A DNA stretch of 64,000 nt, taken from the NCBI RefSeq assembly GCF_003346815.1, contig NZ_CP031217.1, positions 1,116,001 to 1,180,000 on the forward strand, read 5' to 3'. Below the pieces are notes generated by a model that saw only the letters and a list, made by a program, of their open reading frames with translations, made no database searches and was not told where the DNA came from. This stretch comes from Halarcobacter bivalviorum (lineage in GTDB: Bacteria; Campylobacterota; Campylobacteria; Campylobacterales; Arcobacteraceae). Of the stretch, positions 1 through 64,000 are shown piece by piece (position 1 is the first letter of the stretch; each line of letters opens with the position of its first letter). Both the position numbers and the translations under genes were made by a program.

Positions 1-2
1 TA

Positions 3-35
3 ATAGAAAAAATTATAGAAATGGAAAGAAAATGA
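3..35 (+). CDS. Possible C-terminal tail of an upstream gene (partial)
   Basis: Frame 3 is open from the window edge and ends in a TGA at 33-35 that overlaps the ATG of the next gene in an ATGA arrangement. Only about ten residues (IEKIIEMERK) are visible, so nothing can be said about function. The ATGA overlap is typical of operons in this window, which is the only reason to suspect a real gene end. It could equally be chance. Confidence 0.3.
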   Translation: MEKIIEMERK

Positions 36-664
36 ATAATGAGAAATTAAAAGATTTAGAAGCAGAGTTTTTAGATGAGTATCCTTTAGGCTTTGACGAT
101 GAAAGACTTTTGAAGATTATGAAAAAATTCAATCCTTCAAAACTTGAAGAGATGTCTAAAGAGTTTTTTCATAAAGATAATTTTTCTATTCCTGAAGTTG
201 TTTGTGAAAACTTTTTTAAAGTAATTTATAAATCTGTAGTAATCTCTTTTTATGATAAGTTAAAACTAAAAGATGCTTTTGCTGAGATGGGAATGTATCA
301 AAAGGATATGTTTAGCCTTGCTCTTTTTGATTTACTACATGGAGATAAGAAAGAAGGATATAACTCTTTAGTTGAGATATTAAGTGAACATAAACTAGCA
401 AAATGGACTATTATCTCTTTAGTTCCATATTATATGAATAGAAAAAGTGACTATTTTGTAAAACCTACTACGGCAAAAAGTATTATAAGCTATTTAGAAA
501 TAAAAGGTTTAGAGTATAAACCAAAGCCAAGTTATGAATTTTATGTTGGTTTTAAAAAAGCCTTGGATAAGATTAAAAAGAGTGTCCCAAAAAATCTGTC
601 AGAAGATAATATTTGTCTAACAGCTTTTTTAAGATTAGCAATTCAAATATGTGAAGTTGAATAA
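32..664 (+). CDS. Conserved-looking hypothetical protein, 210 aa
   Basis: I do not recognise this protein. It is soluble (no signal peptide or membrane segment), mostly helical by composition and rich in Lys/Glu. A GGAAAG ribosome site lies just before the ATG. The start overlaps the stop of a possible upstream gene, and the GNAT gene follows after 17 bases, so it is probably part of an operon running into that acetyltransferase. Base composition matches the neighbours, with no sign of transfer. Function unknown. Confidence 0.75.
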   Translation: MNNEKLKDLEAEFLDEYPLGFDDERLLKIMKKFNPSKLEEMSKEFFHKDNFSIPEVVCENFFKVIYKSVVISFYDKLKLKDAFAEMGMYQKDMFSLALFDLLHGDKKEGYNSLVEILSEHKLAKWTIISLVPYYMNRKSDYFVKPTTAKSIISYLEIKGLEYKPKPSYEFYVGFKKALDKIKKSVPKNLSEDNICLTAFLRLAIQICEVE

Positions 665-681
665 TTATTAAGGAATATAAT

Positions 682-1245
682 ATGTTGTTGAAAGTAGCAG
701 AGTTGAGTGATATTGATGATGTTTTAGAACTTCATTATAAATATCAAGTTGATTCTATAAAAGAAGAAGATAAAAAAGATGGTTTTGTTACAACTGCTTT
801 TACAAAAGAGCAATTAACTCGATTAATAAACAAAGAGCAGGGGCTTTTTATCGCAAAACTTGGAGAACAAGTAGTTGCTTATGTGATGTGTGCTTCTTGG
901 AAGTATTGGTCTGCTTGGCCTATGTTTATTCATATGAAAAAGGATTTGCCAAATCTTGAATATTTAGGACAAACATTAAGTGCTGAAAACTCTTATCAAT
1001 ATGGACCAGTTTGTATAGATAAAAGTGTTAGAGGAAAACAAGTACTAGAAAGAATTTTTGAATATGCAAGAGTTCATATGGCAAAAAAATATCCTATTTT
1101 AGTAACTTTTATTAATAAGATAAATCCTAGGTCTTATGAGGCTCATACAAGAAAGTTAGGTTTAGAAGTGATTCAAGAATTTGAATTTAACAATAACCAA
1201 TATTATGAGTTAGTTTATGATACTTCAAAAGAGGTAAAAATATAA
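682..1245 (+). CDS. GNAT-family N-acetyltransferase
   Basis: The 187-residue length and pattern fit the GNAT acetyl-CoA-dependent acetyltransferases. The N-terminus (LLKVAELSDIDDVLELH) is the usual first strand and helix. The central block around residues 113-130 (GPVCIDKSVRGKQVLERI) is the acetyl-CoA-binding motif A, here with RGKQ in place of the typical RGxGxG/A. The C-terminal strand near ARKLGLEVIQEFEF (residues 150-165) is the family's last strand. Substrate cannot be predicted. It follows the upstream hypothetical gene by 17 bases with an AAGGAAT ribosome site and ends at a hairpin terminator. Confidence 0.8.
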   Translation: MLLKVAELSDIDDVLELHYKYQVDSIKEEDKKDGFVTTAFTKEQLTRLINKEQGLFIAKLGEQVVAYVMCASWKYWSAWPMFIHMKKDLPNLEYLGQTLSAENSYQYGPVCIDKSVRGKQVLERIFEYARVHMAKKYPILVTFINKINPRSYEAHTRKLGLEVIQEFEFNNNQYYELVYDTSKEVKI

Positions 1246-1248
1246 AGC

Positions 1249-1266
1249 ATTAGGAAAATTCCTAAT
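1249..1266. terminator. Bidirectional hairpin terminator
   Basis: ATTAGGA and TCCTAAT form a 7-bp stem with a 4-base loop, followed by CTTTTTATTTT on the plus strand and preceded by A/T-rich sequence giving U residues on the minus strand. It sits between the convergent acetyltransferase and thioredoxin-like genes. Confidence 0.65.
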
Positions 1267-1271
1267 ACTTT

Positions 1272-2000
1272 TTATTTTACTTCAATTCCAAAATCTTGTA
1301 GCATTTGTGCCCAAACAATTCTATTTCCATTTTTATCAAATAAAGTAGGTGTTCCACTAATACCTAAATCAGTAGCAATAGTCATTTGTTCTTCTAAAGA
1401 TTTTTCTAGTTTTGCAAGTTTAGTAGAATCAATTTTTCTGTTTTTAAACTCTTCACTATCTTTTGTAGTATTAATCATTGCATTTACTTTATCTTTATAT
1501 GAGTTTTGACTCATAATATAAAGTGAAATATCTTTTGCATTTTCATGAAATGATAAAGGGAAGAAAAATACTCTGATTTTAACTTTATCTTCAATTTGAG
1601 AAAAATATGATTCAAATTTTTTACAATATGGACATTCCGGGTCTGTAAATAATACATATTCATCTTTCCCTTTTCCAAAAGTAAATGCCTCTTTCCCTAA
1701 TGTTGGCGAAATATCAATTGGTAACTCTAATGGTTGACCATTTTGAGTACTAATTGCATCTCCTGGAAGTAGATATTTTTTATCTTTTGTTAAAAATACT
1801 GTATCCATTCTTCCTTGAACTTTTACATTCAGTCCATATAAAGAACCAAAATCAGTACCATCTTGTACTTGAACCTTTGCCATATTTAAAAGTGGTAAAG
1901 CTTGGATTTCTTTTAACTCTTTTTGTGATAGTTTATCTGCTGCACTTAATCCTGTAGTTAAACAAAGTGCTAATAAAATATTTCTTGTTGTTTTTATCAT
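1272..2000 (-). CDS. Periplasmic DsbC/DsbG-like thiol:disulfide protein
   Basis: A Sec-type signal peptide (about residues 1-20, ending LSAA) is followed by an N-terminal region of roughly 85 residues like the DsbC dimerisation domain, then a thioredoxin fold. The active site is CPYC at residues 123-126 in the context DPECPYCKKF, and the cis-proline is GTP at 216-218. The usual role of this family is disulfide isomerisation or reduction in the periplasm. Length (242 aa) fits DsbC/DsbG. It stands alone, convergent with the acetyltransferase. Whether it isomerises or simply oxidises cannot be told from sequence. Confidence 0.85.
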   Translation of the reverse strand: MIKTTRNILLALCLTTGLSAADKLSQKELKEIQALPLLNMAKVQVQDGTDFGSLYGLNVKVQGRMDTVFLTKDKKYLLPGDAISTQNGQPLELPIDISPTLGKEAFTFGKGKDEYVLFTDPECPYCKKFESYFSQIEDKVKIRVFFFPLSFHENAKDISLYIMSQNSYKDKVNAMINTTKDSEEFKNRKIDSTKLAKLEKSLEEQMTIATDLGISGTPTLFDKNGNRIVWAQMLQDFGIEVK

Positions 2001-2093
2001 CTAATTTCCTAAATAAAAATTTTACAGATAATACAATATTAATGTTTAGTTTACATGTAGTTTTTTATTTTTTTTAATAATTTTTACTTATAG

Positions 2094-2993
2094 TTACAAA
2101 ATAATAAGAGATAAGATATAAGTAGTTATAAAAGAGAAGATAATACCATATCCTACAATTGCTGTACTTAGTCTTGGTGCAAGGTTTGCCATTGAGGCTA
2201 CTGCTCCTGCTGTAATCATTGGAGCCATACCTGCTTCAAAAATAGAGGTTTTACCAGCTAAATTGTACCAGTCAAAAATAATACAGATTCCAAAAGCAAT
2301 AAAAGGTGCAAGAACTAATTTTATTAAAAGACCGATACTTAAAGGAAGTAAATCATCCTTTGGAAGTTTAAATTGTAGTTGTAAACCAACTGCTACAAGT
2401 GCAACTGGAACTAAAGTATTTGCAAATTTTGTTAAAACATCAGTAATAATAGGAGGGAAACTTTGCCCTAAAAGAAGCAGGGCAATAACTAAAGCTATAA
2501 AAGAGGGAAAAGTAAGGATTTTTTGAACTATCACTCTTGGTTTTATATTTCCACTTGTACTGTAATAAGCAGTAATAAAAGTACCATAAGCAGCAAGAGC
2601 TAAAAAAGTTCCTAGTTGGTCATAAATTAAAACATAAGGTAAAGCCTCTTCTCCAAGATATAACTCGATAATTGGAATACCCATAATAGAACTGTTTGTT
2701 AAGATTGATACTAAGAGTAAACTTCCAGTTATCTCTTTTGACCAAGAAAATATTTTAGAAAAGAATAAAACTATAAGTGCAGATATTCCCATTACAAGCC
2801 AAGCAATAATTGTAGGAATTAACACATCAAAAGAGAATGTTAATTTAGGTACTTGTAATAAAATTATAGCAGGAAGAGAGATATAGATTATATATTTATT
2901 TAAAATTATTGAAGTCTCTTCTGGAAAGATTTTGAACTTTTGAAGAGCATAACCTACTATAATAGCAATGGCAATAAGTGCAAAGTTTTCCAT
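2094..2993 (-). CDS. AEC-family transporter (auxin efflux carrier type)
   Basis: A 299-residue inner-membrane protein with about ten hydrophobic segments in the two-times-five arrangement of the AEC/bile-acid-transporter fold. The N-terminus (ENFALIAIAIIVGYALQKF) and the conserved central NSSIMGIPII segment (residues 99-108) are typical. Bacterial members move dicarboxylates such as malate or malonate, or export small organic acids. Its ATG follows directly on the TAG stop of the HxlR gene, so the two are translated together. With the regulator and the quinone/nitro-reductases opposite, export of an organic acid or electrophile product is plausible but inferred. Confidence 0.85.
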   Translation of the reverse strand: MENFALIAIAIIVGYALQKFKIFPEETSIILNKYIIYISLPAIILLQVPKLTFSFDVLIPTIIAWLVMGISALIVLFFSKIFSWSKEITGSLLLVSILTNSSIMGIPIIELYLGEEALPYVLIYDQLGTFLALAAYGTFITAYYSTSGNIKPRVIVQKILTFPSFIALVIALLLLGQSFPPIITDVLTKFANTLVPVALVAVGLQLQFKLPKDDLLPLSIGLLIKLVLAPFIAFGICIIFDWYNLAGKTSIFEAGMAPMITAGAVASMANLAPRLSTAIVGYGIIFSFITTYILSLIIL

Positions 2994-3371
2994 CTATTTT
3001 TTTCTATTTAACTCTGTATAGCACATATTATCTTCAGTGATTTTTCCATATTCACTTACATATTTTACTCCCCAGTCATACATCTCATCAAGAACTGGTT
3101 TTAATCTTAATCCAGCTTCTGTCAAAGAGTAGACAACTTTTGGAGGAACTTCTGGAAAAACCTCTCTATTTATAATGTTTTTTTCTTCTAATTCTTTTAA
3201 TTTAATAGTTAAAGTTTTTTGAGTTATTTCTGAAATATCTTCATTTAAATCTTTAAATCTTTTTTCACCTTGAAGAAGATGCCAAATAATTGATAGTTTC
3301 CATCTATCATTGAAAATATCTAAAGTTACATTGATTGAACACTTAAACTCTTTATTATTTATAAAATACAT
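2994..3371 (-). CDS. HxlR-family transcriptional regulator
   Basis: This 125-residue winged-helix protein has the HxlR hallmark block CSINVTLDIFNDRWKLSIIW near its N-terminus and the wing-helix segment ITQKTLTIKLKELEEKNII. Cys11 lies just before the helix-turn-helix, where quinone- and aldehyde-sensing HxlR proteins (YodB, HypR type) carry their redox cysteine. It is divergent from mdaB and abuts the AEC transporter. A perfect 9-bp inverted repeat in the divergent region is a good candidate operator. Most likely it represses both transcripts until an electrophile modifies the cysteine; the sensing role is inferred from family and neighbours. Confidence 0.9.
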   Translation of the reverse strand: MYFINNKEFKCSINVTLDIFNDRWKLSIIWHLLQGEKRFKDLNEDISEITQKTLTIKLKELEEKNIINREVFPEVPPKVVYSLTEAGLRLKPVLDEMYDWGVKYVSEYGKITEDNMCYTELNRKK

Positions 3372-3403
3372 TTCTATCCTTTTAGATTAAACTTATTATA
3401 TCA

Positions 3404-3429
3404 TAAGTAATATAAACCTCTATTACTTA
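3404..3429. promoter_or_regulatory. Candidate HxlR operator, 9-bp inverted repeat
   Basis: TAAGTAATA (3404-3412) and TATTACTTA (3421-3429) are exact reverse complements separated by 8 bases, 32 bases upstream of the HxlR start codon and about 66 bases upstream of mdaB. Spacing between half-sites of about one and a half to two helical turns suits a winged-helix dimer. A second weaker pair, CTTAC (3426-3430) and GTAAG (3441-3445), overlaps it. Confidence 0.6.
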
Positions 3430-3495
3430 CCTAAAGTAAAGTAAGAGAAATTTAAGTTTGTAAGGTATATAATTTTCAAAAATGAAAGGAGTTTC

Positions 3496-4080
3496 ATGAA
3501 AAATGTATTGATTATAAATGGTCATCAATATTATGATGTAGTAGCAAAAGGAGAATTAACAGCTTCATATATAGATACTGCAACTAATTTTTTAGAAGAA
3601 AATAGTTTTACTGTAAAAACTACTCATATAGAAAAAGGGTATGAGATTGAGGAAGAAGTTCAAAAATTAGTTTGGGCAGATTATGTAATATTTCAATATC
3701 CAGTTTATTGGATGAGTATGCCTTGGCTTGCAAAAAAATATTTTGATGAAGTTTTAACTCAAGGAAAACACTATGCAAGTGATGGAAGAAGTAGAGAAGA
3801 TGCTTCTAAAACTTATGGAAGTGGAGGTTTATTAAAAGGTAAATATATGTTATCTTTAACATATAACTGTCCAGTATCTGAGTTTGATAATGAAAAAGGT
3901 TTCTTTGACGGTTTATCATTAGATGAAGCCCATATTGCAGTACATAAGATTTTTCAATTTTGTGGAATGACACCCTTAAAAAGTTATGCTGTTCATGATA
4001 TTTTTAAAGGAGATTTAAATCTTGATTTTGAGCTTGAAAAATTTGAAAAAGTTTTAAAAGATAATTTTTTACTTGATTAA
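3496..4080 (+). CDS. mdaB: NADPH:quinone reductase, MdaB family
   Basis: A flavodoxin-like fold enzyme of 194 residues, the same length as Helicobacter MdaB. The N-terminus KNVLIINGHQ carries the flavin-phosphate loop. The segment FQYPVYWMSMPWLAKKYFDE (about residues 67-86) is the MdaB signature, and TYGSGGLLKGKYMLSLTYNC is the C-terminal flavin/nicotinamide region. The enzyme makes a two-electron reduction of quinones and protects against oxidative stress. It is first in a plus-strand run with an ABM monooxygenase, a nitroreductase and an OYE, divergent from HxlR. An AAAGGAG ribosome site precedes the ATG. Confidence 0.9.
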   Translation: MKNVLIINGHQYYDVVAKGELTASYIDTATNFLEENSFTVKTTHIEKGYEIEEEVQKLVWADYVIFQYPVYWMSMPWLAKKYFDEVLTQGKHYASDGRSREDASKTYGSGGLLKGKYMLSLTYNCPVSEFDNEKGFFDGLSLDEAHIAVHKIFQFCGMTPLKSYAVHDIFKGDLNLDFELEKFEKVLKDNFLLD

Positions 4081-4178
4081 GTTTCATTCAGTGAAACAAA
4101 AAATATTTAGTTTTTCTACTCTATTTAAGAATTACTAAAATTTGTATACTATTAAAAAAATTATTTAAAAGGCTAAAA

Positions 4179-4475
4179 ATGAAAAATATTATTGTAGTTG
4201 CAAATATAAAAATAAAACCAGAGTTTAAAGAAGAAGTTTATAATGAACTAGTTAAACTTCATAAAAATACTCATCAATATGATTTAGGTTGTATTTATTA
4301 TGAGTTACATAAAAGTTTAAATGAAGAAAACTCTTATACTTTTATTGAAACTTGGGAAAATCAAGAGTTTTTAACTCAGCATGAGGGCAAATCACATTTT
4401 GAAGAGTTTTTAACAAATATTGAAAACAAACTTGAGAGTGTTGAAATAAATAAGCTAGAAAAGATATTAATATAA
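4179..4475 (+). CDS. ABM-domain monooxygenase, YgiN-like
   Basis: A 98-residue protein of the antibiotic-biosynthesis-monooxygenase (ferredoxin-like dimer) family. The opening KNIIVVANIKIKPEFKEEVY, the central GCIYYELHKS and the segment FIETWENQEFLTQHEGKSHF match the family pattern. In enterobacteria ygiN follows mdaB and its product oxidises menadiol made by MdaB, so the neighbourhood supports a quinol monooxygenase role here. It lies 98 bases after mdaB and 9 bases before the nitroreductase gene. The physiological substrate is unknown. Confidence 0.85.
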   Translation: MKNIIVVANIKIKPEFKEEVYNELVKLHKNTHQYDLGCIYYELHKSLNEENSYTFIETWENQEFLTQHEGKSHFEEFLTNIENKLESVEINKLEKILI

Positions 4476-4484
4476 AGGAAAAAT

Positions 4485-5114
4485 ATGGAAAAAACATTTA
4501 TGGAAGCTATGGATTTTAGACATGCTTGTAAAATTTTTGATGAGACTAAAAAAATCTCAAATGAAGAGTTAGAGTATATTTTAGAAGCTGGTAGAAAATC
4601 TTGTTCTTCTTTTGGTATGGAACCTTGGAAGTTTTTAGTTATCACTAATAATGAATTAAGAGAGAAGTTAAAAAAAGTGTGTTGGGATCAACCACAAGTT
4701 ACTACTTGTTCTCATCTTGTTATTATTCTTGCAGCTATTGAAGATGTAAAACCAGAGTCTGGTGTACCAAGAAAAAAATTTGGAAGAAGAGATATGCCTC
4801 AAGAGAAATATGATTTTTATTTAAATCTTTATGCAGAGCATTTAAAAGAGACTCTATCTACTGATGAGAATATCTATGCTTGGACTTCAAAACAGTCTTA
4901 TATTGCAGCTTCAAATATGATGACAGCAGCAGCAGTAAGAGGAATTGATTCTTGTCCTATTGAAGGTTTTGAAAAAGAGAATGTAGAAAAAATCTTAGAA
5001 CTTGATACTTCAAAATATCAATTATCTTTAGTATTACCATTTGGATATAGAGTTAATCCACAATCAGAGCAGTTAAGAGAAAAATTAGAAGATATTGTAG
5101 AGTATATAAACTAA
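4485..5114 (+). CDS. NAD(P)H nitroreductase family protein
   Basis: A 209-residue FMN flavoenzyme of the nitroreductase fold. The N-terminal FRHACKIFDETKKISNEEL carries the FMN-phosphate Arg/His pair. SSFGMEPWKFLVIT is the dimer/FMN segment (nearly always SSxNxQPWxF). Near the C-terminus GIDSCPIEGFEKENVEKIL and LPFGYR are the usual closing motifs. It reduces nitroaromatics, quinones or similar electrophiles with NAD(P)H. It is translated from an AAGGAAAAAT site 9 bases after the ABM gene and followed 17 bases later by the OYE gene, as part of the electrophile cassette. Confidence 0.9.
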   Translation: MEKTFMEAMDFRHACKIFDETKKISNEELEYILEAGRKSCSSFGMEPWKFLVITNNELREKLKKVCWDQPQVTTCSHLVIILAAIEDVKPESGVPRKKFGRRDMPQEKYDFYLNLYAEHLKETLSTDENIYAWTSKQSYIAASNMMTAAAVRGIDSCPIEGFEKENVEKILELDTSKYQLSLVLPFGYRVNPQSEQLREKLEDIVEYIN

Positions 5115-5131
5115 TTATATAAGGAATAAAT

Positions 5132-6163
5132 ATGAGTTTACTTTTAAGTCCTAGTAAAATAGGAACTTGCCACTTACAAAATAGAGTTATTATGGCTCCT
5201 ATGTGTATGTATAAAAGTGATAATAGTGCAGAAGTTAAACCTTTTCACTCCTTTCATTATACTTCAAGAGCAATAGGTAAAGTTGCTTTGATAATTGTTG
5301 AAGCAACAGCTGTAGAGTCAAGAGGAAGAATCTCTAATAATGACTTAGGTTTATGGCAAGACTCTCAACTTGCAGGGCATAAACTACTTGTAGAGCAAGC
5401 TCATGAATTTGGTTCAAAAATAGCTATTCAACTGGCTCATGCAGGAAGAAAGAGTTTAGTAAAAGAGACAACTCCTGTTGCTCCTTCTTCAATAGCTTTT
5501 GATACGAGTGGTGGTTTTAAAACTCCAGAAGCTTTAAGTTTAGAGCAAATAGCTTTAATAAAACAGCAGTTTTTAGATTCAGCAAAAAGAGCACAAGAAG
5601 CTGGTTATGATATCTTAGAACTTCATGCTGCCCATGGATATTTACTTTGTGAATTTTTGTCCCCTTTAACAAATAAAAGAGATGATATTTATGGTGGAAG
5701 CTTAGAAAATAGATGTAGATTAACCCTAGAAATTGCAAAGCTTTTAAAAGAGCAAATAGCTTTACCTCTAATTGTTCGTATTTCTGCAAGTGAATGGAAA
5801 ACAGCTGGTTGGGATATAGAAGATTCTATTTATTTATCAAAAGAGTTAGAAAAACTTGGAGTAGATTCTATTCATGTTTCAGCAGGTGGAAATCAAAAAG
5901 AGCCAGATTTAATGCCAGAACTTTTACCTTTATATCAATGTGATTATGCAAAAAAGATAAAAGAAAATATAAATATACCTGTAATTGCTGTAGGTTTAAT
6001 AACTACGGCAAAACAAGGAGAAACTCTTTTAGCGGAGAAAACTTGTGATTTTGTAGCCTATGGAAGAGAACTTTTAAGAGATGCAAATTTAGTTTTCAAA
6101 TTAGCAAAAGAACTAAATCAAAAAGAGTTAATAGATAACTCTTATCTTCGAGCATATCTATAA
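5132..6163 (+). CDS. Old Yellow Enzyme, YqjM/NamA type
   Basis: A 343-residue FMN-dependent ene-reductase. The segment VIMAPMCMY (Cys25, Tyr27) marks the thermophilic-like YqjM class, where the Cys tunes FMN redox potential. Further markers are QLAHAGRKS near residue 105, LHAAHGYLLCEFLSPLTN (about 168-185) with the substrate-binding His pair, and the C-terminal AYGRELLRD with the phosphate-binding Arg. Family members reduce activated C=C bonds of enones and maleimides, and some reduce nitro groups. It is the last gene of the cassette and its stop codon lies within the terminator hairpin. Confidence 0.92.
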   Translation: MSLLLSPSKIGTCHLQNRVIMAPMCMYKSDNSAEVKPFHSFHYTSRAIGKVALIIVEATAVESRGRISNNDLGLWQDSQLAGHKLLVEQAHEFGSKIAIQLAHAGRKSLVKETTPVAPSSIAFDTSGGFKTPEALSLEQIALIKQQFLDSAKRAQEAGYDILELHAAHGYLLCEFLSPLTNKRDDIYGGSLENRCRLTLEIAKLLKEQIALPLIVRISASEWKTAGWDIEDSIYLSKELEKLGVDSIHVSAGGNQKEPDLMPELLPLYQCDYAKKIKENINIPVIAVGLITTAKQGETLLAEKTCDFVAYGRELLRDANLVFKLAKELNQKELIDNSYLRAYL

Positions 6164-6189
6164 AAAGCTAGTAATTAAGCTAGCTTTTT
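6162..6189. terminator. Bidirectional rho-independent terminator
   Basis: AAAAAGCTAG (6162-6171) pairs perfectly with CTAGCTTTTT (6180-6189) around an 8-base loop. The hairpin carries U-tracts in both directions and serves the convergent OYE and MFS genes; both stop codons lie within it. Confidence 0.85.
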
Positions 6190-7308
6190 ATATAAACTTC
6201 CCAATAAAACAACTATAAATAAAGAACTTCCAACTGCTAAAAAGAAGTTATGAATTCCTAAACTTCTAACTACTGGATAAAATAGAATTGGTGAAGCAAA
6301 TTGTCCCATAAAAACTGAACTTGTCAGATAACCTGAAGCTTTAACTCTTTTTTCAAAAGTAGTTTTACTTAACATCCAAGCAGAGATATTTGTCATCATA
6401 AGACCTCCACCAAAACCTAATAAAATACCAGTAAGAAAGAAAAAGTAAACATTATAAACAAAAGAGATAGCAGTAAGTCCTGTTGCTATAATAGTCAGTG
6501 CTATTAAATAAATAGTTGAAAAGCTATATCTTTTTTTAAACTTTGAAAAATAGATAGCTCCAACTCCATTTGCTAAAAAAGCAACACCAATTATAGAGCC
6601 AGTTAATTTACCACTTGCATGAAATTCATTTATCATTAAAAATGGAAGTTGTGTAGGTAAGATAAAAAATATTATCATATAAAAAAAGCCTAAGAAATAT
6701 ACCCCTATAAGATTTGTGGGTACAACTCTTATTTCATCTTGTTTTAACTCTTCTTGTTCTTTTTCAACTAAAAAATAAAGAACCATAGGAAGAAGTAAAA
6801 ATCCAACTAAATATATTCCAAAAGGAAATCTCCAATTTAAATCAGATAAAAAACCTCCACCAACTACAAACACCACTCCACCTATAGACATAAATGCACT
6901 TTGATAACCCATAAATTTATGTCTGGCTTCCCCTTGAAAATAATCTCCCACTAAAGAAGTAGTTACAATCATAAGTGTTGCAATAGCTATTCCAAAAAGT
7001 GCTCTTGAAAATAGAAACATCTCAACACTTTCTAAATATAAACCTGCACTTCCAGTAAGTGCAAAAATAGTTAATGCAATAGTTGCTGATCTCTTTTTTC
7101 CTATTTTAAATATTAGATGACCTAAAAAAAGAGAGAATAAAGCAATAATAACTGAAGGTAAAGTAAGCATTAACCTTGAATAAAATTCAATATCTTTGAT
7201 ATTGCTAAAATAGTCTTGAAATCTAGGAAGTGCTGTTACGATAGCAACATTTGACATCATAGTTGTCATAGACAAAAATAGCAATGTAATAATCGCTGTT
7301 TTTTTAAT
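6175..7308 (-). CDS. MFS drug/metabolite exporter, likely AUU start
   Basis: A twelve-segment major facilitator of about 378 residues. The motif-A loop GHLIFKIGKKR and the exporter-type motif GGGFLSD between segments 5 and 6 are visible. The first canonical-type start would be TTG at 7284, but that would cut into the first membrane helix and lacks a ribosome site. The frame is open to 7323. AAAGG (7320-7316) is followed by ATT ATT AAA AAA ACA, giving a family-typical KKTAIITLLFLSM start at the ATT of 7308. An in-frame TAA just upstream (7329-7327) rules out any upstream ATG. Probably exports small toxic compounds; substrate unknown. Confidence 0.8.
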   Translation of the reverse strand: MKKTAIITLLFLSMTTMMSNVAIVTALPRFQDYFSNIKDIEFYSRLMLTLPSVIIALFSLFLGHLIFKIGKKRSATIALTIFALTGSAGLYLESVEMFLFSRALFGIAIATLMIVTTSLVGDYFQGEARHKFMGYQSAFMSIGGVVFVVGGGFLSDLNWRFPFGIYLVGFLLLPMVLYFLVEKEQEELKQDEIRVVPTNLIGVYFLGFFYMIIFFILPTQLPFLMINEFHASGKLTGSIIGVAFLANGVGAIYFSKFKKRYSFSTIYLIALTIIATGLTAISFVYNVYFFFLTGILLGFGGGLMMTNISAWMLSKTTFEKRVKASGYLTSSVFMGQFASPILFYPVVRSLGIHNFFLAVGSSLFIVVLLGSLYKKLA

Positions 7309-7387
7309 AATATAACCTTTTAGTAGATTTTAAGAGAGATTGTAATTTTAGCACAAATAGTTTTATATTCAATTACTTTTATTATGT

Positions 7388-7393
7388 TATAAT
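7388..7393 (+). promoter_or_regulatory. Probable -10 box of thiI
   Basis: TATAAT 34 bases before the thiI ATG, in a T-rich stretch and followed by GGCGC, resembling the Campylobacterota sigma-70 promoter form (strong -10, periodic T-tracts, weak -35). Confidence 0.5.
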
Positions 7394-7426
7394 GGCGCTT
7401 TTATAAAATTATAAGGTATTTGAATA

Positions 7427-8893
7427 ATGAGCGAATCAAAAGCAAAGACGCAAAAGTTTATTGTTAAATTTTTTCCAGAAGTGATGGTAAAAGGGAGTAA
7501 AGCAAAAAGGCAAATGATTGACCAGCTTTATAGTAACATAAAAACAATACTTGGGCGAATTAGCAAAGAGATTGAGTACAAAAAGTTTTTTGATAAGATT
7601 GAAATAGTATCTCCTATTGAAGTAGTAGTTGAAGTTAGACAAAAATTATTAGATACTTCAGGAATTGAATTAGTTTTAGAAGCATTACAATTTGATAATA
7701 TCTCTACAATTGATGAAATGAAAGAGATTGTAAATAAATATTCAGCAAAAGAGATTCAAGGAAAAACTTTTGTAGTAAGAGCAAAAAGAAGTGGAGAACA
7801 TGAATTTAAATCTACTGATATGGAGAGAAATATCGGTGGATTTATGTTAGCAAATAATCCAGAAACAAAAGGTGTTGCTTTAAAAAATGCTGATGTTACT
7901 ATAAATATTGAACTTGTTCATAAACAGTTAAATATCATCACTCAAAAATATCAAGGTTTATCAGGTTTTCCTATTGGAACACAAGGGGATATTTTATCTC
8001 TTATGTCAGGTGGATTTGACTCAACAATCGCTTCATATTTAACTATGAAAAGAGGAATTAAAACACACTTTGTTTTCTTTAACCTTGGTGGAATCGCTCA
8101 TGAAATAGGTGTAAAACAAGTTGCATATTATCTTTGGAATAAGTTTGGAAGTTCTCATAGGGTTACTTTTACTTCTGTTCCTTTTGAAGATGTTGTAACA
8201 GAAATCTTTAACTCTACAAGTCAATCATATATGGGTGTTACACTAAAAAGACTTATGCTTATGGCTTCAGAAAAAATTGCTGATAAAATGGGAATAGATG
8301 CTCTTCTTACAGGAGAGAGTGTTGCTCAAGTATCAAGTCAAACACTAAGAAATTTAGCTTTAATTGATGAAGTTACAAATAAATTAGTTTTAAGACCTTT
8401 ATCAACTATGAATAAACCAGATATTATGGAAATGGCAAATCAAATAGGAACAAGAAGATTTGCTGAATCTATGCCAGAATATTGTGGAGTTATCTCTAAA
8501 AATCCAGTTACTCATGGTTCTTTTTCAAGAATAGAAAAAGAGGCTAAAAAGTTTAATTATGAAGTTTTAGATAAAGCAGTTGAAGATGCAATCACAATCA
8601 ATGTAGATGAGATTGATGCCGATGTAAATAGTATAGGGCAGATTGATATTATAAGTGATATCTCAAGTGGAGAATATACTATTATTGATATTAGACAAAG
8701 TGATGATTGTATTGAAACTTCTTGTGAAACAATCAAATTACCATTTTTTAAGCTAAAAACAGAGTTTGAAAAATTACCACAAGAGAAACAATATCTTTTT
8801 TATTGTGACAAAGGTATCTTAAGTCAATTACATGCTCAATATTTAATTGATTCTAAGGGATATAAAAATATTAAAGTGTATAGACCACAGTAG
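7427..8893 (+). CDS. thiI: tRNA uridine 4-sulfurtransferase ThiI with rhodanese domain
   Basis: ThiI activates tRNA U8 with ATP and transfers sulfur from a cysteine persulfide; it can also feed thiamine thiazole synthesis. Domains in order are an N-terminal ferredoxin-like region and THUMP (about 1-175), the adenylation domain with PP-loop SGGFDST (194-200), and a C-terminal rhodanese domain (about 400-488). Cys353 (YCG) and Cys460 (YCDKG) match the disulfide pair known in E. coli ThiI (344/456). The 488-residue length matches the long, rhodanese-containing form. It is a single gene ending in a hairpin, while thiE/thiD are 11 kb away. Confidence 0.95.
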   Translation: MSESKAKTQKFIVKFFPEVMVKGSKAKRQMIDQLYSNIKTILGRISKEIEYKKFFDKIEIVSPIEVVVEVRQKLLDTSGIELVLEALQFDNISTIDEMKEIVNKYSAKEIQGKTFVVRAKRSGEHEFKSTDMERNIGGFMLANNPETKGVALKNADVTINIELVHKQLNIITQKYQGLSGFPIGTQGDILSLMSGGFDSTIASYLTMKRGIKTHFVFFNLGGIAHEIGVKQVAYYLWNKFGSSHRVTFTSVPFEDVVTEIFNSTSQSYMGVTLKRLMLMASEKIADKMGIDALLTGESVAQVSSQTLRNLALIDEVTNKLVLRPLSTMNKPDIMEMANQIGTRRFAESMPEYCGVISKNPVTHGSFSRIEKEAKKFNYEVLDKAVEDAITINVDEIDADVNSIGQIDIISDISSGEYTIIDIRQSDDCIETSCETIKLPFFKLKTEFEKLPQEKQYLFYCDKGILSQLHAQYLIDSKGYKNIKVYRPQ

Positions 8894-8901
8894 GTCTATA
8901 C
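8878..8901. terminator. Hairpin terminator overlapping the thiI stop
   Basis: GTATAGACC (8878-8886) and GGTCTATAC (8893-8901) form a 9-bp stem with a 6-base loop, followed by TTCTTTTAACTT. The stop codon (8891-8893) lies at the loop edge. It separates convergent thiI and the lipocalin gene. Confidence 0.7.
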
Positions 8902-8911
8902 TTCTTTTAAC

Positions 8912-9424
8912 TTACTCTTGAATTGTCCAAATAAGTTTAGATAAATCATAATCTAAAGACTTTAATCTTTTTAAAATCTTCTCTTTTATATTTTCAGTTA
9001 ATCTTTTATCTCTTGATAAAATCCAAAGATATTTCTTACTTGGCTCACTAATTACTGCATAAGAATAATCTTCATCAAGCATTATAATCCAATAGTCTCC
9101 ATAAAAAGGCCAAAAGAAAGATACCTTTAGTTTTGAGTTTGTATTATCAACTGCATAGGCTTCGCCAATAGCTTCTGTTTTATTGTTAGTTGTTATTTTA
9201 GTACAGCTATTAATAACTTTTATTTTTTTATTCTCTTTAATACTATAAGTTGCAGTTACATTTTTACAATCTTTTTCAAAGCGATGCTCATATCTTGCTA
9301 TCTCATGCCAAGAACCAAGATATCTATCTAAATCAACTTTTTGCACACTTTTGATATTTGGGTCTTTGTATGAACAAGCAGTAAATAAAAATAGAACTAC
9401 AATACTAAGAAATATATTTTTCAT
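8912..9424 (-). CDS. Lipocalin-family lipoprotein, Blc-like
   Basis: A 170-residue lipoprotein. The signal peptide ends in lipobox LFTAC with lipidated Cys17. The mature part carries the lipocalin GxW motif as RYLGSWHEIARYEHRFEKDC, the paired cysteine of the bacterial lipocalin barrel (NSC near residue 75), and the late YAVISEPSKKYLWILSR strand. Blc-type lipocalins sit on the outer membrane and bind fatty acids or lysophospholipids. A paralogue without a lipobox lies at 24.5-25.0 kb inside the fatty-acid operon. It is transcribed alone. Confidence 0.9.
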   Translation of the reverse strand: MKNIFLSIVVLFLFTACSYKDPNIKSVQKVDLDRYLGSWHEIARYEHRFEKDCKNVTATYSIKENKKIKVINSCTKITTNNKTEAIGEAYAVDNTNSKLKVSFFWPFYGDYWIIMLDEDYSYAVISEPSKKYLWILSRDKRLTENIKEKILKRLKSLDYDLSKLIWTIQE

Positions 9425-9487
9425 AACTCTCCTTTTTTATTTAGTATATAAAAAAATATTGTTTTTTAGTAGCTTTAAATTAGTAGT

Positions 9488-10216
9488 TTATAAAAATTCT
9501 GTCATATAAGTTCTATATAATAGTGGTACAAAATTTTGTTGACATTTTTTATTTTCCCTTGTTTCTATTACTATTGCTTTAAAAAAAGTTGTCCAAAGTT
9601 TTTTAAACTTTTGTTCATCTTGAGATAGTTTTGGCTCTTCAAAGGAAGCAATATTTTGTATTCCAATAAAATCATCATTTTTGATAAAGGCAATTTTTCT
9701 ATTAATATCATGGATAATATATTTTTGATTATTTAGCCTTTTGAAAAAATGCTTACCTAAAAAATAAACAACATTAAATTTAGTTTCTATTTTTGCATAA
9801 AGTGTTCCATCTTCAAGTTCTTCAAATCTAGCAAAACCTGTCATCTTATGTACATGATGAAAAAGCTCTTTTTGTAGGTTTTCTAAATAGAAGACTTCAG
9901 GATTATTTATATTAAAAAGTTCATTTGTATCTTTAAAACCTAAAATAATATATTTTAAAAGAGCTAGCTCAAACTCCTTTGTATCACACATAAAAGAGTT
10001 TAATATAAGTTCAAAACATTTTTTAGGAAACTTCTTTTTTATAGCTTCCAAAACTTTTAAACTCTTCTCTTTTGTTGTTTTAATTTCAACTATTTCTTCT
10101 AAAAGTAGGGTATTTGGCATTTTATCTGCTATCTTAGAAGGGCGTAAACTTTTATAATAAACTTCATAAACTAAAGTTAAAAAACCTTCAAAACTTTTAT
10201 CATATATTAAAATCAT
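9488..10216 (-). CDS. TIGR03915-type partner of the radical-SAM DNA repair protein
   Basis: A 242-residue protein beginning ILIYDKSFEGFLTLVYEVYY, the hallmark opening of the TIGR03915 family (probable DNA metabolism protein). The C-terminal FKAIVIETRENKKCQQNFVP and YMTEFL stretch is also typical, although many members are a little longer. Its start overlaps the stop of the radical-SAM gene by 4 bases, so the two are co-translated; this pairing is seen in many bacteria. The biochemical activity of the pair has not been established as far as I know. A role in DNA repair or modification is a family-level inference. Confidence 0.85.
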   Translation of the reverse strand: MILIYDKSFEGFLTLVYEVYYKSLRPSKIADKMPNTLLLEEIVEIKTTKEKSLKVLEAIKKKFPKKCFELILNSFMCDTKEFELALLKYIILGFKDTNELFNINNPEVFYLENLQKELFHHVHKMTGFARFEELEDGTLYAKIETKFNVVYFLGKHFFKRLNNQKYIIHDINRKIAFIKNDDFIGIQNIASFEEPKLSQDEQKFKKLWTTFFKAIVIETRENKKCQQNFVPLLYRTYMTEFL

Positions 10217-11454
10217 AATTCACCTGTAATATGACTATAGTTTATATCAAATAGTGAGGGTTGTATTATCTTCTTTTTTGGTGGAGCTATTATTGCTTCT
10301 TTGATATTCTCTTTATAAAAAGAGATTTTACTATGGTATTTCCCTTTGCAAGTTATAAAATATTGAGCTCTTTTTAGTGAGATTTTTAATTTTTTTAAAT
10401 CACTAAAATCTAAAGATTTAAAGCGTCTAGCTTTTAATATTTTAAATACACCTCTAACTCCTACTCCTGGTATTCTAAGAAGTTCATCCTTACTAGCTTT
10501 GTTTATTTCCATAGGAAAATATTGCAAGTTGTTTAAAGCCCAAGAAGTTTTAGGGTCAACATCTTCATCAAGATTTGGAAACTCATCACTTACAATCTCA
10601 TCATAAGAAAAATCATAAAATCTTAAAAGCCAATCAGCTTGATAAAGCCTATGTTCTCTTAAAAGAGGTGGTTTATTTATTATGGCTGGAAGATTTTTAT
10701 CATCATTTACAGGAATATAAGCACTATAATAGACTCTTTTTAAAAGAGCTTTATCATATAAAACTGAACTTAATTTTAAGATATCTTTATCACTCTCTGG
10801 AGTTGCTCCAACTATTAGTTGAGTGCTCATTCCAATTGGTTTACTATTTTTCTCTAAGCTAATATCTCTTGCATATTTAAGTGGTTGCAATACCTTTTCT
10901 TTAGTTTTATTTGGAGCAAGTAGTTTAAGTGATTTATCACTTGGAAGTTCAATATTTGAGCTAACTCTATTTGCTAAAGAGACTACTTGTGCTATAAGTC
11001 TTTCATCTGCTCCTGGAATTAGTTTTACATGAATGTATCCATTAAAATGATATTCATGTCTTAATATTTTTAAAGCTCTTAAGATTAGATTTGTAGTATG
11101 GTCTTCACTATCAATTATTCCTGAACTTAAAAAAAGACCCTCTATATAATTTCTTTTGTAAAAATTTATTGTAATATCTGCAAGTTCTCGAGGAGAAAAA
11201 GCAGCTCTTTTTATCTCATTACTTTTTCTATTAATACAATAAGCACAATCATAAATACAAAAATTTGTAAGTAATACTTTTAAAAGTGAAACACATCTTC
11301 CATCAGCAGTAAAGGTGTGACAAATTCCACTATTATGTGTTGCTCCAAGTTCCCCCGTTTTATGGTTGTTATCACTTCCACTAGAACTGCAACTTACATC
11401 ATATTTTGCACTATCTGCAAGTATTTGCATCTTTTCATAAATATCTTTTCTCAT
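10213..11454 (-). CDS. Putative DNA modification/repair radical SAM protein (TIGR03916 type)
   Basis: The 413-residue protein contains the radical-SAM cluster motif CxxxCxxC as NFCIYDCAYC (Cys66, 70, 73). Upstream are further cysteines in the conserved CHTFTADGRCVSLLKVL block. Near residues 325-345 is a helix-hairpin-helix (ELLRIPGVGVRGVFKILKAR), a non-specific DNA-binding element. Combining radical SAM with HhH and the TIGR03915 partner is the basis for a predicted DNA-lesion chemistry. It is upstream of, and overlaps, its partner. Substrate unknown; calling it a spore photoproduct lyase would be unsupported. Confidence 0.88.
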   Translation of the reverse strand: MRKDIYEKMQILADSAKYDVSCSSSGSDNNHKTGELGATHNSGICHTFTADGRCVSLLKVLLTNFCIYDCAYCINRKSNEIKRAAFSPRELADITINFYKRNYIEGLFLSSGIIDSEDHTTNLILRALKILRHEYHFNGYIHVKLIPGADERLIAQVVSLANRVSSNIELPSDKSLKLLAPNKTKEKVLQPLKYARDISLEKNSKPIGMSTQLIVGATPESDKDILKLSSVLYDKALLKRVYYSAYIPVNDDKNLPAIINKPPLLREHRLYQADWLLRFYDFSYDEIVSDEFPNLDEDVDPKTSWALNNLQYFPMEINKASKDELLRIPGVGVRGVFKILKARRFKSLDFSDLKKLKISLKRAQYFITCKGKYHSKISFYKENIKEAIIAPPKKKIIQPSLFDINYSHITGEL

Positions 11455-11536
11455 AAAGATATTTTACTATTAAAAATTTATTGATATTTTTTTTATTGCA
11501 AAATGCAATAATTATTTCTTAGCTAAAGATTAATCT

Positions 11537-11542
11537 TATAAT
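11537..11542 (+). promoter_or_regulatory. Possible -10 box upstream of the PAS-PAS chemoreceptor
   Basis: TATAAT within TCTTATAATTGAC, 92 bases before the ATG at 11634, in the 180-base divergent gap. A later TATTAT stretch near 11603 is an alternative. Confidence 0.35.
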
Positions 11543-11633
11543 TGACAAAATAACTTAACTTTTTTTATTACATTTATAGCTAAAATATTAGAGTTGGTTT
11601 TTATTATATTATGTAAGTTAAAGAAGGAAGTTA

Positions 11634-13175
11634 ATGTCGATTTTTATTTCAAAAAAACAAAAAGCGCAATTAGAAACGATTAATCAAAACTTTGCCGTAA
11701 TATCTTTTACTCCTGAAGGAGTTATCAAAGAGGCAAACAGGGCTTTTTTAGATGCTATGGGTTATGAACTTAATGAAGTAGTTGGAAAGCATCATAGTAT
11801 TTTCTGTGACAAAAACTATGTAAATAGTTCTTCATATACAAAATTTTGGAGTGATCTTGCTTTAGGAAAAGTTAATACTTCAGAATTCAAAAGAGTTAAA
11901 AAAAATGGGGAGTCTATTTTTATTCAAGCCTCTTATAGTCCTGTAAAAGATTCATCTGGAAAAGTATATGAGGTAATAAAATTTGCCCAAGATATTACAG
12001 AGCAAAAATTAAAGAATTTATATATTCAAAGTCAAATTGATGCAATAAGTAAATCACAAGCAATTATTGAGTTTGATATTAATGGAATAATTCAAACAGC
12101 AAATGAAAACTTTTTAAATACTTTAGGTTATAGATTAGAAGAGATTGTAGGAAAACATCATAGTATTTTTTGTGAAAAAAGTTATGTTGATTCAAATGCT
12201 TATGAAAAGTTTTGGGAAAAACTAAAAAGAGGAGAATTTGATTCAGGACAATATAAAAGGGTTTCAAAAAGTGGAAAAGATATTTGGATTATGGCTTCAT
12301 ATAACCCGATTCTTGATTTAGATGGAAGACCTTATCGAGTTATAAAATTTGCTACAGATATAAGTGAAAGAAAAAAGATGATGATTCAAATTGATAAAGA
12401 TGTAAATAAACTAGGAACATCTTTAAATAATCTATCTACAACTTCATACTCTTTAACACAAAGAGCAAAAGAGACTATGACAGAAGCACAAGAGGTATCT
12501 TCTTCTGTTATTGAAGTTAATAGTTCAACTTCAGAAGTTTCACAAAAAATTCAAACAATGCAAAAATCTATTATTGAAATATCAGAATCAACTCAAAAGA
12601 GTAAAAAAGTTGCTGATGAAGCACAAGAAAAAACGGGAAGAATAATTGAAGCTATTAAAAAATTAAATAATGAATCAGAAAAAATTGATGAAACAATAGG
12701 AATGATTTCTCAAATTGCATTTCAAACAAATATTCTTTCTTTAAATGCAGCAGTTGAAGCAGCAACAGCTGGAGAAGCAGGGAAAGGTTTTGCGGTAGTT
12801 GCACAAGAAGTTAGAAACTTAGCAAACAGAAGTGATGAAGCAACAAAAGAGATAACTACTGCAATTGAATATATTCAAAATCTTGTACGAGAATCTTTAG
12901 AATCAATTACAAATATTGATGAAACAATAAAGCAGATGAATATTATGTCAAATCAAATTTCTGATTCTATGATAGAGCAAAAATCTTTATCAAATGATGT
13001 GGCAAATTTAACTTTACAAAATAGTGATAAACTAAATCAAGTAACAAATAATATTTCTTCTTTATCTACTAATGCAAAAGAGACAGATGTTGAATCAAAT
13101 GATAATTTAAATGTTTCAAATGAGCTAATTGAAGTTTCAAATGATTTAATAGAGACACTTACAAAATTAAGATAA
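11634..13175 (+). CDS. Soluble PAS-PAS methyl-accepting chemotaxis protein, BdlA-like
   Basis: A 513-residue cytoplasmic receptor with no membrane segment. Two tandem PAS domains (about 15-125 and 135-245) are close copies of each other, sharing VGKHHSIFC and a closing VIKFAxDI. They are followed by a coiled coil and a full MCP signalling tip ([20 protein letters not shown]), so it should dock to CheA/CheW. This PAS-PAS-MCP order without a membrane anchor matches Pseudomonas BdlA and Aer-like energy or redox sensors. The VGKHHSIFC copies suggest heme or flavin binding, but that is inferred. AAGGAAG precedes the ATG. Confidence 0.92.
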
Positions 13176-13196
13176 AAATAGTTTTCTATTTTTATC
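13171..13196. terminator. Bidirectional terminator hairpin
   Basis: GATAAAAATAG (13171-13181) and CTATTTTTATC (13186-13196) pair perfectly over 11 bp around a TTTT loop, followed by TTTT. It sits between the convergent chemoreceptor and SPFH genes. Confidence 0.75.
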
Positions 13197-13206
13197 TTTT
13201 TTAATC

Positions 13207-14106
13207 TTAGTCTTTTTTCGCAACTAAGTTTCCACTAATTATAGCTTCTCTAATTTGAGTACCTATTTCACTAAAGTTTGATGGGCTATTTGGCATCATA
13301 ATAGTATTTGAATCAGAGGCAGCTACATCTTTTAGTGTATCAAAGTATTGAGTAATTAAAATTAAATTTAATATTTCTGTTGATTGAATTCCTTCAATTT
13401 TTTTCATTTCATCAATACTCTCTTTAAATCCATTTATTATGGCGATTCTTTGATTTGCTATACCTTCACCTTGTAGTTTTTTACTTTCAGCTTCAGCTTC
13501 AGCTCTTTTAACCATAAGTATTTTTTCTGCCTCAGCTTTTTCAATTGCTGCTAATTTTTCCCTCTCACTAGCAACAATTTCATTCATTGCTTGGATAATT
13601 CTATCATCTACATCAATATCTGTTACTAAAGTCTTAACAATCTCATATCCAAAGCCATCAATAGCCTCACCAAGTTCTATTTTTATGGCATTTGCAATTT
13701 CATCTTTTTTTTCAAACACTTCATCAAGTTTCATTTTTGGAACTTCAGCTCTAACAACATCAAACAAGTAACTATTTATCTGCTCTTTTACATCCTCAAG
13801 TTCATAATAAGATTTATAGATTTGATTTTTATCATCTAAAATTCTATATTGTGCAGATACTACCACATCTACAAATACATTATCTTTTGTTTTTGTAGAA
13901 ACTCTTACATCAAGTTGCTGGATTCTAAGAGATTGTGTTGTAACGATTTGATCTATAAAAGGTATTTTAAAATTAATACCTGCATTGGCAATTTTTGTAA
14001 ACTTACCAAATCTTTCAATTATACTTACTGTTTGTTGCGATACTTGAAAAGCACTATCTAAAGAGATAATTCTTAGAAAGTCAAAATTATTTATTCCATT
14101 TAACAT
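13207..14106 (-). CDS. SPFH/Band-7 (stomatin-like) protein
   Basis: A 299-residue protein with an SPFH domain from about residue 20 (VSQQTVSIIERFGKFTKIAN, NAGINFKIPFID) to 190. A long Ala/Glu-rich coiled coil follows (about 190-240, EKAEAEKILMVKRAEAEAES), then a C-terminal oligomerisation region. It lacks a clear N-terminal membrane helix, so it resembles the plant HIR-like prokaryotic stomatins more than HflK/HflC. These proteins form rings or scaffolds on the inner membrane. No NfeD or protease partner is adjacent, and it is transcribed alone. Confidence 0.88.
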   Translation of the reverse strand: MLNGINNFDFLRIISLDSAFQVSQQTVSIIERFGKFTKIANAGINFKIPFIDQIVTTQSLRIQQLDVRVSTKTKDNVFVDVVVSAQYRILDDKNQIYKSYYELEDVKEQINSYLFDVVRAEVPKMKLDEVFEKKDEIANAIKIELGEAIDGFGYEIVKTLVTDIDVDDRIIQAMNEIVASEREKLAAIEKAEAEKILMVKRAEAEAESKKLQGEGIANQRIAIINGFKESIDEMKKIEGIQSTEILNLILITQYFDTLKDVAASDSNTIMMPNSPSNFSEIGTQIREAIISGNLVAKKD

Positions 14107-14185
14107 GATAAATCCTTCTATGTTTACTTCTATTCAAAATTATTAGATAATAACACAGCTTAACAAAATAATGAGTAATATAATA

Positions 14186-15049
14186 TTATTTAATCTCATC
14201 TCTTAATTTTTCTATGGCAAGTTCTTTCTTTTTTGCTTCTACCATAATATCAATACTTTTACTCTCTTCTTCAAACATTTTTTCAAGTTCAAAGAAATCT
14301 TTTGCTTCAATAAAGTCAGCATGATTTCCAAATTTCCCATCTCCTTTTGAAGAAAGATGAACTTTAGGTCTTTTTTTTTGCCAAGTTTTTAAAATATCTT
14401 TTGGCTCAAACTCACTTAAATTTAGACTGTGATGATAAATATCAAAGACCATCGGTATTTTTGTTGTTTGGCATACTTCAAGTATTTCTTTAGCTGTATA
14501 AACTCTTTCATCATTTTCTAAAGCAAGTCTTTGTTTTAGCCAATCTTCTTTTTCAATGGTTTCAACAAGTTTTTCTAAAGCAGAGTTTTTATCTCCATAA
14601 GCTCCTCTACCATGAATTAAAACTGTTCCATTATCATCTATTCCCAATCTATCAAAAAGCCAAAAAAACATCTCTAATTCTCTTAATGAGTTTTCTATAA
14701 CATTCTCTTTAGGAGAGTTTAAAACAGTATATTGTCCAGGGTGTATTGTAATTCTTGTATCAAAATCTTTTAATCTCTCTTTTGTCTCATCAAAAATAGG
14801 TGCTAACTTATCAAGCCAAGCCATATCAAAAAGTTTATGGGAAATAAAAGGAACAAAAGAGTTTCCAAGTCTAAAAATAGGGTAGTTATTAGTTTTTGAA
14901 TACTCTAAAAGCTCAATTAACTCTTTTGCATTTTGTTTTACTTTTTTTTCAACATTTTCATAGTTTAAATTATTTAAATTTATAGTTCTATTTGTAGATA
15001 AACTATTATCACTTTTTGAACAAAAAAATCCAAATCTATACATTACCAT
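14186..15049 (-). CDS. uvsE: UV DNA damage endonuclease UvsE/UvdE
   Basis: UvsE nicks DNA 5' to UV photoproducts and some abasic or oxidised sites, starting an excision route independent of UvrABC. The 287-residue TIM barrel shows the family's metal-ligand blocks: RITIHPGQYTVLNSP (around 100), VLIHGRGAYGDK (143), LALENDE (about 175), PMVFDIYHHSLN (about 198) and KVHLSSKGDG (about 230). Length is typical of bacterial UvsE. It overlaps the TIGR03643 gene by 7 bases and is last in a minus-strand run that includes aarF, so expression is probably coupled. Confidence 0.93.
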   Translation of the reverse strand: MVMYRFGFFCSKSDNSLSTNRTINLNNLNYENVEKKVKQNAKELIELLEYSKTNNYPIFRLGNSFVPFISHKLFDMAWLDKLAPIFDETKERLKDFDTRITIHPGQYTVLNSPKENVIENSLRELEMFFWLFDRLGIDDNGTVLIHGRGAYGDKNSALEKLVETIEKEDWLKQRLALENDERVYTAKEILEVCQTTKIPMVFDIYHHSLNLSEFEPKDILKTWQKKRPKVHLSSKGDGKFGNHADFIEAKDFFELEKMFEEESKSIDIMVEAKKKELAIEKLRDEIK

Positions 15050-15288
15050 GGTCCTTTGAATCTAATTGGTTTAAAATCAACTTTTTTTTCATGTTTGGTC
15101 GCTCTTCCTTGAACTCTTTTTCGCCATCTTTTATAAGCTTGTGAAGAGATAAGCTCTCTCATTAGATTTTTTACTTGGTTTTCACTTAGATTAAACTCTT
15201 TTTGAATTCCTTCAAAAGTAGTTCTATCTTGCCAAGCCATCTGTATTAAACGATTTTTATCTTCTATATTTAAATCTATTTTTTTCAT
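15043..15288 (-). CDS. TIGR03643/DUF2805 family small protein
   Basis: An 81-residue basic protein matching the TIGR03643 pattern: DKNRLIQMAWQDRTTFEGIQ followed by a helix-turn-helix-like segment NLSENQVKNLMRELIS, then SQAYKRWRKRVQGRATKH and a C-terminal PIRFKG. This family often occurs beside photolyase or other light-response genes in other bacteria. Here it sits between aarF and uvsE, overlapping aarF by 4 bases and uvsE by 7. The basic tail suggests nucleic-acid binding, but the function is unknown. Confidence 0.88.
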   Translation of the reverse strand: MKKIDLNIEDKNRLIQMAWQDRTTFEGIQKEFNLSENQVKNLMRELISSQAYKRWRKRVQGRATKHEKKVDFKPIRFKGPW

Positions 15289-16823
15289 TTATATAAAATC
15301 CTAATAAAACCAAAAAGAAATAGGGCTAGGGAAATCTCTTTAGGCTCAAAGCCATAAAGTAAATAGAAAATTGCAGCAAAGAAGAAAGCAAATGAAACTC
15401 CATAGGCTTTTAACTGCTTTTTTGCACTCTCTTGAATATACTCCAATTGATTTTTTGATAATTCAACTTCAAGGTTTCCTTCACTTGCTCTTTTTACCAT
15501 AGTCTTAAAATCTTTAGTAATAAAAGGAAGCTCTTTTATCTCATCTATTATGGTTTCATATATGCTATTTTTTGCACCTAAAGCTTTTGGAAGGTTTTTC
15601 TTTAGAATTGGTAAGATATCTTTTATTCCATTGAAGTTTTCAATATATGTAGTTCCTAAGCCTTCTATAATTGCACTAACTCTAAGGATATAAATTGCAT
15701 CACTTGGAAGTTTAAAGGGTAAATTTCTAGTACTTTCTAAAACTTCAAAAGCTAGTTTTTGCATTGATTCACTATTTAGATTTTCATTTGAAAAGATATT
15801 AAACATTTTTGAAGTAAACTCAGTAAGCTCTCCCATTGGAGCTTCATAGGCAACTGTTCCCAATCTTTTACTTGCATTTATATAAGTCTCAAAGTCTTGC
15901 TCATTTGCAGCTTTAATAAGTTCTATTATTGCTATTCTTTTATCATTTGGAACTGTTTTAACCATTCCAAAATCAAGTAGTATCAATTCACCTTTTTTGT
16001 TTACAAGAAGATTTCCTGGGTGTGGGTCTGCATGGAAATATCCCTTTATAAGCATTTGAGTTGTATAAAAGTCAACAAGATTTGAAATAATCTTTTTAAA
16101 GTCAATTTTATGCTTAAAGATATTTTCTTTATCATCAAATCTAAATCCCTCTTCAAAACTCATAACTAAAGCATCATCACAAGAATATTTTTTATATGCT
16201 TTTGGAAACTTAACCTTTTGTTTTTTATATACTTTTTTGAAGTTTTTTAGGTTTTGTAGTTCTTGGTTTAAACTAACTTCCTCAACAATCATCTTTGAAA
16301 ACTCTGAGATTACAGCCTCAATAGAGTTTTTAGTATAACTTGAAAATAGAGGTTTAAATAATGAATTAAAAATATTTATAATTTTTATATCAGCTAAAAC
16401 TTGCTGTTTTATTCCTTTACGTCTTAATTTTACTGCTACTTTTTTATTGTTTTGTAGTGTTGCTTTATGAACTTGTCCAATAGAAGCTGAAGCAATTGGT
16501 GTTTTATCAAACTCTTTAAAAATTTCTTTATTTTTAAAGGCTTTATTATAAACCTCTTCAAAATCTTTTTCTTTCATAGGAGGTATCTGGTCATGTAAGT
16601 TTTTTAATTCAGCTAAATACTCTTCACTAAAAAAATCAGACCTAGTAGCTAATACTTGTGCTAGTTTTATAAATGAAGCACCTAATTTAACAATTGTATG
16701 TTTTAACTTTTTAGGTTTTAGTGGTTTAATAAATAAAAAGCTATCTTTTCTTTTTATTACTAAATAAACTGTTAGTAAAAATATAAAAACCCTATAAACT
16801 CTAAGTGGTGAATAAAATTTTAT
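15285..16823 (-). CDS. aarF: AarF/UbiB-family ABC1 atypical kinase, likely AUA start
   Basis: The first ATG in frame (16577) would remove a conserved part of the protein. Translating upstream gives VKLGASFIKLAQVLATRSDF and then EEYLAELKNLHDQIPP, the standard UbiB N-terminal extension (KxGQ-like block). No ATG, GTG or TTG occurs between the in-frame TAG at 16853-16851 and 16577. AAAAGG followed by ATTTACT and ATA at 16823 gives a KFYSPLRVYRVF start and 512 residues, the normal length. Kinase-like blocks include the Ala-rich loop TPIASASIGQVH, HADPHPGNLL, and LLDFGM, plus two C-terminal membrane helices. Related proteins support ubiquinone/lipid metabolism; the role here is uncertain because Campylobacterota use menaquinone. 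Confidence 0.88.
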   Translation of the reverse strand: MKFYSPLRVYRVFIFLLTVYLVIKRKDSFLFIKPLKPKKLKHTIVKLGASFIKLAQVLATRSDFFSEEYLAELKNLHDQIPPMKEKDFEEVYNKAFKNKEIFKEFDKTPIASASIGQVHKATLQNNKKVAVKLRRKGIKQQVLADIKIINIFNSLFKPLFSSYTKNSIEAVISEFSKMIVEEVSLNQELQNLKNFKKVYKKQKVKFPKAYKKYSCDDALVMSFEEGFRFDDKENIFKHKIDFKKIISNLVDFYTTQMLIKGYFHADPHPGNLLVNKKGELILLDFGMVKTVPNDKRIAIIELIKAANEQDFETYINASKRLGTVAYEAPMGELTEFTSKMFNIFSNENLNSESMQKLAFEVLESTRNLPFKLPSDAIYILRVSAIIEGLGTTYIENFNGIKDILPILKKNLPKALGAKNSIYETIIDEIKELPFITKDFKTMVKRASEGNLEVELSKNQLEYIQESAKKQLKAYGVSFAFFFAAIFYLLYGFEPKEISLALFLFGFIRILYK

Positions 16824-16834
16824 AGTAAATCCTT

Positions 16835-17899
16835 TTAATGATATATCATTCTAATAGGTTCTGGCATTGGTTTATTGAAATAATATCCTTGCATATAATC
16901 AACGCCAATCTCTTTTATAGTATTTAACTCATAGGGTGTTTCAATTCCTTCAGCTAATATCTCAATACCATTTTCTCTAGCAAGATTAAACAAAGCTTTA
17001 TAAACTGAACGCTTTAGTTCATCATTATTGATATTTGAAATGATATTTCTATCAACTTTAATAATATCAGGCTTTAACTCTATAATCATATTTAAACTAG
17101 AGTATCCTTCTCCTACATCATCAAGAGCTATTTTAAAGCCTTGCTCTCTATAAAATTCTAATATTCTTTTTAAATGTTTTTGATCTTTAATACTCTCTGT
17201 TTCAACTACTTCAAAAACAATATTCGAAGTATCAAACTCTAGTTGTTTTGCCCATTTAACCGTTGAGCTTAAACAAAACTCTGGGTCATAAATAGATGTA
17301 GGAAGAAAGTTAATAAAAACTTTTTGTTTAACTTTTTTTGTAGCTGCTGTTTTTAAAGCACTCTCTCTACAAAGTCTATCAAGGTTAAAGTTCATATCAT
17401 TTCTAGTGGATTTTTCAAATAGTTCATTTGGGTAAATTAAAGTTCCATCAGCTCTTACCCCTCTTACTAGTGTTTCATATCCATAAATTTGGTCAGTTTT
17501 TACATCAATTATTGCTTGAAAATGTGAAGTTAAAGATTGATTTTTTATTACATCAAAGAACTCCTCATCTTCAATCATATTTATATATCTTTGAAGTGGT
17601 TTTGAATTTAAAACTGCTTTATATGATAGTCCTTCATTGTTATAATCAATAAAAACTTTTATATCTTCTTTTTCTAAAGAGTTAAAAGTTGTCTCAATAG
17701 CATCTATATTTTCATAGAAAAACTCTTTTGTATTTTCAATATCTATATAGACTATATTTTCAATTTTTTCAAAGTGGATATTTAGTTTCTTTAAGAAGAT
17801 TTGTACTTTAGTTATAAGTTCATCAAATTCACTTATAAAGTATATTTTTGAGTCTTTATTACTAAACTCATATTTTATATCACATCTATTACAAGGCAT
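16835..17899 (-). CDS. EAL-domain c-di-GMP phosphodiesterase
   Basis: A 354-residue soluble protein. The first ~115 residues are a short unidentified domain starting with a CNRC cysteine pair. The EAL domain (about 120-350) shows FQAIIDV, YETLVRG in place of EAL (the Glu is kept), INFLP with the metal-binding Asn, EVVETE, DDVGEGYSS, KPDIIKVDR and AEGIET. All the usual catalytic positions look present, so hydrolysis of c-di-GMP to pGpG is likely. The stop is 11 bases before the proposed aarF start, and the start is 9 bases after pdxH, placing it mid-operon. Confidence 0.9.
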   Translation of the reverse strand: MPCNRCDIKYEFSNKDSKIYFISEFDELITKVQIFLKKLNIHFEKIENIVYIDIENTKEFFYENIDAIETTFNSLEKEDIKVFIDYNNEGLSYKAVLNSKPLQRYINMIEDEEFFDVIKNQSLTSHFQAIIDVKTDQIYGYETLVRGVRADGTLIYPNELFEKSTRNDMNFNLDRLCRESALKTAATKKVKQKVFINFLPTSIYDPEFCLSSTVKWAKQLEFDTSNIVFEVVETESIKDQKHLKRILEFYREQGFKIALDDVGEGYSSLNMIIELKPDIIKVDRNIISNINNDELKRSVYKALFNLARENGIEILAEGIETPYELNTIKEIGVDYMQGYYFNKPMPEPIRMIYH

Positions 17900-17908
17900 A
17901 ATTTTCCT

Positions 17909-18550
17909 TTATGGTTCTAATCTGTAAATATCCCAAGAATTATCATCTTTTAATTCATAAACAAATCTATCATGTAGTCTATTTAATCCACCTTGCCAAA
18001 ACTCAAAATATGTAGGTACTATTTGATAACCTCCCCAAAAAGAGGGAAAAGGTATCTCTCCATTTGAAAACTTTTTTCTCATTTCATCAAATTTAGTTTC
18101 TAAAATACTTCTTGAGTTTACAACTTGACTTTGGTGTGAAACCCAAGCTCCCAGCTGACTACCTTTTGGTCTTGAAAGAAAATATTTCATTGAAGCAGCT
18201 TTAGAAATCTTTTTTATAGTTCCTTCAATTCTTACTTGTCTTTCTAATCCTAACCAAGCAAAATGAGCAGAGATATTTGGATTTTCATCAATATGTTTTG
18301 ATTTTTTACTATTGTAATTTGAGAAAAATACAAAACCTTTTTCATCATACATTTTAAGTAAAACGGTTCTTTGCGTAGGTTTTAAATCTTTTCCAACTGT
18401 ACAAAGAGTAAAAGCATTTGGCTCTATAAGTTGGGCTTCAAGTGCTTGCTTAAACCATTTTTCAAATTGTTTAAAAGGTGTTTCTTCTAAATCCTCTCTA
18501 TGTAAACCTTTTGAAACATACTCTTGTCTCATTTTCGATAAATCAGGCAT
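17909..18550 (-). CDS. pdxH: Pyridoxamine 5'-phosphate oxidase
   Basis: PdxH oxidises pyridoxine or pyridoxamine 5'-phosphate to PLP with FMN and O2, the salvage/final step for vitamin B6. The 213-residue length is standard. Markers are the N-terminal MRQEYVSKGLHREDLEETPF, the FMN-binding RTVLLKMYDEKGFVFFSNY, KGSQLGAWVSHQSQVV, and the C-terminal signature EFWQGGLNRLHDRFVYE. It lies 10 bases downstream of the phasin-like gene and upstream of the EAL gene. Dependence on O2 agrees with a microaerobic or aerobic organism. Confidence 0.95.
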   Translation of the reverse strand: MPDLSKMRQEYVSKGLHREDLEETPFKQFEKWFKQALEAQLIEPNAFTLCTVGKDLKPTQRTVLLKMYDEKGFVFFSNYNSKKSKHIDENPNISAHFAWLGLERQVRIEGTIKKISKAASMKYFLSRPKGSQLGAWVSHQSQVVNSRSILETKFDEMRKKFSNGEIPFPSFWGGYQIVPTYFEFWQGGLNRLHDRFVYELKDDNSWDIYRLEP

Positions 18551-18560
18551 TAAAATTCCT

Positions 18561-18827
18561 TTATTTTTCTAGCTCTTCTTTTAGTTTTTTTAAATCTTTT
18601 TTAGTAACTAAATCTAAATCATTGATAACTTCCTTGATTAAAGACTTAATCTGCTTTTTGATTTTTTTATCTTCAATTTTCCCTTTTTTTTCTAAGGTCT
18701 TTAAAAACTCTTTTGCATCAGCTTTTTTGATTTTGCCTTTTTTTTCTAGGGTTTTGATTTCATTTTCAACTTTTTGTCTAACAATTACGGCAGCTCCAAG
18801 ACCAGAATAAATTAATTCTTTAATCAT
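18561..18827 (-). CDS. Phasin-like coiled-coil small protein
   Basis: An 88-residue, Lys/Glu-rich protein opening IKELIYSGLGAAVIVRQKVE, the start typical of the phasin/polyhydroxyalkanoate-granule-associated-like family. An imperfect tandem repeat built on TLEKKGKIxKxDAKEF follows, ending in a basic coiled coil. An AAGGAG ribosome site precedes the ATG. No PHA synthase is in the window, so granule binding is unproven; such small proteins often act as helical scaffolds. It appears to head the pdxH-EAL-aarF-TIGR03643-uvsE transcript. Confidence 0.65.
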   Translation of the reverse strand: MIKELIYSGLGAAVIVRQKVENEIKTLEKKGKIKKADAKEFLKTLEKKGKIEDKKIKKQIKSLIKEVINDLDLVTKKDLKKLKEELEK

Positions 18828-18911
18828 AGCTTTCTCCTTTTTTAATATAAAACAATTTTATAATGAATTGTATTAGATAAAAGAAAATATTAGTAGTAAA
18901 AAAATGTAAGT

Positions 18912-19280
18912 TTATAAAAAAGGTTTACTTATATCATGTAGAATGATTTTTTCTATTTTTTTTGATTCCCCAAAGTGAGGTAATAATCTAAACTTAATAT
19001 TTAAATGCTCTTTTTTTAACTCTTCAACAATTTCAGGAATATCTGATAAAACATGTCTTCCTGAATTTAAGAAGTATGGATAAAAGCTAATATCATTAGC
19101 TCCTTTGATTATGAATTCAGTAACAACACTTTTTATATCAGGAGTTGCAAGTTCTAAAAAAGCAGCTTTTTTTAAATCGTAGATTTTATCTTCTTCTATG
19201 ATTTTATCAACAAGTGCTAAAAACTCTTCATTTGATTTCTCTTTTTTACTACCATGTGCTATAAAGATTATCGCTTTCAT
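18912..19280 (-). CDS. CbiX/SirB-type single-domain chelatase
   Basis: A 122-residue protein with the chelatase N-terminus IIFIAHGSKKEKSNEEF (His9 is the metal-insertion His) and the matching FYPYFLNSGRHVLSDIPEIV segment around residue 70 with the second His. This is the short (CbiXS-like) form that works as a homodimer. The family inserts cobalt or iron into sirohydrochlorin for cobalamin or siroheme. It overlaps the thiE stop by 4 bases and is the last gene of thiD-thiE-cbiX, an unexpected pairing with thiamine genes. Metal preference is not predictable. Confidence 0.82.
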   Translation of the reverse strand: MKAIIFIAHGSKKEKSNEEFLALVDKIIEEDKIYDLKKAAFLELATPDIKSVVTEFIIKGANDISFYPYFLNSGRHVLSDIPEIVEELKKEHLNIKFRLLPHFGESKKIEKIILHDISKPFL

Positions 19281-19906
19281 TTTTCTCCTTTAAAAAGAGT
19301 TGTAAACTCTTGGCACTTCTTCTTGATATTTTTGCTTTTCCAAACATCACTTATAACTGCAAGCATATGAGCACCTTTGTTTATTAGTATCTCTGCATTT
19401 TTACTTGTAATACCACCAATAACACAAATAGGAAGGGAAAACTCTTTTTTAGCTTTTGTTATAGTTTCTTGATTTGCAAGTGGTGCATTTGGTTTTGTAC
19501 TTGAAGCAAAAAAAGCACCAAAAGCTAAATAATCTACTTTTAGTTTTTCCATTTCTCTTGCAATATCTAAACTATCATAACAAGAGATACCTAAAATACC
19601 TTTAAAGTTATTTCTGATTTCTTTTACTCTATGGTGATCACTTTTTCCCACATGAAGACCATCTATTTTTAGTTTTATGGCTAATTCAACTCTATCATTT
19701 AATACAAATAAAGCTTTATACTCTCTACAAAGTTCTTGTAGCTCTAAAGCTAATTTTTCAATCTCTTCATCAGAAGATATTTTATCTCTTAGTTGAACTA
19801 TTGTTGCTCCACCTTCTAAGGCTTCTTTTATTTGAGTTAAAATAGTCTCTTTAGGAGTTAAAGTATCATCACTTATTACATATAAACCAGTTAAATTTAT
19901 AGACAT
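19277..19906 (-). CDS. thiE: Thiamine phosphate synthase
   Basis: ThiE joins HMP-diphosphate and thiazole phosphate to make thiamine monophosphate. The 209-residue TIM barrel shows LYVISDD, ATIVQLRDKISSDEE (phosphate/diphosphate contacts), ALFVLNDRVELAIKLKIDGLHVGKSD, ILGISCYD, DYLAFGAFFASSTKPNAP and the C-terminal phosphate loop VIGGITSKNAE. All are family hallmarks. It overlaps thiD by 10 bases and cbiX-like by 4, so the three are translationally coupled. Confidence 0.95.
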   Translation of the reverse strand: MSINLTGLYVISDDTLTPKETILTQIKEALEGGATIVQLRDKISSDEEIEKLALELQELCREYKALFVLNDRVELAIKLKIDGLHVGKSDHHRVKEIRNNFKGILGISCYDSLDIAREMEKLKVDYLAFGAFFASSTKPNAPLANQETITKAKKEFSLPICVIGGITSKNAEILINKGAHMLAVISDVWKSKNIKKKCQEFTTLFKGEK

Positions 19907-20676
19907 TCTTTTCCTTTTTTATGTGCAATTGGTCCTTTTCCATGACCTATATTTGGTGCATTTAAAATTGCTTGATAGATAAACTCTTTTGAGATTTTGA
20001 TTGCTTCTTCTAAGCTTTTTCCAAGGGCTATATTTGCTGTAATGGCACTTGAAAAACTACAACCTGTACCATGGTTATTTGTAGTTTCTATTAGTTTTGT
20101 ATAAAATACTTTTTTTTTCTTATTATCAAAGAAAGTATCCATACTAAACTCTTCATTTTCTTTTTTTACAATATCATTTTTGATAACTACTTTGCAAGGA
20201 AGTTTTGAAATTTCTTCAATTGCTTTTTCATTTAAGACATCATAATCAAATAAAGCTTTTGCTTCATATAGATTAGGCGTAATGATATTTACATAAGGAA
20301 ATAGAGTTTTTAAGTTCTCAATTGCATCATCATTTAGAAGTTTTGAACCAGCTTTTGAGATAAATACAGGGTCAAAAACAATAGGAATATCTAAATCTTT
20401 AATTGTTTCTCTTACAATATCAATAATCTCATTTGAAAAAAGCATTCCTATTTTTATAGCACTTACTTCAAAATCCTCTAAAACTCTTAATATCTGTTCT
20501 TGCACAAATGAAGGAGAAATCTCTTGAATATTTGTTACTCCTTGAGTGTTTTGAGCAGTTAAAACAGTAAGGGCACTACAACCAAAAGTATCAAAGGCTT
20601 CAAAGGTTTTTAAATCTGCTTGAATACCAGCTCCACCACTACTATCACTTCCAGCAATTGTAAGTACTACTTTCAT
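19897..20676 (-). CDS. thiD: HMP/HMP-phosphate kinase
   Basis: ThiD phosphorylates hydroxymethylpyrimidine and its monophosphate, supplying the pyrimidine half of thiamine to ThiE. The 259-residue ribokinase-fold protein has the N-terminal TIAGSDSSGGAGIQADLKTF, FDPVFISKAGSKLL, NIITPNLYEAKALF, and the anion-hole motif NHGTGCSFSSAITANIA with the catalytic Cys/Asp region. It starts 72 bases after the DUF3833 stop, so it may be read through from the upstream lipid operon or have its own promoter. I see no TPP-riboswitch sequence before it. Confidence 0.95.
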   Translation of the reverse strand: MKVVLTIAGSDSSGGAGIQADLKTFEAFDTFGCSALTVLTAQNTQGVTNIQEISPSFVQEQILRVLEDFEVSAIKIGMLFSNEIIDIVRETIKDLDIPIVFDPVFISKAGSKLLNDDAIENLKTLFPYVNIITPNLYEAKALFDYDVLNEKAIEEISKLPCKVVIKNDIVKKENEEFSMDTFFDNKKKKVFYTKLIETTNNHGTGCSFSSAITANIALGKSLEEAIKISKEFIYQAILNAPNIGHGKGPIAHKKGKECL

Positions 20677-20748
20677 AAAAGTCCTTCATCTTTTTTGCTT
20701 ATTGTCTTAAAGTTTGACTTTAAAGCAATTTAAAATATCTATTAAATA

Positions 20749-21306
20749 TTACTTTTTAGGAAAATCTTTTATTATAGTAATTACAAGTTCACCAACTGTA
20801 AAGCCAAACTTTTTCATTTTTGAGTGATTTATGATTACTCCATCTTTTTGTAAGTGAAGCCAATCTTTTACACTAATATCAATAGTACTATTGTTATATG
20901 GAACTCTCATCACATAATCAATCATAACAGTATTTCCTAAAGCTTGCATCTTTGCAGTTCCTACAATATCTCCTGCTGTTGCATCAAAGGTTTTATCTCC
21001 TGTTGGAACTAGCTTCCAAACTCTTGTAAGCTCTTCACCATCGTCATAAACAAACTCTTCATCTAAAGTTCCTACACCATTTTCATCCCAAGAACCAATA
21101 AGAACTCCTTTGAAAGTTCTAATAATTTTCCCTGATCTATCTTTTACTAAACCATAAGCAGTTAATTTCCCATTAAAATACTCTTGGGGAATAAACTCAG
21201 GAGTTTTATCTTTGAAATCTTCTATTTGCATTTTGCTACATCCTGTAAAAAATAAAATTGCTAAAGCAATAAAAATAGTGCTAAAAAATCTATTTAAATT
21301 TTTCAT
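20749..21306 (-). CDS. DUF3833-family lipoprotein
   Basis: A 185-residue lipoprotein with signal peptide ending in lipobox FFTGC (Cys23). The mature part (YFNGKLTAYGLVKDRSGKII, then GSWDENGVGTLDEEFVYDDG) matches the DUF3833 pattern, a lipocalin-like barrel family. It is the last gene of the lipid-modification operon and overlaps the cfa-like stop by 4 bases. DUF3833 proteins regularly sit beside Cfa-like and DUF1365 genes in marine bacteria. Biochemical role unknown; possibly handles the modified lipid at the envelope. Confidence 0.88.
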   Translation of the reverse strand: MKNLNRFFSTIFIALAILFFTGCSKMQIEDFKDKTPEFIPQEYFNGKLTAYGLVKDRSGKIIRTFKGVLIGSWDENGVGTLDEEFVYDDGEELTRVWKLVPTGDKTFDATAGDIVGTAKMQALGNTVMIDYVMRVPYNNSTIDISVKDWLHLQKDGVIINHSKMKKFGFTVGELVITIIKDFPKK

Positions 21307-22529
21307 GCTACAAGTCCTTCATTTAAATGCATATTTTCATACCTTGTAAATACAAGTTGTACAAGATTGATATTTCTTGTTAAAAACCCAGCTTCACAAT
21401 AACAAAGGTACATTTTCCACATTCTAATAAAGTATTCATCAAAACCTAATTTTTGCACTTCTTCAAGATTGTCTAAAAAGTTTTTATGCCAAATATTTAG
21501 AGTTTTTGCATAGTGTTCTGTAAACTCTTCCATATGAAGCAAGTTTAGTTTCGTATGTTTTGTTGTTGTTTCAAGTATTTTTCCTACACTTGGAAGATGT
21601 CCTCCTGGAAAAATATACTTTTGAATAAAGTCTGTTCCTTTGCAATATGAATTATATCTTTGATCAGGCATTGTAATTATCTGCATAACTAAAACACCAT
21701 GGGGTTTTAATAAGCTTTGACACTTTTTAAAGAAGATATCAAAGTACTCACGTCCTACTGCTTCAAACATCTCTACTGCAATGATTGCATCAAACTCTCC
21801 TTGCATATCTCTATAATCTTTCAGCATAATATTTATTGATTCTTCTATTTTATGCTCTTTAAATCTATCCTCACAAAGTTTCTTTTGCTCTTTTGATAGG
21901 GTTAAAGTGGTTACTTCACACTCATATTTTTTTACTAAATGCATAGCCATAGCTCCCCAACCAGAACCTATTTCAAGTACTTTTGAACCTTTTTTTAGAT
22001 TTAGTTTTTTTGCTAAAACATCAAGTTTTCTATTTTGGGCTTCAAATAAGTCTTCATTTTCATGTTGAAAAACAGCAGCTGAATACATCATCGTATCGTC
22101 AAGCATTAGTTTAAAGAAGTCATTTGATAAATCATAGTGTTCTTGAATATTCTTTTGTGCTCTTGTTTTAGAGTTTTTTCTAAGAAAATGTTTGATTTTA
22201 TTAAAAAATGGAAATAGATTATAAAGGCTTAAACTCTTTTCATCTTCACTTTTTGTTTGAAGTTCATTTGAGTTTAAAAGGGCAATTTTGATTAAAGAAG
22301 TTAAATCCTCACACTCAAAATCCTTATCCATATAACTTTCTGCAAAACCAATATCTCCATAAAAGGTTAATCTTTTAAAAAGCTTTGCATTATTTAAAAT
22401 AAGTTTTGCTTTAGGATAAGTTTTATCACCATAAGTTTTAATATTTCCATTACTAAAGTGAACTTCTAAGTCACCTCTTTTTATTTTAGATAAAAATTTA
22501 TCTCCGATTTTATTCCAGAAAGTTTCCAT
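21303..22529 (-). CDS. Cfa-like SAM-dependent fatty-acyl methyltransferase
   Basis: This 408-residue enzyme belongs to the cyclopropane-fatty-acid synthase family, which methylates cis double bonds of phospholipid acyl chains. The N-terminal lipid-binding region (about 1-120) precedes the signature QEHYDLSNDFFKLMLDDTMMYS and the SAM site VLEIGSGWGAMAMHL. EMFEAVGREYFDIFF follows, then LVMQIITM and the C-terminal FIRMWKMYLCYCEAGF. With FAD oxidoreductase and DUF1365 partners it may act in furan or methyl-branched fatty-acid synthesis rather than simple cyclopropanation. It overlaps DUF1365 by 1 base. Confidence 0.88.
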   Translation of the reverse strand: METFWNKIGDKFLSKIKRGDLEVHFSNGNIKTYGDKTYPKAKLILNNAKLFKRLTFYGDIGFAESYMDKDFECEDLTSLIKIALLNSNELQTKSEDEKSLSLYNLFPFFNKIKHFLRKNSKTRAQKNIQEHYDLSNDFFKLMLDDTMMYSAAVFQHENEDLFEAQNRKLDVLAKKLNLKKGSKVLEIGSGWGAMAMHLVKKYECEVTTLTLSKEQKKLCEDRFKEHKIEESINIMLKDYRDMQGEFDAIIAVEMFEAVGREYFDIFFKKCQSLLKPHGVLVMQIITMPDQRYNSYCKGTDFIQKYIFPGGHLPSVGKILETTTKHTKLNLLHMEEFTEHYAKTLNIWHKNFLDNLEEVQKLGFDEYFIRMWKMYLCYCEAGFLTRNINLVQLVFTRYENMHLNEGLVA

Positions 22530-23278
22530 TAGTATCTCCTTACTGTATCTTTTTGAATAGGTTTATTCCATTTTAAACCTAATAGTTTTAGTTTAATACT
22601 TTGATATATTGTTCTTGTTACAACCCAAAAAGTTAAAAACGTATGTTTAAAAAATAGATTTGTTAAGTTTTGAGTTGTAAACTCTTTTGATTTTGCTGTA
22701 AAAGTTGAAGTTAATTTTTTCTTTTCATCTTCAAAAAGTATTACATCAAGACTTAAATATCTTTCATCATAAATTAGTGAAAATTCATAATCTCCATCTC
22801 TTTTAAAAAATGGAGAAACATACATATCTTTTTTTGTTTTTCCTTGGAATATTTTGCCATTCCATGAAGTTAGTTTCACAGGATAGATAACTCTTCCTCC
22901 ATTATAATTATGAACTTCTGCAATAAGAAAGCTAGGCTTGTCATTTTCAAAAAGGATTAAGACACTTATTGGGTTAAAAACAAAACCAGTAATTCGTGGA
23001 AGAGTTAGAAATCTCATCTTTTTTGTAGGTTTTATTGCAAAACTTTTTAATAAAAAATCTACATTTTCTAAAAACTCTTTTTTATTTCCAAAATGGTCTT
23101 TTGAATAAAAAGAGAATAGATTGAATTTGTTATATGAAAATAGTCTATTTTCTAAATTTTCAATAGAAGATAAATCAATATCAAGCATAAAAAATTTGTA
23201 TTTAAAACTATGCTCTTTAGGCAGGAATCTCTTATGATAAATCATTCCATCAAAAATTAAGTGTTTCATAACTGGCAT
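22529..23278 (-). CDS. DUF1365 family protein
   Basis: A 249-residue protein beginning HLIFDGMIYHKRFLPKEHSF, the DUF1365 signature. FLTLPRITGFVFNPISVLI follows mid-protein, then HNYNGGRVIYPVK and KDMYVSPFF. This family nearly always lies between an FAD-dependent amine-oxidase-like protein and a Cfa homologue, as here. It starts within the last 13 bases of the FAD gene and ends on the ATG of cfa-like. Work on related clusters links these genes to unusual fatty-acid synthesis, but the reaction of DUF1365 itself is not clear to me. Confidence 0.92.
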   Translation of the reverse strand: MPVMKHLIFDGMIYHKRFLPKEHSFKYKFFMLDIDLSSIENLENRLFSYNKFNLFSFYSKDHFGNKKEFLENVDFLLKSFAIKPTKKMRFLTLPRITGFVFNPISVLILFENDKPSFLIAEVHNYNGGRVIYPVKLTSWNGKIFQGKTKKDMYVSPFFKRDGDYEFSLIYDERYLSLDVILFEDEKKKLTSTFTAKSKEFTTQNLTNLFFKHTFLTFWVVTRTIYQSIKLKLLGLKWNKPIQKDTVRRY

Positions 23279-24516
23279 CCAAACTCTTTTGCAATAGTAT
23301 TTGCACTATATAATCCATCTTCATGGAAACCATATCTCCAATATGCTCCCGCATAATAAGTATTGTTTTTTCCATTTATAAGCTCTCTTTTTTCTTGAGC
23401 TTTTATAGCTTTTAAATCAAATTGAGGGTGAGAATAGTTTATTTTTTCAATTACATTATCTAAAGATTGAGTTTCATTTAAAGAGACAAAATACTCTTTT
23501 TTCTTTTTTAGGTTTTGTAAAGTATTTAGCCAATAAGAAAGGGTTACACTCTCTTCTTTTCCATCTGTTTTATAATTCCAAGCTGCATAGGCTTTTTTAT
23601 TTGGGAATAAAGCTTTTGTATCAGTATGTAAAACAGCATCATTATCTTTGTATTTAAAGCTCGAAAGAATATTCATTTCATCATTACTTGGGTCATCTAG
23701 CATACTAAGTGCATCTGGTGCATGCATAGCTAAAATTACTTTGTCATAAATTGATTCACTTAAATCTTCATGTATTAAAATTACTTTACCATTCTCTCTT
23801 TTTATACTTTTAACTGTAGAGTTAGTATATATTTTCCCCGATACTTCAAGGGCAATTTTATTAACATAGTTTATAGAACCACCACTTACTGTTAGCCATT
23901 GATGGTGAGTATCAACCCCTAATAAACCATGGTTTTTAAAGAAATTTAAAAAAGCTCTAGCTGGAAACTCATTCATTTTTTTAGTTGGTGTTGACCAAAT
24001 AGAAGCACCCATAGGAATAATATATCTATCTTTGAAGTAGTTTGAATAAGGTTTTAGATATTCACCCAAACTTAAGTCTAAATCTTTAGTATCGTTTTCT
24101 AAATCTTCATTTGCTTTTTTGTTAAATTTTAAAATATCTTTAATCATAATATAATGACTTGGATTAAATAGGTTTTTCTTTTGAAAGAACATACCTTTTA
24201 GGTTTTGACCATTATAAGCAGTGTTTGACTTTGTATCCCAAAATGCAAAACTCATATCAGAATTTTCTATCTCAACGTTTAGTTGTCTAAATAGTTTAGT
24301 TAACAATGGATAAGTTTCATGGTTAAATACTAAAAAGCCAGTATCTACACCAAACTCTTCATTATCTTCTTTCACAAAAGTAGTTCTAGCATGCCCACCA
24401 AGTCGTGAACTTTTTTCATAAAGGTCTACATGATGTTTTTTACTTAATAAATAAGCAGAGCCTAAACCACTAATTCCTGCTCCTAAAACAGCTATTTTTA
24501 ATCTATTTTGTTTCAT
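23266..24516 (-). CDS. FAD-dependent amine-oxidase-like oxidoreductase
   Basis: A 416-residue flavoprotein with the dinucleotide-binding motif KIAVLGAGISGLGSAYLL at 8-25, followed by LYEKSSRLGGHARTTF. The central VDTGFLVFNHETYP, the substrate-side segment WSTPTKKMNEFPARAFLNFF and the C-terminal YYAGAYWRYGFHEDGLYSA are typical of the subfamily paired with DUF1365. It probably desaturates or oxidises an acyl chain made by the Cfa-like enzyme; the substrate is inferred from context. It overlaps the lipocalin by 4 bases. Confidence 0.9.
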   Translation of the reverse strand: MKQNRLKIAVLGAGISGLGSAYLLSKKHHVDLYEKSSRLGGHARTTFVKEDNEEFGVDTGFLVFNHETYPLLTKLFRQLNVEIENSDMSFAFWDTKSNTAYNGQNLKGMFFQKKNLFNPSHYIMIKDILKFNKKANEDLENDTKDLDLSLGEYLKPYSNYFKDRYIIPMGASIWSTPTKKMNEFPARAFLNFFKNHGLLGVDTHHQWLTVSGGSINYVNKIALEVSGKIYTNSTVKSIKRENGKVILIHEDLSESIYDKVILAMHAPDALSMLDDPSNDEMNILSSFKYKDNDAVLHTDTKALFPNKKAYAAWNYKTDGKEESVTLSYWLNTLQNLKKKKEYFVSLNETQSLDNVIEKINYSHPQFDLKAIKAQEKRELINGKNNTYYAGAYWRYGFHEDGLYSANTIAKEFGCQL

Positions 24517-25043
24517 TTGTATCTTCCATTTTTATCTTGTTTTGTAAATATTAATTTTGATGTATCCATGTAGTTTTTTATAAAGAAAAGCAATTCCTCT
24601 AAATTCTCTTTTTTCATAAAAGGTTTTCTATGCATAATCCATAGATTTTCCATAGATTCATCACTCATAATTGCTGTTTGGTAAGATTTGTCTAAATAGA
24701 TAATTTTATACTCTTTAGAAAAAATCCAATAATATGTTTTATCTAGCTGTGCTAAGTTGTTCTCTAAAAGTGGTTTTACAATACCTGTATAAGAGATTAA
24801 CTTTCCTCCAATCTCATATTCAAAACATCTATTGAAAACTTTTAGTCTATTTTCATTTATATTTTTATATTCAACTGTAGCAGCAACACAATTTTCTTCA
24901 AATTTATTATATGTTCTTGCTATTTCATACCAAAGCCCAGCAAAACTTTTAGGACTGACATATTCAACGGGCTTTGGTGAAATAATTGAAGCTTGGGAAA
25001 ATGATAGTAGGGTAAATAAAATTATTAGAAATAACATTTTCAT
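24513..25043 (-). CDS. Periplasmic lipocalin in the lipid operon
   Basis: A 176-residue lipocalin with a Sec signal peptide (about 1-19, ending FSQAS) and no lipobox, unlike its paralogue at 8.9 kb. The GxW motif is in KSFAGLWYEIARTYNKFEEN, the paired Cys is NRC near residue 73, and late strands SYQTAIMSDESMENLWIMHR match the Blc fold. It probably carries a hydrophobic product across the periplasm. The stop overlaps the FAD gene by 4 bases. A 73-base gap separates it from the transporter gene upstream, so a secondary promoter is possible there. Confidence 0.88.
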   Translation of the reverse strand: MKMLFLIILFTLLSFSQASIISPKPVEYVSPKSFAGLWYEIARTYNKFEENCVAATVEYKNINENRLKVFNRCFEYEIGGKLISYTGIVKPLLENNLAQLDKTYYWIFSKEYKIIYLDKSYQTAIMSDESMENLWIMHRKPFMKKENLEELLFFIKNYMDTSKLIFTKQDKNGRYK

Positions 25044-25116
25044 CTCAAACTCCTTTCAATAGCTATTTTATATATATTGAAAGGATTTTTGTATATAAAA
25101 AATGTCAGTTAATAAA

Positions 25117-26373
25117 CTATTGTTTATCTTCTTTGTATTTATTTATAAAAATAATTGCAAGGGCTTTTAAAATTACAGGAGCTAAACCATAAAGTAAGGC
25201 AAGGGTTAAAATAGATTCAGAACTAGGGTTACTTTTGTCAAACTCAATTAAACCTAAAATACCAAAAGATATGGCAACACTTAGAGCAAGTGATAATTTA
25301 GTAATCATAGCCCAAATTCCAAAGAGTAAACCAGAGCAATTCTTTTTTACTTCTTCTGCTTTTTGTGTCAAATCAGAATAGATTGCTGTTGGAAAAGCTA
25401 AATCAGCTCCTAAAGAAAAACCTGAAACTATACAGATTATTAAAAAAGCAATAAAACTATTTTCATCTAAAAAAGGAACAAAAATAAATGAGCTTGAAGC
25501 TAAAATAATAGAGTAAATCCAGACTCTTTTTTTAGAAAATCTTTTAGAAATAATTGTCCAAATAGGTAATGCTAAAACTCCTGCTAAGAAATATACTATC
25601 AAAAGAATACCACTTGATTGAGGCTCTTTTATTACAAATTCTACAAAAAGCAAAAATAGTGTCGCAGGAATTGCATTTGCAAGATTATTAAAAAAATATC
25701 CTATTTGTAAGGTTTTAATTTTAGGTAGTTTTTTGTAAACAACTTTTATATAAGAGAGTTTAAACTTTTCACTATCTTTTGTAATAACTGTTTTTATTTT
25801 AAGTAAGGAAACAATAGTAAAATAAGTAAAAAGTATAAGAAAAACAACAAATAATAAATCTAAAACCTCTTTTGTATTATTGGAAATAGAGAATAAAAAA
25901 GGAAGAAGTAAAGCTATTAGTACACCAATGATTGTACCTATCTCTCTTACACTATTTAGTTTTGTTTTAAAGTGATAATCACTACTTATTTCAGCTGACC
26001 AAGTAAGATAAGGAATATTAACCATACTCCAAGCAACATAGACTAAAAATGAGAAAGAAAATAACCAAAGATTTGCATACTCTTCCTTTGGGTTAATAAG
26101 TAGATAAAAACTAATAGTTAATAAAATAGCACCTATAGTTATTAAAGGTTTTCTTGAATTAAAAATCTCTTTACTCTTATCACTTAAATAACCTAAATAA
26201 GGGTCTAAAAATACATCAAACAATCTTGCTAAAAAAAGTGTTATACCAATTATTGCCATATCAATACCAATATCTTTAGCATAAAAAGTTGGTAAATAAA
26301 TATATAAAGGAAGTCCAAGTATTGCCAGTGGAATAGCAAGAAGACTATAATATATTTGGGTTAATTTAGTCAT
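25117..26373 (-). CDS. MFS transporter, GPH (MelB-like) family
   Basis: A 418-residue, twelve-segment membrane protein. LYIYLPTFYAKDIGIDMAII, RLFDVFLDPYLGYLSDKSKE (with the cation-site Asp pair of the MelB/GPH group) and WSMVNIPYLTWSAEIS are diagnostic. A GPH member is a standing component of singlet-oxygen-type lipid operons in other bacteria, where its substrate is unknown. Its start overlaps the SnoaL stop by 8 bases. Probably co-transports a product or precursor with a cation; inferred only. Confidence 0.88.
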   Translation of the reverse strand: MTKLTQIYYSLLAIPLAILGLPLYIYLPTFYAKDIGIDMAIIGITLFLARLFDVFLDPYLGYLSDKSKEIFNSRKPLITIGAILLTISFYLLINPKEEYANLWLFSFSFLVYVAWSMVNIPYLTWSAEISSDYHFKTKLNSVREIGTIIGVLIALLLPFLFSISNNTKEVLDLLFVVFLILFTYFTIVSLLKIKTVITKDSEKFKLSYIKVVYKKLPKIKTLQIGYFFNNLANAIPATLFLLFVEFVIKEPQSSGILLIVYFLAGVLALPIWTIISKRFSKKRVWIYSIILASSSFIFVPFLDENSFIAFLIICIVSGFSLGADLAFPTAIYSDLTQKAEEVKKNCSGLLFGIWAMITKLSLALSVAISFGILGLIEFDKSNPSSESILTLALLYGLAPVILKALAIIFINKYKEDKQ

Positions 26374-26785
26374 TTATCTTTCTTTTTACAAATCTTATTA
26401 GTAAGGAAACAAAAGGGAGCTTTTCATAAAGATTTGATGCTGCATCCCAAAAATCTTCATGTAAGACTACTTTATTTTCTTCATTAAAAACAACTCTACT
26501 AACTCCTTCAAAACTTTGAATCTCTTTGTCTTTTTTAAATCTAAAAGTAAAAGTCCATTTGATATAAGCGATGTTTCTATTTTCAACTATTTCATCGATT
26601 TTAAATTTTGGTTCTTCAAGTTTTTTGTACATATTTAAAAAAATTCTAAAAATATTTTGTAACCCTTCTACTTCATGGAAAGGGTCTTTAAATTTAGCAT
26701 TTAAATCAAAATATTTTGCATACTCTTTTAAAGGAGTATATTTATTTATGGATTCAAAAAAAGAGGTATAATTTTGAGCTTTCAT
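26366..26785 (-). CDS. SnoaL/NTF2-like fold protein
   Basis: A 139-residue protein with the cone-shaped NTF2/SnoaL-like pattern: FFESINKYTPLKEYAKYFD, then KFKDPFHEVEGLQNIFRIFL, and the C-terminal strands NRNIAYIKWTFTFRF and GVSRVVFNEENKVVLHEDFW. Members act as isomerases, cyclases or ligand binders. Between an SDR and a GPH transporter, it matches the order known from lipid/light-response operons. It overlaps the SDR stop by 4 bases. Reaction unknown. Confidence 0.87.
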   Translation of the reverse strand: MKAQNYTSFFESINKYTPLKEYAKYFDLNAKFKDPFHEVEGLQNIFRIFLNMYKKLEEPKFKIDEIVENRNIAYIKWTFTFRFKKDKEIQSFEGVSRVVFNEENKVVLHEDFWDAASNLYEKLPFVSLLIRFVKRKIND

Positions 26786-27546
26786 TTTAACATCCTTTTT
26801 GTGATAGCTAAGGAAAACTTATATGGAATAATACTTAAAAACTGTAGAAAGAGTCTAAGTTTAGTAGGAAATCTTATCTCAAAAGAGTTATCTTTTACAA
26901 TTGCTTTATAAATCTCTTGTGCAGCAAAATCTGCTTCCATAAGTTGAGGCATTTCAAAACTATTTTTACTTGTAAGTCTGGTCTTTACAAAACCATGATT
27001 TATGATTTGTAAATCAATATTTTCTTGTTTTAATTCTGGATAAATTGATTGAGCAAGATTTAATAAAGCAGTTTTAGGAGCAGAATATCCACCACCTTTT
27101 GGTAATCCAAAATATGTAGAAAGACTTAAGTTCCAAACCCATTTACCTCTTTTTTGTTGTAAAAAATATTTTGAAACTTCTGTCATAATATTTACAGCAC
27201 CCAAATAGTTAATACTATTCATTTGAGCAAATTTATTATAATCCCAAGCTTTCATATCCATAACTTCATATGCTCCTGCATTATAAAACCAAATATCTAA
27301 GCCATCAAAAGCTTCCCAAGCCTCTTTCACTTTTTTATTTGTATCTTCATTGTTTGATACATCAAAATCAAGTAGATATAAATTCTCTTTGTACTCTTCT
27401 TTTAGTTTTAATAGTTCAATATTTTTATTCGTTTCTCTTGAACTAACTATTAGTTTAAAACTATTTTTTAAAAGAATTTTACTAAGTTCTAAACCTATAC
27501 CACTACTTCCACCAACTAACCAGATTTTTTTGTTTGAAGTTTCCAT
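26782..27546 (-). CDS. Short-chain dehydrogenase/reductase
   Basis: A 254-residue Rossmann enzyme. The cofactor motif is WLVGGSSGIGLELSKILL (TGxxxGIG with Gly for Thr). NAG occurs as WFYNAGAYEVM, the catalytic Ser is in NLSLSTYFG, and Tyr/Lys are in GGYSAPKTALLNL. It heads the eight-gene minus-strand operon ending at DUF3833 and is divergent from the PAS-GGDEF-EAL gene across 161 bases. Likely reduces or oxidises an acyl-chain carbonyl or alcohol. Confidence 0.92.
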   Translation of the reverse strand: METSNKKIWLVGGSSGIGLELSKILLKNSFKLIVSSRETNKNIELLKLKEEYKENLYLLDFDVSNNEDTNKKVKEAWEAFDGLDIWFYNAGAYEVMDMKAWDYNKFAQMNSINYLGAVNIMTEVSKYFLQQKRGKWVWNLSLSTYFGLPKGGGYSAPKTALLNLAQSIYPELKQENIDLQIINHGFVKTRLTSKNSFEMPQLMEADFAAQEIYKAIVKDNSFEIRFPTKLRLFLQFLSIIPYKFSLAITKRMLK

Positions 27547-27707
27547 GATATACTCTTTTTTATTTATTATATATCTTCTTTTGTGTTTTTAATAGGAGTA
27601 TTTTGTTAGATTATAGGAAAAATAAATAGAAGAGTTATCTTTAACTAGCTTATAAACAAAATAGCTGTATAATGGATATCTTTATAGCTAAATATTAAGG
27701 AATATTT

Positions 27708-29780
27708 TTGAATTACTCTCATATCGAAGATTCTTATTATAAAGATCTTTTTGACAATTCTCCTCTGCCAATGTTTTTGATAGATAATGGATTAATTGTC
27801 GAAGCAAATAATGCAATGATAGAAATATTTAAAGTAAATTCAAAAGAAGATATTTATAAACTACATCCTTATCAATTATCTCCTAAAGAACAACCAGATG
27901 GTAGTAATTCAGAAAAGAAAGCAAACTCTTTATTAAAAGAGTGTTTAGAAGAAGGATTTATTCAATTTGAATGGTTACATAAAGATTTAGAAGGAAAAGA
28001 GTTTTTAGTAGAAATTACTTTAAAAACTGTAACTATTAAACAAAAGCAGATGCTTTTTACTACTTTTAGAAGTATTGAAAAAGAAAAAGCATATGAGCTA
28101 AATTTAGAAAAACAAAATGAAAAATTAAAAAATAAAAATAAGTATTTTAAAGAGATAAATAGAATCTTAAAAACTGACCATCAATGGGAACAATTAATTG
28201 ACAAAATCTTTTTACTTGAAGAGTTTAGAAAAGCATTAGATGAAAGTTCTATTGTTTCTAAAACTGATAAAAGAGGTATTATTACTTATGTAAATGATAA
28301 CTTTTGTGAAATCTCAGGATATAGAAGAGAAGAGTTAATAGGTCAAAGTCATAATATTATTAGACATCCAAATACAAAAAAAGAGTTCTTTAAAACTCTT
28401 TGGCGAAAAGTTATGAATAAAGAAGTTTTCAAAGGTGTTATTGAAAACAAAAAGAAAAATGGAGATTCATACTTTGTAGATACTACTATTGTTCCTATTT
28501 TAGATAAAAATGATGAAATAGTTGAGTTTATTGGAATTAGAAATGACCTTACAGAAGTTTTTGAAAAAGATAAAGTAATTTATGAGCAGTTTACTGATGA
28601 TTTAACTTCCTTACCAAATAGACAAAGATTATTAGATGATATTAAGAAGTTTATAAAACCAAAATTAGCTTTAATAAACATAGATAGATTTAAAGATATT
28701 AATGATGCATATGGCTTTGAAGTAGGGGATGAAATTCTTAAAACTCTTTCAAAAAGATTAATTAAATATCGTTCAACTAATCTAAAAGTATATAGACTTT
28801 CTGGTGATGTTTTTGCATTATTAGCATTTGGTAATTTATCTGAAGAAGAGTTATTAAAAACTACAGACACAATTATACATAACCCTTTAATTCAAAAATA
28901 TAAAATAGCTGAATATGAGTTTGATATTTCATATAGTGTAGGTTTAGCAGGAGAGGGAGAAAAACTTTTAACTCAAGCAGAAGTTGCATTACAATGGGCT
29001 AAGCAAATCCATAAAGATATAGTTATATTTGATGAAAATATGCCTATTTATAAAGATTTAAAAGAGAATATTGAATTAACAAAACAGATTAAAAAAGCAA
29101 TAGAAAATGACAAAATTTTAATATATGGGCAAAAGATTATTAATAATCTTACAGGTGAGTTTAAATATGAAACTTTGATGAGATTAGAGTTAGAAGATGG
29201 AACTATTGTATCTCCTTTTAAATTTTTAAATCATGCAAAAAAAGCAAGACTTTACCCTCTGATGACAAAAGCAGTAATAGAAAAAGCGTGTAACTATTTT
29301 AAAGATAAAGATTTTGAATTTTCTATTAACCTTATGATTGAAGATTTAAAAGATAAAAAAACAATTGATTATTTAATTGAAAAACTAAAAGAGACAAATA
29401 CTGCAAATAGAGTAATTCTTGAAATCGTTGAATCTGAAGGGATTGATAGATTTGATGAAGTAAGACAATTTATTCAAAAAGTTCATAAACTTGGTTGTAA
29501 AGTTGCAATTGATGATTTTGGAACAGGATACTCTAACTTTGAATATATTATTAAATTAAAAGTTGATATTTTAAAAATAGATGGTTCTTTAATTAAAAAT
29601 ATTCATATTAATGATAATTTAAAACTAACTGTATCAACAATAGTTAATTTTGCTAAGGTTTTAAATATTCAAACTGTTGCAGAATTTATTCATAATGAAG
29701 AGGTTGATAATATTGTTAAATCCCTAAAAATAGACTACTCTCAAGGCTTTTATCACCACGAACCTGAATTACTGAACTAA
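27708..29780 (+). CDS. PAS-PAS-GGDEF-EAL sensor with degenerate GGDEF
   Basis: A 690-residue soluble protein starting at TTG, supported by TAAGG seven bases upstream. Domains are PAS (about 8-125), PAS (about 175-290, with the Aer-like [20 protein letters not shown]), GGDEF (295-440, [13 protein letters not shown]) and EAL (445-690). The GGDEF signature is [10 protein letters not shown] (SGDVF), so cyclase activity is unlikely. The EAL domain keeps the Glu as YETLMRLE, plus [20 protein letters not shown] and ILKIDG, so hydrolysis of c-di-GMP is plausible. IRHP suggests FAD or heme sensing of redox or oxygen, by analogy to Aer. Confidence 0.9.
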
Positions 29781-29866
29781 TTTTTTATTTAAATTTTTAT
29801 TTTATTACTTTTGTGATATTATTTATTAGTAAACTTTTATTATTAAATAGTATTTCAGGAGAATAC

Positions 29867-32116
29867 ATGAAAAACTTAACAATAAAATTAAAGCTTGTAA
29901 TTATAGCTTTAGTATCTACCTTTGGATTTCTTTTAACGGCATTTTTTATAAATAAAATAATCTATGATTTTCATATCTTAGCTGAGAGTCAACTTCTAGT
30001 TGAAAGACTAAGTTCAAACTCTTATGAATTAAGAAAACATGAAAAAGACTTTTTAGCTAGAAAAGATTTGAAATATAGAGATAGTTTTATAAAAACTGTT
30101 AAAGATTTAGAATCAAATGAAAAAACACTTATTGAGGATTTAATAAAAGAAGATATCTCAACTTCTGATGTAGAAAAATTTTTAACTTATGTAAAAGAGT
30201 ATGAATCAATATTTTTAGAGCTTGTTACAGTTCAACAAGAAATTGGACTAAACCCTAAAGATGGTCTTTATGGTAGTTTAAGAGCTTCAGTACATAAAGT
30301 ACAAGAGAGTGCAAAAGAAGCAAATAATACAGAGCTATTAGCAATTGTTTATGATTTAAGAAAACAAGAAAAAGACTTCATGTTAAGAAGAGATTTAAAA
30401 TATGTTGAAAACTTTAAAAAGAAAATTGATGCTTTAATAAACTCTTCTTTGATGACAGAAGAGAGAGTTACCGCTCTTAAAGTTTATAAAAGAGATTTTT
30501 TAGCTTTAGTTGAAGCAGAAGTTAAAAAAGGCTTAACTTCAAATGATGGTGTTATGAAAACTATGAGAGAAACCATTCAAAAAACAGAAAAAATGCATGC
30601 AAAGATGATTACTGACATTTTAACTGCAATTGAAGATAAGTTTGCAAAAATTAAGATTATGATTTTTACATTAATTATCATCTCTATTCTTTTAGTTCTA
30701 TTTTTTAGTTATTACATTAGTAATGGATTAAATAAAAGTATTTTAGAGTTTCAAACAGGTTTAGAAAACTTCTTTAAATATTTAAATAAAGAGACAGATT
30801 CAATTGAGTTATTAAAAAATGATTCAAAAGATGAAGTTGGAACTATGTCTAAAGTAATCAATCAAAATATTAAAAACATTGAGAAAGAGCTTGAAAATGA
30901 AAAGAGTGCAATAACTCAAGTTGTTGATGTGATGACTGAGTTTGAAAAAGGTGACTTATCTCAAAGAATAAATGTTAACACTTCAAATAAAGGTTTAAAT
31001 GAACTTATCAGTGTTGTAAATAAAATGGGAGCAACATTAGAGAGTAATATTAATAAAGTTTTAGATGTATTAGAGAGCTTCTCAAATTATGATTATAGAG
31101 CAAAAGTTAGTATTGATGGAATTAAAGCACATCTAGAAAAATTATCAATTGGAGTAAATAATTTAGGAGATTCTACAACTAAAATGTTACAAGATAATAA
31201 AAGAAATGGACTTATTTTACAAAGTTCTTCATCTTTATTATTATCAAATGTTAATAATCTAAATAATGCTTCAAATACGGCGGCAGCTTCATTAGAAGAG
31301 ACAGCAGCAGCCTTAGAAGAGATTACTTCTACAGTTAATAATAATTCTGAAAAAATGCACCAAATGTCAACCTTAGCAAGTGATGTAACTTCTTCTGTTT
31401 CTACAGGAGAGAGATTAGCAAATAAAACTACTGCTTCAATGGATGAAATAAATGATAAAGTTACAGCAATTAATGAAGCAATTACAGTAATTGACCAAAT
31501 AGCTTTTCAAACAAATATTCTTTCACTAAATGCAGCAGTAGAAGCAGCAACAGCAGGAGAAGCCGGAAGAGGGTTTGCAGTTGTTGCACAAGAAGTAAGA
31601 AATCTTGCAAGTAGATCTGCTGAAGCTGCTAAAGAAATAAAAGATTTAGTTGAAGATGCAAATATAAAAGCAAATGAAGGTAAAACAATCTCAAATGAGA
31701 TGATAAATGGTTATTCTCAATTAAATAGTAATATCTCTAAAACAATTGAATTAATCAATGAAGTTTCATCTGCTTCAAAAGAGCAACAAGTTGGAATTTC
31801 TCAAATCAATGATGCCGTTAACTCTTTAGATAAACAGACACAAGAGAATGCTTCTGTTGCTTCTCAGACATATGAAATTGCAACTCAAACTACAAAAATC
31901 TCAGAAGAGATTGTAGAAGATGCAGATAAAAAAGAGTTTGATGGAAAAGATAGTATAAATATTGATTCTATTAAAAAAGGTAGAAAAGAGAATAAAACTT
32001 CTGAAAAGGAAGTATCAACTCCTAAAACAGTTACTGTAAAACAATTAAAAACAGAAATAAAAAATAAGACAATTACTGCAAATAATACAAATGATGACCA
32101 ATGGGAAAGCTTTTAA
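29867..32116 (+). CDS. Methyl-accepting chemotaxis protein with HBM-like sensor
   Basis: The ATG at 29867 has a good CAGGAG site, whereas an upstream in-frame start (29813) has none, giving 749 residues. TM1 spans about 9-29 and TM2 about 263-285. The helical periplasmic domain contains two copies of the RKxEKDFLxRxDLKY motif ([12 protein letters not shown] and [12 protein letters not shown]), which is the helical bimodular (HBM) type known to bind organic acids. HAMP and a second HAMP-like region follow, then the tip [20 protein letters not shown]. It ends in WESF, a tail like the CheB/CheR tethering pentapeptides. Ligand unknown. Confidence 0.92.
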
Positions 32117-32124
32117 GCTTTTCC
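32103..32124 (+). terminator. Hairpin over the chemoreceptor stop codon
   Basis: GGGAAAGC (32103-32110) pairs with GCTTTTCC (32117-32124), including one G-U, around the TAA stop. Only a weak U-rich tail (ATAAAATATT) follows. Confidence 0.5.
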
Positions 32125-32184
32125 ATAAAATATTATAAACTTACATTATAAAAATCTCTAACTCTATTTATAGCTTACTTTAGG

Positions 32185-32190
32185 TATAAT
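32185..32190 (+). promoter_or_regulatory. Probable -10 box of the ABC-F gene
   Basis: TATAAT in AGGTATAATCGCCC, 32 bases before the ATG; same style as the thiI promoter. Confidence 0.5.
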
Positions 32191-32221
32191 CGCCCAAAAA
32201 TAAGAACAAAAAGGTTAATTT

Positions 32222-33814
32222 ATGGTTCAAGTAGTAAATCTTAAAAAAGCATTCGGACCTAGAGTGTTATTTCAAGATATTAATTTAAAATTAGATCAAG
32301 GGAAAAGATATGGTCTTATTGGTGCAAATGGTGCTGGTAAATCTACTTTTCTTAAAATCCTTTCTGGAGAAGAAGATGCTACAGAAGGTGAGATTCAAAT
32401 TCAAAATGGTAAAAAAGTTGGAACATTAAGCCAAAACCAATTTGCTTATGAAGGGTATACTCTTTTTGATACGGTTTTATTAGGAAATAAAAGATTATAT
32501 AATGCCATCAAAGAGAAAGAAGAATTATATATGAGTCCAGAATTTACTGATGAAGTAAATAATAGACTTGCAGAGTTAGAGATTATTTGTGTTGAAGAAG
32601 ACCCAACTTATGAGTATGATGTAAAGATTACTAAAATCTTAGAAGATTTAGGTTTTCCTTCTTCTGAACATCAAAACTTAATGTCTTCATTAACAGGTGG
32701 AGATAAATTCAAGGTTTTATTAGCACAAGTTTTATATCCAAAACCAGATGTATTATTCCTAGATGAGCCTACGAATAACTTAGATATTGAAACAATTGGT
32801 TGGTTAGAGAATCAGTTACAACACCATGATGGTACAATGGTTGTAATCTCTCACGATAGACACTTCTTAAATGCAGTTTGTACACATATCTTAGATGTTG
32901 ACTATAAACAAATTAGAGAGTTTACAGGTACTTATGATGATTGGTATATTGCTTCAACAGTATTAGCTAAACAAAAACAAGCTGATATGAATAAAAAGCA
33001 AAAAGAGAAAGAAGAATTAGAAAAATTCATCGCTAGATTCTCAGCAAATGCTTCTAAAGCAAAACAAGCAACATCAAGACAAAAGCAATTAGATAAGTTA
33101 GATATTGGAGCAATTGAGATTTCAAGTAGAAGAGACCCTTCTATTATCTTTAGACAAAAAAGAGAAGTTGGTAAAGAGTTATTAACAGTTAAAGGAATTT
33201 GCAAATCTTATGATGGTCAAACAGTACTAAATGATATCTCTTTCTTAGTTGAAAAAGGTGACAAAATTGCTTTAATAGGTCCAAATGGTATTGGTAAAAC
33301 AACTCTTTGTGAAATCCTTGTTGGAAATGTACAAGCTGATGCTGGTGAAGTTCACTGGGGTGCAACTATCCAAAATGGTTATTTCCCTCAAAATGCAACT
33401 GATATTATTAAAGGTGATATGACTTTATATGATTGGTTAAGAAGTTTTGATAGAGATGCTGATATTAATGAAATCAGAAACTGTCTTGGAAGAATGTTAT
33501 TCAATGGTCAAGAGCAAGAGAAAAAAGTTGAGTCTTGTTCAGGGGGAGAAAAACATAGAATGTGGTTATCTAAAATTATGTTAGAACAACCAAACTTTAT
33601 GGTACTTGATGAGCCAACAAACCACTTAGACCTTGAAGCTATTATTGCACTTGGAGAGGGATTATTAGAGTATCCAGGATCTGTGATTTGTGTTTCTCAC
33701 GATAGGGAATTACTTGATGCTTATGCAAATAGAATTATTGAGATTCAACCAGATGGTTCTATTGTAGATTTCAAAGGTTCTTATGAGGAATATATTGAGT
33801 CAAAAGGAGCATAA
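32222..33814 (+). CDS. ABC-F ATPase, YbiT-like
   Basis: A 530-residue soluble protein (same length as E. coli YbiT) with two ABC domains and no membrane part. Walker A sites are GANGAGKST and GPNGIGKTT; Walker B/EPTN are FLDEPTNNLD and VLDEPTNHLD. The signature motifs are SLTGGDKFK and SCSGGEKHR, and the inter-domain linker (about 245-300) is Lys/Gln-rich as in translation-factor ABC-F proteins. It most likely binds the ribosomal E-site and helps resolve stalled or antibiotic-bound ribosomes; which cue it handles is unknown. Single gene ending in a hairpin. Confidence 0.9.
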   Translation: MVQVVNLKKAFGPRVLFQDINLKLDQGKRYGLIGANGAGKSTFLKILSGEEDATEGEIQIQNGKKVGTLSQNQFAYEGYTLFDTVLLGNKRLYNAIKEKEELYMSPEFTDEVNNRLAELEIICVEEDPTYEYDVKITKILEDLGFPSSEHQNLMSSLTGGDKFKVLLAQVLYPKPDVLFLDEPTNNLDIETIGWLENQLQHHDGTMVVISHDRHFLNAVCTHILDVDYKQIREFTGTYDDWYIASTVLAKQKQADMNKKQKEKEELEKFIARFSANASKAKQATSRQKQLDKLDIGAIEISSRRDPSIIFRQKREVGKELLTVKGICKSYDGQTVLNDISFLVEKGDKIALIGPNGIGKTTLCEILVGNVQADAGEVHWGATIQNGYFPQNATDIIKGDMTLYDWLRSFDRDADINEIRNCLGRMLFNGQEQEKKVESCSGGEKHRMWLSKIMLEQPNFMVLDEPTNHLDLEAIIALGEGLLEYPGSVICVSHDRELLDAYANRIIEIQPDGSIVDFKGSYEEYIESKGA

Positions 33815-33824
33815 GCTTCTTTTG
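33801..33824. terminator. Hairpin terminator after the ABC-F gene
   Basis: CAAAAGGAGC (33801-33810) pairs with GCTTCTTTTG (33815-33824), 10 bp with one G-U, around ATAA. It lies between the convergent ABC-F and thioesterase genes. Confidence 0.6.
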
Positions 33825-33838
33825 ATTTAAGATTTTAA

Positions 33839-34312
33839 TTAATGATGTTTAGAGTGTCTTGAAGACATTCTAATTTCTCTTCTTTTTATAGCGTCGTTAT
33901 ATCTTCTTTTTTCATCTTCTGTTGTAGGTTCTAATTTTGGCACAGGTAGTGGACTACCTTTCTCATCGACTGCAACCATAGTAAAATAACAAACATTCGT
34001 ATTTTTAAGTGTATGGTCTTTAATATCTTCTGAAATAACTTTAATACCAATTTCCATTGAAGTTCTTCCTGTATAGTTTACAGAAGCATGGAAAGTAACT
34101 AATGAACCAATTTTAATAGGGTCTTTAAATAAAACCATATCTACAGATAGAGTTACAACATATGTACCACAATATCTTGCAGCACAGGCATAAGCTACAT
34201 GATCAAGCATTTTTAAAATCTCTCCACCATGAACTGTATTTCCTGTGAAATTTGCTTTGTCTGGTGTCATAAGCATTGTCATTGTTAATGATTTATCTAT
34301 TTTATTACTCAT
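33839..34312 (-). CDS. Acyl-CoA thioesterase, YciA/BACH hotdog type
   Basis: A 157-residue single-hotdog protein with the motif TGNTVHGGEILKMLDHVAYA (catalytic Asp in the helix-turn region). TYVVTLSVDMVLFKDPIKIG and GRTSMEIGIKVISED follow. These hydrolyse fatty acyl-CoA or short acyl-CoA esters. It stands alone, convergent with the ABC-F gene. The Lys/Arg-rich tail ending SRHSKHH is longer than needed and may be disordered. Confidence 0.9.
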   Translation of the reverse strand: MSNKIDKSLTMTMLMTPDKANFTGNTVHGGEILKMLDHVAYACAARYCGTYVVTLSVDMVLFKDPIKIGSLVTFHASVNYTGRTSMEIGIKVISEDIKDHTLKNTNVCYFTMVAVDEKGSPLPVPKLEPTTEDEKRRYNDAIKRREIRMSSRHSKHH

Positions 34313-34489
34313 CGTATAGCCCTTAATATTTTTCTAATTTTATTATATGTAATAAAAGAGAAAAATTAAGACATATTTATAAATTTTTCTTATCATATAT
34401 TAAAAGCTATATAAAAAAGTAACATATTGTTTTTCTAAAAACTCACTAAAACTCTTATCTTGTGATACTTTTTGAATACTTTTCACAGT

Positions 34490-34495
34490 TATAAT
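34490..34495 (+). promoter_or_regulatory. Probable -10 box of the PhnD-HK-RR operon
   Basis: TATAAT in CAGTTATAATAC, 26 bases before the PhnD-like ATG, preceded by T-rich sequence. Confidence 0.5.
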
Positions 34496-34520
34496 ACTTT
34501 TTATAAAGAAAGGATTTTCT

Positions 34521-35306
34521 ATGAAAAAAATAGCTTTTTTATTGTTTATATTTGCCATTAGTACTTTTGCAAAGGAGATTACGTTAGGTGTGGTTCCTCA
34601 ACAAAGCCCTTTAAAACTCTCTAAAAAATGGAATCAAATTACAAAGTATTTACAAGAAGAGACAGGAATAAATATTGTATTTAAAACTGAAAAATCTATA
34701 CCAGATTTTGAAAGAGTATTATATTCTGGTGCTTATGACATAGCGTATATGAATCCATACCATTTTATTGTTGCAAATAAAGAACAAAAGTATCAAGCTT
34801 TTACAAGAGCAGATAAAAATATAGAGGGAATCTTACTTAGTAAAGATAAAAATTTTAGTTTAGATGCAACTTACTTAGAGGGTAAAACTTTTTTGTTTCC
34901 TGCTCCAAATGCTTTTGCAGCAACACTTCTAACAAAATTTGAGTTTAGAACTTTATATAACTTTGATATTGACAAAAAGGCAAAAGTTTTATATGTAAAT
35001 TCACATGATTCTGTATATAAAGGTGTAGCAAGAGGTGTTGGGGATATTGGAGGAGGAATTGTTAGAACTTATAATAATTTCCAAGATAAAAATGATAAAG
35101 ATAAAATCTTTATTGTTTATAAAACAAAAGCTTATCCAAGTCATCCTATTGCTGCACATCCAAGATTAGATAATGAAGTAGTTTTAAAATTACAAAAGGC
35201 ATTTTTAAATATGCCAGATGAGTTAAAAAAGATATTAAGTATAAAAAACTTTATTATTACAGATTCAAAAGAGTATGAAGTAATAAAAAAAGTAAAAGCA
35301 AACTAA
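34521..35306 (+). CDS. PhnD-like periplasmic substrate-binding protein
   Basis: A 261-residue secreted protein (signal peptide about 1-17, ending STFA). The mature part starts EITLGVVPQQSPLKLSKKW, typical of the PhnD family (phosphate/phosphite/phosphonate binding). YSGAYDIAYMNPYHFIVANK and PNAFAATLL are further family blocks; the latter contacts the phospho-group in PhnD relatives. No ABC permease or ATPase is adjacent. It is followed after 12 bases by a membrane histidine kinase, so it more likely acts as a sensory co-receptor than a transporter component. Ligand unknown; such sensors are known for phosphonates, arsenite and others. Confidence 0.88.
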   Translation: MKKIAFLLFIFAISTFAKEITLGVVPQQSPLKLSKKWNQITKYLQEETGINIVFKTEKSIPDFERVLYSGAYDIAYMNPYHFIVANKEQKYQAFTRADKNIEGILLSKDKNFSLDATYLEGKTFLFPAPNAFAATLLTKFEFRTLYNFDIDKKAKVLYVNSHDSVYKGVARGVGDIGGGIVRTYNNFQDKNDKDKIFIVYKTKAYPSHPIAAHPRLDNEVVLKLQKAFLNMPDELKKILSIKNFIITDSKEYEVIKKVKAN

Positions 35307-35318
35307 AAAAGAGTCGAA

Positions 35319-37112
35319 ATGTCATTTAAATATAGATTTATTGTATCTTTTGTACTGTTAGAAGTTTTTTTTATAATTTTAATTGTTTCAATTAATTTTA
35401 TTGCCATAAATAACTCTTCTAATAAACTTATTAAAGAACAAATTGAATCTAATTTAACTTTTTTAAATGAGATGCTCAAAGTACCTTTAAGTATATATGA
35501 TTTAGCAACTATTGATAATCTACTTTATAAAACAAAACAGTTACACCATGTAAATTCTATTGCTGTTTTAGATACAAATGGAAAACTTCTTTCAGAAAAT
35601 TATAGTTTCAAACATTTTACTTTAAATGAATTAATCAAATATCAAAAAAGTTTTAATCATGAGTTTGCTGATGAGAATTATGAGATTAGATATAAAAAAA
35701 TAGAAGAAGATGAGACTTTTTTAGGTAGTTTATATGTAGTATTTGATACTTCTGAAAATAGATTATTTATTAAACAAAATATGAGAAATACTATTGCTAT
35801 TATTATTGTTGAAATTCTTCTTTCTACTTTATTATCTTATTTAATTGGTTCAAAATTAACAAGAATGCTTACTAATTTATCTACTGTAGCAGAAGAGATT
35901 GGAGAGACTAAAATAGCAGATATTCCTTATAAAAATAGTAAAGATGAAATAGGGATTCTTGCTAACTCTTTAAATAAAATGCAACATGATTTAAAAGCAA
36001 GAAGAGAGAGTTTAAATAGCCTAACAAAAGATTTACAAGAGCAAAAAGAAGAATTGCTTATTGCAAATAAATCAAAAGATATTTTTTTAGCTAATATGAG
36101 TCATGAACTAAAAACACCCCTAAACTCAATAAATATTATTAGTTCAGTTATGTCTAAAAATAAAAATAAAAATCTTAGTGAAAAAGATATTTATAATTTA
36201 AAAGTAATTAATAAATGCGGACATGATCTACTTTATTTAATAAATGATGTCTTAGATATTTCTAAATTAGAAGCAAGAGAATTGACTCTAAATAAAGAGA
36301 ATGTAGATTTAAAATTTTTAATAAGAGATATTTATGAAACTTTTAATCCTCAAGTTGTAAATAAAAAACTTCAACTTTTTGTAGAGTATGATGAATCTAT
36401 AACTTTTATATATAGTGATAAAACAAGAATAAAACAAATTGTTGAAAATCTATTAAGTAATGCTTTGAAATTTACTTCAAAAGGAAAAATTACATTACTT
36501 GTAAAAGATAGAAATAAATTTGTTGAATTAATTGTAAAGGATGAAGGAATAGGAATAAAAAAAGAGAAGTTAGATGATATCTTTGATAGGTTTAAACAAG
36601 CTGATGAAAGTACTACAAGAAAATATGGTGGAACAGGTTTAGGTTTATCAATTTGTAAAGAGTTAAGTACTCTTCTTGGAGGAGATATAAAAGTTGAAAG
36701 TATTTTTAATAAAGGTACAACTTTTAGGGTATTTATTGCAAAAAATGAAGAAGAATTAGAGAATAAAAAGAGTTTTATAGAAAAGAAAACGCAGAGTAAA
36801 ACTATTCTTTTTTTAAATAAAAATCCTATTCATCTATTTAAGACAATTATTGAGCTTAATAAAACTATAGAAATAGAACAAGTCTCAACAATAAAAGATT
36901 ATAAAAATAGAATTTTAAATAAGGAGTATGTTTTATATATTCTTGATGTAGATAAAAATGATTTAAATGAAATTAAAAAATTAAATAATAAAAATGTTGT
37001 ACTACTAATTAGAAAAGAGCTAATAGATACTGAGATATTGAATAAATTTATTATTATTGATAAATCTTTAGATAGTACGGAGATTTGCAAACTTATAAAG
37101 GATAAGTTATGA
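35319..37112 (+). CDS. Membrane histidine kinase with C-terminal receiver-like domain
   Basis: A 597-residue kinase. TM1 is about 7-30 and TM2 about 157-178, with a ~125-residue periplasmic sensor between, then HAMP (to about 230). DHp follows with H-box FLANMSHELKTPLNS (His262), then ATPase blocks QIVENLLSNALKFTS, KDEGIGIKKEKLD, FKQADESTTRKYGGTGLGLS. The last ~110 residues (from about 487) look like a receiver fold but lack the usual paired acidic residues at its start (ILFLNKNP). The only candidate phospho-Asp is in YILDVDKND, so it is probably degenerate. It overlaps the response regulator by 4 bases and likely reads out the upstream PhnD-like protein. Confidence 0.9.
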   Translation: MSFKYRFIVSFVLLEVFFIILIVSINFIAINNSSNKLIKEQIESNLTFLNEMLKVPLSIYDLATIDNLLYKTKQLHHVNSIAVLDTNGKLLSENYSFKHFTLNELIKYQKSFNHEFADENYEIRYKKIEEDETFLGSLYVVFDTSENRLFIKQNMRNTIAIIIVEILLSTLLSYLIGSKLTRMLTNLSTVAEEIGETKIADIPYKNSKDEIGILANSLNKMQHDLKARRESLNSLTKDLQEQKEELLIANKSKDIFLANMSHELKTPLNSINIISSVMSKNKNKNLSEKDIYNLKVINKCGHDLLYLINDVLDISKLEARELTLNKENVDLKFLIRDIYETFNPQVVNKKLQLFVEYDESITFIYSDKTRIKQIVENLLSNALKFTSKGKITLLVKDRNKFVELIVKDEGIGIKKEKLDDIFDRFKQADESTTRKYGGTGLGLSICKELSTLLGGDIKVESIFNKGTTFRVFIAKNEEELENKKSFIEKKTQSKTILFLNKNPIHLFKTIIELNKTIEIEQVSTIKDYKNRILNKEYVLYILDVDKNDLNEIKKLNNKNVVLLIRKELIDTEILNKFIIIDKSLDSTEICKLIKDKL

Positions 37113-37679
37113 AAAACTTTACAATTTTAATTCTTGATGATATTCAAGAGAATATTTACTCTTTAAGACTTTTACTTGAAGATAGTTTTGAAAATATAGA
37201 AATATTAGAAGCCTTAAGTGTTCAAGAAGCTTTACTTCATATAATGAAAAATGATATTGATTTAATTTTAAGTGATATTCAAATGCCTGGAATTGATGGC
37301 TTTGAATTTGTGAAATATCTTTCTGAAGTTGAATCAACTAAGGATATTCCAATTATGTTAATAACTGGAATCTATAATGACATAGAACATCAAAAAAAAG
37401 CTTATGGAAGTTCTTCTAAAGTAATAGATTTTATAGCAAAGCCTATAGATGATGAAATTTTTTGTTCTAAATTAAGAGTCTATTTAAATCTTTTTTCTGA
37501 AAATAAAAAACATAAACAAGATTTACAAGAAAAAGATAAGTTATATCTAGAACAAATTAAAATAAATAGTATGATAGAGGAATTAGATACAAACTATAAA
37601 GATTTATTAGATTTAGATGAGTGCTTAGTTGATTTACATAATTTAGTTAATAAGGATTTCAAAAAAGATAAGAGTGAGT

Positions 37680-37681
<2 letters not shown>
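37109..37681 (+). CDS. Response regulator with coiled-coil tail, no DNA-binding domain
   Basis: A 190-residue protein. Receiver domain 1-125 has the acidic pair LILDDIQEN (Asp10, Asp11), phospho-acceptor Asp56 in LILSDIQMPG, and the FIAKPIDD Lys. The rest (about 130-190) is a charged coiled coil without any recognised output domain. It therefore probably relays by protein-protein contact, for example to a diguanylate cyclase or chemotaxis partner, rather than binding DNA. Overlaps the kinase gene by ATGA. Confidence 0.9.
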
Positions 37682-40350
<2,669 letters not shown>

Positions 40351-40371
40351 GTAAATCCTTTTGAAAACTCT

Positions 40372-40377
40372 ATTATA
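40372..40377 (-). promoter_or_regulatory. -10 box of the methyltransferase-ligA transcript
   Basis: Minus-strand TATAAT in TTGTATAATAGAG, ending 21 bases upstream of the TTG start. It helps decide that start over the upstream ATG. Confidence 0.5.
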
Positions 40378-40455
40378 CAAAAAGAACATATGTAAAAGAA
40401 TAAACACATGGCTATTTTGTTAAAATAACTTATCAAAATAAGGGAGTATATAAAA

Positions 40456-40803
40456 TTGACATACGAAGAGATTTTTATTTTAGGTTGGAACTTAAACCTT
40501 TTAATGTTTTTGACAAACCTAGCACTTGCAATTAGAACCATGAATCAAAAATCAAGAGAACAGTTACTTCAAGAAAATGAAGTATTATCAGAGTTAAAAG
40601 CTGAATTTGATTTTTATTACCCTTATAGGAAATATGAGACTTTAGTTACTTATCTTATTCCTTTTACTGCATTTTTTAGAATGAGTTATAGAATTTTTGA
40701 AATGTTATCATTCTTCTCTAAAAATAAAGGAACAACTTTAATTGATTATATGATTTATAAATATAGAAATGATATTCAATTAGCAAAAAATAAGATTAAA
40801 TAA
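40456..40803 (+). CDS. Small hypothetical membrane protein, 115 aa
   Basis: The start is TTG at 40456 after AAGGGAG. The first ~28 residues (IFILGWNLNLLMFLTNLALA) form one membrane helix and YETLVTYLIPFTAFFRMSY near residue 65 may form a second, with charged Lys/Arg/Glu stretches between and at the C-terminus. I do not recognise the family. It is divergent from the methyltransferase and upstream of a chemoreceptor gene by about 115 bases. Confidence 0.65.
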   Translation: MTYEEIFILGWNLNLLMFLTNLALAIRTMNQKSREQLLQENEVLSELKAEFDFYYPYRKYETLVTYLIPFTAFFRMSYRIFEMLSFFSKNKGTTLIDYMIYKYRNDIQLAKNKIK

Positions 40804-40918
40804 CTATACTTTTTACTCATTTTTTTATCTTTTATTTTAGATAAATAATAAATGTAATCGCCATGTAACCATTGGAAGATAAGATGTCACCTTAAAAAAT
40901 AATATGAGGGACAACTTA

Positions 40919-43873
40919 ATGCACAATATCTCTTTAAAAAATAAGATCTTACTTATTTTAGCACTTCCAATTTTTACTATTATTTTTCTTTCTGTAGATA
41001 TCTCACTTAGTAAATTAGAAGAAAAAAATGCAATGATTAATACAAAAAATTATTTAGAGTTATCAATTCTTTCTAATAAACTGTTAAGTTCTATACAAGA
41101 AGAGAGAGAAATCAGTTTAATTTTTACAACAAGTTATGGAAAAACAAAAAAAAATGAATTAAAAACTGTAAGAAATGAGAGTAATGAGAGAATTTCTGCT
41201 TTAGATGAATATATTAAAAACTTTGATACTTCTAAATACTCAAATGATATAAATACAAAAATAGATAATTTAAAAAAACAACTATCTTTAATAAATGATA
41301 CAAGAAATAAAATAGATTCTATTTCTATAAGTGATGAGGATTTATTAATCTATTATACTTCAATAGTAGATACAATTTTATCTTTTATGGATGAAATCTT
41401 AAGTTATAGTAATGATGGAATCTTATCAAAAAAACTTCAAGCTTATATCTCAATTGCAAATATTATTGAAAAAGCAACTCTAGAAAGAAGAGTAGTAAGA
41501 GAAGTTTTTGAAAAAGGGCAACTTACAAATGAAGATTATTATACTTTTACTTCTTCTGTAGCAGCTCAACAAACTTTTTTAGAATTGTTTAAAAAAGTAG
41601 CTACAAGTGAACAATTAGAGTTGTTAGAAAAAATGTCTACTTGTGAAGAGTGTAAACAAGTAGAAAACTTTAGAGATATAATTTATAACAAAAGTACAAA
41701 AGACCAAATAATCTCAGATATTCAGACTTATTCAGGATATGGAGGTTTAATCCACAATTTTAAAGATTATGTTTTAAGTGGAGAAGATAAATATTTAAAT
41801 AATATTCAAAAATTTCATACTTCAATCTCTAGAAATCTAAATAAATATAGAAGAATAGCTGGTATAACAAAAGAGGAAAAAAGATTTTTAAAAGATATTA
41901 AAAGAATTTTTGATGCTTATTTAGGAAATTCTTTAGAAGTAATGGATGCTTACTCTTTAAATAAAAGCATAAAAGAGATTAACTCTTTAATTCAAGTAGA
42001 TGATACTGAAGCAATACAAGCCTTACAACAACTTAGTTCAAATATGTATGGAGTTGATTCTAATAAATGGTTTTTAGTATCTACAAATAGAATTGATTAT
42101 TTTAACTCTTTATCAAATAGTTTAGCCGTAAAAATAAAAAACTATATTGATGAAAAAAACTCTAGTTTAAATAAAGATTTTATAATGATGGTTTCATTTA
42201 ATATTATTATGTTAGTGATAGTTTTTGCAATAAGTCTTTTTATGACAAGAGTAATAGTAAATTCACTAAAAAGCTTTAAAGCAGGACTTGAAGACTTCTT
42301 TATGTATGTTATTAGAGAAAAAGAACATATTCAAGCTATGGAAGTAAAAGGTAGTGATGAGTTTGCTTTAATGACAAAAGATATGAATGAAAAAATCCAA
42401 AAGATAGAGGCTTCAATAGAACAAGATAAAAAAGTTGTAGTAGAAATTAGTGATGTTATGGGAAAAGTTTCAAATGGGTTTTTTGAGTATAAAGTTCATG
42501 AAGTAGCTGCAACAAATGAGGTTGAATCTTTAAAACAAATTATCAATAAAATGATTACTTACACAAAACAAAAAGTAAATAATATAAATAAAGTATTAGA
42601 CCATTATGCCATGGGTAAATATAACTTTAGACTAAGTGAAGAAGAAAAAATAGGAATGTATGGAGACTTTGGTACTTTATCAACTGGTTCTGTTCTTTTA
42701 GGACAATCGACTTCTCAACTTATAGCAATGATTACAAATGCAGGAAAAGAGTTAGAACACAATACTAAAACTCTTACTCAATCTTCAAAAATGCTTTCAG
42801 GAAGTGCAAATGAACAAGCTTCAAGTTTAGAGCAAACAGCAGCAGCAATAGAAGAAATTACAAGTAATATGCAATCAAGTTCAAATGATGTAAGTAAGAT
42901 GTTAACCATCGCAAGTGAATTAAATAGTAGTGCAAATACAGGAAATGAACTTGCAAATAAAACCTCATACTCAATGGATGAAATAAATGAAAAAGTAAGT
43001 GCTATAAGTGAAGCAATTTCTGTTATTGACCAAATTGCTTTCCAAACAAACATCCTTTCACTAAATGCAGCAGTTGAAGCTGCAACAGCAGGAGAAGCTG
43101 GAAAAGGCTTTGCCGTTGTTGCAGGAGAAGTAAGAAACTTAGCAAATAGGTCAGCAGAAGCTGCAAATGAGATTAAAAAACTTGTAGAAGATGCAAGTAT
43201 AAAATCAAATGAAGGTAAAACAATTGCAAATGAGATGATTCAAGGATATGATAGTCTTGCAAATAAAATCTCTCAAACAAGAGAGATTATAAATAATGTA
43301 AGTACTGCAATCAAAGAGCAAGAAAGTGGAATGGTTCAAATAAATAATGCAATAAATCTACTTGATCAAATGACGCAAAAAAATGCAACAACCTCTTCAA
43401 ATATTGATAATCTTTCAAAGCAAGTTGCTTCTTTATCTAGAAGATTATTAGGAATTACTTCTCAAGCTCAAATCGATGATAAATATTATGATATGGTTGA
43501 TGATATCTCTTTAATTCAAGAGGTTTCAAAATATAAAAATGACCATATCAATTTCAAAAGAAAATATTTTGATGATTTAGATGAGTTTAAAACTTGTACA
43601 GTTTCAGATTGTAAGTCTTGTAATTTAGGAAAATGGGTTCTAACTTGTGAAACAGAAAATAGAGATTATGTAAATTCAAAAGAGTGGCAAGTATTAAAAA
43701 ATAAACATGAATTAGTACATAATAAAGTACAAGACTATATAAATCTAAATGCTTCAAGAGTTGATAATAAAACTCTTAAAAACTCAGCTTCAGAAATAGA
43801 AGAGGCTACAACTGAGGTCTTTAATTCTTTAAATGATATTTTAAAAGTAAATACATACCTACTTAGACAATAG
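40919..43873 (+). CDS. Chemoreceptor with NIT sensor and C-terminal CZB domain
   Basis: The ATG at 40919 has GAGGGA upstream; an in-frame ATG five codons earlier has none. About 984 residues. TM1 is about 8-27 and TM2 about 420-443. The long helical periplasmic part contains NIT-type (nitrate/nitrite-sensing) motifs: [20 protein letters not shown] and [24 protein letters not shown]-like segments are followed by the MCP tip [20 protein letters not shown]. The C-terminal domain ([28 protein letters not shown]) matches the chemoreceptor zinc-binding (CZB) domain His/Cys set. Expected to direct taxis to nitrogen oxides or redox cues; ligand inferred. Confidence 0.9.
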
Positions 43874-43899
43874 ATTATTTTAAAATAAAAAATCTATTG
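43868..43899 (+). terminator. Hairpin at the end of the NIT/CZB chemoreceptor gene
   Basis: CAATAGATT (43868-43876) pairs with AATCTATTG (43891-43899) around a 14-base A/T loop, followed by TTATATATT. It includes the stop codon. Confidence 0.5.
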
Positions 43900-43914
43900 T
43901 TATATATTACGTAA

Positions 43915-43935
43915 ACTTATTATAGTATTATAAGT
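43915..43935. promoter_or_regulatory. PerR/Fur-like palindrome upstream of the peroxiredoxin
   Basis: ACTTATTATA-G-TATTATAAGT is a 21-bp palindrome with one mismatched pair out of ten. Its core TTATTATAGTATTATAA resembles the PerR-type consensus TTATAATNATTATAA. It lies 111 bases before the peroxiredoxin start, so it would act on an upstream promoter. Confidence 0.45.
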
Positions 43936-44045
43936 AAAACTAATAATTTTTTAATAAAACTTTAAATATAAGAGTGGTAAAGTTCTTCAATTAAAGGATA
44001 AATTTTATCTTTTAATATTTATTATCTTAAATGAAAGGATAAAAA

Positions 44046-44747
44046 ATGGCTTGCGATACAGGAGTTAAAGCAATAGAAGAAACTTCTAAAACTATAAAAG
44101 AAGAAAATAATATTCATGAGGAGAAAAAACAAATGAGTTCAAGTTTAGTATTAAGAAAAGCACCAGCATTTAAAATGGAAGCATATGATTCAAAATCAGG
44201 TCACTACACTGAAGTAAATAGTGAAGATATGAAAGGTAAATGGCATGTTGTATGTTTTTATCCAGCAGATTTTACATTTGTTTGCCCAACAGAAATTGCA
44301 GCAATGAATGCTAAATATGATGAGTTTCAAGAGTTAGGTGTAGAAATTACTGCTGTATCAACAGATACAAAATTTTCTCATAAAAGATTTGTTGAGACTG
44401 AACCAATTTTAAAAGGGTTAAAACTTACAATTGCAGCAGATCCTACTGGAGAAGTTAGTAGAGCATATGGTGTAATGATTGAAGAAGAGGGTGTTGCATT
44501 AAGAGGTAGATTTTTAATCAATCCTGAAGGAACAGTCGTAGCACAAGAAGTACAAGCTCCAATGGTAGGAAGAAATGTACATGAATTTTTAAGACAAGTT
44601 AGAGCTTGGCAACATGCAGAAAAAACTGGTGAAGTTTGTCCTGCAGGATGGGTTCCTGGTAAAAAAACACTTCCTGTAAATACAGATGTTGAAAAGATGA
44701 CAGGTAGAGTTGGTGATTATATTACAATTGAAGAGATTATGTCTTAA
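44046..44747 (+). CDS. Typical 2-Cys peroxiredoxin (AhpC/TSA) with N-terminal extension
   Basis: Reduces H2O2, organic peroxides or peroxynitrite. The 233-residue long form has the peroxidatic Cys80 in FYPADFTFVCPTE and the resolving Cys198 in EVCPAGW, with the C-terminal GDYITIEEIMS. Two starts are credible. ATG 44046 has AAAGGATAAAAA before it. ATG 44133 has GAGGAG before it and begins SSSLVLRKAPAF, the usual peroxiredoxin start (204 aa). The 29-residue extension (ACDTGVKAIEETSK) contains an extra Cys3 and no clear targeting signal. A PerR-like palindrome lies upstream. Confidence 0.93.
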   Translation: MACDTGVKAIEETSKTIKEENNIHEEKKQMSSSLVLRKAPAFKMEAYDSKSGHYTEVNSEDMKGKWHVVCFYPADFTFVCPTEIAAMNAKYDEFQELGVEITAVSTDTKFSHKRFVETEPILKGLKLTIAADPTGEVSRAYGVMIEEEGVALRGRFLINPEGTVVAQEVQAPMVGRNVHEFLRQVRAWQHAEKTGEVCPAGWVPGKKTLPVNTDVEKMTGRVGDYITIEEIMS

Positions 44748-44762
44748 TTTAATAATACTTTA

Positions 44763-44789
44763 AAAAGAGTTAGTTTAACTAACTCTTTT
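44763..44789 (+). terminator. Rho-independent terminator of the peroxiredoxin gene
   Basis: AAAAGAGTTAG (44763-44773) pairs with CTAACTCTTTT (44779-44789) around TTTAA, 11 bp, ending in U residues. Confidence 0.85.
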
Positions 44790-44802
44790 ATATGTTTGAT
44801 AA

Positions 44803-44842
44803 TTGCGGTCATTAATGATAAGTTACTAACAATTGACCGCAA
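44803..44842. repeat. 9-bp inverted repeat in the peroxiredoxin/porin gap
   Basis: TTGCGGTCA (44803-44811) and TGACCGCAA (44834-44842) are exact reverse complements 22 bases apart. Both arms are more GC-rich than the surroundings. Could be a regulator site or an RNA hairpin. Confidence 0.5.
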
Positions 44843-44872
44843 CTATGAAGCTTAATTTAATAAAAAATACTT

Positions 44873-44934
44873 ATGCAACTAAGTTGCATTTAAATAGTTT
44901 TAACTTATAATTCCTAAAATGCAACTAAGTTGCA
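44873..44934 (+). promoter_or_regulatory. Promoter with two identical palindromic operators
   Basis: ATGCAACTAAGTTGCA occurs twice (44873-44888 and 44919-44934), each a 7-3-7 or nearly so palindrome (ATGCAAC-TAA-GTTGCAT in the first; the second ends GTTGCAA). A TATAAT -10 box (44906-44911) lies between them, so one copy overlaps the -35 region and the other the transcription start. Copies are 46 bases apart, about four and a half helical turns. Classic layout for repression by a dimeric regulator of the MarR/TetR kind. Confidence 0.7.
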
Positions 44935-44949
44935 AAAAAAGGATAAATT

Positions 44950-45798
44950 TTGAAGAAATCAATAATCTTTTTCTTCTTATTAAGTGTCATTTCATATGCA
45001 AATAATAGTAGTATTTCTTATGAGTATGGAGTTAAAGACTATAAAAATTCTATGACAAAAAAAGATGGAAATGTTAAAACTGTAGGTATTTCACACAAGG
45101 TGTCAAATCATAAAATTGATTTATCTTATCAAGGGGATAATGTTATTAGAGAGCATTCTCTTTCAAAAGTAAACTTGAAATCTTTAGATGTAGAAAAATA
45201 TAGTATTAAATATAACTATAAAATAAATGACTCTTTTGCTTTAAAAACTAGCTATATAAAAATTATAGATAATCTAGCACCAACAGACCAAGGTAAAGTA
45301 TATGGTTTAGGTGGAACTTATCAGTTCTCAAAAGGTTTAAGTACTTCATTAAGTGCATACAAAAGTGATTATAAAGATTTTGATGTAAAGCAATATGATT
45401 TTGCTATTTCAAAAGGTTTTAAAATAAAAGATATCAAATTAAAAGCAACTGCTCTTGCTAAAAAGATTGATATTGATGGTAAAACTTATGGAAACTATGT
45501 ATTTAAAGACAAAGACTATTTTACTACTGGTATAAAGTTTGCAGCAAGCTATCAAAGTTATGTAGCTGGTGTTGGCGCTTTTTTTGGAAAGAGAATTTTT
45601 ACAGTTTTAGATGATGGAACAAAGGTACAACATCATGCTATGCAACAAGATAAAACCTATATGCTAAGTTTTGGTAAGAAATTTAAGAACTTTGATATTA
45701 TTGCTAAGTATTCATTTCAAAATGGGAAAGAACTTCCTGAGAATAGAGATGATGTAGATACTAAAGTAATGGCATTATCTTTGATGTATAAATTTTAA
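44950..45798 (+). CDS. Outer-membrane beta-barrel protein (porin-like)
   Basis: A 282-residue secreted protein starting at TTG with AAAAAGGA upstream. Signal peptide is about 1-17 (FFFLLSVISYA). The mature chain alternates short amphipathic strands with turns (for example EYGVKDYKNS, SFALKTSYIKI, GGTYQFSKGLSTSLSAY) and ends in LSLMYKF with a terminal Phe, the BAM recognition signal. I count roughly ten to fourteen strands. It is controlled by the twin palindromes upstream. No TonB box is evident, so passive uptake or a structural role is likely. Substrate unknown. Confidence 0.8.
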   Translation: MKKSIIFFFLLSVISYANNSSISYEYGVKDYKNSMTKKDGNVKTVGISHKVSNHKIDLSYQGDNVIREHSLSKVNLKSLDVEKYSIKYNYKINDSFALKTSYIKIIDNLAPTDQGKVYGLGGTYQFSKGLSTSLSAYKSDYKDFDVKQYDFAISKGFKIKDIKLKATALAKKIDIDGKTYGNYVFKDKDYFTTGIKFAASYQSYVAGVGAFFGKRIFTVLDDGTKVQHHAMQQDKTYMLSFGKKFKNFDIIAKYSFQNGKELPENRDDVDTKVMALSLMYKF

Positions 45799-45830
45799 CT
45801 TTTAAGTTAATCATTTAAAAGTATTTACGC

Positions 45831-45836
45831 TACAAT
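45831..45836 (+). promoter_or_regulatory. Probable -10 box of the 45.9-kb small gene pair
   Basis: TACAAT in TTTACGCTACAATCG, 31 bases before the ATG at 45867. Confidence 0.4.
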
Positions 45837-45866
45837 CGATACCTATAAACATATTAAGGTATTTTA

Positions 45867-46181
45867 ATGGCACTAATTGAAAAGTTTAAAACATCATCAC
45901 AAAACTTGGTAAATATCACAAAAGAACAATTTGATAAATCTTATGATTATGCCAAAATAAAAAGTGATAGTGTAAAAGAAAAAATAGATTTTAAAATACA
46001 AGAAAAAGCAATAATCAATTTAAAAGCTGAACTTGCAATGAGACATAAGTCATTTGATGATTATACAGATGAAGAGATTGAAGTAATGCTAACAGCCCAA
46101 AAACAAAAAATTAAAGATACTATGAAAAATACAACCTTAGTTGGAGCATTAGCATTACTTGGCCTTGATTTTTTGGTGTAA
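45867..46181 (+). CDS. Small helical hypothetical protein, 104 aa
   Basis: Unrecognised. The first ~90 residues are charged helices (TKEQFDKSYDYAKIKSDSVK, YTDEEIEVMLTAQKQKIK), and the last dozen (TLVGALALLGLDFLV) are hydrophobic and could insert in or touch the membrane. AAGGTATTTTA precedes the ATG. It is followed after 3 bases by a membrane protein gene, so the two probably act together. Confidence 0.65.
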   Translation: MALIEKFKTSSQNLVNITKEQFDKSYDYAKIKSDSVKEKIDFKIQEKAIINLKAELAMRHKSFDDYTDEEIEVMLTAQKQKIKDTMKNTTLVGALALLGLDFLV

Positions 46182-46184
46182 TGT

Positions 46185-46586
46185 ATGTTTAGACAAGTTA
46201 AATCAGCAATATTTTGGACACTTGTATATAAGTTTAGAAAGCGACTTACCCTTGTAGTGTTACTACTTTCAACTGTATTGTTATCTCAGTGGATATATGC
46301 AGATATTATAGAGTATTTGAAGTTGACTGAAAAAACTCAATATCTAAATTATATTCTTCCTATAAAATGGTTTGTAATTTTACTAAATATAGGTGTATCA
46401 GCATATATATTATTAACACTTTTTAAACAAAACAATACTGTTTTAAAAGAAGTAGAAGAAAAACCAGAAAAGCAGAAAATTTATAAAGAAACTAAACAAA
46501 AAAGTAACTCAAAATTTTCTGATAGAGAAAAAAAGTTTTTAAATAAAAAACTTAGAAGTGAAGCAGAAGTTTTAATGGATAGATAA
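46185..46586 (+). CDS. Small hypothetical membrane protein, 133 aa
   Basis: Two membrane helices (about 22-40, TLVVLLLSTVLLSQWIYA, and 60-80, ILPIKWFVILLNIGVSAYIL) are followed by a highly charged Lys/Glu cytoplasmic tail (about 85-133) ending SEAEVLMDR. Unrecognised family. It is coupled to the upstream 104-residue gene, 3 bases apart. No enzymatic motif. Confidence 0.65.
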   Translation: MFRQVKSAIFWTLVYKFRKRLTLVVLLLSTVLLSQWIYADIIEYLKLTEKTQYLNYILPIKWFVILLNIGVSAYILLTLFKQNNTVLKEVEEKPEKQKIYKETKQKSNSKFSDREKKFLNKKLRSEAEVLMDR

Positions 46587-46608
46587 ACTATCTTAAAAAC
46601 TACTCTTC

Positions 46609-46776
46609 TACCTTTTTAAATTTTGAGTAAAACTCTTCTTTGCTTCTTACAAACTTGTACTCACAATCATCAGTTGTATATAAAACACCTTCTACCCAAA
46701 CATCATCGATTTGGATTTTAACCTTATCTTCTAAAACATAGTAGTTATTACCTTTGTAGGTATATTTATTGTTCAT
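46609..46776 (-). CDS. Small protein of 55 residues
   Basis: An open frame on the minus strand from ATG 46776 to TAG 46609, with AAGG eight bases before the ATG. The product begins NNKYTYKGNNYYVLEDKVKI and continues IDDVWVEGVLYTTDD to FVRSKEEFYSKLKR. It reads as a compact beta-rich fold with Trp, Tyr and Asp in patterned positions, and has none of the low complexity of an AT-rich shadow. It is convergent with the membrane gene and divergent from the 46.9-kb gene. Function unknown. Confidence 0.6.
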
Positions 46777-46934
46777 CAATTTAGCCTTGTAATTTTTCTA
46801 AGTGGAATTTTAGCATAAGAGCTTTTTTAATGTGTTTATATGAGATAAATAAAATAATTAACTTAGATATTAAGTGTGACGAGCTTGTGACAAAAAGAGA
46901 GTATAATATATTAAATAATTTTGAAGGACTGATA

Positions 46935-47627
46935 ATGATAGTGTCTAATACAGTAACTCAAGTAAATACTTATGCTCAACAAAGTACAACTACAAAAAAA
47001 GAACAAAGCTCAAATTTTGAAAAAGAGTTAGAGCATAAGGATAATATAGAAGCCCAAAAAGCTAAAACAGAAGAAATACAGTTTAAGAAGATAGATAGAA
47101 TGTCATATAATTTTATTAAAAATCTAGATATTAAAAAAATTGATGAGATATATAGTGATTTATCTGAAGATGAAGTTAATAAATTAGCAAATTTACATCA
47201 TATCTCAAACATGAGTGATAATGAAGTTTTAAATAAAACATTATTTGAAGAAGCTAAGAAAATGTCACCTAAAGAAGCTGGTAGCTTTTATTTTCAAAAA
47301 GCAAGTGAGCAGTATCATTATAAAACTACAGGAACAGGTCAAAGGTTTGTAGTAAATTCAAATATGTTTAGTCAAGGAACGGATGGAAAATTTGAATTAA
47401 ATGAAAATATGAAGAAACTTATACCTTCTGAATATAAACTTTCTCATAATGAAGCTTTTAATATGTTACTTAATATGATAAATAGTTCAGAAGAAGGTAT
47501 TGAAAATGCAAAAACTGATGAAGTTAGAAAGCAGTTTGAAGAAGTCAAGTATGAATATACAGATATTTTAAATAAATACAATCAACAAATAAGAATCAAT
47601 ATGAATACACCAAATATTCATGCTTAA
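46935..47627 (+). CDS. Hypothetical protein, 230 aa
   Basis: The ATG at 46935 has GAAGGA six bases upstream. An in-frame ATG at 46830 would run through a likely -10 box (TATAAT 46902-46907), so the shorter start is chosen. The product is soluble and acidic/basic mixed, starting with a Ser/Thr/Gln-rich stretch (NTVTQVNTYAQQSTTTKK). A helical core (RMSYNFIKNLDIKKIDEIY, EVNKLANLHHISNM) follows, then a helical C-terminus. The polar N-terminus resembles secretion-signal regions of flagellar export substrates, but that is only an impression. Family not recognised. Confidence 0.7.
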   Translation: MIVSNTVTQVNTYAQQSTTTKKEQSSNFEKELEHKDNIEAQKAKTEEIQFKKIDRMSYNFIKNLDIKKIDEIYSDLSEDEVNKLANLHHISNMSDNEVLNKTLFEEAKKMSPKEAGSFYFQKASEQYHYKTTGTGQRFVVNSNMFSQGTDGKFELNENMKKLIPSEYKLSHNEAFNMLLNMINSSEEGIENAKTDEVRKQFEEVKYEYTDILNKYNQQIRINMNTPNIHA

Positions 47628-47655
47628 AAGTAAAAGGTAAAACTACCTTTTACTT
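47628..47655. terminator. Bidirectional terminator before fumC
   Basis: AAGTAAAAGGTA (47628-47639) and TACCTTTTACTT (47644-47655) form a perfect 12-bp stem with a 4-base loop, between the convergent 230-aa gene and fumC. Confidence 0.75.
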
Positions 47656-47658
47656 CTA

Positions 47659-49059
47659 CTATTTTTTAGGATAAGTCATCTCTTCTGGTTTAACATATTT
47701 TTCAAACTCTTCTTCACTTAAAAGTTTTAACTTAATAGCTTCTTCTTTTAATGTTGTTCCATTTTTATGAGCTGTTTTAGCTATAAGTGCAGCATTTTCA
47801 TATCCAATATATGGATTAAGAGCTGTTACTAACATCAATGAATCATTTAGATATTTTTCTATGTTTTTCTTATTTGGCTCAATCCCTACAGCACACTTAT
47901 CATTAAAGGCAAGCATAGTATCACTTAGAAGTTTTATTGATTGTAAAATGTTATATGCAATCACAGGCTTAAATACATTTAGTTCAAAGTTTCCTTGTGA
48001 TGCACTAACTGAGACAGTTGTGTGATTTCCCATCACTTGAACAGCAACCATAGTCATAGCTTCACTTTGAGTAGGGTTTACTTTTCCTGGCATAATAGAA
48101 CTTCCTGGTTCATTTTCAGGAATATTAAGCTCACCAATTCCACATCTAGGACCAGAAGCTAACCATCTAATATCATTTGCTATTTTCATAAGATTTGAAG
48201 CAAGAGCATTTAAAGCTCCACTTAATACAACTTCTCCATCATGGGCAGTTAAGGCATGAAATTTGTTTGGATGAGATTTAAATTTATATTTTGTTTTTGT
48301 CTGTTTATTTAAAACTTTACAAACCATTTGTGAAAACTCTGGATGAGAGTTAAGTCCTGTTCCAACAGCTGTTCCACCAATTGCTAGTTCACAAATATAT
48401 TTCATACTATCATTAATTTGTTCTAAAGCTTTATTTAACATATCAACATAGGCACTTAATTCTTGTCCTAAAGTAAGTGGAGTTGCATCTTGTAAGTGAG
48501 TTCTTCCTATTTTTACTATATTGTTAAATTTTTTACTTTTTTTCTTAAAAGTTTTTCGTAAGATTTTAATAGCTGGGATTAGCTGTTTTTGTAGTTCAAG
48601 TACAAAAGAGATTCTCATTGCAGTAGGGTAGGTGTCATTTGAACTTTGCCCCTTGTTTACATCATCATTTGGATGAACAAGTTTCTCTTTTCTAAAATCA
48701 CTTCCTAAAATTTCAGTAGCTCTGTTTGCAATTACTTCATTCATATTCATATTTGATTGAGTTCCAGAACCTGTTTGCCAAACTACAAGAGGAAAGTTTC
48801 CTTCAAGTTTTTTTTCAATAACTTCATCGCAAGCTTCTTTTATAGCTTCACATTTCTTTTTATCAAGTCTTTCAAGCTTATAATTAACTATTGCACAAGC
48901 TTTTTTTAAAAAGCTAAAACCTTCAATTATTTCACTTGGCATCGTTTCATTTCCAATTGGAAAATTCTCAATACTTCTTTGAGTTTGTGCAGCCCAATAT
49001 TTATCATTTGGTACTTGCATCTCTCCCATTGTATCTTTTTCAATTCTATAATTTTTCAT
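47659..49059 (-). CDS. fumC: Class II fumarate hydratase
   Basis: Interconverts fumarate and malate without an iron-sulfur cluster, so it is oxygen-stable. The 466-residue protein shows [18 protein letters not shown], the substrate loop [24 protein letters not shown]-like [40 protein letters not shown], and the family signature [17 protein letters not shown]. Full length. It is downstream of, and on the same strand as, the class I enzyme, but separated by a strong terminator, so the two are probably independently expressed. Confidence 0.95.
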
Positions 49060-49154
49060 CTACAATCCTTTTTCAAGATAAAGTAATTATATCATAGATT
49101 ATCATTTAATTTTAATAATTAGTATCAAAAAAGATATAAAAAAAAAGAGAAGAG

Positions 49155-49184
49155 TTACAAAGTGAAGTAAACTTCACTTTGTAA
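49155..49184 (-). terminator. Strong terminator of the class I fumarase gene
   Basis: TTACAAAGTGAAGT and ACTTCACTTTGTAA form up to 14 bp, and on the minus strand the hairpin is followed by CTCTTCTCTTTTTTTTT. Insulates the class I gene from fumC. Confidence 0.9.
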
Positions 49185-49190
49185 TTAAAA

Positions 49191-50684
49191 TTAGATAGCT
49201 CTCCATTTAGCTGGTCCAGTTGTGTGAATTGAGTTACCCTCAGTATCAACAGCAACAGTAACAGGCATATCTTTTACTTCAAATTCGTAAATAGCTTCCA
49301 TTCCCATCTCTTCAAATGCTAAGATTTTAGCACCTTTAATTGATTGAGAAATTAAATATGCTGCTCCACCAGTAGCAATAAGGTACATTGATTTATACTT
49401 TTTAATTAAATCAATAGTTGGTTGCTTTCTTTCAGCTTTACCAATCATACCCATGATACCGATTTCCATCATATCTTCAGTAAATTTATCCATTCTTGTA
49501 GAAGTTGTTGGTCCCGCAGGTCCTACTACTTCATCTCTTACTGGATCAACTGGTCCAACATAGTAGATAAATCTATCTTTTAAATCAACACCATTTGGAA
49601 GTGGTTTACCAGCATTTTTGTACTCAACGATTTTTTTGTGAGCAGCATCTCTTGCTGTTAAGATTTTTCCAGATAATAATAGAGTATCTCCAGATTTAAA
49701 CTCTTGAAGTTTCTCTTTTGTTAAATCTTCAATATTTACTTTTTTGATTGTATCCATTGGTAATTCAATATCTGGCCATAGGTCTAAATCAGGTTTATTG
49801 AATGTAGCAGCACCATTTCCATCTAATTCAAAATGGATATGTCTAGTTGCAGCACAGTTAGGAATCATCGCAACTGGTAAAGAAGCAGCGTGACATGGGT
49901 AATCTAAGATTTTAACATCAAGTACAGTTGTTAAACCACCTAAACCTTGTGCTCCAATACCAATTTTATTAATATCTTCATAAAGTTTTAATCTTAACTC
50001 TTCTAAAGCATTTTGAGGCCCTCTTTCTTTTAACTCATGGATATCAACATGCCCCATTAAAGCTTCTTTTGCAAGTAGCATTGATTTTTCTGGATTTCCA
50101 CCAATACCAATACCTAAGATACCTGGAGGACACCATCCAGCTCCCATATTTCTTACATTTTCCATAACCCAGTCATAAATAGAGTCAGATGGATTTAATA
50201 CAGCAAATTTAGATTTGTTTTCACTTCCTCCACCTTTTGCTGCAACTGTAATATCAAGTTTATCAGAGTTTGCATCTACAGAGTAGTGAATTACTGCTGG
50301 AGTATTATTTTTAGTATTTTTTCTCTCTCCTGCAGGATCAGATACAACAGAGAATCTTAATGTGTTATCTGGGTCAGTATAACCTTTAGCAACACCATCA
50401 TTTAAAATATCTTCTAAATCTCTAGAGATGTCTAGGTCAGCTTTTAAACCAACTTTGATGAAAATATTTACAGAACCAGTATCTTGACATAATGGTCTAT
50501 GTCCCATTGCACACATTTTAGAGTTAATTAAAATTTGTCCAATTGCATTTTTAGCTGATTCAGACTGCTCTTTCTCATAAGCTTCTACCATTCCTTTTAC
50601 GAAATCTTCTGGATGGTAAAAAGAGATGTATTGACAGGCATCAGCAATACTATCGATAATATCTTTTTCAGTAATTTTTCCCAT
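49191..50684 (-). CDS. Class I (4Fe-4S) fumarate hydratase
   Basis: A single-chain class I hydro-lyase of 497 residues. Alpha-part markers are RPLCQDTGSVNIF (cluster Cys66), GGGSENKSKF, GWCPPGILGIGIGGN, PVAMIPNCAATRHIHF (second cluster Cys). Beta-part markers are LLSGKILTARDAAHKK, GPTTSTRMDKF, MGMIGKAER and ATGGAAYLISQ. It hydrates fumarate to malate; many class I members also act on mesaconate (giving citramalate) or tartrate. The cluster is oxygen-labile, complementing FumC. It is monocistronic with its own terminator. Mesaconase activity would link it to the CoA-ester cassette at 55-62 kb, which is inference. Confidence 0.93.
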   Translation of the reverse strand: MGKITEKDIIDSIADACQYISFYHPEDFVKGMVEAYEKEQSESAKNAIGQILINSKMCAMGHRPLCQDTGSVNIFIKVGLKADLDISRDLEDILNDGVAKGYTDPDNTLRFSVVSDPAGERKNTKNNTPAVIHYSVDANSDKLDITVAAKGGGSENKSKFAVLNPSDSIYDWVMENVRNMGAGWCPPGILGIGIGGNPEKSMLLAKEALMGHVDIHELKERGPQNALEELRLKLYEDINKIGIGAQGLGGLTTVLDVKILDYPCHAASLPVAMIPNCAATRHIHFELDGNGAATFNKPDLDLWPDIELPMDTIKKVNIEDLTKEKLQEFKSGDTLLLSGKILTARDAAHKKIVEYKNAGKPLPNGVDLKDRFIYYVGPVDPVRDEVVGPAGPTTSTRMDKFTEDMMEIGIMGMIGKAERKQPTIDLIKKYKSMYLIATGGAAYLISQSIKGAKILAFEEMGMEAIYEFEVKDMPVTVAVDTEGNSIHTTGPAKWRAI

Positions 50685-50804
50685 TTTCTCAAAACCTTTT
50701 CATTAAAATTTAAAATTGATTATATCTAATAAGAGTTTATTAAAAAGAATAATTAAATGGGAAAAAAGTTTTTAAGAGTCTTAGAAGTTACTCATATTCA
50801 CAAA

Positions 50805-52718
50805 TCATTTGTTTATATTTAATTTTATAATAGTTTTAACACCTTTGTACTCTTCCTCATCATAATTATATGAAGCATTATACATTTCTATTGTTCCATG
50901 CATATGTTTTACTATAATCTCCTGACTCATATAAAGTCCAATACCAGTTCCTTGTGATTGATTTTTAGTAGTAAAATAAGGTTCAAAAACATGTTCTAAA
51001 ATTTCTTCTTCAATTCCACCTGCATTATCTGTTATTTCTATAAATAGTTGTTCTTCTTTTTCAAAAGTTTTAATAAAGATTAGTTTTCTAGTATTGTTAG
51101 GCATTTTTATTAATTCATCTCTTGAATTATTTAAGACATTTATTAATACTTGAACTAATTCAGTTTGAATACCATAAATCTCTGTGTTTCCAATCTCTTT
51201 GAAAACTTCAATATTATGGTTTTTAAACTGTACTTTTATTAAGTTAAAAGTATTTTCAAAGGCTTCATCAATACTGAACTCTTTTTTTGTTTTATTACTT
51301 GTAAAAAAGTTTCTAAAATCATCAATAGTTTTAGATAAATATTGTGTTGATTGATTTATATATTCTAAATTATCATTAAACTCTTTATCACTTAAATCTC
51401 CAATCTCTCTTTTTAATTTCATTCCTGTTGCAGCTGTAGAGATTAAAGAAAGAGGTTGTCTCCATTGGTGAGCAATATTACCTATCATTGTTCCAATAGC
51501 AGCCATCTTTGATTGTTGAGCTAAAATATTTTGTTGATGAGTGATCTCTTCTAAATGCTCTTTTATCTGTTCTTGATACTGCTTAAATCTTGTTTCTAAA
51601 TATTTTGAAATCTTAATTGAAAGAACAAGTAAGATAGTTGTAAAAGATAAAGATAAAATTAAAAGTCTATATAAATCATCTTCAAATCTTTTATCAAGTA
51701 CTTTTCTTTGAGCTTCAACTTTTTTATTTAAGTCATCTTCATAGAAACCTACACCTAAGGCCCATTGCCAATTTTGTAAACCTTTTATATAGCTAGTTTT
51801 TTTTGCGAATTGATTTGTCTCCGGTCTAATATGTTCATAACTTAAAAAACCATTACCTTCTTTTTTAGCTATGCTAATTATGTCTTCAATAATTTTATAG
51901 GTTTTTTTATCATATATTTCTAAAGCATTTTCACCTATTAAAGCTTTATTCTTATGAGCTAAGTAAGTTGAATCATAATCTATAATAAATATATAATCAT
52001 TATTTTGAAATTGTTGATTTTGAATATGTCTTAATACATCTTCTTTCATATCATTTTCAAAATCTTCTATATATTCTCCTGTTCCTATATACCAATTATA
52101 AGGCTCAAACTTTTTATTAAAACCAATTTTTTCATACTGGTTCTTCATATCTTTGGGTTTATGGTACCACCATCTTAAGAAACTTTCATCTTCTTTTTCT
52201 AAACTTTTTATAATATTTCTTGTTAAATATTTATTTTGACCATCTTGAAAATTATAGAAGCTTGTCCCTTCTAATTGTTTTGCTACAGGTAATAAGATAC
52301 ATTCATAATCGAAAGAATAGATAAAAAAGTATCCTCTTCCATTGTTAAATCTAATAGTTCTTAAAGCATCTTTTATCATTTTTGAAACAACTTCTTTTCC
52401 TAGATGTTTGTTTTCATTATAAATATTCATTGCAATACTATGTGCTTCATTAACTCTTTTTTTAAGATTATTTTTTAGTTTTACTTCTGTTGTTTTTTGT
52501 TCTTCTAAGATAAAGTTATAGATTGAATCAACTTGATTCTTTATGTCATTTTTATTTTTTTGAATAAACTCTTTTTCAATTAATGCTTTCTCTTCTGCAA
52601 AAGCACTATTGTAATTTATATATAAAGTAAGAGAGATAATAATAGATAAGGATAAAATAAAAAGAATAGGTCCATATTTAATTATATTTAAAATAGTTAG
52701 TTCATTTTTATTATTCAT
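50805..52718 (-). CDS. Orphan histidine kinase with tandem Cache domains
   Basis: A 637-residue membrane kinase. TM1 is about 12-32 and TM2 about 345-365. The periplasmic region contains two Cache-like units: FNNGRGYFFIYSFDYECILL with NWYIGTGEYIEDFE (about 125-220), and FQNNDYIFIIDYDSTYLAHK with WQWALGVGFYEDD (about 230-340). The DHp helix carries GNIAHQWRQPLSLIS (His near 420). ATPase blocks are VQVLINVLNNSRDEL, ITDNAGGIEEEIL and GTGIGLYMSQEI. This is the kinase form common in Campylobacterota, often paired with a distant regulator; none is adjacent. Double Cache sensors usually bind small organic acids or amino acids. Confidence 0.9.
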   Translation of the reverse strand: MNNKNELTILNIIKYGPILFILSLSIIISLTLYINYNSAFAEEKALIEKEFIQKNKNDIKNQVDSIYNFILEEQKTTEVKLKNNLKKRVNEAHSIAMNIYNENKHLGKEVVSKMIKDALRTIRFNNGRGYFFIYSFDYECILLPVAKQLEGTSFYNFQDGQNKYLTRNIIKSLEKEDESFLRWWYHKPKDMKNQYEKIGFNKKFEPYNWYIGTGEYIEDFENDMKEDVLRHIQNQQFQNNDYIFIIDYDSTYLAHKNKALIGENALEIYDKKTYKIIEDIISIAKKEGNGFLSYEHIRPETNQFAKKTSYIKGLQNWQWALGVGFYEDDLNKKVEAQRKVLDKRFEDDLYRLLILSLSFTTILLVLSIKISKYLETRFKQYQEQIKEHLEEITHQQNILAQQSKMAAIGTMIGNIAHQWRQPLSLISTAATGMKLKREIGDLSDKEFNDNLEYINQSTQYLSKTIDDFRNFFTSNKTKKEFSIDEAFENTFNLIKVQFKNHNIEVFKEIGNTEIYGIQTELVQVLINVLNNSRDELIKMPNNTRKLIFIKTFEKEEQLFIEITDNAGGIEEEILEHVFEPYFTTKNQSQGTGIGLYMSQEIIVKHMHGTIEMYNASYNYDEEEYKGVKTIIKLNINK

Positions 52719-52819
52719 TTTCTACCTTTTAGAAATGAAATTATATCTTAATAATTTGAAATTAAAGAGTAATTAAAATGTAGCAAATAATAAATAATAT
52801 TAAAAATAATTGTTAAAAG

Positions 52820-52849
52820 GAGTAAGAATTATTTTCAAAATTCTTACTC
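52820..52849. terminator. Bidirectional hairpin downstream of pepD
   Basis: GAGTAAGAATT (52820-52830) and AATTCTTACTC (52839-52849), 11 bp, with TTTTTAT on the plus strand and CCTTTTAAC on the minus strand. Confidence 0.6.
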
Positions 52850-52857
52850 TTTTTATA

Positions 52858-54147
52858 TTAAAATTTGTCTGCTATTTCTTTAACAATTTTTCCAATTTTT
52901 TTAATTGAATTTATCTCAACTGATTCTTTATTTGAATGAGGATTAAAAATATTTGGACCTATAGAAGCTATTTTCATATGAGGAAATTTATCTTTAAAAA
53001 TAGCACATTCTAAGCCAGCATGAATTGCTTCTAAAGAAGCATTTAAATCATAAGTTTTATATATATTTAGAACCTCATTTGTAAACTCATTTACATCAGG
53101 TTTCCAAGCTGGATATTTTCCAGCAGTTTTAACTTCAAAACCAAAATGCTCTAATAAAGAGGCAGTCTCTTTTTTTATAGTTTCTAAGTTTTTATTATCC
53201 ATTGACCTTGCACTAAGTTCTACTTCTATTGAATCAATATTTGTTTTGATTTTAGCTAGATTTATAGAGTCTAAAACTACATTTAAATTATTATCATAAG
53301 CTCTTACTCCATTTGCAAATGTATAAATAAAAGTAGTAATATCACTACTCCAAATATTTAAATGTTCACTTTTAGTATCACATTTATTTATACAAATAAA
53401 TTCTTCATCAAAATTAGTTGGATAATCCTTAAAGGCTACTATCGCTTTAACATTAACTGGGATTGAATTTATTCTCTCTCCTGCATTTATGTCTAATAAT
53501 AACCCTCCATTTTCTTTTACAAGTTTTCCAAATAGTTTAATTGCATTTGGTCTATTTTCATGGATATTTACCCCACTATGACCTCCTGGAAGTTTTGAAA
53601 TTTCTATTTCATATAGTTCATAATTATCACTATTTTTTATAATTTTTTTGCCATAATGTTTACCAAAGATATCAACTCCACCTGCACATCCAATACAGAT
53701 TTCTCCTTCCTCTTCACTATCAATATTTAGCATATATTTTGCATTTAAATTATGCTCTAAATTGTTTGCTCCAATTAGTCCAATCTCTTCATCACTTGTA
53801 AATAAAAACTCACAATCATACCCTTGTGACATTAGACTTAACATATAAGAACAACCAATTCCATTGTCTGCTCCAAGGGTAGAATTTTCTGCTTTAAAAA
53901 AACCATTTTCTTCAACTATTTTTGGAATATTATTATCAATTAAACAAACAATATCATAATGATTTTGAAAACATAAAGTTGCTTTTGAATCTCTTTTTTT
54001 ACATAAAATATTGTTGTAATTATCTATTAAACATTCGTACTCATATTTAGAAGAAAACCCTTTAATATAAGAGATAAAATCTTCATAATTTCCACTACAT
54101 CTATTTAAGGCAGTTATCTCTTTAAAAATCTCTATAACATTCTGCAT
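52858..54147 (-). CDS. pepD: M20-family aminoacyl-histidine dipeptidase (PepD-like)
   Basis: A 429-residue zinc dipeptidase. The start VIEIFKEITALNRCSGNYED matches PepD (usually PRxSxNE; here NRCSGNY). The metal-site blocks are CFQNHYDIVCLIDN (His ligand), STLGADNGIGCSYM (bridging Asp), FTSDEEIGLIGANNL (catalytic Glu pair), and the lid domain KLPGGHSGVNIH. A C-terminal HAGLECAIFKDKFP and GPNIFNPHSNKESV complete it. It cleaves Xaa-His and other dipeptides in the cytoplasm. Slightly shorter than E. coli PepD (485 aa). Single gene. Confidence 0.9.
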   Translation of the reverse strand: MQNVIEIFKEITALNRCSGNYEDFISYIKGFSSKYEYECLIDNYNNILCKKRDSKATLCFQNHYDIVCLIDNNIPKIVEENGFFKAENSTLGADNGIGCSYMLSLMSQGYDCEFLFTSDEEIGLIGANNLEHNLNAKYMLNIDSEEEGEICIGCAGGVDIFGKHYGKKIIKNSDNYELYEIEISKLPGGHSGVNIHENRPNAIKLFGKLVKENGGLLLDINAGERINSIPVNVKAIVAFKDYPTNFDEEFICINKCDTKSEHLNIWSSDITTFIYTFANGVRAYDNNLNVVLDSINLAKIKTNIDSIEVELSARSMDNKNLETIKKETASLLEHFGFEVKTAGKYPAWKPDVNEFTNEVLNIYKTYDLNASLEAIHAGLECAIFKDKFPHMKIASIGPNIFNPHSNKESVEINSIKKIGKIVKEIADKF

Positions 54148-54276
54148 TAAAATTTACCTTTTTTATTTGGATTATAGCAAATTGTATTAAATTTTACATA
54201 AGAAAAAAAGCATGATTTTAAGCTATTTATAAAGAGATTTCAATATTATAAAAATTATTAAAAATAGGGGAAATAA

Positions 54277-54840
54277 ATGATAATTGATTATGAAGAAGTA
54301 AATGATTTAAATAGATATAAAATCATGTCTGATACTGTTGTTCCTAGACCTATTGCTTGGATAGTAACAGAAGATGAAGGAGTAATAAATGCAGCACCAT
54401 TCTCATACTTTATTCCAATCTCTAGTAATCCTGCAACACTTATAGTTGCAATTGGAGAAAAAGAAGAGGGTGTTCCTAAAGATACTCTTGCAAATATTTT
54501 AAAACATAAAAAAGCTACTATTTGCTTTGTAAACAAAGATAATGTAGATAAAGTTAAACTTTGTGCTAATACTTTAGATAAAGAGCAAAGTGAAGTAAAT
54601 GAGTATGAAATTGAAGTAGAGAAGCCTTTAGAGGATTTTCCTCCAATGATTAGCTCAACTCAAACAGCACTTTTTTGTGATTTATATGATGTAGTAAAAC
54701 TACCAGGAAAAACAACACCATTAATTCTTGAAATAAAAAAACAATATATAGAAGATGATAGAATAAATGAGAAATTACATATAAAAGTAGAAAATGTAGG
54801 AAGAAGTGGAATCTTCTTTAAAGCAATGGTTGATTTATAA
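54277..54840 (+). CDS. Flavin reductase family protein (FMN-binding split barrel)
   Basis: A 187-residue protein with the split-barrel signature YKIMSDTVVPRPIAWIVTED and INAAPFSYFIPISSNPATLI, where the flavin phosphate is held by the RPIAW and NAAPFS segments. KDTLANILKHKKATICFVN and VNVxGRSG-like VENVGRSGIFFKA close the fold. Such proteins reduce flavin with NAD(P)H or simply carry FMN; no oxygenase partner is adjacent. A GGGG ribosome site precedes the ATG, and a strong terminator follows. Confidence 0.9.
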   Translation: MIIDYEEVNDLNRYKIMSDTVVPRPIAWIVTEDEGVINAAPFSYFIPISSNPATLIVAIGEKEEGVPKDTLANILKHKKATICFVNKDNVDKVKLCANTLDKEQSEVNEYEIEVEKPLEDFPPMISSTQTALFCDLYDVVKLPGKTTPLILEIKKQYIEDDRINEKLHIKVENVGRSGIFFKAMVDL

Positions 54841-54863
54841 TCTTTTTATTATTAAAAAATGAG

Positions 54864-54893
54864 AAAAAGCTTCACTTTTTTGTGAAGCTTTTT
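54864..54893 (+). terminator. Strong rho-independent terminator
   Basis: AAAAAGCTTCAC (54864-54875) and GTGAAGCTTTTT (54882-54893) form a perfect 12-bp stem with a TTTTTT loop and a long U tail. Confidence 0.9.
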
Positions 54894-54897
54894 TTTT

Positions 54898-54943
54898 CTT
54901 AAATTTATCTCAAAATGTTATAACAATTTGAGATAAATTTAAG
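54898..54943. repeat. 46-bp near-perfect palindrome at a promoter
   Basis: Arms 54898-54914 and 54927-54943 are perfect 17-bp reverse complements (CTTAAATTTATCTCAAA / TTTGAGATAAATTTAAG). The 12-base centre ATGTTATAACAA is itself palindromic apart from the one A/A pair, so 22 of 23 pairs match. It begins right after a terminator and ends 10 bases before a TATACT -10 box (54954-54959), covering the -35 region of the small DNA-binding gene. Confidence 0.85.
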
Positions 54944-54953
54944 TTTATTCTTG

Positions 54954-54959
54954 TATACT
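54954..54959 (+). promoter_or_regulatory. -10 box of the small HTH gene
   Basis: TATACT in CTTGTATACTTCCG, 33 bases before ATG 54993, directly downstream of the palindrome. Confidence 0.5.
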
Positions 54960-54992
54960 TCCGTCCCCAAAAACAGCAGAGATAGGAGAATA

Positions 54993-55301
54993 ATGAGAAT
55001 TACAATAACAAATAATGAATTTAATGCACTACAAAAAATATTAGTTCAAAATGATATGTCTTTATATAATAGAATAAATGAAGAGTTTCAAAAATCAGTT
55101 TTATCAAGAACAAGTAAAAAGATTAAAGCAACAGTAAAAGCAAATAATGCAAAAAGAAAAAAGAGTAAAAATGCAGTAGTAAATGCTGTAAATATTTTAA
55201 GATTAGAAAATAGAGATATAACTGTTTATAGTGTTGCAAAAACTGCTGAAATTAGTTATAACACTGCTAAAAAATACAAAGACTTTATACTAGCTCAATA
55301 A
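54993..55301 (+). CDS. Small basic HTH-type protein, 102 aa
   Basis: ATG 54993 has GATAGGAGA upstream; the in-frame ATG at 54951 overlaps the -10 box and is less likely. The protein is strongly basic in the middle (SRTSKKIKATVKANNAKRKK). The C-terminus DITVYSVAKTAEISYNTAKK has the spacing of a helix-turn-helix (xVAxxAxISxxTxxKY). The family is unrecognised. The 46-bp palindrome in its promoter could be its own operator. It is convergent with the DUF5718 gene. Confidence 0.75.
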   Translation: MRITITNNEFNALQKILVQNDMSLYNRINEEFQKSVLSRTSKKIKATVKANNAKRKKSKNAVVNAVNILRLENRDITVYSVAKTAEISYNTAKKYKDFILAQ

Positions 55302-55391
55302 TATTTCAAAATGGTTTAACAATAAAAAATAGCTTTAGATTACTATATTTAGGGAAGTTTGTTGTTGTTTAACTTGGATATAACAAAATGA

Positions 55392-55420
55392 ATTAGCTTC
55401 CAACAAAGTTGGAAACTAAT
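55392..55420. terminator. Hairpin between the HTH gene and DUF5718
   Basis: ATTAG-C-TTCCAAC pairs with GTTGGAA-A-CTAAT around AAA, with one C/A mismatch. Serves the convergent pair; the minus-strand tail is TTCATTTTG. Confidence 0.55.
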
Positions 55421-55431
55421 ATAAAAAAGAA

Positions 55432-56274
55432 TTACTCTACTATTTGATGCAGCTTACTACATTTTGATAGATGTAAGTCCATACCTGACATATCTTGGAT
55501 TATATCTTCAAAAGAGTGGAAGTGTGCATCATACACATAAACAAAAATTTCATCCCCTTTTTCTAAGAAGTTATGTTTTCCAAAATCTGTATATGCAGTT
55601 GCTCCAGCAGCTATTAAAAGACCTTTGTACTTACTCATGTCTTGAATAAAAGGTTTAAGCTCTTCTAATGGTCCCATATCTTCTTGAGTATTGAATTTAT
55701 CAATCATCCAATCTTTTAATTGATTAAAGAAATATGAGTATGATTTAACAGCACTAACTGTTCCATAATCTTTTAAGATACCATCTCTTCTCACAAAAGA
55801 AGCAATATGATATTTACTTAGAATACCATCTTCTTCAAAAGAATCAATCTCTATTAAATCAGAAGCTAATCCTTTTGAATTTGGACCCCAGTTCTTTTTT
55901 GTACTTAATTTATTACCATCTTGTACTCTATTTGAACAGTCATTAAATGCACCAAAAAGTTTTGGAACTATATCCACTAACTTTTCATTTTCATATACAA
56001 AATCACAAAGTAAAGCAACTTCAGCTTCAACTTGTAATTTATCCATATTATTATGGTTAATAATATCAGTACTAATTGGATATTCACCTAAAAAGCTATC
56101 ATGATTTGGAATATAAAAAGGAAAAAGTCCTTTTGGAGCATCTTTCTCTTTAGTTTCAATAACAGAAAATTCATCTGCCTCACCAGCTTCACCTAAATGG
56201 TTTGCAAAATTACCTGCAACACCAAACCCTAAATAATCTTTTAATTCTTCTAAATTTGCTTGGTTTTTATTCAT
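55432..56274 (-). CDS. DUF5718/FAH-like fold protein
   Basis: A 280-residue protein. LGFGVAGNFANHLGEAGEAD at the start, KLQVEAEVALLCDFVYEN, and NCDCSNR-like FGAFNDCSNRVQDGNK resemble fumarylacetoacetate-hydrolase-type enzymes (ExE metal motif as EAEVAL), and the whole is what I recall as DUF5718 in Campylobacterota. FAH relatives cleave or decarboxylate acylpyruvates and oxaloacetate. It is the last minus-strand gene of the CoA-ester region, 258 bases after the second lyase, with an AAAAGG ribosome site. Whether it takes part in that pathway is unknown. Confidence 0.7.
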   Translation of the reverse strand: MNKNQANLEELKDYLGFGVAGNFANHLGEAGEADEFSVIETKEKDAPKGLFPFYIPNHDSFLGEYPISTDIINHNNMDKLQVEAEVALLCDFVYENEKLVDIVPKLFGAFNDCSNRVQDGNKLSTKKNWGPNSKGLASDLIEIDSFEEDGILSKYHIASFVRRDGILKDYGTVSAVKSYSYFFNQLKDWMIDKFNTQEDMGPLEELKPFIQDMSKYKGLLIAAGATAYTDFGKHNFLEKGDEIFVYVYDAHFHSFEDIIQDMSGMDLHLSKCSKLHQIVE

Positions 56275-56334
56275 TTTTTACCTTTTGTTTAATAGTTGAC
56301 AATAAGTTTTTTATTAAGTTGGATTGATTATTTA

Positions 56335-56431
56335 AGTGAGGGTATTTGTGAAGTTTTACAGGGTAGTTATATTGTCTGATGTTCTACCTGGAAGTAAATC
56401 TTTCCTCACTGAACTTCATGAGCTTGACAAT
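56335..56431. ncRNA. Candidate structured RNA with interlocking helices
   Basis: Four complementary pairs interlock within 97 bases: AGTGAGG/CCTCACT (56335-56341 with 56404-56410), TGAAGTT/AACTTCA (56349-56355 with 56412-56418), CAGGGTAG/CTACCTG (56359-56366 with 56384-56390, one bulged G), ATTGTC/GACAAT (56371-56376 with 56426-56431). The region is richer in G+C than other spacers here. Orientation is undecided: on the minus strand it would be the 5' leader of DUF5718. It matches no riboswitch consensus I know. Confidence 0.35.
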
Positions 56432-56466
56432 GACTAATAGTTTCATCTGTTTGTCCTTTTGTTTTA

Positions 56467-56500
56467 TTTTAGATAAGAAGAATACTCCTCTTATCTAAAA
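56467..56500. other. 12-bp hairpin downstream of the second lyase gene
   Basis: TTTTAGATAAGA (56467-56478) pairs with TCTTATCTAAAA (56489-56500) around a 10-base loop, 33 bases after the lyase stop on the minus strand. No U-tract follows, so it may protect the 3' end or act as a weak terminator. Confidence 0.5.
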
Positions 56501-56532
56501 AGTTTTATAAATTTTATTTTTAAAATTAATTA

Positions 56533-57516
56533 TTAAGAGAAAAATCTTTTTTCTACTTCATCCATTAATTTTACACCAGAGTATTTAGCTCTTTGTACTA
56601 ATTCCCAGAAATATCTGTAAGTTGCTCTATCGTGTAACTCACCATCATATTGGATTGGTCCCCACTCAGCATCTTGTGCATTTAATAAAATATTTTGTGC
56701 AGCTTCTAACTCAGTAAAGTCTGGTTTCATAGCATCAACAATTGCTTGTACTTGTGTTGGGTAAATTGACCACATTCTCATAAATCCAAACTCGTTTCTT
56801 GCTCTTTCAGCATCTTTATAAGTTTGGTATGGGTTTTTAAGATCTAATGTTACGTTGTGACAAGGAATAACATGATTTTGAATAGCTGCTTGTGCTACTC
56901 TTGCTTTTGCTGCACCAATTAATCTATGATCAAATTGCCCTGGACTTCTCATGTTAGATGCAGGAATTGCACCTTGGTATCCTGATACAAAATCCATAAG
57001 ACCGAAATCTAATACTTGTAGCCATGGTAATGTAGCAATTTTCTCTACATCTTGTAATGCACCATGAGTTTCAATTAAGATATGAATTGGAATCTCTCTA
57101 CTAATACCAGCTTTTTTTGCTACTTCTTGAATATATTCAACTTGAGTTTTTACATCTTCATAAGAAGTAGATTTTGGTAATGTAATATATGCTAATTTCT
57201 CACCAGCACCTGGTACAAGAATATCAACATCTTGTCTCCAATCTGGATGAGAGAAATCGTGGATTCTAGTTCCAGCCATAGCATATGGATTTTCATCAGA
57301 ATTTACAACTCTAACGATCATTTCTGCATGCTCAACTTCTTTACCAGTCTCAGCTCCATCTTCACAATCACAAGTGATATCGAAAACAGGTCCAAGTTTT
57401 CTTTGCATTTCAAAACCTTTTTTGATTAGTTTTTCGCTTCCTGCAAAGTGCTCACAAGTAGGAATAATCGGTAAAGATTTTCCAGATTCAAATAGTGCTT
57501 CATTAGGGTGTGTCAT
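56533..57516 (-). CDS. CitE/HpcH-type CoA-ester lyase (second copy)
   Basis: A 327-residue TIM-barrel lyase of the malyl/citramalyl-CoA lyase superfamily. The start resembles the beta-proteobacterial subgroup (IIPTCEHFAGSEKLIKKGFE). DITCDCEDGAETG is the substrate/metal helix. Metal ligands are Glu149 in LIETHGALQDV and Asp175 in LDFGLMDFVSG. MRSPGQFDHRLI, RARNEFGFMRMWSIYPTQVQ and HDRATYRYFW follow. It probably cleaves or forms a 3-methylmalyl-, malyl- or citramalyl-CoA ester. A 147-base gap with a hairpin separates it from the hydratase gene, so it may be expressed differently. Confidence 0.85.
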   Translation of the reverse strand: MTHPNEALFESGKSLPIIPTCEHFAGSEKLIKKGFEMQRKLGPVFDITCDCEDGAETGKEVEHAEMIVRVVNSDENPYAMAGTRIHDFSHPDWRQDVDILVPGAGEKLAYITLPKSTSYEDVKTQVEYIQEVAKKAGISREIPIHILIETHGALQDVEKIATLPWLQVLDFGLMDFVSGYQGAIPASNMRSPGQFDHRLIGAAKARVAQAAIQNHVIPCHNVTLDLKNPYQTYKDAERARNEFGFMRMWSIYPTQVQAIVDAMKPDFTELEAAQNILLNAQDAEWGPIQYDGELHDRATYRYFWELVQRAKYSGVKLMDEVEKRFFS

Positions 57517-57635
57517 ATTATTTTCCTTTTTTATAAAATTTTAGTTCCCAAATTTAATAAAAATGGGACCTTTTATTTTTTATCTACTTTTTAACGCAAT
57601 TTATAAAAAATTGCTAAAGTAGCAAAATCCTAAAG

Positions 57636-57653
57636 AAGGCAACGAGTTGCCTT
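57636..57653 (-). terminator. Weak internal hairpin in the CoA-ester operon
   Basis: AAGGCAA/TTGCCTT (7 bp, CGAG loop) just after the hydratase stop; the minus-strand tail CTTTAGGATTTTG is only moderately U-rich. Could attenuate transcription into the second lyase gene. Confidence 0.45.
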
Positions 57654-57663
57654 TGATTCAAAA

Positions 57664-58725
57664 TTATTTTTGAGTCTTTCTTTTTGGAATGATTACTGTG
57701 TAATCTAAATCAAGTACTACATTTGGTAGATACTTACCATCTTTATCTTTTGGTGACTCAATCTCTTCTGGTCTTTGATTCTTAACAGCAATTGTTCTTA
57801 ATCTTAATAAACCTATATCATCTCTTTTATGTTCAATTACATCTAAAACTTCTGTATATGCATAGATAGTATCTCCTGCATATGTTGGATTAGCGTGTGC
57901 ACCAGAGTTAATAGCATACATCCATTGTGCATTTTGTAAACCATTAAATGAAATTGCTCTAGCCATAGAGATAACAATTCCACCATACATTAATCTCTGC
58001 CCCATAGGAGTAGATTTCATCATGTGGTCATTGAAGTGAACCTTCGCATTGTTTTGGTATAACTTAGTTGCTAAAGTATGGTCACTATTATCAACTGTAA
58101 TACCCTCTGGGTGATTTAGTCTTTCACCTTTTTCATAATCTTCAAAGAAGAAGTTTCCACCAGATGCGAAGACATCAACACATTTAATCTCAGGAATATT
58201 AATCTCTTCACAAATAGGAGTTGCTTCTGCAAAAGTAGGAACTTCTTTAATACCAGTTAAAGTCTCCTTATCTTTTTTATGAACCATAACCCATCTTTTG
58301 AAGTTAAGTACTTCTGCTCCATTTTGGTTTACACCAATAGAGTGAACATAAACAACTCCAGATTTTCCATTTGAATTCTCTTTTAATCCAATTACAGTCG
58401 AAGTCATAGAAACTGTATCTCCTATATAAACTGGATTAGGAAAAGAAATCTCTGCATAACCTAAGTTTGCAATTGCATTTAATGAAATATCTTGTACTGA
58501 TTTTCCAAATGTTAAGTGGAACATTAATACATCATCAATTGGTCTTTTTTCATATCCCATCTCAGTTGCAACAACATCAGAAGAGTGAAGTGCAAATCTA
58601 GAACCAGTGAAAGCAATGTATAAAGATACATCACCATCAGTGATTGTTCTAGGAAGAGGGTGAACTATTTTTTGTCCAATTGAAAAATCTTCAAAAAAGT
58701 TTCCCATATTAATCTTACTAGACAC
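57664..58725 (-). CDS. mch: Mesaconyl-CoA hydratase (Mch-like, MaoC double hotdog)
   Basis: Hydrates mesaconyl-CoA to 3-methylmalyl-CoA (or dehydrates it). The GTG start at 58725 has AAGGAG six bases away. The 353-residue protein has two MaoC hotdog halves. Blocks that match the Rhodobacter-type Mch include GNFFEDFSIGQKIVHPLPRT, SLNAIANLGYAEISFPNPVY, GKSGVVYVHSIGVNQNG, LATKLYQNNAKVHFNDHM, MYGGIVISMARAISFNGLQN and the Asp/His-bearing INSGAHANPTYAGDTIYAYT. It is 10 bases downstream of the ligase fusion. An itaconyl-CoA or related methyl-branched substrate cannot be excluded. Confidence 0.9.
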   Translation of the reverse strand: MSSKINMGNFFEDFSIGQKIVHPLPRTITDGDVSLYIAFTGSRFALHSSDVVATEMGYEKRPIDDVLMFHLTFGKSVQDISLNAIANLGYAEISFPNPVYIGDTVSMTSTVIGLKENSNGKSGVVYVHSIGVNQNGAEVLNFKRWVMVHKKDKETLTGIKEVPTFAEATPICEEINIPEIKCVDVFASGGNFFFEDYEKGERLNHPEGITVDNSDHTLATKLYQNNAKVHFNDHMMKSTPMGQRLMYGGIVISMARAISFNGLQNAQWMYAINSGAHANPTYAGDTIYAYTEVLDVIEHKRDDIGLLRLRTIAVKNQRPEEIESPKDKDGKYLPNVVLDLDYTVIIPKRKTQK

Positions 58726-58735
58726 TACTTTCTCC

Positions 58736-61255
58736 TTACTTGTTAAATAGGTTTTGACCTAAAGCTTTATATGTTTCATAAAGTGTAATCATTTTTTTAG
58801 CCCATTTAATTCTTGAACCATCAACAAGTTTATTGTTGTGCATAATTACTTCTTTACCATCTTTTTTAGCTTGCTCATATGAATTAATCATCTCTTCATA
58901 ATCTTCAACTTCAGCTTGTTTTGGAGTAAAGATATCATTAATATATTCAATTTGTACTGGGTGGATTAATGATTTACCATCAAATCCTAAGTTGAATGCA
59001 TCTTTAGTTGAATCTTCACAAGCAAATTCATCATGTACATCAAAGTGTGGTCCATCAATAACTGTTTTACCATATGCTTTTGCTGCTAATGCAACTTGCG
59101 ATAGGTAATTAAACATAGCTTTTGAACCTTTTTTGATATCAATATGTAATCTGTTAGCTAATTTATTTGAACCAACAACTACAACTTCAACTCTTGGACT
59201 AGCTGCACAAATCTCTTGGATATTTAATACAGATAGTGGAGTTTCAATCATAATCATTAATGATAACTCAGGGTTAATCTCATCAATTAATCTAACTGCT
59301 TCTAATACATCTTCTTTTGTATCAATTTTAGAGAATAATAAACCATCTAATTCAATCTCTCTTGCAAGCTCTAAATCTTTTTGTAAATCTTCACTTCCTA
59401 AGTTATTGATTCTTAGAACTCTTTCAGACTCTCCAAATCTACAACCTTGGTCTTTGTAAACTTCTCTAATAACTTCTCTACCAACAGCTCTTTGCTCATG
59501 TAAGATAGCTTCAAGATCGAATATAACAGTGTCCGCAAGTACAGATTTAGCTTTCTCTACATTATGTTTATTGTATGACGGTACGAATAACATAGATCTT
59601 CTAGCTTTATATTCAATTACTTCTTCACCTCTTGCATGTGCACTTTCTAGCTCATGTAGATTCTTTACAAGTTGTTTTCTTAGAACTTTTCCATTTTTAG
59701 TTCTTGGATAATCTGCCATTGCAAAAATCTTCTTTGGTGCTTTATATTTTGCAAGATTATCTTGAGAGAATTTAAGAACCTCTTCTTGTTGAGCTTCAGT
59801 TAATTCCTCATGTCCAATTACAGCAATCGCCACTAATGTTTTATCTTTAGCTAAGTCAAATCCAAATGCTACACAATCTGCTACTAAAGGATGAGTTTTT
59901 ACAACTCTTTCAACTTCGTGTGGTGATACTCTAAATCCAAATGTATTGATAATATCATCTTTTCTACCAATGAACCAGATATAACCATCTTTATCTCTTT
60001 TTGCATAATCTCCTGTAAAGAAGTATCCATCATGCTTAGCTTTAGCTGTTTCATCTTCAAGCTGCCAGTACTCTAAAAATAGACCTGGATCATCAATACC
60101 GATACAAATCATACCTTCTTCTTCAACACCAACTTCTTGTAGTGTATCAGGGTCAAGTAGTTTAACTGTGTGACCTGGTTGAACGAATCCTGCACTTCCT
60201 GGTCTAATTGGATTATTTACAGAGTGAGAAATATAGTATGAACACTCAGACATACCAATTGCTTCAAAGATATCTTGTTTAAATCTATCTCTCCATAATT
60301 CAATCATCTCAGTTGATAAATGCTCTCCCGCAGACATACAATATCTTAAAGATGGACAATCTTCAATTGTAAAATCTGTTTTTTGGATAATTTGTCTATA
60401 AATCGTTGGTACACCAATGAAAATAGTACATTTATGCTTTTTAATTAAATCAATCCAAGTTCCAGCATCATTTGAACCTTCATATGCAATAACAGTATGT
60501 CCATTAAATAATGGATCCATTAATGCAGAACCTAATACATATGTCCAGTTGAACTTACCAGAGTGCATGATTCTATCATTCTCTTTAAAGTTAAACCAAT
60601 ATTCAGTAGCAGGAGTTCTTCCAACTAATGATCTATGCGAGTGTAAAACACCCTTTGGAAAACCAGTTGTTCCAGATGTATATACTAAATATGCAGGCTC
60701 ACCAGCTTTTGAATTGTAGTGGTTAGGTGTTTTATCTGCAGTTTTTAAAATATCATTTAATGCATATACATTAATCCCTTTAGGCTTTTTTAAATCCTCA
60801 ACACTATCAGTTGCTGCAACGATAATTGTTTTTAGGTTATCTAAGTTCTCTAAATATGGAACTAAGTTTTCATACATAGAAGCAGATAAAACAATAGCAC
60901 TTGCTTGTGAATCTTCTGCTAAATATTTAACTTCTGAACCACTTAAAAGTGTTGATGTAGGAACTGCGATAATTCCTGCTTTAATAGCTCCAAAAAATGA
61001 AATAGGATAAGCTAAAGAGTTTTTTAAACAAACTAAAACTCTATCTCTTGGCCCGATTCCAATTGATGTAAGGAAGTTACAAATTTGGTCAGATTTTTCT
61101 GCTAACTCTTTATAAGTTATTTCATCAGTTCCTAATTTATCATCTTCAATAATCATTGCTGTATTATTTTCGTTTTTTCCCCCAAGGTGTGCAGATGTAC
61201 AAGCAACACCGATATTTAAAAATTCAGGTACTTCAATTTCAATAGTTGAACTCAT
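58736..61255 (-). CDS. Acyl-CoA synthetase fused to a CitE-like domain
   Basis: An 839-residue fusion. Residues 1-535 are an ANL adenylate-forming enzyme: P-loop YTSGTTGFPKG (192-202), GMSE (333-336), YFFTGDYAKRDKDGYIWFIG (411-430), and the catalytic Lys523 in YPRTKNGKV. Residues about 552-835 are a CitE/malyl-CoA-lyase-like barrel (RRSMLFVPSYNKHNVEKA to the end). The catalytic set is altered: the expected DLED is DLEA (580-583), Glu671 is kept in MIETP, but the second Mg ligand Asp is Lys698 in GSNKLANRL. It presumably activates a dicarboxylate such as mesaconate, itaconate or citramalate to its CoA ester. The barrel may be non-catalytic. Confidence 0.9.
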   Translation of the reverse strand: MSSTIEIEVPEFLNIGVACTSAHLGGKNENNTAMIIEDDKLGTDEITYKELAEKSDQICNFLTSIGIGPRDRVLVCLKNSLAYPISFFGAIKAGIIAVPTSTLLSGSEVKYLAEDSQASAIVLSASMYENLVPYLENLDNLKTIIVAATDSVEDLKKPKGINVYALNDILKTADKTPNHYNSKAGEPAYLVYTSGTTGFPKGVLHSHRSLVGRTPATEYWFNFKENDRIMHSGKFNWTYVLGSALMDPLFNGHTVIAYEGSNDAGTWIDLIKKHKCTIFIGVPTIYRQIIQKTDFTIEDCPSLRYCMSAGEHLSTEMIELWRDRFKQDIFEAIGMSECSYYISHSVNNPIRPGSAGFVQPGHTVKLLDPDTLQEVGVEEEGMICIGIDDPGLFLEYWQLEDETAKAKHDGYFFTGDYAKRDKDGYIWFIGRKDDIINTFGFRVSPHEVERVVKTHPLVADCVAFGFDLAKDKTLVAIAVIGHEELTEAQQEEVLKFSQDNLAKYKAPKKIFAMADYPRTKNGKVLRKQLVKNLHELESAHARGEEVIEYKARRSMLFVPSYNKHNVEKAKSVLADTVIFDLEAILHEQRAVGREVIREVYKDQGCRFGESERVLRINNLGSEDLQKDLELAREIELDGLLFSKIDTKEDVLEAVRLIDEINPELSLMIMIETPLSVLNIQEICAASPRVEVVVVGSNKLANRLHIDIKKGSKAMFNYLSQVALAAKAYGKTVIDGPHFDVHDEFACEDSTKDAFNLGFDGKSLIHPVQIEYINDIFTPKQAEVEDYEEMINSYEQAKKDGKEVIMHNNKLVDGSRIKWAKKMITLYETYKALGQNLFNK

Positions 61256-61272
61256 GTTATTTAACTCCCTTC

Positions 61273-62406
61273 TTAAATTAGACCGTAAGGCCAGTTTTCT
61301 TTAAATGTATGTAAAGGCATTCTATTTAATACATTTATTGCAAATGCTTCATCTTTTTTAGAAAGACTATTTAAAGCATAAGCTCTTAACAGGTTCTGTA
61401 AAGATTTACCAAACATTGGTGGATCTAACATTTCACCCTCATATCTAATAGCACCAGATAATAGTGCATCAGCTTCAATAGCAGCTTGTAGTATAGATAC
61501 ATCTTTTGCAATCTCATTTGGAGATGGAGTAAATGCAACTTTACAAACATTAATATGGTTTGGAGTAATAACTTGTTTTCCAGTTAATCCCATAGCACAC
61601 TCTCTTTGAGCATGAGAATAAACATGTCTTGAAGCTTCATCTCCATGTAAGTCTAACCATCTTCTAATATCTTTTTTCTCAACACAAGAATCTGGTAATG
61701 AGTTTGGTGTTAATAATACTTCAACTCCACCAATTACACCTTTTCCTTTAACTCTTGCTTCCATTGTAAGCATATTAAAGAAAGTCTCTAACTCATCAAT
61801 CCATCCCTCAGGAGTAATTTTATAAGCCATTGCTTTAGAGAAATCGTGAATACCAAATACTACGTGTTTAACTGTAGAGTGACTCATCAATTTATCTGCT
61901 ATTTGTAAAGATTTTGGGTGCTCAATAATTGGTTGAATTTGTAAATTTGCACCAATTGAAACTAACCATGAAGATAAGTCTCTAATCTCTGCATCTCCAT
62001 ATACTTCACCAGCTTTTGCTAATACAATTGCATCAATATATTTGTGCACTTGTTTTAACATTTTTAAATCCTCTTCATACTCTTCAGTTCTAAAAGGATT
62101 AATTCTAATAGCTATTTGGAAATCTCTTTCTGGAAATTTTGGTAATTCTTCAATTAAAAGTTTTCTAGACATAGCTTTTTGTCTACAACCATCTTCCAGG
62201 TCAAATAAAACAGTGTGAGCTTTTGTTTTATAAGCATGCTTTTGTAATCTAAGCTTAGCTTGCTCCATTGTTTCATAACTTCCATCTAATGGATTGTATT
62301 TAATTGGCGGATAATATATTTGAATTCCTGGCCAGTGTCCACCTAACACAGGAGTTAAATCATCATTTGCTGTTAGTTTTGATAAATCTATAACTGATGC
62401 AGTCAT
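61273..62406 (-). CDS. CitE/HpcH-type CoA-ester lyase (first copy)
   Basis: A 377-residue lyase, about 50 residues longer than CitE. After an N-terminal extension with GGHWPGIQIYYPP, the barrel has TVLFDLEDGCRQKAMSRKLL (DLED at 69-72), QIAIRINPFRTEEYEEDL with the CoA/substrate Arg, Glu162 in PIIEHPKSL, and Asp188 in VVFGIHDFSKAM. VIGGVEVLLTPNS, GLTGKQVITPNH and GEMLDPPMF follow. Metal ligands are intact, so it should be active, probably on a malyl-, methylmalyl- or citramalyl-CoA. It is first in the operon, 17 bases before the ligase fusion, with GAGGT upstream and the IclR gene opposite. Confidence 0.85.
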   Translation of the reverse strand: MTASVIDLSKLTANDDLTPVLGGHWPGIQIYYPPIKYNPLDGSYETMEQAKLRLQKHAYKTKAHTVLFDLEDGCRQKAMSRKLLIEELPKFPERDFQIAIRINPFRTEEYEEDLKMLKQVHKYIDAIVLAKAGEVYGDAEIRDLSSWLVSIGANLQIQPIIEHPKSLQIADKLMSHSTVKHVVFGIHDFSKAMAYKITPEGWIDELETFFNMLTMEARVKGKGVIGGVEVLLTPNSLPDSCVEKKDIRRWLDLHGDEASRHVYSHAQRECAMGLTGKQVITPNHINVCKVAFTPSPNEIAKDVSILQAAIEADALLSGAIRYEGEMLDPPMFGKSLQNLLRAYALNSLSKKDEAFAINVLNRMPLHTFKENWPYGLI

Positions 62407-62773
62407 GATAGTTACCTCTTTTTTTTTATTTTATTGAAGAATTTTTCAATAATTTTTCAGACTATTTATTCTTCTGACACTGAAATTAATCCATAGATTA
62501 CATAAGTGAAACCAAAATTTAAAAACTAATAAAAATAATTAAGCTTTTTTAAATAATTTATGTAGATACCGTAAAAAGGGGATTGTAGAATATGCTCAAA
62601 AAAAAGTTGCATATAATGAGAAAATTTAAAAAAGTTGTCACAGATAGTAAAATATTTTTTTTGAAATTTGTTAAAGATATTGTAACGAAAATATATATTT
62701 AGTAACATTTTCTCTATTTTTAAATACAAAGATGCTAATATTATGACCTTAATAGATATGAGTAGGAGTGAAA
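62407..62773. promoter_or_regulatory. Divergent promoter region, lyase operon / iclR
   Basis: A 367-base A/T-rich spacer with no credible gene. It contains an 8-bp inverted repeat TTATTGAA (62432-62439) / TTCAATAA (62446-62453), 26-47 bases before the lyase ATG, a possible IclR site. TATAAT (62612-62617) and TATTAT (62739-62744) on the plus strand are possible -10 boxes for iclR. A minus-strand open frame at 62526-62729 is low-complexity and not believed. Confidence 0.55.
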
Positions 62774-63508
62774 TTGGTTCAGAACAATCGAAATAAATCT
62801 TTGTCTCGAGGACTTAGAATTTTAAAAGAGATTATGATTGCCAATAAACCTTTAACTGCAAATACATTATGTCAAAAACTTTTAGTTGATAAAAGTACAA
62901 TGTCTAGACTTATTACAACGCTAATTGATGAAGAATTTATAGAGTACAAAGAAAATAGTAAAGAGATTATATTAAGTGACTTTATGAAAAATATCCTTGA
63001 AGATGAAGATAGGGATAGAATTGTTGAAAAAACAAAAGCTATATTAGAAGAGATACATGAAGTTTCAAATGAATGTGCATATGTAGGAGTATTAGAAGAG
63101 GGAGCTGTTTTATATTTAAATCAAATTGATTACTCAAATAGAGTTTTAAAGACAAGAAACTCTGTTGGTTTAAAAACACCTCTTCATACAAATGGGTTTG
63201 GTAAAATTTTATTAGCTTTTTCTGATGTAGAATTAAAAAATCTAAAATTAAAAAAACATACAAGTAATACAATTACTTCAACTGCAAAACTTGAAAAAGA
63301 GTTAGAGCTTATTCAAGAACGAGGTTATGCTATTGGAAATGAAGAGCATGAGTTTGGATTAAGGTCAGTTGCAGTTCCATATTTTAATCAAAAAAACAAG
63401 CTTATTGCTACGATAGGTATTTCGGGACTTTCAGTTAGATTAGATATTGAAAAGTTACATAAACTGGGGCAAGAGATATTTATGATTGTAAATAAACATA
63501 ATATCTAA
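62774..63508 (+). CDS. IclR-family transcriptional regulator
   Basis: A 244-residue regulator. TTG 62774 has AGGAG five bases upstream; the GTG at 62768 overlaps that site and is rejected. The winged helix (about 7-65) has SRGLRILKEIMIANKPLTAN and DKSTMSRLITTLIDEEFIEY. The effector-binding IclR domain (about 75-240) has AYVGVLEEGAVLYLNQID, LHTNGFGKILLAFS, YAIGNEEHEFGLRSVAVPYF and IGISGLSVR. It is divergent from the lyase operon, so it very probably controls that operon in response to a pathway acid such as mesaconate or glyoxylate; effector inferred. Confidence 0.92.
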   Translation: MVQNNRNKSLSRGLRILKEIMIANKPLTANTLCQKLLVDKSTMSRLITTLIDEEFIEYKENSKEIILSDFMKNILEDEDRDRIVEKTKAILEEIHEVSNECAYVGVLEEGAVLYLNQIDYSNRVLKTRNSVGLKTPLHTNGFGKILLAFSDVELKNLKLKKHTSNTITSTAKLEKELELIQERGYAIGNEEHEFGLRSVAVPYFNQKNKLIATIGISGLSVRLDIEKLHKLGQEIFMIVNKHNI

Positions 63509-63539
63509 TGAAGTAAACTCTTAAAGAGTTCCTTCATTA
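63506..63539. terminator. Bidirectional hairpin between iclR and lipA
   Basis: TAATGAAG (63506-63513) pairs with CTTCATTA (63532-63539), and inside it AACTC/GAGTT extends the stem. Both convergent stop codons lie within it. No strong U-tract. Confidence 0.55.
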
Positions 63540-64000
63540 TTAGATAGATATTCATGTGCTAAATAAGAACTTCTAGCATATGGAGTAGAGTGTACAAAAG
63601 AGAACCCTAACTCTAATGCTAACTCTTTATATCTTGCAAATTGCTCTGGAGTTACAAACTCTTTTACTTTTTCATAATCTCCACTTGGAGCTAAGTATTG
63701 ACCAATACTTAAAAACTCACAGCCAACAGCTCTTAAATCTTTAAATACTTGAACCATCTCTTCTTCTGTTTCTCCAAGTCCAACCATAAGTGCAGATTTT
63801 GTTTTTACTTTATCTTTACCTAACTCTTTGATTTTTTTAAGAACTTCTAATGATCTTTCATATGAAGCATTTCTCCTAATATGATATAAAGATGGTACAG
63901 TTTCAACATTGTGTCCAATAATAACTGCTCCACTATCTACAACTTTTTGTAGTGATTCTTCATTTCCTTTAAAATCAGGAATTAAAATCTCTACTTGTGT
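63521..64000 (-). CDS. lipA: Lipoyl synthase, C-terminal part (runs off the window)
   Basis: The frame stays open from 63521 to the window edge, giving the last 159 residues. EILIPDFKGNEESLQKVVDS, VIIGHNVETVPSLYHIRRNA, SYERSLEVLKKIKELGKDKV, TKSALMVGLGETEEEM, QYLAPS and the closing TPYARSSYLAHEYL are diagnostic for LipA, which inserts sulfur into octanoyl-lipoyl domains using radical SAM. The N-terminal iron-sulfur cysteine motifs lie outside the window. The RSSY motif, whose Ser binds the auxiliary cluster, is present. Confidence 0.95.
   Translation of the reverse strand, partial: TQVEILIPDFKGNEESLQKVVDSGAVIIGHNVETVPSLYHIRRNASYERSLEVLKKIKELGKDKVKTKSALMVGLGETEEEMVQVFKDLRAVGCEFLSIGQYLAPSGDYEKVKEFVTPEQFARYKELALELGFSFVHSTPYARSSYLAHEYLSNNEGTL

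Follow-up and report, generated by a model that had tools for sequence, protein, structure and literature searches.

A conserved 26-bp dyad and weaker sites around difH suggest a terminus-marking system in Arcobacteraceae

A near-perfect palindrome in the chromosome of Halarcobacter bivalviorum, together with weaker sites related to its inner part, suggests on the basis of sequence comparison a previously undescribed system that would mark or organize the chromosome terminus in these bacteria. The conserved inner dyad of the palindrome looks like a DNA operator at the own promoter of the adjoining gene, which encodes a small helix-turn-helix (HTH) protein, and not like an RNA hairpin. We consider it probable that this protein is an autoregulated terminus-domain protein, which would be similar to MatP/matS in its working and unrelated to MatP. 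The genome is a single contig of 2,684,688 bases, and the window, by which we mean the whole stretch of 64,000 nucleotides that was analyzed, comprises bases 1116001–1180000. The features of the locus are listed in Table 1.

Table 1. Features of the palindrome locus (window coordinates)
Feature	Position	Strand	Basis
Terminator-like hairpin of the upstream flavin reductase gene	54861–54896	+	15-pair stem, T run
46-bp palindrome	54898–54943	.	22/23 pairs, zero spacer
26-bp dyad, proposed operator	54908–54933	.	Conserved in 17/17 loci; best whole-genome match
Promoter: TTTAAGTTTA (resembles the C. jejuni −35 motif) and −10 box TATACT (54954–54959)	54938–54959	+	Sequence, conservation
Shine–Dalgarno sequence AGGAG	54984–54988	+	Sequence, inference
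102-aa HTH protein, proposed terminus-domain DNA-binding protein	54993–55301	+	Orthologues, model, site distribution
Degenerate downstream site D1	55302–55331	.	12.7 bits; position fits the arrays of relatives
Degenerate downstream site D2	55366–55395	.	14.7 bits

The palindrome is the best in the window for arms of 23 bp, the runner-up pairing at 18/23 positions. Its 22 pairs, reported in the first-pass annotation and recomputed here, exceed the 20/23 that was the best result among 300 windows simulated with matching dinucleotide composition. The order of terminator, palindrome, and −10 box given in that annotation was also borne out, as the palindrome starts 2 bases past the terminator-like hairpin and ends 10 bases ahead of TATACT. 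The −35 motif of C. jejuni, to which the promoter is compared in Table 1, is TTTAAGTnTT in the available text of PMC3824568. The many dispersed copies that had been envisaged as the sign of a repeat element did not appear: the palindrome occurs once genome-wide, indicating that it is not a dispersed or mobile repeat. The identification of the palindrome with difH was rejected, because it does not match TTGAAAACTATAATTTTCAAA and is not beside xerH, and difH lies 178 kb away.

In 17 of the 17 loci compared, from three genera, the center of the dyad lies 68–72 bp upstream of the start codon of the HTH gene (L011 was kept outside this set, since its contig begins at that point). Positions 1–13 on each side are conserved in these loci, with the consensus TTTCAAATTGTTATAACAATTTGAAA for the inner 26 bp, whereas dyad symmetry is not maintained at positions 14–23. 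Conservation is absent from the left outer arm, and most of the loci have TTTAAG or a close variant in the right one, as a conserved promoter-like element. The 46-bp length, remarked on earlier as far beyond that of a usual operator, is real in the window and is a local extension of the 26-bp dyad; as a conserved dyad, only the inner 26 bp stand.

The counts of paired bases in the dyad approximate the expectation from the make-up of the columns, indicating conservation of the two halves at the level of sequence and not of pairing, as for a DNA site and not an RNA stem. The earlier suggestion of a hairpin in a read-through transcript was accordingly abandoned, the stem being without covariation across the relatives. 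More distant genera have a sequence of the TTTCATTTGGATATATCC or TTTCATTTCGTTTAAATGAAA type ahead of the orthologue; the operator sequence thus differs along with the protein, indicating that site and protein have changed together. The sequence features looked for in an autoregulatory operator, namely a position at the gene's own promoter, a fixed distance, and a conserved sequence, were found in all of the loci. These results suggest that the dyad is an autoregulatory site, as was among the first proposals, and it is the strongest predicted site of the HTH protein in the genome.

The start and the sequence of the 102-aa frame are kept in the relatives; a 116-aa frame with a TTG start finds no support in them. 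The AlphaFold model of the protein is all-helical with a C-terminal HTH (mean pLDDT 93.4), and this predicted HTH is in line with the earlier impression that the protein looks DNA-binding. Residues 47–102 align to SCO3201 (4cgr_A; Z 7.8, rmsd 2.5, 56 residues), a match that is not decisive, and the modeled HTH part resembles, likewise not decisively, the tri-helical domain of TetR. Searches of Pfam, PHROGs, and NCBIfam gave weak matches only, with no curated family above its cut-off, and Pfam up to E 10 gave two sub-threshold HTH models and none for MatP, RTP, or Tus. Among solved structures searched by sequence, the LacI headpiece alone was returned (E 0.3), and Foldseek found no match at E 0.001 in the PDB and viral models. 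The protein search gave 0 matches in phages and 1 in plasmids. An orthologue is present in 39 of the 104 family genomes (E 1e-38 or better), three more genomes gave weaker matches, and the gene is missing from 62 at E 0.001, indicating that the family can do without it.

Distant homologues were found upstream of the replication protein on the Hydrogenimonas plasmid pISO32_2 and on small contigs with Rep_3 initiators. An inovirus-like contig from IMG/VR (L068) carries a distant HTH homologue and a Zot-type gene (258–602 and 5037–5572). The earlier idea of a plasmid- or phage-like control site therefore has some basis in these homologues, which also fit a replicon-control protein and to that extent count against the terminus reading. 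A comparison of the flavin-reductase locus in 16 genomes showed several that lack the gene or have it at another place, and no insertion ends.

In 15 of 21 loci of other genera, some of them near-duplicates, the start is ATT, ATC, or ATA with an AAAGG-type Shine–Dalgarno sequence about 8 nt before it (L018, L019, L020, L021, L036, L040, L041, L042, L056, L057, L058, L059, L060, L063, and L066), and in 14 of these, in-frame ATG, GTG, and TTG codons are absent upstream. A conserved non-AUG start is known for infC. Its presence in the orthologue suggests that expression may be very low.

The terminus was located by means of difH, using query sequences from the available text of PMC2731167 and PMC3325230. 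In the source genome, difH lies at genome position 1348773, beside xerH. Adjoining xerH was seen at 15 of the 17 difH-like loci checked, the source genome included, and difH was taken as genuine on this ground; the difH-like sequence of G088 has no xerH within 1.5 kb, and a second candidate lies 10 kb off. GC skew in the window tracks the orientation of the genes and is no guide to the terminus position, and in sampled stretches the sign of the skew changes between about 1.25 and 1.34 Mb, near difH. In the 11 complete genomes with an orthologue and a located difH, the HTH gene lies 31–195 kb from difH, distances that genomes of one genus owe largely to common ancestry. G003 has two copies of the gene on one contig, one to either side of difH.

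A sequence-only profile made from 27 operator and array sites was run over the whole genome, and 49 of 59 rows were kept for the source genome after the own locus and opposite-strand duplicates had been removed. At 12 bits or more, 11 of 16 sites lie within 180 kb of difH compared to 2.1 expected (p = 5.7e-7, own locus excluded), although this and the following p-values treat related genomes and neighboring sites as independent and are thus too optimistic. The signal fades at a threshold of 8.8 bits, where 15 of 49 sites lie within 180 kb and 6.6 are expected. The terminus sites, which include those at genome positions 1187611, 1316192, 1397656, 1449986, 1450608, and 1523009, are weak, with about 10–20 bits compared to 32 for the operator. 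In addition, seven sites of at least 12 bits were counted in 521 kb of terminus DNA of the source genome and none in 320 kb sampled elsewhere, and none of 200 column-permuted profiles reached the seven real terminus matches.

For the complete, gene-bearing genomes G002, G011, G060, and G088, 15 of 18 sites of at least 15 bits lie within 250 kb of difH (2.9 expected, p = 5.8e-10). In contrast, for G007, G014, G065, and G068, which are without an orthologue (G065 and G068 were scored as without, their only match being a distant paralogue at E 1.4e-10), 2 of 9 sites lie within this distance (1.5 expected). Near difH, these control genomes show single sites at +114 kb (G014) and +133 kb (G068) and a pair at +45 kb (G065). 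Counts for relatives and other genera exclude operator, downstream, and in-gene matches at the own locus, opposite-strand duplicates, and one match on G065:C2. Sites concentrated round the terminus, as looked for in a terminus system, were thus found, and the genomes without the gene were negative.

For the g13 motif, 20 of 26 sites in its own genomes lie within 400 kb of difH (7.3 expected, p = 3e-7), and for the g6/g3 motif, 13 of 39 lie within 250 kb (6.0 expected, p = 0.004). The clustering is thus clear with the first motif and weaker with the second, for which it is not significant in G020 taken alone (KS p = 0.22). In G117 the clustering is no more than broad. At the terminus of the source genome, neither of these two foreign motifs is enriched.

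Of the 14 candidate sites in the source genome, 12 are inside coding frames and two overlap the edge of a frame. An aminotransferase gene at 1449.8 kb holds three sites; G011 has one at the same place and G002 one 60 bases on. No polarity about difH was found for 28 sites from five genomes (p = 0.69), the sites being mostly near-palindromic and their orientation uncertain, and none was significant in other genera (p = 0.67 and 0.16). Sites that lie in genes and show no significant polarity are more in keeping with a structural mark on the region than with control of promoters.

Beyond the 3′ end of the gene, 11 of 18 loci carry one or more additional sites that score at least 9 bits, and 5 of the 18 have three to four downstream sites at a spacing of about 70–98 bp. 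The gene beyond the downstream array varies by locus and is convergent in some, indicating that the array is not the promoter of a constant target. Both these downstream sites and the clustering of weaker sites at the terminus had been missed in the first-pass annotation. In the downstream arrays at L013 (1870–2160), L008 (1891–2170), and L043 (8369–8482), full dyads and asymmetric sites of the TACAAAATGTAATATTTCAAAATGATATAAC type follow each other in alternation. In L193 (G088:C1), two sites at about 1431533 and 1431626, 93 bp apart and 24 kb from the gene, resemble a second array. Tandem small RNAs arising from the downstream sites were also considered, as a TATAAT is possible in D1, but were dropped because this box is not kept in the relatives and the spacers look unconserved.

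The convergent neighbor in the window is a DUF5718 protein (55432–56274, minus strand). An 839-aa fusion of an AMP-binding acyl-CoA synthetase with an HpcH/HpaI (citrate-lyase-like) aldolase is encoded at 58736–61255 (minus strand), adjoining a mesaconyl-CoA hydratase (57664–58725) and another HpcH/HpaI protein (56533–57516).

The main rival to a terminus organizer is a replication fork trap, in which the protein would stop overrunning forks at sites in the difH region and one site would double as the operator. RTP/Ter of Bacillus subtilis and Tus/Ter of Escherichia coli each consist of a small DNA-binding protein with sites in the terminus, one of them at its own promoter; the sites of RTP, which has an operator at its own promoter, are 30-bp imperfect inverted repeats. 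The proposed system shares with both the small protein, the terminus sites, and the site at its own promoter, and a trap would also suit the location of gene and sites alike around the terminus and the asymmetric sites within the downstream arrays. It differs from both in that no Pfam match to RTP or Tus and no significant site polarity across difH, in the source-profile or other-genus sets, were found, and the majority of its sites are near-palindromic. We regard a fork trap as unlikely. We are equally doubtful of a plasmid- or phage-derived regulator of the ordinary local kind, which would control its own gene only, with the distant matches arising by chance. The genome does hold a single strong site, homologues do occur by rep on small plasmids, with one more on an inovirus-like contig, and many relatives are without the gene; however, the distant matches gather at difH only where the gene is present and only with the lineage's own motif, and the control genomes, permuted profiles, and foreign motifs make a purely local regulator unlikely.

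A domesticated plasmid partition-type protein, for which operator and array would together act like a centromere in positioning the terminus and the scattered sites would be secondary, seems distinctly improbable. The evenly spaced arrays beside the gene and the plasmid homologues would agree with it, but the array is decayed or absent in several loci, including that of the window, while the scattered sites persist, and no partition ATPase was found adjoining the gene. An RNA hairpin, a cruciform, or a mobile repeat is barely credible, since what speaks for it is a near-perfect palindrome in one genome, against the lack of pair covariation, the unconserved outer arms, the single copy, and the absence of an Rfam match at the locus, on which the RNA hairpin was rejected.

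For the terminus organizer that we favor, the protein would bind the 26-bp dyad via its C-terminal HTH. From the position and conservation of the operator, which overlaps the upstream part of the promoter, the protein would be expected to limit its own expression. Weaker copies of the dyad, mostly in genes, would be occupied over roughly 300–500 kb round difH, and this occupancy would mark the terminus region as a domain. The protein may act by condensing or retaining the terminus or by coupling it to segregation or division, in the manner of matS-bound MatP in E. coli. We infer the binding to the sites, the self-repression, and the effect of terminus occupancy on the chromosome from the sequence comparisons.

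The MatP/matS system of E. coli likewise combines a small site-specific protein with short dyads spread over a few hundred kb round the terminus, matS being described in the available text as 13 bp in length with 23 copies in 800 kb (PMC3330122, PMC3116907). The two systems differ in that the proposed protein is predicted to be an all-helical HTH protein, the matS consensus given there, GTGACRNYGTCAC (PMC3116907), is unrelated to the 26-bp consensus, and a strong copy at the own promoter and a downstream array are present here. MatP (PF06303) was found in none of the 104 Arcobacteraceae genomes, the E. coli control being positive. As MatP is absent from the family and the window protein is not MatP, the system would resemble MatP/matS in its working without belonging to it.

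The tri-helical HTH is also shared with SlmA, a TetR-type nucleoid occlusion factor (structure match Z 5.8, tied with many TetR proteins). SlmA has palindromic sites that avoid the terminus, whereas the sites here gather there, and a length of 102 aa leaves no room for the ligand domain of TetR proteins. XerH/difH of Campylobacterota shares a palindromic AT-rich sequence in the terminus region, but difH is a separate sequence from the palindrome.

To our knowledge, among site-specific systems restricted to the terminus domain, only MatP/matS has been well studied. Among the papers searched, we found none joining Arcobacter and MatP, none on a terminus-organizing system of these bacteria, and nothing on chromosome organization in Campylobacterota. 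That further terminus systems would be found is an expectation voiced in the available part of a review (PMC3116907).

Overall, we judge it narrowly probable that the Arcobacteraceae have their own terminus organizer, independent of MatP, in the form of an HTH protein possibly recruited from a plasmid or phage replicon, which is autoregulated and acts on degenerate sites in genes over several hundred kb round difH, protein and site having changed together. If true, this would be a second terminus-marking system, unrelated to MatP and in another phylum, suggesting that such systems evolved more than once and that a terminus marker may derive from a plasmid or phage protein. Because the gene is present in some species and absent in close relatives, natural comparisons exist, and the system would provide a directly testable handle on chromosome organization in Campylobacterota.

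Follow-up and report, generated by a model that had tools for sequence, protein, structure and literature searches.

A conserved operon of CitE-type lyases and a mesaconyl-CoA hydratase as a possible arm of a citramalate route for acetyl-CoA assimilation in Halarcobacter bivalviorum

Introduction

Growth on acetate or fatty acids requires a route from acetyl-CoA to C4 acids, and to our knowledge only few such pathways exist. The Arcobacteraceae are abundant acetate users of marine sediments, and a search of the Halarcobacter bivalviorum genome and 103 relatives (104 family genomes) returned no true isocitrate lyase. Here we ask what an operon of predicted CoA-ester enzymes, located in a 64,000-nucleotide stretch of this genome (the window), may contribute to carbon assimilation.

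Results

Organization and conservation of the operon

The six genes of the cassette are intact open reading frames at the positions given in the initial annotation, and profile and PDB sequence searches confirmed their families. The lyase, ligase-CitE fusion, hydratase, second lyase and divergent IclR gene described there are thus real (Table 1). Based on the gaps between the genes, lyase A, the fusion, the hydratase Mch and lyase B look like one operon: 17 bp separate lyase A from the fusion, 10 bp the fusion from Mch and 147 bp Mch from lyase B. The gaps between lyase B and the DUF5718 gene and between the IclR gene and lyase A measure 258 bp and 361 bp, respectively. A consensus scan detected no terminator-like stem-loop between lyase B and the DUF5718 gene; the stem-loop 3' of the latter is one of a set of candidates whose number does not exceed that in shuffled sequence.

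Table 1. Features of the cassette and its surroundings (positions in the window)
Feature	Position	Strand	Remarks
Lyase A, CitE-fold	61273-62406	minus	377 aa; first gene of operon
AMP-binding ligase + HpcH/HpaI (CitE) fusion	58736-61255	minus	839 aa
CitE-like domain of fusion	58736-59638	minus	
Mch	57664-58725	minus	353 aa, GTG start
Lyase B	56533-57516	minus	327 aa
DUF5718 protein	55432-56274	minus	280 aa
IclR-family regulator	62768-63508	plus	246 aa; divergent from operon
Class I fumarase	49191-50684	minus	PF05681/PF05683
Terminator-like stem-loop 3' of DUF5718	55392-55420	minus	consensus scan

Mch is present in 78 of the 104 Arcobacteraceae genomes. The order lyase A, ligase-CitE, Mch, lyase B is kept in all 20 loci compared from Arcobacteraceae and Sulfurospirillaceae, which bears out the gene-order conservation that the initial annotation had suggested checking. 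The same genes are grouped in 80 loci of three phyla, save those cut at a contig end. Since the order is kept across two families and the grouping across three phyla, the arrangement is more than chance. Besides Sulfurospirillaceae, the operon occurs in Gammaproteobacteria (Kangiella, Pleionea, Thalassotalea), which keep the order but have a divergent lyase B, and in one Thermodesulfovibrionales MAG, where prp genes come after the operon. In loci L232 and L222, prp genes lie within or near it.

The 280-aa protein had been labelled FAH-like, an identity that we reject: its sole Pfam match is DUF5718 (PF18985, 6.7e-96), and searches gave neither a Pfam match to an FAA_hydrolase domain nor a meaningful PDB sequence match. 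Its gene, found in 16 of the 20 loci, is a conserved neighbour in Arcobacteraceae and was not seen next to the Sulfurospirillaceae and gammaproteobacterial copies (loci L220-L222, L224-L232, L235-L269). The IclR regulator (PF01614, 4.4e-35) is encoded in 14 of 20 loci; BhcR (NF045644) is its nearest NCBIfam model, with a score below the cut-off (133 versus 350 bits). A shared IclR operator in the gap to lyase A was rejected, as no dyad is common to the 17 loci inspected.

Predicted enzymes of the operon

By homology, the third gene encodes a true mesaconyl-CoA (2-methylfumaryl-CoA) hydratase. It matches PF19315 (MC_hydratase; 1.9e-23, 83.6 bits versus a cut-off of 26.5) and aligns over its full length with Chloroflexus 4e3e (7.6e-113, 380 bits over 349 residues) and with 8hgn (1.3e-102). 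This homology supports the chemistry initially proposed, in which Mch and a methylmalyl-CoA-type lyase connect mesaconyl-CoA with propionyl-CoA and glyoxylate.

We then compared the CitE-superfamily residues Glu44/Asp45, Arg76, the Mg ligands Glu141/Asp168 and Asp299 (R. sphaeroides numbering; PMC3832036). All catalytic residues are kept in 80/80 lyase A and 73/73 lyase B sequences, and the mean identities of the two proteins in the conservation comparison (87% and 84%) are core-like. Lyase A (PF03328, 2.4e-8) has weak matches to the citE and RipC models and matches PDB 5ugr and CLYBL; its predicted structure is poor (pLDDT 63), and it is a probable citramalyl-CoA or malyl-CoA lyase. Lyase B belongs to the 3qqw/3r4i family (6.3e-141 to 3qqw) and is about 60% identical to Cupriavidus forms; in Cupriavidus and Sphingobium its relatives adjoin Mch, and it is probably a beta-methylmalyl-CoA lyase.

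The fusion protein consists of an AMP-forming acyl-CoA ligase (residues ~1-539; AMP-binding 6.6e-75), whose motifs are intact, and a CitE-like domain (residues ~540-839; HpcH_HpaI 5.5e-33). The CitE fold of the latter is supported by a predicted model (pLDDT 86) with a Foldseek match to CLYBL at 3.2e-21, and the closest profiles are citE and RipC (147 and 112 bits). In 44 of 44 fused forms the equivalent of the metal-binding Asp168 is K, N, T, S, R or Q, and the LED motif is degraded. Because both features are lost, the domain is probably not an ordinary lyase; the notion that each of three reactions has its own active lyase was therefore abandoned for the fused forms. Fused and unfused forms make up separate groups in both the lyase A tree and the ligase tree. 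At the Asp299 position the fused domain of the window has Asp and not the thioesterase Glu, which all 35 unfused gammaproteobacterial homologues carry; the only clade for which this change has been reported is that of malyl-CoA thioesterase (PMC3832036). The substitution in the unfused third CitE protein fits synthesis rather than cleavage. No thioesterase was identified among the Campylobacterota copies.

A class I fumarase, overlooked in the initial annotation, is encoded 6 kb from the operon. In many relatives it lies directly 3' of lyase B, and it is present in 20 of the 37 Campylobacterota loci having lyase B. It is a candidate mesaconase for mesaconate/citramalate; according to the literature, mesaconate is a substrate of class I fumarases.

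Metabolic context

An ordinary glyoxylate shunt was rejected. Isocitrate lyase-type Pfam matches in the 104 family genomes are PrpB-like (partial, 40-66 bits, frames of 263-370 aa), and the gene of H. bivalviorum itself scores as a PrpB equivalog. Nor was isocitrate lyase found in 40 genomes that carry the cassette but belong to other families; within the order of Thalassotalea it occurs in 0/22 genomes with the cassette versus about 131/216 without (raw counts that ignore kinship). Malate synthase, for which no match was found in the H. bivalviorum genome, is present in 14 of 104 Arcobacteraceae genomes and in 5 of the 40 outside the family, leaving 35 without it.

The methylcitrate cycle accompanies the operon. 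Among 397 Campylobacterota genomes prpB is found in 38/38 that bear the fusion versus 77/359 others, again ignoring kinship. Judged by profile scores, H. bivalviorum has the gene set: PrpB (434 versus 354), AcnD (1531 versus 1420) and PrpF (616 versus 441) exceed the curated cut-offs, and PrpC (415 versus 421) falls just below. The genome also encodes PckA and a pyruvate:flavodoxin/ferredoxin oxidoreductase (PFOR) homologue with 47% identity to E. coli YdbK. In the 85% of the genome searched by tblastn with reference proteins, we found neither acetyl-CoA synthetase nor a ScpA-like B12-dependent acyl-CoA mutase, a marker of the ethylmalonyl-CoA pathway.

Discussion

We tentatively propose, at a little short of an even chance, that acetyl-CoA is assimilated by a citramalate route that the methylcitrate cycle closes and that replaces isocitrate lyase, and that the operon supplies the arm of this route producing glyoxylate and propionyl-CoA. 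Sequence comparison finds homologues for condensation, dehydration, activation, hydration and cleavage; enzyme activities are read from this homology, and from them we infer substrates, direction and the assignment of steps to lyases. A CitE-type lyase, perhaps lyase A, would condense acetyl-CoA and pyruvate to citramalyl-CoA, whose thioester would be hydrolysed to citramalate. The class I fumarase would dehydrate citramalate to mesaconate, the ligase would convert this with ATP to mesaconyl-CoA, Mch would hydrate the latter to beta-methylmalyl-CoA, and lyase B would release propionyl-CoA and glyoxylate. PrpC, AcnD/PrpF and PrpB would then convert propionyl-CoA and oxaloacetate to succinate and pyruvate, returning the pyruvate, while lyase A or B with a thioesterase would form malate from glyoxylate and acetyl-CoA in place of malate synthase. 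The net yield would be one succinate from two acetyl-CoA, which equals that of the glyoxylate shunt, and the price would be one ATP converted to AMP. A stoichiometric model of the route is feasible and requires PrpB, PrpC, Mch, lyase B, fumarase and the ligase.

The kept gene order, the co-occurrence with prpB, the absence of isocitrate lyase and the mostly absent malate synthase speak for this route, as do the prp genes near the operon, the Asp-to-Glu change in the unfused CitE protein, the action of fumarases on mesaconate and the feasible model. It is further supported by literature reports that marine Arcobacter grow on acetate and are labelled from it, and that Kangiella genomes have beta-oxidation although neither shunt enzyme is encoded. 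Kangiella has also been judged inert in gluconeogenesis. Against it, A. butzleri, which bears the cluster, is reported in its genome paper not to grow on acetate, propionate or both (PMC2147049), and PFOR with PckA is a possible other acetyl-CoA route. The ligase spends ATP, which the normal shunt does not, and its fusion to a relative of citramalyl-CoA lyase would be easier to understand if the ligase activated citramalate for splitting. The missing thioesterase Glu and metal ligand of the window's fused domain, the failure to identify a thioesterase in Campylobacterota copies or an acetyl-CoA synthetase in the searched part of the genome, and co-occurrence counts that ignore shared ancestry also weigh against it.

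Running the same enzymes backwards, much as the 3-hydroxypropionate bi-cycle does in its second half, would let lyase B condense propionyl-CoA and glyoxylate and Mch dehydrate the product; mesaconate would be freed and hydrated by the class I fumarase, and the resulting citramalate would be activated by the ligase and cleaved into acetyl-CoA and pyruvate. This pathway was proposed in 2007 for ab1917-ab1921 in the A. butzleri genome paper (PMC2147049), and the nearness of the fused domain to citE, RipC and CLYBL is what one expects of a citramalyl-CoA lyase that receives its substrate from a citramalate ligase. We nevertheless regard it as unlikely: the fused domain is a doubtful lyase, the methylcitrate cycle is not needed although prpB always accompanies the fusion, a glyoxylate source is required in cells lacking isocitrate lyase, and the thioesterase-like residue of the unfused form would be futile. 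We think it similarly improbable that the operon breaks down a C5 diacid (mesaconate, citramalate or beta-methylmalate), with the ligase activating it, Mch and lyase B yielding propionyl-CoA and glyoxylate, and the methylcitrate cycle and a malyl-CoA lyase absorbing these. Such breakdown would account for the prp genes, and Proteobacterial CoA-transferase/Mch/lyase B groups do lie near a TTT-transporter and other catabolic genes (L035), as does a Variovorax 54% relative of lyase B near CoA-transferase, IclR and transporter genes (L039). The Campylobacterota operons hold no transporter gene, however, and near-universal presence and core-like identity are unusual for a peripheral catabolic cluster; breakdown also leaves the absence of isocitrate lyase unexplained. 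The initial suggestion that the cassette activates an external C5 diacid is thus not supported, as the operon also tracks the methylcitrate cycle. Itaconate breakdown (RipABC/Ict-Ich-Ccl), also raised there, misses the curated cut-offs (RipB 118 versus 340, RipC 39-112 versus 375 bits), and the operon has no CoA-transferase.

A bacterial methylaspartate cycle, with mesaconate made from glutamate by glutamate mutase, is very improbable. GlmS (158 bits versus 110), GlmE (TIGR01503, 379, just under 390) and a GlmL-like protein are encoded in the genome, and 60 of 104 family genomes have a GlmE match. A whole-genome search found no methylaspartate ammonia-lyase (PF07476, best 11.4 bits, cut-off 27), for which reason the cycle was set aside, and mutase and cassette do not co-vary, several genomes being Glm+ Mch- or Mch+ Glm-. 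The haloarchaeal cycle shares the conversion of mesaconyl-CoA to propionyl-CoA and glyoxylate and the glutamate mutase. It differs in its ammonia-lyase and its CoA-transferase in place of a ligase, and Mch and the lyases fall below the haloarchaeal model cut-offs.

The initial annotation knew of no characterised pathway of this make-up in the phylum. That statement is wrong in part: although we found no biochemical characterisation in the literature, the cluster is already on record with a proposed pathway, as ab1917-ab1921, described as CitE, ligase-CitE fusion, hydratase, CitE and class I fumarase, is by this description the same. The available part of that paper proposes the opposite direction and contains no cross-phylum comparison, active-site analysis or link to isocitrate lyase (PMC2147049). 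New here are the distribution over three phyla, the prpB/isocitrate lyase co-occurrence pattern and the active-site residues. The wider proposition, which we hold with somewhat more reserve than the role of the operon itself, is an isocitrate-lyase-independent citramalate-methylcitrate cycle that has a dedicated, conserved operon, horizontally spread through Campylobacterota, Gammaproteobacteria and Nitrospirota, in which an AMP-ligase is fused to a CitE domain repurposed as a non-lyase. If the operon fills the gap, it would provide genes for the long-proposed citramalate cycle, explain acetyl-CoA assimilation in these groups and make a hypothesis of long standing, so far without genes, directly accessible to knock-out and enzyme tests. 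It may be an overlooked way to build cell carbon from acetate and fats in bacteria without the usual glyoxylate shunt.

The citramalate route suggested here resembles the citramalate cycle proposed for Rhodospirillum rubrum, which leads from acetyl-CoA and pyruvate via citramalate, mesaconate, mesaconyl-CoA and methylmalyl-CoA to glyoxylate and propionyl-CoA. Propionyl-CoA is processed there via succinyl-CoA and not by the methylcitrate cycle proposed here; in the accessible text of the review no gene cluster is assigned to it and doubts remain, whereas a conserved operon is offered here (PMC8307300). With the glyoxylate-assimilating half of the Chloroflexus 3-hydroxypropionate bi-cycle the operon shares Mch and CitE-superfamily lyases; it has an AMP-forming ligase instead of the mesaconyl-CoA C1-C4 CoA-transferase, and its lyase B comes from another CitE subgroup (3qqw). 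In the Cupriavidus and Sphingobium loci, where no lyase A was found, a CoA-transferase lies nearby instead of the ligase-CitE fusion, but relatives of Mch (48-49%) and lyase B (59-61%) stand side by side as in the operon.

Organization and conservation of the cassette

The window covers bases 1116001-1180000 of a 2.68-Mb genome on one contig, and the cassette genes claimed in the initial annotation at 55432-62773 are intact there. Its closest relatives place the genome within Arcobacteraceae, together with a Halarcobacter MAG at about genus level. Pfam, NCBIfam and PDB searches back the gene families with one exception: the protein labelled 'FAH-like' gives no FAH match and belongs to DUF5718 instead.

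Coordinates of the cassette and associated features (window positions unless marked; genome, H. bivalviorum genome positions)
Feature	Position	Strand	Remark
Lyase A	61273-62406	minus	first gene of the leftward run
Ligase-CitE fusion	58736-61255	minus	17 bp after lyase A
Mch	57664-58725	minus	10 bp after the fusion
Lyase B	56533-57516	minus	147 bp after Mch
DUF5718 gene		minus	258 bp beyond lyase B
IclR gene	62768-63508	plus	divergent from lyase A
116-aa frame	54951-55301		no Pfam/NCBIfam match; conserved in several related loci (76-83%)
Second IclR-family regulator	genome 1574505-1575212		48% identity to the IclR beside the operon
prpB, prpC, acnD, prpF	genome 282.6-288.7 kb		consecutive
Two tandem ActP homologues	genome 586522-590443		62% and 65% identity to the E. 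coli acetate/glycolate permease
GlmS/GlmE and GlmL-like genes, then AMP-ligase	genome 1459268-1463817 (locus L120: 268-4817)		glutamate mutase
PrpB-PrpC frame	L232: 12084-14090		668 aa; methylisocitrate lyase and methylcitrate synthase in one protein; Thermodesulfovibrionales MAG

All 20 loci read keep lyase A, the fusion, Mch and lyase B in uninterrupted succession, and in many of them a class I fumarase gene follows lyase B directly or one gene on; this fumarase was found in 20 of 37 Campylobacterota loci. Of 104 Arcobacteraceae genomes, 78 carry Mch; among the good-quality genomes the figure is 69 of 88. The fusion occurs in 38 of 397 genomes sampled across the phylum, 34 from Arcobacteraceae and 4 from a second family, Sulfurospirillaceae according to the named loci. 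A named-genome scan with lyase A, of which the best 80 of 260 relatives were used, includes Kangiella, Aliikangiella, Pleionea, Thalassotalea, gammaproteobacterial MAGs and one Thermodesulfovibrionales MAG, and the other cassette genes accompany lyase A in nearly all of these 80. The ligase-CitE fusion is shared by Campylobacterota, the Thermodesulfovibrionales MAG and a few of the gammaproteobacterial MAGs. In the Kangiella-Pleionea-Thalassotalea group, ligase and CitE are encoded by separate neighbouring genes and lyase B is transcribed divergently; this makes a Rosetta-stone link joining the ligase with CitE. The two forms separate in both the lyase A and the ligase tree. In six Arcobacteraceae loci (L061, L202, L059, L062, L069, L223) identity to the window is 63-68% for the fusion, 84-88% for lyase A and 80-94% for lyase B, and L202, L216 and L223 fall outside the main Arcobacteraceae group in the ligase tree. 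Judging from these sequences, the fusion may have been swapped within the operon in some Arcobacteraceae.

The initial claim that no pathway of such make-up is characterized in the phylum is too strong, because the 2007 A. butzleri genome paper (PMC2147049) already describes the cluster ab1917-ab1921 (CitE, acetyl-CoA-synthetase/CitE fusion, enoyl-CoA hydratase, CitE, class I fumarase) and suggests that it interconverts glyoxylate plus propionyl-CoA and pyruvate plus acetyl-CoA, a route compared there with the 3-hydroxypropionate and citramalate cycles. We found no biochemical work on the cluster.

Glyoxylate shunt and methylcitrate cycle

Searches for isocitrate lyase (Pfam ICL) gave PrpB-type matches only in the 104 Arcobacteraceae genomes; malate synthase is present in 14 of these and was not found in H. 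bivalviorum by a whole-genome profile search. Absences from profile searches cover the whole of this genome; tblastn checks covered about 85% of it (all but 800-1116 kb and 1180-1259 kb), and absences resting on them are partial. Among 40 cassette genomes outside Arcobacteraceae, 38 have PrpB-type matches only and 2 lack any, and malate synthase was not found in 35. In a control set drawn from the order that includes Thalassotalea (238 genomes), true ICL (at least two pieces and best E ≤1e-18) occurs, among the matches listed, in 0 of 22 with lyase A versus about 131 of 216 without (Fisher 6e-9, from approximate counts with related genomes treated as independent). A Kangiella genome paper reports the same shunt absence and calls gluconeogenesis inert, though beta-oxidation genes are present (PMC6000758).

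In the phylum sample, prpB is found in 38 of 38 fusion genomes versus 77 of 359 others (Fisher 2e-23, related genomes treated as independent), and within Arcobacteraceae a PrpB-type match in about 76 of 78 Mch genomes versus 6 of 26 without Mch. At the Thermodesulfovibrionales locus L232, prpE, a gene resembling the fumarase alpha subunit, the joined prpB-prpC frame and prpD come after the operon; ahead of it lie two carboxylase genes with PYC_OADA domains, one of which also encodes a biotin domain. At L222, prpC-prpB-prpE are located upstream of the IclR gene at a distance of about 5 kb, and at L231 a gap of 21 bp separates lyase A from a malic enzyme gene upstream of it.

Active sites of the CitE-like proteins

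Conserved CitE-superfamily residues are Glu44/Asp45, Arg76, the metal ligands Glu141/Asp168, and Asp299, a position at which only the malyl-CoA thioesterase clade has Glu (PMC3832036). Every one of these is present in all 80 lyase A and all 73 lyase B sequences. The fused domain retains Arg (41/44), Glu141 (40/44) and Asp299 (44/44), but its Glu44/Asp45 motif is degraded and the Asp168 position is K/N/T/S/R/Q in 44 of 44. The unfused CitE keeps Asp168 in 34 of 35, with Gln-Glu replacing Glu44-Asp45, and has Glu at Asp299, the thioesterase mark, in 35 of 35. The structure model of the fused domain shows a CitE fold (pLDDT 86) with human CLYBL and Rhodobacter malyl-CoA lyase as top matches. The fused domain evolves faster than neighbouring cassette proteins, mean identity between Campylobacterota and the Kangiella group being 39%, compared with 66% for lyase A, 59% for the ligase and 65% for lyase B. 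We infer that the fused domain is a former lyase now used for hydrolysis or binding.

Proposed pathway and alternatives

Tentatively, most of the observations are best accounted for by a citramalate route from acetyl-CoA and pyruvate via mesaconate to propionyl-CoA and glyoxylate; the methylcitrate cycle would close this route, which as a whole would substitute for isocitrate lyase. In a small stoichiometric model, which is book-keeping and not biology, 2 acetyl-CoA yield 1 succinate with one ATP converted to AMP, and the model fails without any of PrpB, PrpC, Mch, lyase B, fumarase or ligase. Mesaconate is a known substrate of class I fumarases (PMC4682846). Arcobacter phylotypes grow on and are labelled from 13C-acetate (PMC6175234), and acetate-fed Arcobacteraceae blooms are reported (PMC11252027). 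Against this reading, A. butzleri, which carries the cluster, reportedly failed to grow on acetate, on propionate or on the two together. Another route to pyruvate is possible in H. bivalviorum because its genome holds a PFOR homologue and PckA.

The direction of the pathway is not readable from the genes. Operation from glyoxylate and propionyl-CoA to pyruvate and acetyl-CoA is rather unlikely, although the ligase-CitE fusion would fit it better, provided the fused domain is active. We consider breakdown of C5 diacids similarly improbable: it suits the proteobacterial relatives in Cupriavidus (L035) and Variovorax (L039), but core-like conservation of the cassette is ill-suited to such a role. 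Methylaspartate ammonia-lyase was not found in the H. bivalviorum genome. A GlmE match is present in 60 of 104 Arcobacteraceae genomes, and a few kb from the H. bivalviorum Glm genes lie TonB-receptor/ABC genes resembling those for B12 or siderophore uptake.
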